A DNA stretch of 35,742 nucleotides from Chloroflexota bacterium (GTDB taxonomy: Bacteria > Chloroflexota > Limnocylindria > Limnocylindrales > CSP1-4). The stretch covers positions 1 to 35,742 of the forward strand of contig JANYJI010000054.1 of assembly GCA_025358525.1 (NCBI GenBank). Reading direction: 5' to 3'. The notes under the pieces are model-generated. The model did no database searches, was not told where the DNA came from, and worked only from the letters and a program-made list of their open reading frames with translations. Made by a program: the position numbers and the translations under genes. Each line of letters starts with the position of its first letter. Positions within the stretch are counted from its first letter, which is position 1. Of the stretch, positions 1 to 35,742 are shown in pieces.

Positions 1-9
1 GATCGTCAT
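1..9 (-). CDS. start of an unknown gene running off the left edge
   Basis: An ATG on the minus strand (bases 9 to 7) overlaps the TGA of the PadR gene as ATGA. Only three codons (Met-Thr-Ile) lie inside the window. PadR regulators are commonly followed by the membrane protein or ABC transporter they control, so this may be the regulated target, but the sequence here cannot show that. Confidence 0.4.
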
Positions 10-347
10 CGGTTTCGCTCCCCCACGGCCTGGCCCATGCCCAGCGAGAAGGCTGCCCATTCCTGGACGTGCTCAGCGAGCATGCCCAGGCCTGACTTGG
101 TGATCTTGTAGTAGCGACGGCGTGGCCCGCGATCGCTCTCCTGCCAGCTGGCCTCGAGGGCGCCGTCTGCCTCAAGGGCATGGAGCGCCGGATATAGCGA
201 CCCCTCGCTCGGGAAGAAGGCGCCGCCACTTCGCGCGCGGATCCGCTGGGCAATTTCGTAGCCGTACAGCTCGCCGTCTCGGAGTACGGTCAGAACGAGG
301 AGCGTCGTAGTGCCCTTGAGAAGTTGTCCCCGAATTCGGCCTGGCAT
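6..347 (-). CDS. PadR family transcriptional regulator
   Basis: A 113-residue protein, the usual length of short (subfamily 2) PadR regulators. The winged-helix signature is clear: a first helix around LLVLTVLRDGELYGYEIAQRI, the recognition region with FPSEGSLYPALHALEADGAL, and the beta-wing SDRGPRRRYYKIT. The C-terminal helix is short, as expected for a dimerising PadR. Such proteins are usually repressors responding to small toxic compounds or envelope stress. The stop overlaps the start of the next gene (ATGA), implying a co-transcribed partner beyond the window. A strong sigma-70 type promoter and a perfect 10-bp inverted repeat lie directly upstream, which suggests autoregulation. The ligand cannot be predicted. 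Confidence 0.92.
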   Translation of the reverse strand: MPGRIRGQLLKGTTTLLVLTVLRDGELYGYEIAQRIRARSGGAFFPSEGSLYPALHALEADGALEASWQESDRGPRRRYYKITKSGLGMLAEHVQEWAAFSLGMGQAVGERNR

Positions 348-351
348 CGGA

Positions 352-423
352 GGCGCTACCTCATTTCGCTGTATATCAGATTACTAGGTAGCGCCAATAT
401 ACCGAACCAGGTGGAAGTGTCAA
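352..423 (-). promoter_or_regulatory. padR promoter with overlapping inverted-repeat operator
   Basis: On the minus strand a consensus -35 TTGACA (423-418) is followed after 16 bp by -10 TATATT (401-396), giving a start near 389. A perfect 10-bp inverted repeat (arms 352-361 and 386-395, 24-bp spacer) starts immediately downstream of the -10 and covers the expected start site and leader. An outer pair GTATAT/ATATAC (371-376, 397-402) adds dyad symmetry. The position is ideal for repression by PadR itself; binding is inferred. Confidence 0.7.
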
Positions 424-424
424 G

Positions 425-447
425 GCCTCTGGGACCCGGTCAGAGGC
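425..447 (-). terminator. hairpin downstream of the Imm-5-like gene
   Basis: A 7-bp stem (425-431 with 441-447) with a 9-nt loop lies between the Imm-5-like stop and the padR promoter. It has no U-tract on either strand, so it could be a weak terminator or incidental. Confidence 0.25.
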
Positions 448-581
448 AACTCGTTCGTTGACGCGGGCTGTCCAACTAACCCTGTTGCTCTTCATCGCGG
501 GAGGCCACCTGCTCGGCGCGGGGGCCCGAGTCGCCAACGGCGCCCTGCGGCGGGCTGAGGTTCGAGCCTGAGAGCCAGGTC

Positions 582-1019
582 CTAGCCGTCGCTTTGGGCT
601 GGAAACGCTACCGGCCGAAGGTGCTCCGGGAGCCGTCCGTACTGCCAATCGAGTTCCGCGGCGGCGGCAGTGGCGGCGTAGGTGGACGCGGCGGCGTAGG
701 TCGCCACCTTGACAGCGTAGGCGGCAGCGTGAGGAGCGTGACCGGCCATGTGGGCGGTGCCCGCTGCTTGACCGGCGGCACGGGCGGCAGCTCGTGGCGC
801 ACCTTTATCCGAGTCGCGGGCGGCCGCGTGAGCGGCGACCGCAGCGGCGCGCACCTCACCCACCCGCACCTCGCCACGCACCCAGGCACGCACGGCTTCG
901 ATAGCTTTCCGAGGCCGGTCGTCCTGCGGGTACTCCTGCTCGAAATACGGGAGTACGTGCTCGGCGCAGTCGGAGGCCCACAGAGCCAGGGCTCTCTGGT
1001 CTGGCTCGTCGAGCTGCAT
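582..1019 (-). CDS. Imm-5-like putative immunity protein
   Basis: A protein of 145 residues dominated by alanine-rich helices. The N-terminal pattern (LALWASDCAEHVLPYFE, then PRKAIEAVRAWVRGE) and the later Ala/His-rich helices with AAVAAHAAARD and TAHMAGHA match what I recall of the Imm-5-like family annotated as putative immunity protein. The ATG at 1019 is preferred over the upstream start at 1088 because AGAGG lies about 10 nt upstream and homology begins there; the longer version runs back almost to tmRNA. Proteins of this family are named by association with polymorphic toxins, but no toxin gene is visible here, so its role is unproven. It sits downstream of tmRNA on the same strand. Confidence 0.72.
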   Translation of the reverse strand: MQLDEPDQRALALWASDCAEHVLPYFEQEYPQDDRPRKAIEAVRAWVRGEVRVGEVRAAAVAAHAAARDSDKGAPRAAARAAGQAAGTAHMAGHAPHAAAYAVKVATYAAASTYAATAAAAELDWQYGRLPEHLRPVAFPAQSDG

Positions 1020-1093
1020 TCCCCATCCTCTTTCGGCATCGTCGGCCGCGTGCTGCAAAGCTGGCGCATGCGGAACGGCGCAGGGCAAAGAAA

Positions 1094-1483
1094 TGGTGGA
1101 GATGGGGGAGAGTCGAACTCCCCGTCCAGAAACCTTCTCCGGAGACCACTACGAGCGTGTCCGATGATTTGTCGTCGATCGCCTGGGCGGCCATCGGCAG
1201 CCTACCAAACGCTCCAGTCACGTCCCCGGTCGGGGTTGCCCCCGACTTCGGGCTTTAACTCCGACTACGCGACACTACTCGGAATCGCACCCCCGCTGAA
1301 TGACGCTTCCACAGCCCACGGGGGTGAGGCTGCTTCCACGCTCACCTTACTGCCTAAGCAGCGAGGGCGAGAGTTGACTGGTTGTTGCCAGTTACTTCGT
1401 TTGGGCTCCTTTTTACGAGGCCTGGAGACCAACCTCGGCTCGCGTTCTCCGGTCGCCAGCCCCTGTCGAAACCACGCATCCCC
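1094..1483 (-). ncRNA. ssrA: transfer-messenger RNA (tmRNA)
   Basis: A complete 390-nt one-piece tmRNA. The 5' end reads GGGGAUG then GGUUUCGACAGGGG, the hallmark start of tmRNA. The 3' end has a T-arm with GUUCGAC and an encoded CCA (1096-1094). The 5' heptamer pairs with CAUCUCC near the 3' end through 7 bp including one G-U. The reading frame at 1389-1354 runs from a GGC resume codon to UAG and encodes GNNQSTLALAA, giving the tag A-GNNQSTLALAA; the resume codon follows UAACU, comparable to UAGUC in E. coli. The LALAA end is the normal degron for ClpXP-type proteases. GC-rich helices between the tag and the 3' domain (about 1215-1330) look like the usual pseudoknots. smpB lies upstream on the same strand, with one gene between. 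Confidence 0.97.
1354..1389 (-). other. tmRNA tag-peptide reading frame
   Basis: Eleven codons plus UAG inside ssrA encode GNNQSTLALAA. The resume codon is Gly (GGC), as in B. subtilis, not Ala as in E. coli. With the alanine carried by the tmRNA, the tag is 12 residues. Confidence 0.88.
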
Positions 1484-1579
1484 ACAGAGCCCACAACCGG
1501 GTGCGCTGCGACCAGCGCCCGCGGATTGTACAGCCAACGCCCAAAGAGGTATCACGCGGTCGTTCTGCGGCGCAGGCGG

Positions 1580-3682
1580 CTACGACGAAGTTGGAGTTGG
1601 AGTTGGGCTTGGAGTTGGGCTTGGAGTTGGAGGCACCGGAGGGGTCGGGGGGGCCGGAGGGGCCGGAGGCGTGCCGCCGATCTGCACCTGGCCGTTGACA
1701 ACGGTGTAGTGCGAGTACCAGGCGTCGTTGTGGATGACGGTTCCGGAGGAATCGGTGACAACCCGTGTCACGCCGGTGTCGAACCCGTTGGTTGCGTACT
1801 CAGCTATGTTCTGCTGACCAGGCTTCAGGGTGCTGACATATTCGGGCGGGTTGTTGTGGGCGGTGACAATGTTGGCCTTCCCGCCGCCGGTCCACGCCAC
1901 TGTCCGGTTGAGGGGCCAGGACCAGAGTTGGATCGTGATCGTGCTCTTGGAGCCAGGAGTAGTCCAGGCCCGGATCACGATCGGGTAAGGCGTGTCGTTG
2001 GTCCACTTCAGATCGTAGGTGCTCACGCCGTTCGAGTAGACGGTCGCATCCCTACCGATCGGGTAGCGGTAGATGTAGTACTCGTGGGCGTGGCGCTCGT
2101 CGATCCGGAGGCCGGCAGTGGCGGCCGCATTGAACATCGTGGTCGATGCGGAGCAGATGCCGCCGCCCATTGCGCCGGTGTGATTGCTCTTGCCGCCCAG
2201 GATCACGCCACCGAGCGTGAAGCCGTGGGCTGGATCGATGGGGCCGACCCCGCCCAGGAAGCTGAACTGCGCGCCGGGATTGACGACCTGCCCGTTTAGG
2301 TTAGTGGCAGGCTGGCGAATGTTCTTGCCAAAGCCGTTGCTGATGTCCGGGTAGAACGTGGTGGTGTGGCTGCCGACCACAACCATATTGGCAAGGCTGT
2401 CGACGCTGTTGATCTGCGGGTGGATCGGTGCTGTGACGATCTCTACGCTCGATGCAGCGCCACCGCCCGTCGCGAGCCTATTTAGGTAGGCCGAGACGGC
2501 AGAGGTCGTACCGGCGGGGTCGACACCGAGGCCGTCCTTGCCCGCGGTTAGGTCGACCGGCTTGCCAGACGGATCCCAAACGACCCAGGGCTCGACCGGG
2601 GGGACACCTGCATTTCCGGAGACGCCCGCCACATATGCCGCCATCTTTGCCTGATCGAGGGTCGGTTCGTATATGCCGTCCGCTTGAGTTCCGAAGATGA
2701 TCCAGTCGCGTATCTGATCGGCGCTGATCGTCCAGTCCTGGGGCTTCCAGCTCGCAGGCGCGGCCGCGGGCGGCGTGGTCCAGGTCAAGTCGACGTTGGC
2801 GATCATCTTCGAGGCCCGGGCAATCGCGTCTCGGGCGTTCTGGTCACTGACCTGGGGCTTCAGTGTCACGAACCCGCCGCTGATCTGCAGACTCGGTGCC
2901 GCGCCGGCCTGAGTAAGCTGGTCGATGATCGCCGCTCCCATCGCCCTCTCGTCTATGCCGCGGCCTGCTGCCCCCGGCGTGAAGCTGAAATTGCCGTCCC
3001 CGGCTGTCGCTACTGCGTCCTTCGGAGCGACCGAGGTCGTGCGGCCGAGCACGTGAATGCGCTGGGCCAGGGCAGTGGGGTCGACCTGGATTACGACCGG
3101 AATGGCCTGGCCAAAGGCCGCGGAATGAACCACGCTCGCACCGTCGGCAAGAGGATTGCCGGAGTGGCCGACGGCCATTGCTGCGTCCGCCATAGCTTCG
3201 ACGTCCGGCCCGCGGCCCGCCTGCTGGTAGGTGATAGCCGCCGTGCCAACCGGGGTCGTGACGGTTACCTGGCCGTTGCCCAGGTAGGCGTATCCCGATT
3301 GGAGCTTGGCTATGGCCTGGTCGCGCGTGAGCCCGGAAAGATCCACCGAACCAGCGTGAACTTGGGGCAGAACACGGTCGCGGTAGGTGTTGGAGAGGCT
3401 GAAGGCGGCGACGTACAGAAGGACGAAGGTCGCCACGCCGCCGGCCACCAACGCGACCGTGAAGCCAACCAACCAGCGATTGCGCGAAGCGTCCTGCGAC
3501 GCCCGCGCTCGCGGCAGGCCGCGCCCAAACCATCTGTGGGGCGACGGAAACACGAGTTCGCTGCCCACAGCCACCGCCTCCGAGGCAATCCACACAACCG
3601 TCAGGGGTGGCTCTGATGCCGCGTCAGGCGAGCCGTCGTTGTTGCTGTTGCCCTCGAGCGGCTCAAGCGACTCGGTTGTCAT
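1580..3682 (-). CDS. VanW family cell-wall protein with PG-binding-like domains
   Basis: A 700-residue envelope protein. Residues 1-68 are a cytoplasmic, poorly conserved segment, followed by one membrane helix at about 70-96. Then come repeated domains typical of the putative peptidoglycan-binding domain that precedes VanW (the first begins with AGSVDLSGLTRDQAIAKLQ). The VanW domain occupies roughly 435-575 and includes FYPDISNGFGKNI, PGAQFSFLGGVGP and GGGICSASTTMFNAA. The tail after about residue 675 is a Pro/Thr/Ser run with no sorting signal. VanW proteins are linked to cell-wall remodelling; the biochemical activity is not settled, and the vancomycin link of the name does not predict resistance. 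ATG at 3682 has AAGGG about 4 nt upstream. It starts 72 nt after smpB on the same strand. Confidence 0.9.
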   Translation of the reverse strand: MTTESLEPLEGNSNNDGSPDAASEPPLTVVWIASEAVAVGSELVFPSPHRWFGRGLPRARASQDASRNRWLVGFTVALVAGGVATFVLLYVAAFSLSNTYRDRVLPQVHAGSVDLSGLTRDQAIAKLQSGYAYLGNGQVTVTTPVGTAAITYQQAGRGPDVEAMADAAMAVGHSGNPLADGASVVHSAAFGQAIPVVIQVDPTALAQRIHVLGRTTSVAPKDAVATAGDGNFSFTPGAAGRGIDERAMGAAIIDQLTQAGAAPSLQISGGFVTLKPQVSDQNARDAIARASKMIANVDLTWTTPPAAAPASWKPQDWTISADQIRDWIIFGTQADGIYEPTLDQAKMAAYVAGVSGNAGVPPVEPWVVWDPSGKPVDLTAGKDGLGVDPAGTTSAVSAYLNRLATGGGAASSVEIVTAPIHPQINSVDSLANMVVVGSHTTTFYPDISNGFGKNIRQPATNLNGQVVNPGAQFSFLGGVGPIDPAHGFTLGGVILGGKSNHTGAMGGGICSASTTMFNAAATAGLRIDERHAHEYYIYRYPIGRDATVYSNGVSTYDLKWTNDTPYPIVIRAWTTPGSKSTITIQLWSWPLNRTVAWTGGGKANIVTAHNNPPEYVSTLKPGQQNIAEYATNGFDTGVTRVVTDSSGTVIHNDAWYSHYTVVNGQVQIGGTPPAPPAPPTPPVPPTPSPTPSPTPTPTSS
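1590..1640. repeat. 12-bp repeats encoding the Pro/Thr/Ser tail of the VanW protein
   Basis: Near-identical TTGGAGTTGGGC-type units (plus-strand sense) encode alternating P-T-P-S. The array is in frame inside the 3' end of the VanW gene and probably varies in length between strains. Confidence 0.7.
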
Positions 3683-3754
3683 TGCCCTTCTTGTTTCACA
3701 CCGGTACGACGCCCCTGTACCAATTGGTGTAACGACGGCTGGCCCGCCAGTGGC

Positions 3755-4225
3755 TTAGCGGGTGCGGCCGCGGTCGGCGTCCGCGAGTTGCCGGGCCATG
3801 TCCCGCGCTGCGTCGCGGTCGGCGATGTCGTGGCGGCGGTCGTGAAGCTGCTTGCCGCGGCCGAGGCCGATCTCGAGCTTGGCGATGCCCCGACCGGTGA
3901 TGTACATCTTGAGTGGGACGAGGGTTTGTCCCTTGGCTTTGGTCTTGGTGAGGAGGGACACGATCTGGTTGTGGTGGAGCAGCAGCTTGCGCGGCCGCTT
4001 GGGCTCGTGGTTGTAGCGGTTGCCAGTATCCCAGGGCGAAATGTTGGCCCCGACCAGCCAGGCCTCGCCGTTGTCGATGCGCGCGTAGGCCCCGGCGAGG
4101 GTCACTTTGTGCGCCCGAACCGACTTGATCTCAGTTCCAGTCAGGACGATGCCGGCCTCAAACGAATCGTCGATCGAGTAGTCGTGGCGAGCTTTTCGAT
4201 TGAGGGCGATGGTTTGTTCGCCCAT
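3755..4225 (-). CDS. smpB: SsrA-binding protein SmpB
   Basis: A 156-residue protein of normal family length that delivers tmRNA to stalled ribosomes. Recognisable blocks are the N-terminal NRKARHDY, then FEAGIVLTGTEIKSVR, YARIDNGEAWLVGANISPW, RPRKLLLHHNQI and the basic C-terminal tail from GKQLHDRR that enters the decoding site in known SmpB. A longer frame opens at 4264, but the ATG at 4225 is preferred: AAGGAG lies 7 nt upstream and the protein then begins MGEQTIALN like other SmpBs. The RNA partner, ssrA, lies about 2.3 kb downstream on the same strand, with the VanW gene between. Confidence 0.97.
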   Translation of the reverse strand: MGEQTIALNRKARHDYSIDDSFEAGIVLTGTEIKSVRAHKVTLAGAYARIDNGEAWLVGANISPWDTGNRYNHEPKRPRKLLLHHNQIVSLLTKTKAKGQTLVPLKMYITGRGIAKLEIGLGRGKQLHDRRHDIADRDAARDMARQLADADRGRTR

Positions 4226-4341
4226 AGCTAGGCTCCTTCGGCTGGTCGCCGAGCGATCGAACACTTTGTGGTTAGCGGACGGGATGGCCTGGCAGGGCTG
4301 TCAAACTGGCTCGCCGACCCGTGGCTATGGCCCAGAACGCA

Positions 4342-4371
4342 CGAATGCCGGCCCCGAAGGACCGGCATTCG
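4342..4371 (-). terminator. strong hairpin between the small ORF and smpB
   Basis: A perfect 10-bp stem (4342-4351 with 4362-4371) with a 10-nt loop begins 7 nt after the TAA of the small ORF upstream. It lacks a U-tract, so it may be a Rho-type or attenuating terminator, or an RNA-end stabiliser. Confidence 0.45.
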
Positions 4372-4378
4372 GCTTACG

Positions 4379-4465
4379 TTAATCACCACCCGCGGGATGA
4401 CCGGTCTCTAGAGTCCGGATCCTCGCGAGGTGGTGCAGGGCATCGGCAAATCCGACACTGCACAT
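4379..4465 (-). CDS. candidate small ORF with extreme Shine-Dalgarno
   Basis: A 28-codon frame (ATG 4465 to TAA 4379) begins MCSVGFADALHH and stops just before a 10-bp hairpin. Upstream lies GAAAGGAGGTGAT (4476-4464), complementary over 13 nt to the usual 3' tail of 16S rRNA. That SD runs into the ATG, so a GTG at 4463 in another frame is an alternative; it gives a 26-residue product starting MQCRICRCPAPP and ending at TGA 4383. I do not recognise either peptide. The arrangement of strong SD, short frame and hairpin is typical of a small protein gene or a leader, but coding is unproven. Confidence 0.45.
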   Translation of the reverse strand: MCSVGFADALHHLARIRTLETGHPAGGD

Positions 4466-4556
4466 CACCTCCTTTCGTTCTCGGGCATCGTACGGGTCCG
4501 GGCGAAATGGCGCAAGGGCGGGCTCGGATGCCGCTCCACGCCGCTCTTCGGGCGTG

Positions 4557-6023
4557 TCAGGTGCGGGACGGCGAGGCGCTCGGCGCGACACTCGGGCTGC
4601 CGCTCGGGCCTGCGTTGCCGCTGGGCGTTGGGCTGCCATTCGGGCCTGGGCTGGGCGCGGGGCTAGGCGGGAAGCCGAGTTGCTGCAGGCTGGCGTCGAG
4701 GACCGGGTCCACACCGGCTCGCGCGCCGTCGGAACTCACCGGTACGTCGGGCTGGAGGCCCTTGCCCTGGATCCAGACCTTGTCCGGCGTGAGCCATCGA
4801 GCCACGGTCAGGTGAATGCCGCCAAAGTCATTCGGGAGCGGCAGATACTCCTGGACGACGCCCTTGCCGTAGGTCTTGGAGCCGACCAGCTTGGCCACGC
4901 CGCGTGCCTGAAGCGCAGCCGCGAGGATCTCCGCCGAGGACGCGGTGTTGCCGTCGACCAGGACGACGAGGTGGGTCGAGCCATCGGTAGCCCGGCCGCC
5001 CGTCGTGGCCGTCACCTCCGACGTCGCTCCGGACGAATCTTGCTGGTAGGCGACCGTCCCAGACGGGATGAACTCGCTAGCGATCTTGACCGCATCGTTG
5101 ACGTAGCCGCCCAGATTTCCGCGCAGGTCCAGGATGATGTTGCGCTGCCCGGCGTCGAGGGCCTTCTGTAGAGCAAGGTCGAACTGCGAACTGGCAGGCG
5201 GATTGATGCCGGCGATGGAGATGTAGACCACGGAGCCGTTGGCCAGTGTCTTGCTGGCGACCTCCGGCCGGCTGTAGATCTTGCGGACGATCGCCAGCTG
5301 CATCTTCTTGCCGTTTCGATCCAGGCCCAACGTGACGGTCGTGTCCTTGGGGCCCCTTATGAGAGCGGTCGTCTGATCGATGGTCATGCCGTCCAGCGAG
5401 GTCCCGTTGACTGAAACGATCACGTCGCCGGACGCGACGCCAGCGGCTGCGGCGGGCGAGCCGTCAATCGGGTGGTCGACGGCCAGCTCGCAGCCGTTGC
5501 CGATCTTGGTGCAGGTGGCCGTTGAGTTGGGGTCGACCGGCTGGAGCTGGACCTGGACGCCGATGCCTTCGGCCTGGCCGCCCACGTTGAGCAGGGAGTT
5601 CTGGAAGTCGGCGGGCCCCTGGTAGTAGGAATACGGGTCGTTGAGGCTCTGCATCATGCCGTTGATCGCGGCCTGTGCCAGCTTGTCCTGGTCCGGCCTG
5701 GGAGATCCGGCGAACCTGCCAGTGATGAGCGAGTAGACGTCCCAAAAGGGACCGAAGCGCGTCTCTTGGGTGGCCGGCGTACCGGGAGTGGTAGCCACGC
5801 GCGAGCCCAGGGAGAAGCCACCCACAAAGAGGGCGCTGCCGGCCAGGATAGCCACCAGGATCAGGCTGACGTGCGATGGGGCGACGCCGCGGTTGCCGCG
5901 TCGGACCCCAGGTAGGGTCTCGTTCAGATCGGACGCCTCGCCGATCGTTTCGGGCGGGCGATCCGGGTCGGGTGCCGGCCGTCCTGGCTCGTCGGGATTC
6001 TGGCGGAATGACTCAGGCGACAT
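4557..6023 (-). CDS. ctpA: S41 C-terminal processing peptidase (CtpA/CtpB type)
   Basis: A 488-residue membrane-anchored serine protease. A cytoplasmic N-terminus (1-50) is followed by a membrane helix at about 52-74, a PDZ domain at about 140-230 (substrate gate, with VASGDVIVSVNGTSL) and the S41 peptidase domain. The Ser/Lys dyad aligns as Ser362 in NTASSAEILAA and Lys387 in SKTYGKGVVQE. The last 45 residues are a Pro/Ser/Gly-rich tail. It follows ftsX by 43 nt and is probably co-transcribed with ftsEX, which suggests a role in processing wall hydrolases or division proteins outside the membrane. ATG at 6023 has GAGG about 9 nt upstream. Confidence 0.95.
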   Translation of the reverse strand: MSPESFRQNPDEPGRPAPDPDRPPETIGEASDLNETLPGVRRGNRGVAPSHVSLILVAILAGSALFVGGFSLGSRVATTPGTPATQETRFGPFWDVYSLITGRFAGSPRPDQDKLAQAAINGMMQSLNDPYSYYQGPADFQNSLLNVGGQAEGIGVQVQLQPVDPNSTATCTKIGNGCELAVDHPIDGSPAAAAGVASGDVIVSVNGTSLDGMTIDQTTALIRGPKDTTVTLGLDRNGKKMQLAIVRKIYSRPEVASKTLANGSVVYISIAGINPPASSQFDLALQKALDAGQRNIILDLRGNLGGYVNDAVKIASEFIPSGTVAYQQDSSGATSEVTATTGGRATDGSTHLVVLVDGNTASSAEILAAALQARGVAKLVGSKTYGKGVVQEYLPLPNDFGGIHLTVARWLTPDKVWIQGKGLQPDVPVSSDGARAGVDPVLDASLQQLGFPPSPAPSPGPNGSPTPSGNAGPSGSPSVAPSASPSRT

Positions 6024-6066
6024 CGATGGAACCTCAGAGCTGGAGACCCGCGGATCGGTCGCCCGA

Positions 6067-6936
6067 TCAGCGATGGAGATAGCTGCGAACAGACAGATAC
6101 GAGCCGAGGACGCCGATGCCGACCCCGGTTCCCAGCACGATCAGGGCGATGTTCTGCCCTACGCCAATGCCGGCATCGACGGGCAGGACCTTGAAGTAGG
6201 GAGACAGGAAGCTCGTGATCGGGAAGAGCAAACCGATCGTGATTACTGCGCCAAGCAGGCCCACGATCGCTCCTTCGAACACGAAGGGCCAGCGAATGAA
6301 GGCGTCCGAGGCGCCGACCAGTCGCATGATCTCGATCTCGTCGGCTCTGGAGACGACGGCCAGCCGAATCGTGTTGACGATGATGAAGAGCACGATGAGC
6401 CCGACGACGAGGAGGATCGCCACGCCGCCGGCCCGGAGGATGTTGATAACCGTGACCATCTGATCGACCGTCTGCTTGATGTTGAGGACGCGCTCCACGC
6501 CGGGTTGGTTCTTGAGGTAGGCGGCAACGTCGACGTAGTCGTTGGGGTCTCGCAGGTTGATGCGCAGCGAGGCTGGCATTGGGTTGTTGGGCAACGACTT
6601 GATCACATCGACCTGGTCGGGATGGCGGGCCACGAAGTCGTTGTAGGCCTGGTCCTTTGAGACGTAGCCGACCTGGCTCACCTGAGGCATGTTCCGAAGG
6701 GAAGTCTGCAGGTCGAGGATTTCCGACTGGCTGGCCGAATCCCTCAGGGAGGCTACGACCTGGACCTGGTCCTCAACCGACTTTAGTGTGGCGTTGAGGC
6801 CGGTGAGCAGGATGATCAGGCCCGACAGGAGAACGAGCATCAGGACCATCGTGGCCGTGGCCGCGACGCTCATCAGGCCGTTGCGGCGGAATCCCTGCCA
6901 GGCACGACGCAAGCTGAAGGCGACGAAGGCAATCAT
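6067..6936 (-). CDS. ftsX: cell-division ABC transporter permease FtsX
   Basis: A 289-residue membrane protein of standard length. It has a short basic N-terminus, a first membrane helix at about 22-48, and an extracellular domain of about 110 residues with QVQVVASLRDSAS and QVGYVSKDQAYNDF. Three more helices lie in the second half, with EIEIMRLVGASDAFIRWPF between them, the FtsX family landmark. FtsX does not transport solute; with FtsE it transmits ATP hydrolysis across the membrane to peptidoglycan hydrolases. Its ATG abuts the ftsE stop (TAG followed directly by ATG), so the two are translationally coupled. ctpA follows. Confidence 0.97.
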   Translation of the reverse strand: MIAFVAFSLRRAWQGFRRNGLMSVAATATMVLMLVLLSGLIILLTGLNATLKSVEDQVQVVASLRDSASQSEILDLQTSLRNMPQVSQVGYVSKDQAYNDFVARHPDQVDVIKSLPNNPMPASLRINLRDPNDYVDVAAYLKNQPGVERVLNIKQTVDQMVTVINILRAGGVAILLVVGLIVLFIIVNTIRLAVVSRADEIEIMRLVGASDAFIRWPFVFEGAIVGLLGAVITIGLLFPITSFLSPYFKVLPVDAGIGVGQNIALIVLGTGVGIGVLGSYLSVRSYLHR

Positions 6937-7878
6937 CTAGCCCTCGCGCTCGTACGCGGCGGCGACCTGGTCGCGAACGATTCGCCCGTCCTCGAGAGCC
7001 ACGACGCGCTTGCGGACGGCCGTAACGACCTCGGCGTTGTGGGTGGCCATCAGGACCGTGACGCCCATCTCGTTGATCCGGAGCAGGAGCTGGATGATCT
7101 CCCAGCTGATCAGCGGGTCGAGGTTGCCGGTGGGTTCGTCGGCGATGAAGAGGCGGGGGTTGTGCACCAGGGCCCGGGCGATGGCGGTGCGCTGTTGCTC
7201 GCCGCCGGAGAGCTGGCTGGGGAGCTGGTCTGCCTGGCCGGTCAGGCCCACGACCCGCAGCGCCCGGTCGACGGCGGGAGCGATCTCGCGGCGGGGCGTG
7301 CCGATGACCTCGAGGGCGAAGGCCACATTGTCGCGGACGGACTTATTGGGCAGCAGCTTGAAGTCCTGGAAGACGATGCCGATCTTGCGACGGATCTTGG
7401 GCACTTCGCTTCGCTTGAGCTTGGCCACGTCCCGATCATCCAGGAGAACGGCCCCCTTAGTCGGCAGCTCGTCTCGGATCAGGAGCTTGATGACCGTGGA
7501 TTTGCCCGCGCCGGACGGCCCGACGAGGAAGACAAAGTCGCCCTCAGGGATGGTCAGGTCTACGCCCCGAAGAGCCACCCGGCCGTTGGGGTAGGACTTG
7601 GTGACGCCCTGTATCGCCACGACCACTCGAGCTGGCACACGCGTCTCGGTCCGAGCGGCGGGCTTCGCAGCGCCGCCAGGGGGCCCGGTCGCGGTGCGTG
7701 CTCTCGGCGTTGGGGCGGTCGCCTCCGCGAGAGGCAGGGCGGGCCTGGCGCCTCGGGCCGACTGAGCCGGCTTGTCGGCCGCCGCGGACTGGTCCGGAAC
7801 CGGCGCCTTATCCGTAATTGGCTGGGCGTCCGAGTCGCGGGTCTTGCTTGGGTTGGACCCGGAAGGTGCCGCGCTCAC
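6937..7878 (-). CDS. ftsE: cell-division ATP-binding protein FtsE with long N-terminal extension
   Basis: ATP-binding subunit of the FtsEX complex. The ABC domain starts with [15 protein letters not shown] and has Walker [10 protein letters not shown], the Q-loop in [11 protein letters not shown], the signature LSGGEQQR and Walker [13 protein letters not shown], followed by the H-loop in MATHN. Usual FtsE is 220-235 residues; here about 85 Pro/Ala/Thr-rich, apparently disordered residues precede the domain. The frame remains open to an ATG at 7995, but that start would overlap the upstream GNAT gene by 65 nt. I prefer GTG 7878 (313 residues, AAGG nearby). A still later start is possible but none has a good SD. 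Confidence 0.93.
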
Positions 7879-7930
7879 GATGGCCTTGAGGCTAGCACCG
7901 ATGCGCCGGATTCGTGGCGACCGTTGACCG

Positions 7931-8950
7931 TCACAGCAGGGCCAGGCTGGCGGGCAGGTAGCGGTCGAAGGCACCGAACGGCCGAGTCCACCCAAGCAGG
8001 GCCGGAAAGCCCTCGATCCGGAGACCTGCGCGAAGCAGGGCGACCATAGCCCGATCGTTCGCGCCTGGAACCCATGCGCTGGTCGCGCCGCGTGGCTTGA
8101 TGGCGGTGATCAAGTGTCCGAGAACGGGGGCCGTCAGGGTTTCATCTAGAAGGGCCACGGGTCCGAATCGGCCGGCCTCGGAGCTGTAGCCGTAGCCGAG
8201 CACCTCACCGTCGGAGGCTCTGTACACGAAACCGGTCCGACCGCTGGCACGGAGGTGGCGATGATCCAGCGAATGGGCAAATCCCAGGACGGCTCGATCG
8301 ATTGCGTCGATTGCGGCCGAGGGGTCGCTCCGGCCGAAGGTCACGGCTTCGATGCCCGGGGGCAAGGGGGGCAGCACGCTCGGCATCTTGGGCGTTCCGA
8401 CCAGGTTGAAGATGGGCATCCGGGGCACGATCCCGTACCTGGCATACAAACCGCTGGAGGCAGGCTGGGCAGCGTCGGTGCAGGTGGCCAGGACTCCGAG
8501 CTGGCGGTCGCGAGAAGAGTCCGAGCTCCCTTCAGGTGCCTGGACATTGATGGCTGCTGAGCCCGCGGCCGAGCCCGAGCCATGAGGCAGCGAGGGCAGG
8601 ATCTGGCTCAACAGGGCGTGGCCAATACCGTGGCGCTGCTCGGATGGCAGGACGTATAGCTGTGAGAGGAACCAGACGTGCTCGCGCTGGGCGGCGATGC
8701 CGAAACCGACGACCTGCTCCTTCGCATGCGAGCCGGCACCCGAGGTGCCGGGCGTGGCTGGCCGGACGGCAACAAGGAACCGCTCCGGGTCGGTCGTGAG
8801 CAGGTGATCTAGCAGGGCCAGTAGAGGGTCGAAATAGGGTGACGGCAAAGGCCGTCCCAGGCGGGCCATGTAGTCGTCGACCGCCGAGTACCACACGAGG
8901 GCGCAGTCCGCGAGCTCGACGGGGCGGGGCGGCCGGTAGGAGATCGCCAC
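7931..8950 (-). CDS. GNAT-like acetyltransferase, probably two tandem domains
   Basis: A protein of 339 residues from the GTG at 8950, one base after the prfB stop; the frame extends further upstream but that part overlaps prfB. The first half has a recognisable GNAT core: hydrophobic beta strand RFLVAVR, VVGFGIAAQ, then WFLSQLYVLPSEQRHGIGHALL, where QRHGIGHAL is the acetyl-CoA loop (Q/R-x-x-G-x-G/A). The second half has FVYRASDGEVLGYGYSSEAGRFGPVAL, resembling a degenerate second GNAT fold with no clear CoA loop. The substrate is unknown. Coupling to prfB makes a link to translation possible but unproven, since RimI/RimJ-like specificity is not visible. Confidence 0.8.
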   Translation of the reverse strand: MAISYRPPRPVELADCALVWYSAVDDYMARLGRPLPSPYFDPLLALLDHLLTTDPERFLVAVRPATPGTSGAGSHAKEQVVGFGIAAQREHVWFLSQLYVLPSEQRHGIGHALLSQILPSLPHGSGSAAGSAAINVQAPEGSSDSSRDRQLGVLATCTDAAQPASSGLYARYGIVPRMPIFNLVGTPKMPSVLPPLPPGIEAVTFGRSDPSAAIDAIDRAVLGFAHSLDHRHLRASGRTGFVYRASDGEVLGYGYSSEAGRFGPVALLDETLTAPVLGHLITAIKPRGATSAWVPGANDRAMVALLRAGLRIEGFPALLGWTRPFGAFDRYLPASLALL

Positions 8951-8951
8951 G

Positions 8952-10083
8952 CTACCCGCCCACCGAGCGGGGTCCATCCTCACCCACGTTGAGGCCCGTC
9001 GCCTCCCGCTCCAGCTCGGCCTGCATGAAAACGTCGAGGTCCCCGTCGAGCACGGCCGCGGTGTTGCCTGTCTCGACATCGGTGCGGTGGTCCTTGACCA
9101 TCTGGTAGGGGTGCAGGACGTAGCTGCGGATCTGGTTGCCCCAGCCCGCTTCCACATGCTCCCCGCGCAACTTGCGGAGCGTGGCTTCATGCTCTTCGAC
9201 CGCTCGCTGCAGTAGTCGGGCTCGCAGCAGCTTGGCAGCGGTCTCCTTGTTCTGCGTCTGCGATCGCTCGTTCTGGCTCTGCGAAACGACGCCGGTAGGC
9301 AGATGGGTGAGCCGCACCGCTGAGTCGGTCTTGTTGACGTTCTGGCCGCCCGCCCCGGTAGCGCGGAATGTGTCCACGCGGATCTCATCCCAGTTCAGCT
9401 CAACCTCGAGGTCGCTTTCAACCTCAGGCAGCACCTCCGCCAGGGCGAACGTCGTGTGGCGGCGCTTCTGCGAATCGAACGGGCTGATCCGGACCATACG
9501 GTGTACCCCGCGCTCCGCCTTGAGGTAGCCGTAGGCGTAGCGGCCATCGATTGCGACGGTGACGCTCTTGACGCCCGTCGCCTCGCCGTCAGTCTGGTCG
9601 AGGATCTCAGTGGCGAAACGGTGACGCTCGGCCCAGCGGAGGTACATTCGGAGGAGTATCTCGGCCCAGTCGGTGGCCTCGGTGCCGCCGGCTCCGGCGC
9701 TAATCGTCAAGAGGGCATTGCGCTGGTCGTACTCACCGCCGAAGAGGAGATGCTGCCGGGCCCGATCGTAGTCGGCGGCAAGCTCCCCCGCCTCTTTGGC
9801 GACCTCGGCCAGCAGGCCCCCATCCTCCTCCTCCTGGGCAAGATCGAGCAGCTCCTGAGTCGACTGGGAGCGCGATTCGAGGTCTCGCCAGAGGTGCAGT
9901 TCCTCGCGAAGACCCTCGGCTTCGCGAAGCGCCTTCTTGGCCGAGCGCTGGTCATCCCAGAAACCGGGTCCGCCAACGGCTCCGTCCAGTCCGGCTAGAC
10001 GGTCTTCCTTTGTCGCGAGGTCAAAGACGCCCCGATGTCGCCTGGATCCGACCTACCAGATCGCGGATCTCGGCCGGCTCCAC
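8952..10083 (-). CDS. prfB: peptide chain release factor 2, expressed by +1 frameshift
   Basis: Terminates translation at UGA and UAA. The reading frame is split: GTG 10083 opens a 20-codon frame that meets UGA at 10023-10021, and the rest (from GAC 10022 to TAG 8952) is in the +1 frame, giving 376 residues in all. The RF2 tripeptide SPF appears in RISPFDSQKRRH, and the catalytic GGQ in GAGGQNVNKTDSAVRL. The N-terminal coiled region contains FWDDQ, an RF2 landmark. Homology is continuous across the join, with GVFDLATKEDRLAGLDG typical of the RF2 start. The GTG overlaps the stop of the Cys-rich gene upstream (TAGTG), and the GNAT gene follows one base after the stop. Confidence 0.96.
10020..10033 (-). 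promoter_or_regulatory. programmed +1 frameshift site of prfB
   Basis: Minus-strand order: GGGG (10033-10030), a 3-nt spacer CGT, then CTT TGA C (10026-10020). This matches the conserved RF2 autoregulation signal, in which an internal SD placed 3 nt upstream pushes the ribosome from CUU to UUU when RF2 is scarce at UGA. Confidence 0.95.
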
Positions 10084-10367
10084 TAGGAGCGGCCTCGCGC
10101 GTCCTGGAGAAGGATCGGCCGGAGCTCAATCAAGCGCAACGCGCTCTTGCTCCGGGCGACTACGGGGTTCACGCAGGGGCAGTAGATGTTGTGGGGACAG
10201 ACACCGCAGTTACCATCGCAGTCGAGCGCAGCCGCATAACTACAGGACCGGCAATCACGCTCGCAGGCGATGAGATCGATGAAGGCCGCTTCCTCTGCCT
10301 GCTTCAACTCTCTCCTCAGTGTGACGGCACTCGCCCCCTCAATCGCACCGATTAGCGGGTTCGGCAC
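10083..10367 (-). CDS. small eight-cysteine protein coupled to prfB
   Basis: A 94-residue frame from GTG 10367. I do not recognise the family. Eight cysteines cluster at 35, 39, 42, 50, 54, 57, 63 and 65, that is, two CX3CX2C blocks separated by seven residues, then CPC; this suggests a metal site (zinc or Fe-S). The first 30 residues are an amphipathic acidic/basic helix; the last 25 are basic. Its TAG overlaps the prfB GTG, so it is read with RF2. A TTG at 10307 (residue 21) has GGAG 4 nt upstream and is a credible alternative start, giving 74 residues that keep all cysteines. A strong promoter lies just upstream. Confidence 0.75.
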   Translation of the reverse strand: MPNPLIGAIEGASAVTLRRELKQAEEAAFIDLIACERDCRSCSYAAALDCDGNCGVCPHNIYCPCVNPVVARSKSALRLIELRPILLQDARGRS

Positions 10368-10383
10368 GACGGGCGACAGCCCG

Positions 10384-10412
10384 AGTATACGGTTTCAATT
10401 CGGCGTAGCCAA
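10384..10412 (-). promoter_or_regulatory. promoter of the Cys-rich/prfB transcript
   Basis: -35 TTGGCT (10412-10407), a 17-bp spacer and -10 TATACT (10389-10384) on the minus strand. Predicted start near 10377, only about 10 nt before GTG 10367 or 70 nt before TTG 10307. Confidence 0.7.
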
Positions 10413-10569
10413 GAGGTCAAAATGGGCTCGGAGGCGGAAAATCCCCGCATGAGGCCGAAGTGGCTCGACATTCCCTCCGGCAGGGCTCTGGTTCCGCTCC
10501 ACCGCGGATCGCGTCGAGGAGGCGGACTGGTGGGGGCACGGGGCGGGCCTGTCGCGGGGCGGCCCAAGC

Positions 10570-11277
10570 CTATTGTCCCGAAGCGCCGGGCACTGGCGAA
10601 CGCGATGGCGCGGCCGAGCGGCCCGAAGTGCCGGACACGGCAGTGGGGCCGTCCGGATCGCCGGCGACGAGCATGTAGTAGCCCATCGCCGTGACCTCGT
10701 GGACCATCGATTTGTAGAACAGGTGGGAGTCGATATCGTCCGGGCTGGTCGACGTGGGCGACGACCAGGCCTCGATGCCCTGTTCCTGGGCGAGCCGCAG
10801 GACTCGGAGCATGTGGCTCCGGTCGGAGACGAACAGAGCCGTTCTGAGGCCTCGGGCATCGAAGATGGCACGGACGTGCTGGATCGAGTCGAGTGTAGTG
10901 TGGCCCGCGTTCTCCATGAGGATGGCCGAATCGGGGACGCCTCGATTCATGGCGTACCGGCGTCCGACTTCGGCCTCGGTCGTCCAGTCGCCCGGTAGGT
11001 TGCCCCCGGTCGTGATGAGGAACGGGGCGTAGCCGTCGTTATAGAGAGCGATGGCGTGGTCGAGTCGCGCTGCCAGAGCGCCCGAAGGCCGGCCGTTGTA
11101 CTGGGCGGCGCCAAGGACGACGATTGCGTCAACGTGGCGCCGACCGTCCTGCTGCCCGACCTGCCAGATGCGGAAGGTCGTGCAGGCCAGCACAGCCGTG
11201 GCCCCAAACGCGAAGGCCAGGGCCACGAGCAACAGATCCCGAAGGCGCTCTCCGAGCGTCAGTCGGGGCCGGGTCAT
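10570..11277 (-). CDS. YdcF/SanA-like DUF218 membrane protein
   Basis: A 235-residue protein with an N-terminal membrane helix (about 12-36) and an extracytoplasmic DUF218 domain. The domain shows AIVVLGAAQYNGRPS, the conserved RLDHAIALYNDGYAP, the TTGG turn, TEAEVGRRYAMNRGVP and ENAGHTTLDSIQHVRAI. Members (SanA, ElyC, YdcF) affect the envelope barrier and peptidoglycan or lipid-carrier metabolism; the reaction is uncertain. The frame extends upstream through secA, but ATG 11277, 13 nt after the secA stop, is the obvious start. The SD is weak (GGAT). The C-terminal 25 residues are a Pro/Ser/Gly-rich tail. Confidence 0.9.
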   Translation of the reverse strand: MTRPRLTLGERLRDLLLVALAFAFGATAVLACTTFRIWQVGQQDGRRHVDAIVVLGAAQYNGRPSGALAARLDHAIALYNDGYAPFLITTGGNLPGDWTTEAEVGRRYAMNRGVPDSAILMENAGHTTLDSIQHVRAIFDARGLRTALFVSDRSHMLRVLRLAQEQGIEAWSSPTSTSPDDIDSHLFYKSMVHEVTAMGYYMLVAGDPDGPTAVSGTSGRSAAPSRSPVPGASGQ

Positions 11278-11290
11278 GGGGCGATCCGCA

Positions 11291-14230
<2,940 letters not shown>

Positions 14231-14285
14231 TGGGGCTCACGTTCGTATGAGGCCCGCGACGCGGGCGGTTGGCCAGAACCTCGGC

Positions 14286-14358
14286 TGAGGCGGCGGCACC
14301 CCTCGGCATCCGCCGATGGCAGCCTCACGGTCCTACCGGAGGCTGGGCCGAAAGTATA
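14286..14358 (-). promoter_or_regulatory. secA leader with -10 element and palindrome
   Basis: Minus-strand -10 TATACT (14358-14353) has no clear -35. Downstream in the leader, arms TGAGGC and GCCTCA (14322-14327, 14286-14291) enclose a GC-rich stretch that can fold further. In some bacteria secA is controlled by leader structure (secM in E. coli); no secM-like peptide is seen. Confidence 0.35.
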
Positions 14359-14405
14359 GGCCAGCGAGCGGCGGCGGCAGGGCCGTGGCCTCGCCGTGGC
14401 CCTGG

Positions 14406-14645
14406 TCAGTGCCAGAAATGCGATCCGTAACCCCATACCAGCAGCCCAAAGGTGAGACCGGCCAGGACGAGCCAGAAGGCCACTGCCACCGGGGCGGAGA
14501 TGGGGTTCATCTCCGGGTTGCGCAAGCGAGCGACGCGCCAGCGACGTGAGAGGAGGCCTTTCCGCCAATCCTCGCGCTGTCCAGGGGCGGGGGGTGTAGG
14601 GACGAGACCGCCGCGGCCGTCCGGTCGGTGAAGTTGGAGCGTCAT
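14406..14645 (-). CDS. small single-pass membrane protein
   Basis: A 79-residue protein not recognised as a named family. The N-terminal 45 residues are basic and hydrophilic, and one C-terminal membrane helix (about 51-73, PVAVAFWLVLAGLTFGLLVW) ends in GSHFWH. A charged cytoplasmic head with a C-terminal helix fits a tail-anchored or N-in protein. Its ATG overlaps the prs stop as ATGA, which supports it being real and co-translated. It lies between prs and secA; a link to export is possible but not shown. Confidence 0.68.
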   Translation of the reverse strand: MTLQLHRPDGRGGLVPTPPAPGQREDWRKGLLSRRWRVARLRNPEMNPISAPVAVAFWLVLAGLTFGLLVWGYGSHFWH

Positions 14646-15751
14646 CGCTCTGCCGGCACGTCGCCGGCCGTTGTCTCTGTGGCCGGTTCAGGAGCGGCAT
14701 GCCCGTTGTTCCCGGGGACGGGGCGCTCGGAGTCGCTCTCCACGTCCCAGAGGAGCATCTCCTGGGCGACATGGACCTCGCTCGTGAACAGGGCGCCGAC
14801 GGACTGGCCGCGATGAATGCGGACGATGGCCTCGGCGATTAGCGGGGCCAGGGAGATGACCTTGATCTTGCCGCCGCGCTTCTCCGGCGGTATCGGTATG
14901 GAGTCGGTGACCACGACTTCGCGCAGAGGAGACTCGGCGATGCGCTCCATGGCCGGTTCCGACAGAACGGCGTGAGTGGCACAGGCGTACATCTCGGTCA
15001 CGCCCTCGCGCTGCAGAGCGTTGACGATCTGGATGAGGGTTCCGCCCGTGTCGATCTCGTCGTCGACGATGATGGCCCGCTTGCCGCGGACGTCACCGAT
15101 GACGTTAAGCACCTCGGCCCGGTCCTGATTACCGATGCGGCGCTTCTCGACGATGGCCAGAGGCGCGTTGAGGAGCTGCGCGAAGGTGCGCGCCCGCTTG
15201 GCAAAGCCCAGGTCCGTAACGACAACGAGGTTCTCTATCTGCTTCTTGCGGAAGTGGCCGGAGAGCAGGTGGACGGCCGTCAGTTCGTCCACAGGGATGT
15301 TGAAGAAGCCCTGGATCTGGCCCTGGTGGAGGTCGACCGTCAGCAGTCGATTAGCCCCGGCCACGGTGATCATGTCGGCGATGAGGCGAGCCGTGATGGG
15401 GACGCGCGGCTGATCCTTCTTGTCCGACCGGCCATAGGCGTAGTACGGCACCACCGCCGTGATGCGGCCCGCGCTGGCTCGCTTGAATGCGTCGATCATG
15501 ATCAGCAGCTCCATGATCGACTTGTTCACCGGCCGGGAGGTGGGCTGGATCAGGAAAACGTCCTTTTCCCGGGCGTTGTCGATGATCCGGACGAAGATGT
15601 TCTCGTTGGAGAACTCGAAGACCTCGGCTCGACCGAGATCAACCCCAAGGTAGCGGCAGATGTTGCGTGCCAGCTCCGGGTTGGCGTTCCCGGTGTAGAC
15701 GTCGAACTTGTCTGCTCCCAAAGACGACTGTAGGGCGTCGCTCTCGGTCAC
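14642..15751 (-). CDS. prs: ribose-phosphate pyrophosphokinase
   Basis: Makes PRPP from ribose-5-phosphate and ATP for nucleotide, His and Trp synthesis. Landmarks: the N-terminal [21 protein letters not shown], the flexible catalytic region [10 protein letters not shown], the metal/substrate segment [20 protein letters not shown] and the PRPP-binding loop [16 protein letters not shown]. The family has about 315 residues; this one has 369, with a roughly 45-residue polar tail after the last conserved helix. The start is a GTG at 15751 overlapping the gyrA TGA (GTGA). The 79-residue membrane protein follows with an ATGA overlap. Confidence 0.97.
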
Positions 15752-18306
15752 TTGGACTTCTCGCCATCGGGCGCTGGGGGGACTTCGTCAGGGGCATTGT
15801 CCGCTATGGCCGCGTGTTGTGCCAACCCCGCCCGGAAGGCCGCGATGCCGACCACCTTATCGCCTGCATGGAGCCTCATTACGATCACGCCGCGAGCCTG
15901 GGACGAATAGCGGTTGATGGTGTTCGTCTCGGTCCGAACCACCTGACCGTCGGCGCTGATGAGGAGCAACTCCTCATCCTCCTCGGTGACCTGCTGGACT
16001 GCGGCCACGTCGCCGGTCTTCTTGCCTTCGAGCGAGATCAGCCGCACGCCCTGGCTGCCGCGGTGCATTGCTCGGAACTCCGTAAGGGCAACGCGCTTGC
16101 CGTATCCGGTCTCGGTCAGGACGAGTAGATCGGCCGAGGGCTGGACGACGCTCATGCCGACGACGTGATCAGTTGCGCTGGCGAGGCGGATTCCGATTAC
16201 GCCGGCCGCGGGGCGTCCCATGGGCCGAACCTCGCCCTCCGGGAAGCGGGCGATCTTGCCCTGGGCCGTGGCCACGATGACGTCGTCCTTGCCCGTTGCC
16301 ACGTCCACCCAGGCGAGCTCGTCGTCGGCCGCGATGGTGATGGCGATGATGCCGCTGCTGCGGACCTTCTCGAACTGCTCCAGCGGCGACTTCTTGACGA
16401 CGCCGTTGCGGGTAGCCATGACCAGGAACTTGCCGGCGTTGAAGTCGGACAGAGTGATGGTTGCCATCGGCACTTCGCCCGGTTCCACCTGGACGCCGGG
16501 GAGATTGATGATGGCGATGCCCTTGGCCTGGCGGCTGGCGTCGACGATGGTGTGGACCTTGGCTGAGAAGACTCGGCCGCGGTTGGTGAAGAAGAGCGCC
16601 CAGTCGTGAGTATTGGCCACGAGAAGGCGTTCGACCGCGTCTTCCTCGCGGGTTACGTGGCCGATGATCCCCTTCCCGCCACGGCCCTGGCGGCGGTAGG
16701 TGGCAACCGGCTGGCGCTTGATGTAGCCGCGCCGGCTGATCGTGATCACGACGTCCTCGTCGGCGATCAGGTCTTCGTCGGTCATCTCGCGGCTGGAGTC
16801 GTCGGCGATACGGGTCCGGCGCGCGCCGGCGTACTTGGCCTTGAGCGCTGCCAGTTCGTCCTTGATGACGGAGGAGATGCGCGACGGGTTGGCCAGGATG
16901 TCCTCCAGCTCGGCCATGAGCTTGATGACCTCGAGGTACTCGTCCTCGATTTTCTTGCGCTCGAGGGCGGCCAGTCGGGCCAGGCGCATATCAAGGATTG
17001 CCTGGGCCTGGATCTCGGTCAGGCCGAAGCGGGTCATGAGGTTGTGCCGCGCCCTCTCGACGTCGGCCGACTCGCGGATCGTCTTGATGACCTCGTCGAG
17101 GTTGTCGAGAGCGATCTTGAGGCCTTCCAGGATGTGAGCCCGTGCCCGAGCCTTCTCCAGGTCAAACTCGGTCCGGCGACGGATGATGTCGCGTCGGTGA
17201 TCGATGTAGTGGCCCAGGACGGCCTTGAGCGACAGCGTCTGAGGCTGTCCATCGACGAGGGCGAGCATGTTCATGTTGAAGGCGGTCTGCATCGCCGTGT
17301 GCTTGAACAGATTGTTGAGGACGCGATGGGGGTCGGCGTCGCGCTTGATCTCGACGTAGATGCGCATGCCGTCGCGATCGGACTCGTCGCGCAGGTCGGC
17401 GATGCCGTCGATCTTCTTGGCGCCCACGAGCTCGGCGATCTTCTCGAGCAGGGAGGCCTTGTTCACCATGTACGGCAGCTCGGTGACGATGATCGCCATG
17501 CGGCCGTGGCGGGTTTCCTCGAACGCGACCTGGGCGCGCACCACGACGCGTCCGCGGCCGTGGGCGTACATCTCACGGATGGCGTCGATGGTCTCGTTCT
17601 CGCCGGTGATGGGGTTGCGGCGAGTCTCGTAGCGGTACATCGTGCCGCCGGTCGGGAAGTCGGGGCCGGCGACGTACTTGCACAGGTCGTCTGACGTCAG
17701 CTCTGGGTCTTCGATCAGGGCGCGGGCGGCATCGCAGACCTCGCCCAGGTGGTGGGGCGGGATGTTGGTAGCCATGCCGACGGCAATTCCGGACGAGCCG
17801 TTGACGAGCAGGTTGGGGAGCCGGGCCGGCAGGACTGTCGGCTCTTTCTGGGTGCCGTCGTAGTTGTCGACTAAGTCGACCGTGTTCTTGTCGATGTCGG
17901 CCAGCATCTCGGCCGCGATTCCGGTCAGGCGGGCTTCGGTGTAGCGCATGGCGGCGGCGCTGTCGCCGTCGATGGATCCGAAGTTGCCCTGGCCGTCGAC
18001 GAGCGGGTAGCGCATCGAGAAGTCCTGGGCAAGGCGGACGAGGGCGTCGTACAGAGAGGCGTCGCCATGGGGGTGGTACTTGCCCATGACCTCGCCAACG
18101 ATGGCGGCGCACTTGCGATACGACGAGGTGGCCGAGAGGCCCATCTCGCCCATGGTGTAGAGGATTCGGCGATGGACCGGCTTGAGGCCGTCGCGGACGT
18201 CAGGCAGTGCACGCGCCACGATGACGCTCATCGCGTAGTCGAGGTAACTCGTCCGCATCTCGTCTTCGATGCGGACTGTTCGGACCCTGCCCAGATCGTC
18301 GGTCAC
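15748..18306 (-). CDS. gyrA: DNA gyrase subunit A
   Basis: The 852-residue cleavage subunit of the topoisomerase that introduces negative supercoils. The breakage-reunion domain has the catalytic Tyr122 in MRYTEARL. The quinolone region reads [18 protein letters not shown], with Ala83 and Asp87 in E. coli numbering. The C-terminal beta-pinwheel carries a GyrA box variant RQGRGGKGI, favouring GyrA over ParC. The C-terminal tail is short and acidic/basic. The start is GTG 18306 with GGAGG 11 nt upstream. gyrB lies upstream on the same strand with a thioesterase gene between; prs overlaps the stop. Confidence 0.97.
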
Positions 18307-18431
18307 GGTGCGCTATTCCTCCCGGAGGCCCTGGCCGGGCCGTGGTGCGATGCCGGCGGTGGCGAAGTCAACCGCGCCTGTGGCGGCTCGCGATGTGGAC
18401 GGGGCGCCGGGTCGGCGGCGGATTGCGACGC

Positions 18432-21880
<3,449 letters not shown>

Positions 21881-21884
<4 letters not shown>

Positions 21885-22717
21885 TGCGCTCTCCCATCCG
21901 AAGGAGAAGTTGTATCGGAGCCAGCGGGGGTTGAGTCGGCACCGGGCGCGGGTCGGCCGTCCCGCCCGCGCAACTCGGTGGCCAGCTGAGCATAGGCCTG
22001 TGCTCCCTTAGAGTCTGGCCGATAAAGGGCGATCGGAAGACCGTAACTCGGTGCCTCGGACAGACGAACGCTCCGCGGGATCACGGTATCGAAGACCGCC
22101 GCGCCGAGATGCTTCCTGACCTCGGCATCAACTTCTGTAGACAGATTGGTGCGCGGGTCGTACATGGTCAGGACGACGCCTTTGATCGCGAGGTCAGGAT
22201 TCAGATGATTCCGGACCAGGTTGATGGTTGCGATGAGCTGCGAGAGGCCCTCGAGGGCGTAGTACTCGCATTGAATCGGAATAAGGACTGCGTCTGCCGC
22301 GGTGAGCGCGTTGACGGTGAGAAGACCGAGAGAGGGAGGGCAATCGAGAAAGATGTAGTCGTAAACGGCTACTACCTCATTCAGGACGCGGGCAAGGCGA
22401 CGCTCGCGCTGCTGCATTGGCGCCAACTCGACCTCGGCGCCCGCCAGTGAGATCGACGAGGGAACGATCGCGAGCTTCGGAATGCTTGTCTTGACGATCA
22501 GATCGGTGAGGCGGGCGTCCTCGATAATGGCTTCGTACACGGAGTGCTGGATCTGACTGCGGTCCAAACCGAAGCCGCTCGTCGTATTTCCCTGCGGGTC
22601 AAGGTCGATGACGAGTACGGCATCGCCGGCGAGCGCGAGGTACGTAGACAGGTTGACTACCGTCGTCGTCTTGCCGACGCCACCCTTCTGGTTAGCGCAG
22701 GCGATGATCTGGCCCAA
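21881..22717 (-). CDS. parA: chromosome partitioning ATPase ParA (Soj)
   Basis: A 278-residue deviant-Walker ATPase that forms the nucleoid gradient moving ParB-parS complexes. It opens with GQIIACANQKGGVGKTTTVVNLS (deviant Walker A with the signature lysine), then VLVIDLDPQGNTTSGFG and the later IFLDCPPSLGLLTVNAL. Like chromosomal Soj and unlike many plasmid ParAs it has no N-terminal DNA-binding domain. About 25 C-terminal residues are a Pro/Ser/Thr-rich tail. The start is TTG 22717 with GGGGA 6 nt upstream; a -10-like TAGAAT (22757-22752) lacks a clear -35. It is the first gene of the leftward block, next to parS. Confidence 0.97.
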
Positions 22718-22987
22718 TCAGGTCCCCATTTCTATCCGTCAGAATGTCCAGATTCTAGCATTCGGGGCGGTTCCGCGGTTTCTCGACTGGCTGTTGGGGC
22801 CGGCCTTGGCCACCCATAGCCTAGGTTGGCGGGCGTAGGTGCAACACGGGCCGGTCTTTCGACAGGACCAAATTAGCGGGCCGCTCTTGGCTGCCACTTA
22901 TGTGGCTCCGGACGGCTCGAATGCCCCGCAGAGGGTCGTTGTGCCAGGGTCGGGTTTGCGGCAGCGCACCATGAGATGGTCCTACCC

Positions 22988-23011
22988 CAGGAGTCCGGCG
23001 GAGGACTCCTG
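22988..23011. terminator. 9-bp hairpin in the divergence region
   Basis: Perfect stem 22988-22996 with 23003-23011 and a 6-nt loop. There is no U-tract on either strand. Between divergent units a terminator has no obvious transcript to end, so the role is open. Confidence 0.3.
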
Positions 23012-23212
23012 CGCCTTGATGAGAGCCACTGCTCGGGCCTCAGCGGGCGCTGGCGATGGCTCAAAAGCCAGTCTAGCTTGCGTCGTCCGGATCCCGATGC
23101 TGGTTCACAACGGGCGCCACCCCGGCGCCAGCTGGCCCGGCGCGGGAGCACGGGGCCGTCCCGTCATCGCGGACGCCCGTTCGCCCGAGCCGAGGCTTGG
23201 TCTATCGATTGT

Positions 23213-23228
23213 CGTTTCACGTGAAACA
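23213..23228. other. parS site 1
   Basis: CGTTTCACGTGAAACA: 15 of 16 match the bacterial consensus TGTTTCACGTGAAACA, and the inner 14-bp palindrome is perfect. It lies about 0.5 kb upstream of parA, the usual neighbourhood for ParB loading. Confidence 0.93.
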
Positions 23229-23294
23229 TTGAATTCGTGGCGCCGAACCCAGTTGCCACGGTCAACTCCCACACGGTCGCCTCCGTCTCCGGCT

Positions 23295-23310
23295 GTTGCA
23301 CGTGAAACAA
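23295..23310. other. parS site 2
   Basis: TGTTGCACGTGAAACA: 15 of 16 match the parS consensus, with one change in the left arm. Its centre is 82 bp from that of site 1. The following GTTTC (23314-23318) adds a further partial half-site. Confidence 0.88.
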
Positions 23311-23770
23311 GTGTTTCTTGCATGTCGCAGGCGCTTGGCATCGACGTTCCGCAGACGTGCGCTCGGCGTCGGCGTCGGCGTCCCAGTGGCCCCGACATTG
23401 GCGAATCTGTCCCTCGCCCATTTGCCTCGAGCGAGAACTCAACTCCAGGAGCGTCCAAGATGACCACGTTGTCCGCTCGCACCGCCTCTCGGGCCTTCCA
23501 GACCGTGTTTCGATTTGTGGTGCGTCTCGACAACACTTGACAGGCGTGCCCACGTCGCCGCTGGGAAGGCCGCCGCCAGCGGGCCGCCCCGGATGGGACC
23601 TCCGTCTCTGTCTCTCAGACGCGCTGTCTTTCGGCCCGTAGCCCCACGTCTCGCTTGCCTCTCCGCTCCGTATCCCGCCGTAGACCCGGCCGACCTGCCC
23701 TGGCCTCGCCGCTCAGACCGGCCCGTCGGGCTCCTGAGCAGGCAAGGGACGCGCCAGCACTGGCCCGCCG

Positions 23771-23800
23771 TTGTCCCGATCTTTCACTCGGCCCTATACT
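23771..23800 (+). promoter_or_regulatory. promoter of the mreD-mrdA-rodA operon
   Basis: -35 TTGTCC (23771-23776), an 18-bp spacer, then -10 TATACT (23795-23800). Predicted start near 23807, giving a leader of about 70 nt to the mreD ATG. Confidence 0.6.
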
Positions 23801-23878
23801 CCGCCAGTCGATACCGCTTGTCGGTCGCACTCCGCAACGGTCGGAGTGTCGCCCCAACCCCCACTGAGGCTGACCGCG

Positions 23879-24382
23879 ATGGGTCCCGCATTTGCTGCGG
23901 TCGGCGCCGGCGTGGCGGCGCTCCTTGAGTCCACGATCACATCGAGATACCAGATCGTTGGCGCCCAATTTCAGATAAGCCTTGTCTTCGCCATCGCGAC
24001 GACGATCGTCTTTGGCTTTGAGGAGGGCCTGGCGTGGGCGTTCGTCAGCGGGCTGTGTCTCGACCTTTTCGCTCTGCGGCCCCTGGGTTCAACCGTGTTT
24101 GCGCTGCTGATCGCTGTGGCGCTGGTCATGGCCACGCAACCTCTGCTGTTGCGGTCCCGCTACGCCGGGTGCATAGCAGCGACGCTGGCCGTGACGCCCA
24201 TGTTCCTCATCGTGTCGAACATTACTACCGGGCTTCTGCATCCCCCAGCCCCGAGTCTCCACCTGACCGGTCTTGTGGCGTCAGGCGTGGTGAATGCGGC
24301 CATCGCGGCGGTGCTGTCGCTCCTTGTCATCGGCATCAAACGGCGGGCCGAGAATCGCGAGCGAGTTCTTTGGTGGAGGTGA
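23879..24382 (+). CDS. mreD: rod shape-determining protein MreD
   Basis: A 167-residue membrane protein with four to five hydrophobic helices spread over the whole length, standard for MreD. The central segment FGFEEGLAWAFVSGLCLDLFALRPLGSTVFALLI, with G-x-x-x-D-L-F followed by PLG, is the family hallmark. It is part of the elongasome with MreB/MreC, RodA and PBP2. ATG 23879 is chosen over an upstream open frame because GAGG lies 9 nt before it and the first helix starts there. It ends 4 nt before mrdA. mreB and mreC are not adjacent, which is unusual. Confidence 0.9.
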   Translation: MGPAFAAVGAGVAALLESTITSRYQIVGAQFQISLVFAIATTIVFGFEEGLAWAFVSGLCLDLFALRPLGSTVFALLIAVALVMATQPLLLRSRYAGCIAATLAVTPMFLIVSNITTGLLHPPAPSLHLTGLVASGVVNAAIAAVLSLLVIGIKRRAENRERVLWWR

Positions 24383-24386
24383 TGCG

Positions 24387-26426
24387 ATGAGTGTCACGGC
24401 ACAGGGCAGGCGCGAACAGTCCCAGAACGTCTATCGGTTCGGCTTCTTCGTCCTGGCAGTCGCCATCGGCGTGAGTACGCTGTCCGCACGCATGTTCTCC
24501 CTGCAGGTTCTCGCAAGCCAGAAGTCGTACCAGGCCGACGCAGCGCCGCCGACCGGGACCGTGACGGTACCCTCGACGCGCGGCCTCATCTACGACGCCT
24601 CCGGAGCACCGCTCGTCAAGAACGTGATCACCTATTCGGTCGCCGTCACGCCCAGTGACCTGCCCCTCAATCGAGAGCTCGAGGTGGCCAGCAAGCTCGG
24701 CCCGATCCTCAGCCTGGATCCCATCTACATCGAGACGCTGATCGACGGCTCAACAGGCTCCCTCTATAAACCGGTCACCATCGCCGACAACATCCAGGTC
24801 GAAGTGGCGCGTTTCATAGAAGAGAACTACGACGCCCTGCCCGGCGTGAAGGTAGTGGCAACCAAAAGTCGCCAGTATCTGACCAAAGATCTGTTTGCTG
24901 AGCTGCTCGGCTATGAGGGCCAGATCACCCGCTCGCAGCTCGGTAGCCAGATCGGGGATCATGGCCAGGGCCCGCTCAGTGCCAAGCAATACGCCGAGTT
25001 GCTGACTAAAGGCTACTCCGGCCAGGACGTTGTCGGTCAGGCTGGGGTGGAGGTCCAATACGAGCAGCAGCTCCGCGGCGTGTATGGCACACAGAAAGTG
25101 GCGCTCGACGAAGCCGGCAAGCCCATTCCTGGCCTCACCGGCACCGTGGAAGGCTCGCATCCGGGTGCATCACTGACCCTGAACATCGACACGCACGAGC
25201 AGCAAATCGCTCAGCAGGCACTGGCCTGGTTCCTGAGCAACTCCAAAGTCCAGCAGGGCGTGATCATCGTGGAGAACCCGCAGAACGGGAAGATTCTGGC
25301 GATGGTCAGCCTGCCCAGCTACGACGACCAGCTCTTTGCCGACGGCATCAGCGAAACTGACTTCCAGAAACTGCTCGCCAACAAGAATCAGCCATTGCTG
25401 AACAAGGCTCTCGCTCAGTACGCCCCCGGTTCCACCTTCAAGCTGGTGACCGGTACGGCCGGCCTGGCTGGTACTCCCGCCCTGGCTGGTACTCCCGCCC
25501 TGCCCGGTACTCCCGCCCTGCCCGGCATTCCCGCCCAACCACCCGCGATCACCGCGATCGACACGCTCGTGTCCAAGCCCTACGTCGAGATCGGCGCGTA
25601 CAAGTTCTGGGAGTGGAACAAGACCGGTTGGGGCCCCCTGAACATTACCCAGGGATTTGCCTACTCGAGCGACACCTTCTTCTACCAGCTGTCGCAGCTG
25701 GTAGGCATCGACGGGATCGCCTATTGGGCCAGGCAGTACGGGTTCGGGGCGAAGACCGGGGTCGACCTTCCTGGAGAGGCCCAGGGAATCGTCCTGGATC
25801 CGGCTTGGAAGCTCAAGAACAAGAGTGAGCCCATCTTCCCGGGCGAGGTTCTGCAGGCCGGCATCGGCCAGGGCTACATGGCCTCAACGCCGCTGCAGCT
25901 GCTCAACGCCTACAGTGCTCTGGCGAATGGCGGCAACCTCTGGCAACCCCAGGTAGTCAAGTCGATTACAAGCGCCGACGGCATCGTCACGGCAATCCAG
26001 CCGAGCCTTATCAGGCACCTGGCTGTCTCCCAGCAGACCCTGCTCGACATGCGTGTGGCCAGCCGGGCCGTTGTGACGACTCGCCACACCCAGAATCTAG
26101 TCGACCTGCCGATCCAGGTCGCCGGCAAGACGGGCACTGCCGAGTTTGGCGTGCCCGACAAGAGAGGTCTGTTGCCGTATCACGAGTGGTTCGTTGGCTA
26201 CGTGCCTGCCGATCCCTACAGCGACGACTTCACCAAAACAGATTCGCAGCTGGCCGTTGTGGCCTTCGTCTATGGGGCCAACACTTACGGCAACGTGGCC
26301 ACAGAGATCGTTAAGTACTACCTGTGGCTGCACTATAAGCTCCGGGGCGATCCGTTCAACACGCATAACCCAGGGAATATCAACACCTGGACGACGCGCA
26401 TCACCAACAACTACGGCGGAAACTAA
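24387..26426 (+). CDS. mrdA: penicillin-binding protein 2 (elongasome transpeptidase)
   Basis: A 679-residue class B PBP. It has an N-terminal membrane helix (about 20-42), a dimerisation/pedestal domain starting with TVPSTRGLIYDASGAPLVKN, and a transpeptidase domain. Active-site motifs: SxxK in YAPGSTFKLVTG, the second motif region in AYSSDTFFYQLSQLVG (SSD in place of the usual S-x-N or SCD), and KTG in VAGKTGTAEFG. Just after SxxK, residues 360-383 are four six-residue repeats (LAGTPA, LAGTPA, LPGTPA, LPGIPA), an odd insertion. ATG 24387 has GGAGGTGA about 5 nt upstream. It sits between mreD and rodA, its glycosyltransferase partner. Confidence 0.95.
   Translation: MSVTAQGRREQSQNVYRFGFFVLAVAIGVSTLSARMFSLQVLASQKSYQADAAPPTGTVTVPSTRGLIYDASGAPLVKNVITYSVAVTPSDLPLNRELEVASKLGPILSLDPIYIETLIDGSTGSLYKPVTIADNIQVEVARFIEENYDALPGVKVVATKSRQYLTKDLFAELLGYEGQITRSQLGSQIGDHGQGPLSAKQYAELLTKGYSGQDVVGQAGVEVQYEQQLRGVYGTQKVALDEAGKPIPGLTGTVEGSHPGASLTLNIDTHEQQIAQQALAWFLSNSKVQQGVIIVENPQNGKILAMVSLPSYDDQLFADGISETDFQKLLANKNQPLLNKALAQYAPGSTFKLVTGTAGLAGTPALAGTPALPGTPALPGIPAQPPAITAIDTLVSKPYVEIGAYKFWEWNKTGWGPLNITQGFAYSSDTFFYQLSQLVGIDGIAYWARQYGFGAKTGVDLPGEAQGIVLDPAWKLKNKSEPIFPGEVLQAGIGQGYMASTPLQLLNAYSALANGGNLWQPQVVKSITSADGIVTAIQPSLIRHLAVSQQTLLDMRVASRAVVTTRHTQNLVDLPIQVAGKTGTAEFGVPDKRGLLPYHEWFVGYVPADPYSDDFTKTDSQLAVVAFVYGANTYGNVATEIVKYYLWLHYKLRGDPFNTHNPGNINTWTTRITNNYGGN
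25464..25535 (+). repeat. four tandem 18-bp repeats inside mrdA
   Basis: Units at 25464, 25482, 25500 and 25518. The first two are identical (CTGGCTGGTACTCCCGCC); the third and fourth differ at two and four positions. They are in frame and encode L-(A/P)-G-(T/I)-P-A. Confidence 0.95.
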
Positions 26427-26442
26427 CGCTGGCTGCTGACCG

Positions 26443-27603
26443 ATGAACTTCGGCATCTTCCGAGGCCAGACCTTCAGGCTCAAGGGCTGGGCCCCCAAAG
26501 CAGGCTGGCTGGCCTGGCGCAACTACGATTTCCAGCTGACGACGTACGCGGTGCTGCTGACCGTCTTCGGGCTGGTCATGGCCTACAGCAACAGCGTTAC
26601 AACGGCCCATACGGCGCTGTCACTGAACTCCCCGTTCGTCCGCGGTCTCATGTGGGCGGTCGTTGCCGCCGTCGTGCTCGGTCTGACGACGGTCTTCGAC
26701 TACAAGTGGCTCCGATCGTTTGCCTGGCCGATGTACCTCGTCAATCTGGCTCTCTTGGTCCTGACCCTTGGGATCGGCAGCGGCACCGGCGACGCTGGTA
26801 CGGCCGCGCGCTGGGTGGTCATCGGCGGGTTCCAGTTCCAATTCAGCGAGCTGGCCAAGATCATCATGATTGTCGTCTTTGCGGCATTTCTCGCCCGACG
26901 CCAGCCGAGCATCAAGTCGCCATGGACCATTATCGGTGGCCTGGTCATCCTCGTGCCGCCGTGGGTCCTGGTCATGATGCAGCCTGACCTTGGCACTTCT
27001 CTGGTGATGGTTGCGGTCCTCGCCGGCATTCTCTTTATGTCCGGAGCCAGTCTCTTCTGGATGGGCACGCTCGTGGCCGCGGTCGTGGCGGCAGTCCCCT
27101 TCGTGTGGGCGAGCATGCGCGAATACCAGCAGGCCCGACTACTTTCCCTCGTCAACCCCGGTGCCGATCCCAAGGGCGCCGGCTACCAGCTATCTCAGGC
27201 CATGACGGCCATCAACATCGGCGGCGTTGGGGGCAAGGGCCTTACTAACGGGACGGTCGTGCTGCCTGTCAAGACGACGGACTTCGTCTGGGGCGTCCTG
27301 GCCGAAGAGCTAGGCTTCATCGGGGCCATCGTGGTGCTGATCCTGTTCGGTTTGCTCCTGTGGCGCCTGCTCGTCTGCGCCTGGCGCTCGACCGACACGT
27401 TCGCCATGCTAATCGGGTGCGGGCTGGCCACGATGGTCTTCTTCCAGGTGTTCGTGAATGTCGGAATGGTCGTCCGCCTGGTCCCGGTAACAGGTATTCC
27501 GCTGCCCTTCATCTCGTACGGCGGCGCCTCGCTGGTTAGCCTGGCCGCTGGCATGGGCATGGTCCAGAGCGCGAATCTGCGCCGCGAAAGGCCCGAGTGG
27601 TAG
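26443..27603 (+). CDS. rodA: RodA peptidoglycan glycosyltransferase (SEDS family)
   Basis: A 386-residue polytopic SEDS protein with about ten membrane helices. Conserved segments: ARWVVIGGFQFQFSELAKIIMIVVFAAFLARR, QPDLGTSLVM, the essential Asp region TDFVWGVLAEELGFIGA, and GIPLPFISYGGASLVSLAAGMGM at the C-terminus. It polymerises lipid II for side-wall growth with PBP2. ATG 26443 lies 16 nt after mrdA; no strong SD is visible, so translation may be coupled. It is assigned RodA and not FtsW from the mreD-mrdA context. Confidence 0.94.
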   Translation: MNFGIFRGQTFRLKGWAPKAGWLAWRNYDFQLTTYAVLLTVFGLVMAYSNSVTTAHTALSLNSPFVRGLMWAVVAAVVLGLTTVFDYKWLRSFAWPMYLVNLALLVLTLGIGSGTGDAGTAARWVVIGGFQFQFSELAKIIMIVVFAAFLARRQPSIKSPWTIIGGLVILVPPWVLVMMQPDLGTSLVMVAVLAGILFMSGASLFWMGTLVAAVVAAVPFVWASMREYQQARLLSLVNPGADPKGAGYQLSQAMTAINIGGVGGKGLTNGTVVLPVKTTDFVWGVLAEELGFIGAIVVLILFGLLLWRLLVCAWRSTDTFAMLIGCGLATMVFFQVFVNVGMVVRLVPVTGIPLPFISYGGASLVSLAAGMGMVQSANLRRERPEW

Positions 27604-27664
27604 CACTGACCGGAGTGCCCAGGCTCGCAGCCCAATACGCCCGGCAGCGGGCTAGCGGCCAAGA

Positions 27665-29797
27665 ATGACCCGCCCGATTTCGATGGCGGCAACCGCACGC
27701 GAGGAAACCGCACGCGAGGAGACAGCGCTCCACGGCAACCTGCGGGGACCGCATCATGCCCCGCCGGCCCTGCCGCCACTCACCGTGGAGAGGCTATTGA
27801 GCCGCGTTCGCAAGCCCGGCCGATACGCCGGCGGCGAGTGGAACTCAGTCGCCAAGGAGTGGTCTGAGGTAGCCCTCAAGTGGTGCTTTGCCTATCCGGA
27901 CCTGTATGAGATCGGCATGAGCAACCTGGGTCTGCGGATCCTGTACGAGGTCCTGAACGACCGGCCCGACGTGCTCGCCGAGCGCTGCTTCGCTCCCGAC
28001 GTCGATCTGGCGGCCGAACTGCGGCGAGCCCAAGTTCCCCTGTGGAGCCTCGAAACCCGACGCGCCCTCCGCGAGTTCGACGTCATTGGTTTCAGCCTGG
28101 GCTTCGAGTTGGTGGCGAACAACGTTTTGGAGATGCTCGATATTGGCGGAGTGGGCTTGACTACTGCCGAGCGAGGCGAAGCCGAGCCACTGGTTATTGC
28201 CGGCGGTTCGATCGTCCCCAACGCCGAGCCGTGGGCGGATTTCATGGATGCCGTGGTTCTCGGCGAGGGTGAGGACGCGGTCATCGAGATCAGTGACCTG
28301 CTGGAGTCGCTCGGTTGGCACCGCCGCGTATCCTCGCCGACCGGAGAGTGGCATCGGGGCGTGGACAGGGCCACCGTCCTGCGCGCTCTAGCTCGCATCC
28401 CGGGTGTATACGTGCCCTCGCTGTATCGCCCGCGCTACCTGGCCGACGGGCGGTTCGACGGCTTGGACCGTCTCGACGACGCTGCCCCGGCTTCGATCGT
28501 TGGCCGCATCGCGGCCGATTTCGAAACCAGAGTCCGCGGCATTCGCCAACTCGTGCCCAACATCGGCATCGTCTTCGACCGGGCCCAGATCGAGGTTATG
28601 CGCGGCTGCACTCGTGGCTGCCGCTTCTGTCAGGCGGGGATGCAGTCGCGGCCATTGCGAGAGCGTACGCCCGAGGTGGCTGTGGCGGCCGCCGAGGCGA
28701 TCCTGCGAGCCACAGGTTACGAGGAGATAGGGCTGACTAGCCTCTCCACGGCCGACTACACGTACGTACGAGAGGTCGCCACCGAGCTGCACCGGCGCCG
28801 GCCGGAGGCTGTCCTGTCGCTCCCGAGCACTCGCGTCGACGCCTTCACGGTCGAACTGGTGGACGCGATCGCGCCCGGTGGACGTCGCAGCGGCTTCACT
28901 TTTGCGCCTGAGGCCGGCACGCAGCGGCTGCGCGACACCATCAACAAGGGGGTCAGCGATGAGGAGATCGCTAGCTGCGCTCAGCTGGCCTTCGATCGAG
29001 GCTGGAGTTCTATCAAGCTCTACTTCATGATCGGCCTGCCGGGAGAGACCATCGATGACGTTTTGGGCATTGCCGCCATTTCTCGGCGCGTCCTAGAAAT
29101 GGGCCATCGGCGACACGGTGGCCGGGCCCAGGTCAAGGCTAGTATCTCCACCTTTGTGCCCAAGGTCATGACGCCGTTCCAGTGGGATGGCCAGGACAGC
29201 ACGGCCGAAATAGAGGCCAAGGTGGTGGCTTTACGCAAGGCGCTGCACGGCAAGGGCCTGACCATGGCGTGGCATAACCCACACAGCTCGATCGTCGAAG
29301 CGGCATTGGGACGAGGAGATAGGCGGCTAGGCGCGGTCATTCGGCGGGCCTGGCAGAAGGGCGCTCGACTCGACGCCTGGGACGAGCATTTCGACTTCGA
29401 CCTGTGGCTCGCGGCCTTCGCCGACGAGGACCTCGACCCGGCCTGGTATGCCCAGCGCGATATCCCGATCGACGAGCACCTGCCCTGGGAACACCTCGCC
29501 GGAGTTGTGTCGATGGAGTTCCTGTTGCGCGACCGGAAGCGGGCCCTCGCTGCGAAAGCCACGGTCGACTGCCATTGGGGCCCGTGCTCCGACTGTGGCG
29601 TTCCGTCGGCTACGGGTTTCGCCTGCCAGACCGGCGAGCAAGGGCCACGGCAGATGCTCGTCAGAGTGGGGGAAGAAGGGCGAAGCTTCCGCTACGTGGG
29701 CCCTCCCGGCGACGCCCGTCGAGGGCTGGCGGCAGACGAGCCTGCCGCCAGCGAGACCGCAGCGGACGCCGCCGCGGCCTTCGGCGGGCGCGGGTGA
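27665..29797 (+). CDS. B12-binding radical SAM protein (TIGR03960 type)
   Basis: A 710-residue protein. After a Pro/Ala-rich start, residues about 40-250 form the B12-binding-like domain, with FAYPDLYEIGMSNLGLRILYEVLND and IAGGSIVPNAEPWADFMDAVVLGEGE. The radical SAM core has Cys315-x3-Cys319-x2-Cys322 in MRGCTRGCRFCQAGM for the [4Fe-4S] cluster. A C-terminal Cys pair in CHWGPCSDCGV could bind metal. The family is widespread near rplU/rpmA but its substrate is unknown. Its usual partner, the DUF2344/TIGR03936 protein, is here one gene away. The ATG at 27665 has a weak SD; a short direct repeat (Ala-Arg-Glu-Glu-Thr twice) lies near the start. Confidence 0.92.
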   Translation: MTRPISMAATAREETAREETALHGNLRGPHHAPPALPPLTVERLLSRVRKPGRYAGGEWNSVAKEWSEVALKWCFAYPDLYEIGMSNLGLRILYEVLNDRPDVLAERCFAPDVDLAAELRRAQVPLWSLETRRALREFDVIGFSLGFELVANNVLEMLDIGGVGLTTAERGEAEPLVIAGGSIVPNAEPWADFMDAVVLGEGEDAVIEISDLLESLGWHRRVSSPTGEWHRGVDRATVLRALARIPGVYVPSLYRPRYLADGRFDGLDRLDDAAPASIVGRIAADFETRVRGIRQLVPNIGIVFDRAQIEVMRGCTRGCRFCQAGMQSRPLRERTPEVAVAAAEAILRATGYEEIGLTSLSTADYTYVREVATELHRRRPEAVLSLPSTRVDAFTVELVDAIAPGGRRSGFTFAPEAGTQRLRDTINKGVSDEEIASCAQLAFDRGWSSIKLYFMIGLPGETIDDVLGIAAISRRVLEMGHRRHGGRAQVKASISTFVPKVMTPFQWDGQDSTAEIEAKVVALRKALHGKGLTMAWHNPHSSIVEAALGRGDRRLGAVIRRAWQKGARLDAWDEHFDFDLWLAAFADEDLDPAWYAQRDIPIDEHLPWEHLAGVVSMEFLLRDRKRALAAKATVDCHWGPCSDCGVPSATGFACQTGEQGPRQMLVRVGEEGRSFRYVGPPGDARRGLAADEPAASETAADAAAAFGGRG

Positions 29798-29830
29798 TAA
29801 CTTGGAGGATGTCCGCCGCGAGCAACGCCG

Positions 29831-31276
29831 GTGGCCAAACGACCTCGTGGGGACCGAGATGCAGTCGAAGAGCGCTGGGCTGAAGGGTCTTGCGTCGCTG
29901 GTGGAGGCGGCCGGCGGCGAGTCCACGGCTTGAACTCCGGTGAAGCCACTCTCGAGCTGATCCGGCTTTCCGTATTCCTGATCGGCGCCACCGCGCTGGT
30001 GACCATGCTCGCCCGCCGAATCAACCTGCCATATACGGTTGCGCTGGTGGCCTTCGGAATCGTGGCCGGTGCCATCGCCCAGCCGCTGCGCGTCGAGATC
30101 ACACCGCAGCTGGTGTTGGTCGTGCTCTTGCCGGCGCTCATTTTCGAAGCCACCTACCAGACCGACTTCGGCAAGCTGCGGCCGTCCCTTGGGGGAGTGG
30201 CGCTGCTTGCCGGCCCGGGTGTCTTCGTCAGCGCAGCGGTCATCGCCGCGGTGCTGCACTTCGGGGCCGGATTGGCCTGGCAGCAAGCGTTTGTTGTTGG
30301 GGCGATGCTGTCCGCCACGGACCCGGCCGCGGTCATCGCCACATTCAAGCGCCTGCGATCGCCCCGGCGGCTGGCGACGCTCGTGGAGGCGGAGAGCGTC
30401 TTCAACGACGGCACGGGCATCGTCATATTCGCCATCGCAGTCGACTTTGTCGCGCGGCCTGTCGGGCCGGCCGAGGTGGGCCTGACCTTCATCTCGATCG
30501 TGGCCATATCGGGCGCGCTCGGTGCAGCGGCCGGTTACGCCGCCTCCCGCATCCTGCCCACGGTTGGCGACCACCTCATCGAGGTGAGCCTGTCGGTGGT
30601 CCTGGCCTATGGCACCTACCTGGTAGCAGATGCCTTCCACCAGTCCGGGGTGATCGCCACGGCCGTGGCCGGGATCGTCCTGGGCAGCTATGGCCGCCGC
30701 TTCGGGCTCTCGCCCAAAACCGAAGAGGCCCTGGACACGGTCTGGGAGTTCGTGGCCTTCTTGGCTACGGCCTTCATCTTCCTGCTCGTCGGTTTCGCCA
30801 TCCCCCTCCATTCGCTGGTCGATGTGGCGGCTCCCATCGCCTGGGCCGTCGCGGCGACATTGGTCGCTCGAGCCGTGATCGTTTACGGCCTCCTCGGAGG
30901 CTGGCGATGGGCCAGGCGCGCTGAAAGCGCCCGAAGTTTGGCTTCGGCGTCGGCTGGGGAAGTTGCGAGCGACGAAATGGGTCTGCCGCTCGGCTGGCTG
31001 CACGTCATCTTCTGGTCTGGTCTGCGCGGGGCGGTCTCGACGGCGCTGGCTCTCTCGCTCCCCCTGGACTTCCCAAACCGAGCCCAGCTCCAGGCGATCG
31101 CGTTTGGCGTCGTCCTCTTTACCCTGGTTGTTCAGGCGCCGACGGCGGAACTGGTGGTCGCTCGATGGGGTCGAAAGCCTGCTGTTAGTCCGGACTCGAA
31201 GGCTAGATCAAAGAGGCGACCTGGCCCCGCCGGCGGCGCCGAAGGGCCTGAAGTCCACCCGGGGCCGGCCTCATGA
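29831..31276 (+). CDS. Na+/H+ antiporter, CPA1/NhaP-like
   Basis: A 481-residue polytopic antiporter with 11-12 helices. CPA1 landmarks are VVGAMLSATDPAAVIATFK (ion-binding Asp in the unwound helix) and LVEAESVFNDGTGIVIF (N-D pair), plus the late SGLRGAVSTALALSLP. It probably exchanges Na+ or K+ for H+ for pH or cation balance. Start uncertain: GTG 29831 gives a 34-residue Arg/Gly-rich lead, whereas TTG 29930 starts just before the first helix; neither has a well-placed SD. The C-terminal 40 residues are basic and Pro/Gly-rich. Its TGA overlaps the next gene as ATGA. Confidence 0.92.
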   Translation: MAKRPRGDRDAVEERWAEGSCVAGGGGRRRVHGLNSGEATLELIRLSVFLIGATALVTMLARRINLPYTVALVAFGIVAGAIAQPLRVEITPQLVLVVLLPALIFEATYQTDFGKLRPSLGGVALLAGPGVFVSAAVIAAVLHFGAGLAWQQAFVVGAMLSATDPAAVIATFKRLRSPRRLATLVEAESVFNDGTGIVIFAIAVDFVARPVGPAEVGLTFISIVAISGALGAAAGYAASRILPTVGDHLIEVSLSVVLAYGTYLVADAFHQSGVIATAVAGIVLGSYGRRFGLSPKTEEALDTVWEFVAFLATAFIFLLVGFAIPLHSLVDVAAPIAWAVAATLVARAVIVYGLLGGWRWARRAESARSLASASAGEVASDEMGLPLGWLHVIFWSGLRGAVSTALALSLPLDFPNRAQLQAIAFGVVLFTLVVQAPTAELVVARWGRKPAVSPDSKARSKRRPGPAGGAEGPEVHPGPAS

Positions 31277-32151
31277 GCGAGATTCGGCAGCGCTGGCGCC
31301 TCGTGTTCGCCCGCGACGAGGAGGCCCGCTACCTCTCCCACCTGGATGCGGTCCGGTTGTGGGAACGCGCCTTCCGGCGGGGCGAGATCCCGATAGCCAA
31401 GAGCGAGGGCTTCAACCCCAGACCCAAGCTCGTGTTTGCAGCACCTCTTCAGCTGGGCATGCTCGCCGAACGCGAGCTGGCCGATATCTTCCTGGCAGAG
31501 CGTCTGGCGGCTCACGACCTGCGCCACCGACTTGAGGCAGGAATGCCGCGCGGGTACCGGGTCGTCGACCTGCACGACGTCTGGGTTGGGGCATCGGCGC
31601 TAGCTCCCCAGCTCGCGGCCGCGGACTACCGGATGACGCTTTGCAACGTGGAAAAAGACGATCTGGCGGCGGCCGTTGCTAAGTTGAAGGCCGCGGACAC
31701 GCTGCCCCGGCTCCGCCGCCGCGAGAAGAGGTCCATCTCGTACGATCTGCGGCCCCTCTTGCTCGAGGCTGAAGTCCGCCCGCCCGATCCCGCGGCGATG
31801 GTTCCCGACACGATCGAGCTGCCGCCGGTGGGTCTGTGGCTGCGACTCCGGCACTCCCAGAATCAGGGCAGCGGTCGCGTCGATGAGGTGGTCGCGGCCC
31901 TCGCGGACGAACTCGGCATGGCCACGCGCCTCCCACCTAGCGAGGACGAACGGGGCGTGGCCGAGAGCGCCGCAGGACCCGATGCGGGGATCAGGGCCGA
32001 ATCCACCCGCCAATCGTCCGCAGCCGGAGCGACGTCCGAAGCCGGGTTCGGCCTCGAACGCCCACTTCTCGAGGCCATCCGAGCCGTACGAGAACGTCTG
32101 TTGTTGGCTGAGGAGTTGGAGACGGCCGGCTCGCAACCGTCCGTCGAATAG
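31273..32151 (+). CDS. DUF2344 (TIGR03936) radical-SAM-associated protein
   Basis: A 292-residue protein. It opens WRLVFARDEEARYLSHLDAVRLWERAFRR and continues EIPIAKSEGFNPRPKLVFAAPLQLGM, the hallmark of DUF2344. Family members are often fused to or adjacent to the TIGR03960 radical SAM enzyme and are thought to act with it, possibly on tRNA or ribosome-linked substrates; this is unproven. The last 80 residues are low-complexity. ATG overlaps the antiporter stop (ATGA). rplU follows after 295 nt, which fits the familiar neighbourhood of this pair with L21/L27 genes. Confidence 0.9.
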   Translation: MSEIRQRWRLVFARDEEARYLSHLDAVRLWERAFRRGEIPIAKSEGFNPRPKLVFAAPLQLGMLAERELADIFLAERLAAHDLRHRLEAGMPRGYRVVDLHDVWVGASALAPQLAAADYRMTLCNVEKDDLAAAVAKLKAADTLPRLRRREKRSISYDLRPLLLEAEVRPPDPAAMVPDTIELPPVGLWLRLRHSQNQGSGRVDEVVAALADELGMATRLPPSEDERGVAESAAGPDAGIRAESTRQSSAAGATSEAGFGLERPLLEAIRAVRERLLLAEELETAGSQPSVE

Positions 32152-32329
32152 GTGGGCGGACGAGGGCCACAAGCCGTCGGTCTGCCCGGGACACGGAATA
32201 CGCGGCCTTTCCCGGCAACGGCTGGACTGGCGCCATTGAATTGGCGATTTGTTCCCGTAGGCCACTATCATGGTGAACGACCTTGAGGAGCCCTCACGTC
32301 TCCAACCAGAGGTCGCCGTGATGACGCGT

Positions 32330-32358
32330 TTGACGAGGCCGAACTCGCGCCGTACACT
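32330..32358 (+). promoter_or_regulatory. promoter of rplU-rpmA
   Basis: -35 TTGACG (32330-32335), exactly 17 bp, then -10 TACACT (32353-32358). Predicted start near 32365, leaving about an 82-nt leader. The leader contains GTGCA and TGCAC arms (32400-32420) that could form a small hairpin before the SD GAGG. Confidence 0.75.
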
Positions 32359-32446
32359 CCCACTTCGCGTCCCGGCCTGCCCCGGGGGCATTTTCGTGTC
32401 GTGCACCAGCTGGGGCTGCACCGCCCCGCCCAAATCCTGAGGACCT

Positions 32447-33094
32447 ATGTACGCAGTCATCGAGACCGGCGGCAAGCAGTACCGTGTCGAACTCGGAACC
32501 GAGCTCGAGGTGGAGTTGCTCGATGTCGAGCCGGGCCAGGAGATCAACCTCGACCGAGTGCTGCTGGTCGTGGACGGCGACAAGTCAGCTGTCGGTCAGC
32601 CCCTCGTGGCAGACGCGACCGTAAGCGCCCGAGTGCTTCGGCAGGATCGCGGCGTGAAGACGATCTCCTTCAAGTACCGACCTAAAGCCCGCCGCCGCGT
32701 AAAGAAGGGCCACCGTCAGGAGCTGACCGTCCTCAAGATCACGGACGTTCGCTTGGGCGCGAAGAGCGCTGCCGCTGAGGCGACAGAGGCCGACGCCGCC
32801 GCGGCCGCCGAGCGCGAGATAGTCGCCAAGGTGGCCGCCCGCCAGGCTGCCGAAGACACAGCCCTCGCGGCGAAGCTGAAGGCCCGCAAGGCCGCCCCGG
32901 CCGAGTCGGCTGGAGAGCGCGTCGCGCCCAAGGCCAAGGCTTCGGCCAAGGCCAAGACCCCAGCTGCTCCGGCCGCAGCTACTTCCAAACCTGCGAAGGC
33001 TCCCGCAGCCGCTCGGGCCCCTGCGAAGGCTGCGCCGGTCAAGGCCGCGAAGGCCGCTCCCAAGCGCCCCGCTCGCGCCAAGAAGGACGAATAA
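32447..33094 (+). CDS. rplU: 50S ribosomal protein L21 with Ala/Lys-rich tail
   Basis: Residues 1-103 are canonical bacterial L21: MYAVIETGGKQYRVELGTELEVE, then ISFKYRPKARRRVKKGHRQELTVLKI. L21 is normally about 103 residues; here a further 110 follow. The first part of the tail is an acidic/Ala-rich helix, and the second a histone-H1-like run of AKAKTPAAPAAA and AKAAPVKAAKAAPKRPARAKK. Lys/Ala tails occur on ribosomal proteins of other high-GC bacteria and usually bind RNA or DNA non-specifically. ATG 32447 has GAGG 5 nt upstream. rpmA follows after 3 nt. Confidence 0.97.
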   Translation: MYAVIETGGKQYRVELGTELEVELLDVEPGQEINLDRVLLVVDGDKSAVGQPLVADATVSARVLRQDRGVKTISFKYRPKARRRVKKGHRQELTVLKITDVRLGAKSAAAEATEADAAAAAEREIVAKVAARQAAEDTALAAKLKARKAAPAESAGERVAPKAKASAKAKTPAAPAAATSKPAKAPAAARAPAKAAPVKAAKAAPKRPARAKKDE

Positions 33095-33097
33095 TCG

Positions 33098-33361
33098 ATG
33101 GCCCACAAGAAGGCAGGCTCGAGCTCCAAGAACGGCCGCGACAGCGTCGGCCAGCGTCTCGGCTGCAAGGCTGGGGATGGCCAGTTCGTGACCGCCGGTT
33201 CGATCATCGTCCGGCAGCGCGGTATGACCTTCAAGGCCGGCCGCGGAGCCGGCCTGGCTCACGACTACAGCGTCTACGCCATGATCGACGGCACGGTGCA
33301 CTACGAGCACGAAACCCGCCACAAGAAGCGAATTCGCATCGAGGCCCTCGCGGGCGAGTAA
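33098..33361 (+). CDS. rpmA: 50S ribosomal protein L27
   Basis: 87 residues, normal length. It starts directly MAHKKAGSSSKNGRDS, so the mature N-terminus that reaches the peptidyl-transferase centre needs no protease trimming, unlike Firmicutes L27. Further landmarks are LGCKAGDGQFVTAGSIIVRQRG and HYEHETRHKKRI. SD AAGGA lies 11 nt upstream within the rplU end. Confidence 0.98.
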   Translation: MAHKKAGSSSKNGRDSVGQRLGCKAGDGQFVTAGSIIVRQRGMTFKAGRGAGLAHDYSVYAMIDGTVHYEHETRHKKRIRIEALAGE

Positions 33362-33456
33362 CCCGAGGGACACAGCCCGCGGCCGGCGCATTAGCGCTGC
33401 CCGTACCACCGACGACCACCGGCGGGAGACCGTGCGGAAGGCGTCTGGAGTTGCAC

Positions 33457-33669
33457 ATGAAGCCGAAGATCCACCCCAAGTATCAGCAGGCGACCGTCCA
33501 CTGCGCTTCCTGCAAGACCACCTTCGAGGTCGGGTCGACCCGACCTGAGTTGCGCATGGACGTCTGCAGCAACTGCCATCCGTTCTTTACGGGCAAGCAG
33601 GTCATTCTCGACACTGCCGGTCAAGTCGAGCGGTTCCAGCGGCGACTCGAGCGCTCCGAACGCGCCTAG
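33457..33669 (+). CDS. rpmE: 50S ribosomal protein L31, zinc-binding form
   Basis: 70 residues. It has MKPKIHPKYQQATVHCASC and VCSNCHPFFTGKQ, so both Cys pairs (16/19 and 37/40) of the zinc-containing (C+) L31 are present. ATG 33457 has GGAG 7 nt upstream and is preferred to the TTG two codons earlier. It lies 95 nt after rpmA. Confidence 0.97.
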   Translation: MKPKIHPKYQQATVHCASCKTTFEVGSTRPELRMDVCSNCHPFFTGKQVILDTAGQVERFQRRLERSERA

Positions 33670-33772
33670 CGGCTCGTTCGCCGTGGGCAGGCCGGAGGAG
33701 CGTTCCTCGTCGGCCGACGCCACGTCTCGGTCCGTCTGCCGTCATCGCTGAGGCGCCTCGCATCTCAGAGGC

Positions 33773-33784
33773 TAGACTTTACCA
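33773..33784 (+). promoter_or_regulatory. -10 element for leaderless yqhQ transcription
   Basis: TAGACT (33773-33778) sits 6 nt before the yqhQ ATG at 33785, with no SD. A start at the A of ATG would give a leaderless mRNA. No -35 is evident. Confidence 0.45.
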
Positions 33785-35005
33785 ATGGCTCGCTATCAAT
33801 ACGGCGGCCAGGCGCTCATAGAGGGCGTCCTGATGCGAGGCCGCAATGCACTCGCGGTTGCCCTGCGACATCCCGACGGATCGATCGTTTGGGCCACGGA
33901 ACGGTTGGATATCGGGCTGCGCGCCCGCCGAGCCCTCAAGATGCCGTTCCTGCGCGGTCTCGTCCTCCTGTACGACACGCTCGTCACCGGCACTCGGTGG
34001 CTGGTTCGCTCGGCCACGGTCCAGGCCATCGCCCTTGAGCGCGGCGAGGCTGGTCGGGAAGACGAGGGTGCCAACGGCGACGCCGGCAAGGGCTCCGGCC
34101 CTGGCGCGGCCAGTGCCGGCTCGGCGCTGCAGATGCTGCTCTTCGCTCCCGTGGCCTGGATCGTCGGTGCCGCCTCGGACGGCGATTACAGCGATCCCGA
34201 TGCCGCTACCGCTCGACCAGGGGCGGCAGCGTCGGGCCCCGACTCAGCTGCCTCCCGCTCCGAGCAGGGGCTTGGCAAGGGCTACACCGTGGCCGTCGGC
34301 GGCATGCTCCTGTTCAGCCTCGTCATCGGCATCAGCGTCTTCTTCCTCGTGCCCCTGCTCCTTGCACAGGCCACCGTTGGGCGAGTGGATCAGGGGTTTG
34401 GCCTGCAGCTGAGCGAGGGCGTCATCCGCGTCGTCATCTTCATCGGCTACCTGCTGGTTGTGGGTCAGGCATCCGACGTTCGCCGAACCTTCCAGTACCA
34501 CGGTGCCGAGCACATGTCGATCCACGCTCTGGAGGGCGGCGATCCCCTGACGACCGAGTCGGCCCGCAAGTACCCAACAGCCCATCCGCGCTGCGGCACC
34601 GAGTTCCTGGTAGTGGTCCTACTCGTCTCGATCCTGGCCTTTGCCGTGATCGGTAAGCTGCCGCCACTGCTGCTCGTCGGCTCCCGCATAGTCCTGGTGC
34701 CGGTAATTGCCGCCATCAGCTACGAGCTCTTGCAGCTTGGGGCTCGCCATCGGCGCCACACGCTGGTCCGCTGGTTGTGGTCGCCTGGCATCTGGGTCCA
34801 GAAGATCACCACTCGCCAACCGACCGACGACATGATCGAGGTCGCGATCGTTTCGCTCCAGCGGGCGCTCGTTGCCGACGGGGCGGAGATACCGGCCGGC
34901 AGCGCTGACTATCGGAGCCGTCCTCTCGACCCGGCCGACACCGCAGCCGCGCCCGGCAGTTCCGAAGGAACTGTCAAAGTCAACACCGCAGGTGTTGACT
35001 CGTGA
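33785..35005 (+). CDS. yqhQ: DUF1385 membrane protein, YqhQ-like
   Basis: A 406-residue integral membrane protein. The opening YQYGGQALIEGVLMRGRNALAVALRHPDGSI is the DUF1385 hallmark. Middle and C-terminal membrane helices flank the conserved YHGAEHMSIHALEGGDPLT and AHPRCGTEFLVVVLL, whose His/Glu/Cys residues suggest a metal or catalytic site. An Ala/Gly/Ser-rich insert (about 85-155) is not typical. The function is unknown; the gene often lies between rpmE and prfA, as here. ATG 33785 has no SD but a -10 motif 6 nt upstream. The stop overlaps the prfA GTG (GTGA). Confidence 0.92.
   Translation: MARYQYGGQALIEGVLMRGRNALAVALRHPDGSIVWATERLDIGLRARRALKMPFLRGLVLLYDTLVTGTRWLVRSATVQAIALERGEAGREDEGANGDAGKGSGPGAASAGSALQMLLFAPVAWIVGAASDGDYSDPDAATARPGAAASGPDSAASRSEQGLGKGYTVAVGGMLLFSLVIGISVFFLVPLLLAQATVGRVDQGFGLQLSEGVIRVVIFIGYLLVVGQASDVRRTFQYHGAEHMSIHALEGGDPLTTESARKYPTAHPRCGTEFLVVVLLVSILAFAVIGKLPPLLLVGSRIVLVPVIAAISYELLQLGARHRRHTLVRWLWSPGIWVQKITTRQPTDDMIEVAIVSLQRALVADGAEIPAGSADYRSRPLDPADTAAAPGSSEGTVKVNTAGVDS
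34978..35000 (+). promoter_or_regulatory. hairpin covering the prfA ribosome-binding region
   Basis: Perfect 10-bp stem (34978-34987 with 34991-35000) with a 3-nt loop GCA, inside the last codons of yqhQ and ending 1 nt before the prfA GTG. The only SD-like GGTG is in the 3' arm, so it would be hidden unless ribosomes finishing yqhQ open the stem. Confidence 0.75.
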
Positions 35006-35742
35006 TCGAGCAGAAGCTCGCAGAGATCTCAATCCAGTACGACGCCCTCCAGGACGAGCTGGCCAGGCCCGAGACCGGCTTCGATCCGGCTGCGCTGAAG
35101 CGCCTGGGTAAGGAGCTGTCGCAGCTGGAGTCGGTCGTGTCCGCCTGGCGCGAGCTGCTGGACGTCCGCAAGGGGCTGGCCGAGGCCCTCGAGATGCGGG
35201 ACTCAGGCGACGATGAGATGCACGACCTGGCCCACGAAGAGGTTCGCAGCCTGGAGGCCAAGGAGGCCGACCTAGTCGACCAGCTGCGTGTCCTTCTCCT
35301 ACCGCGCGACCCCAACGATGAGAAGAACGTCATCCTCGAGATTCGCGCCGGCGCCGGCGGCGAGGAGGCCAAGCTGTTCGCGGCCGAGCTTCTTCGAATG
35401 TACCTGCGCTTCGCCGAGCGACACCGGATGTCCGCCGAGGTGCTCAGCCTGGGCGAGACCGGGATCGGCGGCATTAGCGAGGCGATCGTGCAGATCGCCG
35501 GGCGCGGTGCTTATAGCCGCCTTAAGTTCGAGGCGGGCGTACACCGGGTCCAGCGCATCCCCGTCACTGAGTCGAGCGGTCGGATTCACACTTCGACCGC
35601 CACGGTCGCCGTCATGCCGGAGGCCGAAGAAATCGACATCCACATTGACGAAAAGGACATTCGAGTCGACGTCTACCGGTCCACGGGACATGGCGGACAG
35701 TCGGTCAACACCACCGATTCGGCGGTTCGGATCACCCACATG
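35002..35742 (+). CDS. prfA: peptide chain release factor 1 (3' end missing)
   Basis: The first 247 codons of RF1, which terminates at UAA and UAG; the frame is open to the window end. Landmarks: an N-terminal coiled region, LEIRAGAGGEEAKLFAAELLRMYLRFAERH, the anticodon-like tripeptide PVT in QRIPVTESSGRIHTSTATVA (RF1, where RF2 has SPF), and the catalytic GGQ in RSTGHGGQSVNTTDSAVRITH. The residue before GGQ is His, where E. coli has Ala. The start is GTG 35002, overlapping the yqhQ stop. prmC, which methylates the GGQ glutamine, often follows but is outside the window. Confidence 0.97.
   Translation, partial: MIEQKLAEISIQYDALQDELARPETGFDPAALKRLGKELSQLESVVSAWRELLDVRKGLAEALEMRDSGDDEMHDLAHEEVRSLEAKEADLVDQLRVLLLPRDPNDEKNVILEIRAGAGGEEAKLFAAELLRMYLRFAERHRMSAEVLSLGETGIGGISEAIVQIAGRGAYSRLKFEAGVHRVQRIPVTESSGRIHTSTATVAVMPEAEEIDIHIDEKDIRVDVYRSTGHGGQSVNTTDSAVRITHM

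Follow-up and report, generated by a model that had tools for sequence, protein, structure and literature searches.

The circuit by which release factor 2 (RF2) regulates its own synthesis through frameshifting is textbook knowledge and is regarded as requiring nothing beyond RF2 and its mRNA. In the frameshift-autoregulated prfB of most bacteria, a zero frame of about 20 codons leads to CTTTGAC, with a G-rich element upstream, and the same arrangement is found in the window analyzed here, a whole stretch of 35,742 nucleotides from a Chloroflexota bacterium. Unlike that of the usual prfB, however, the zero frame in these organisms starts within or immediately behind a conserved gene for a small protein with eight cysteines. 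This strictly conserved, unclassified protein is encoded directly before the RF2 circuit in almost an entire class of uncultured bacteria, and a search of one literature library returned nothing on a small cysteine protein at prfB or on a metal-linked RF2. If the protein acts on termination, it would be, to our knowledge, the first metal- or redox-linked factor in bacterial release; otherwise it still represents a clear new protein family.

The prfB circuit and the limits of the upstream gene

The features of the locus, among which the gene, its invariant cysteines, its linkage to and overlap with prfB, the frameshift site and, within CSP1-4, the promoter are borne out by sequence comparison with relatives, are as follows.

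8952–10083, minus strand: prfB (RF2), from RF2 homology and frame analysis
10020–10026, minus strand: CTTTGAC, the +1 frameshift site of prfB, with UGA at 10023–10021 and GGGG just upstream, a Shine-Dalgarno (SD)-like element
10083–10307, minus strand: gene of the eight-cysteine protein, 74 codons plus TAG, from its reading frame, with the start set by comparing relatives
10173–10265, minus strand: codons of the cysteine array (residues 15–45), all eight cysteines being invariant in 71 aligned members
10311–10316, minus strand: AGGAGA, putative ribosome-binding site of the cysteine gene, from the sequence
10384–10412, minus strand: TTGGCT-17-TATACT, putative promoter of the cysteine gene and prfB, the sole promoter-like match in the scanned region

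The GTG start of prfB (10083–10081, minus strand) and the TAG stop of the cysteine gene (10085–10083, minus strand) share one G, an overlap that the first-pass annotation had described correctly. The zero frame of prfB comprises 20 codons, reads MEPAEIRDLVGRIQATSGRL and ends at CTT-TGA-C (10026–10020), after which the RF2 body continues in the +1 frame. As the site is the standard one for +1 frameshifting at UGA, which had been named as the determinant of RF2 level, prfB at this locus is predicted to keep the normal RF2 frameshift. A fusion of the cysteine protein to RF2 by readthrough was also considered and rejected; the two frames agree where the distance from the stop to CTTTGA is 59 nt, and because they differ at spacings of 52 or 60 nt, such a fusion is not conserved.

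The cysteine gene had been placed at 10083–10412. A gene is indeed present there, but its true limits are 10307–10083, the longer span consisting of the promoter-like site, the leader and the gene. The 110-codon span has an in-frame stop already at codon six, and the longest open frame begins at GTG 10367, while conservation across relatives begins later, at TTG 10307 (10307–10305, minus strand). The conserved start pattern in relatives is AGGAGA, then TTG or GTG, then AAG-CAG, giving MKQ; nearly all relatives open with MK- behind a ribosome site, and most relatives in CSP1-4 have AGGAG or GAGGG near the same position. The translated protein of 74 residues is MKQAEEAAFIDLIACERDCRSCSYAAALDCDGNCGVCPHNIYCPCVNPVVARSKSALRLIELRPILLQDARGRS.

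The strong promoter postulated ahead of both genes corresponds to a promoter-like site that is conserved in CSP1-4. Counted in its strict form (TTGGNN-17-TAYACT, within 250 nt of the start), it is kept 69–155 nt upstream of the cysteine gene in 60 of 73 CSP1-4 loci, whereas mononucleotide shuffling predicts 0.005, a figure that is descriptive because the pattern was defined after the sites were seen. Conservation of this putative promoter with a variable spacer is plain, and the evidence comes from CSP1-4 only, as a look at a few loci from other families did not reveal the site. No known RNA element was detected in the leader with Rfam, whose sole match in the window is a tmRNA at 1094–1483 on the minus strand (127 bits), which ARAGORN does not report. 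Between the tmRNA and prfB are frames that resemble ftsE/ftsX and an S41 protease, these protein names having been given by eye.

The cysteine array and its candidate metal site

A scan of 84,980 species recovered 132 relatives of the cysteine protein, and the 80 retained of these come from records named Chloroflexi or Chloroflexota, Limnocylindrales and, in one case, Thermomicrobiales. The gene is present, as a single copy per genome, in 144 of 177 genomes of a class that we take to be Limnocylindria, with CSP1-4 and Limnocylindraceae as the likely identities of its families f1 and f2. In a phylum sample of 400 genomes, all 48 matches fell inside Limnocylindria, the sampled Chloroflexota outside the class being without the gene, and plasmid and phage records gave no match. 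CSP1-4 and Limnocylindraceae are sister families, the latter genome-reduced (PMC13212565). Three absences outside Limnocylindraceae were checked and are assembly gaps: prfB sits at the edge of a contig in G034 and G031, and it gave no match in G159.

The array has the spacing C-X3-C-X2-C-X7-C-X3-C-X2-C-X5-C-X-C. Each of 114 distinct proteins contains exactly eight cysteines, and none of the 912 cysteine codons lies outside the array. There are 15 invariant columns in the 71 aligned members, namely the eight cysteines and I13, E16, Y24, L28, G32, Y42 and V46. Within the genus, the median dN is 0.037 and the median dS 0.62, with dN/dS of about 0.06. Long chance frames are common in a GC-rich window such as this one, but a chance reading frame is refuted by this dN/dS together with the class-wide conservation and the conserved start and ribosome site, which leave it virtually no probability. 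Such conservation, far beyond chance, indicates that the gene encodes a real protein.

The first-pass annotation had proposed a metal or Fe-S site from two C-X3-C-X2-C blocks and a C-P-C within fewer than 35 residues. These elements were found within 31 residues (C15–C45), and relatives lacking the cysteines, which would have spoken against the site, did not appear; all eight are invariant instead. Because of this invariance and the preserved linkage to prfB, the proposal is well supported by the array, and the protein very likely binds a metal or an iron-sulfur cluster. Moreover, since no signal peptide or membrane segment is evident by eye, the natural reading, on general knowledge of such proteins, would be a reduced, cytosolic, metal-holding array.

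Profile searches found no relative in Pfam, NCBIfam or the PDB, and in PHROGs there were only weak matches of a few members to unnamed families (best E 0.0016). Several known proteins nevertheless bear some likeness to this one and were rejected. The FeoB-associated cysteine-rich protein (PF12669) is also small and rich in cysteine and was the sole Pfam name for the long version of the protein, scoring 10.3 bits where the cut-off is 27 (E 0.87), and with the corrected start there is no match. Radical SAM enzymes share the C-X3-C-X2-C spacing of each half of the array, but neither Pfam nor NCBIfam gives such a match for the 71 members at E values up to 1, and 74 residues are too few for the barrel domain. 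Two-cluster bacterial ferredoxins and zinc-ribbon proteins likewise hold two cysteine sets in a very small protein; the spacing here is neither the CX2CX2CX3C of a 2[4Fe-4S] ferredoxin nor the paired CX2C knuckles of a zinc ribbon, and neither profile matches. Structure prediction, which had been suggested as a further check, was run with AlphaFold2 and yielded no usable model; as the mean pLDDT was 47 with the 71 sequences and 45 with the single sequence, no statement is made on the fold.

Linkage to prfB and stop-codon use

The proposed coupling to RF2 turned on where homologues lie relative to prfB, and rather than being scattered they are class-wide and prfB-adjacent: in 131 of 133 distinct loci, the cysteine gene is directly upstream of a frameshifted prfB on the same strand. 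Of the two exceptions, L111 lies at the end of a contig and L109 has lost the frameshift site through a local deletion. In the latter (JACVXW010000007.1, about 3235–3500), the end of the cysteine gene runs directly into the RF2 body, with neither the prfB start nor the frameshift site in between, and the deletion may be either real or an assembly error. When prfB starts were assigned by a rule that takes the candidate closest to a zero frame of about 20 codons, 101 of the 131 loci had a gap of −14, −1 or 0 nt between the two genes. In 40 prfB stretches from other Chloroflexota, no cysteine gene precedes prfB, and CTTTGA is at the expected place in 39, the 40th starting inside the gene.

Genes further upstream are variable. 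In CSP1-4 secA and then a ydcF-like gene are found, in family f4 secA alone, and in family f3 secA is separated from the cysteine gene by 1.2–3.3 kb. Because these neighbors change, the cysteine gene is linked to prfB and not to the region. This bears on the idea that the protein is a metalloprotein unrelated to termination, such as a metal buffer, an electron carrier or an assembly factor, which is kept through the shared prfB promoter and start. A housekeeping operon can retain a neighbor for long, the gene is single-copy, and when RF2 was compared between genomes with and without the gene, no RF2 residue was found to track its presence; these points speak for the idea, but it has to accommodate a linkage almost without exception across four families while genes further upstream change, and we regard it as rather doubtful. 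The same comparison mildly disfavors an intimate RF2-binding role. Separately, 21 of 24 CSP1-4 members have an RF2 without cysteine, and most other Chloroflexota RF2 have one.

The reading that we somewhat favor as a whole is that of a new, small, cytosolic metalloprotein, confined to the class, whose synthesis is translationally coupled to that of RF2. The eight cysteines, as two C-X3-C-X2-C blocks and a C-X-C, would hold two metal centers, either iron-sulfur clusters or zinc. The cysteine gene would be the first of a two-gene unit with RF2, and a dedicated promoter would make the cys-prfB message. Ribosomes translating the cysteine gene would halt at a stop that touches or overlaps the prfB start, re-initiate there, and some 20 codons later arrive at the autoregulatory UGA frameshift. 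The protein might then respond to metal or redox conditions and, for instance, adjust RF2 supply or bind to the terminating ribosome. We infer metal binding, actual coupling and action in or near termination, the last because RF2 is the only constant partner.

The use of stop codons was compared against flanking genes. In CSP1-4, UGA ends the cysteine gene at 27 of 100 loci, secA at 63 of 90 and prfB at 77 of 98; in f4 it ends 0 of 16 cysteine genes and 15 of 15 secA genes, and f3 shows no clear difference. Avoidance of UGA would free prfB re-initiation from dependence on RF2, while shared ancestry and the overlap itself may be other causes of the low UGA use.

Limnocylindraceae, a family without the gene

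Limnocylindraceae, with genomes of roughly 1.1 Mb, lack the cysteine gene and keep prfB with an intact CTTTGAC. The intact site rules out a joint loss of the cysteine gene and the frameshift, which open frame length had suggested. Since the family keeps RF2 and the frameshift without the cysteine core, RF2 as such can do without the protein. For the same reason, and because no RF2 residue follows the gene, nothing directly supports the suggestion of the first-pass annotation that the protein links termination to the metal or redox state. We assign a low probability to a sensor of that state which would act on RF2 production or the terminating ribosome and so make UGA termination respond to metal or redox conditions across the class, in addition to the frameshift feedback. 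The natural absence of the gene in this family also allows comparison.

All 16 Limnocylindraceae loci that were read (L192–L198 and L241–L249) have no cysteine core and instead a short frame before prfB, whose stop overlaps or adjoins the prfB start in every case. The core is dispensable in this family while an overlapping or adjoining frame stays. Such persistence is what would be expected if the upstream frame were chiefly a leader gene, the translation of which feeds ribosomes to a weak prfB start, the cysteine protein having a separate job or being a passenger. Touching or overlapping frames are also the rule where the cysteine gene is present, and its own stop is seldom UGA. A mere leader, however, would not need eight invariant cysteines or a dN/dS of 0.06, the similarity of the short frame to the tail of the cysteine protein is weak, and some Limnocylindraceae lineages have lost the GTG start of the short frame, so that this explanation is considered unlikely beside that of a metalloprotein co-produced with RF2.

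In one Limnocylindraceae clade, the short frame has 18 codons and the same GTG-AAG-CAG start as the cysteine gene, for example MKQQNPVVAFVRPSERPR. It reads MKQQNPVVA... and resembles the cysteine protein, MKQ ... NPVVAR, minus the core. For the best case, 6 of 300 shuffles gave a likeness as good, and for the others 30–170 of 300; that the short frame may be a cysteine gene with its core deleted is thus weakly suggested and can serve as a lead. One Limnocylindraceae bin contains a second RF2-like match, about 45% identical (L200, G045:C166:3844-4617), which may represent either contig contamination or an additional release factor. In one clade of the family, TACGAT is present about 7 nt before the GTG of the short frame, as if the message were leaderless.
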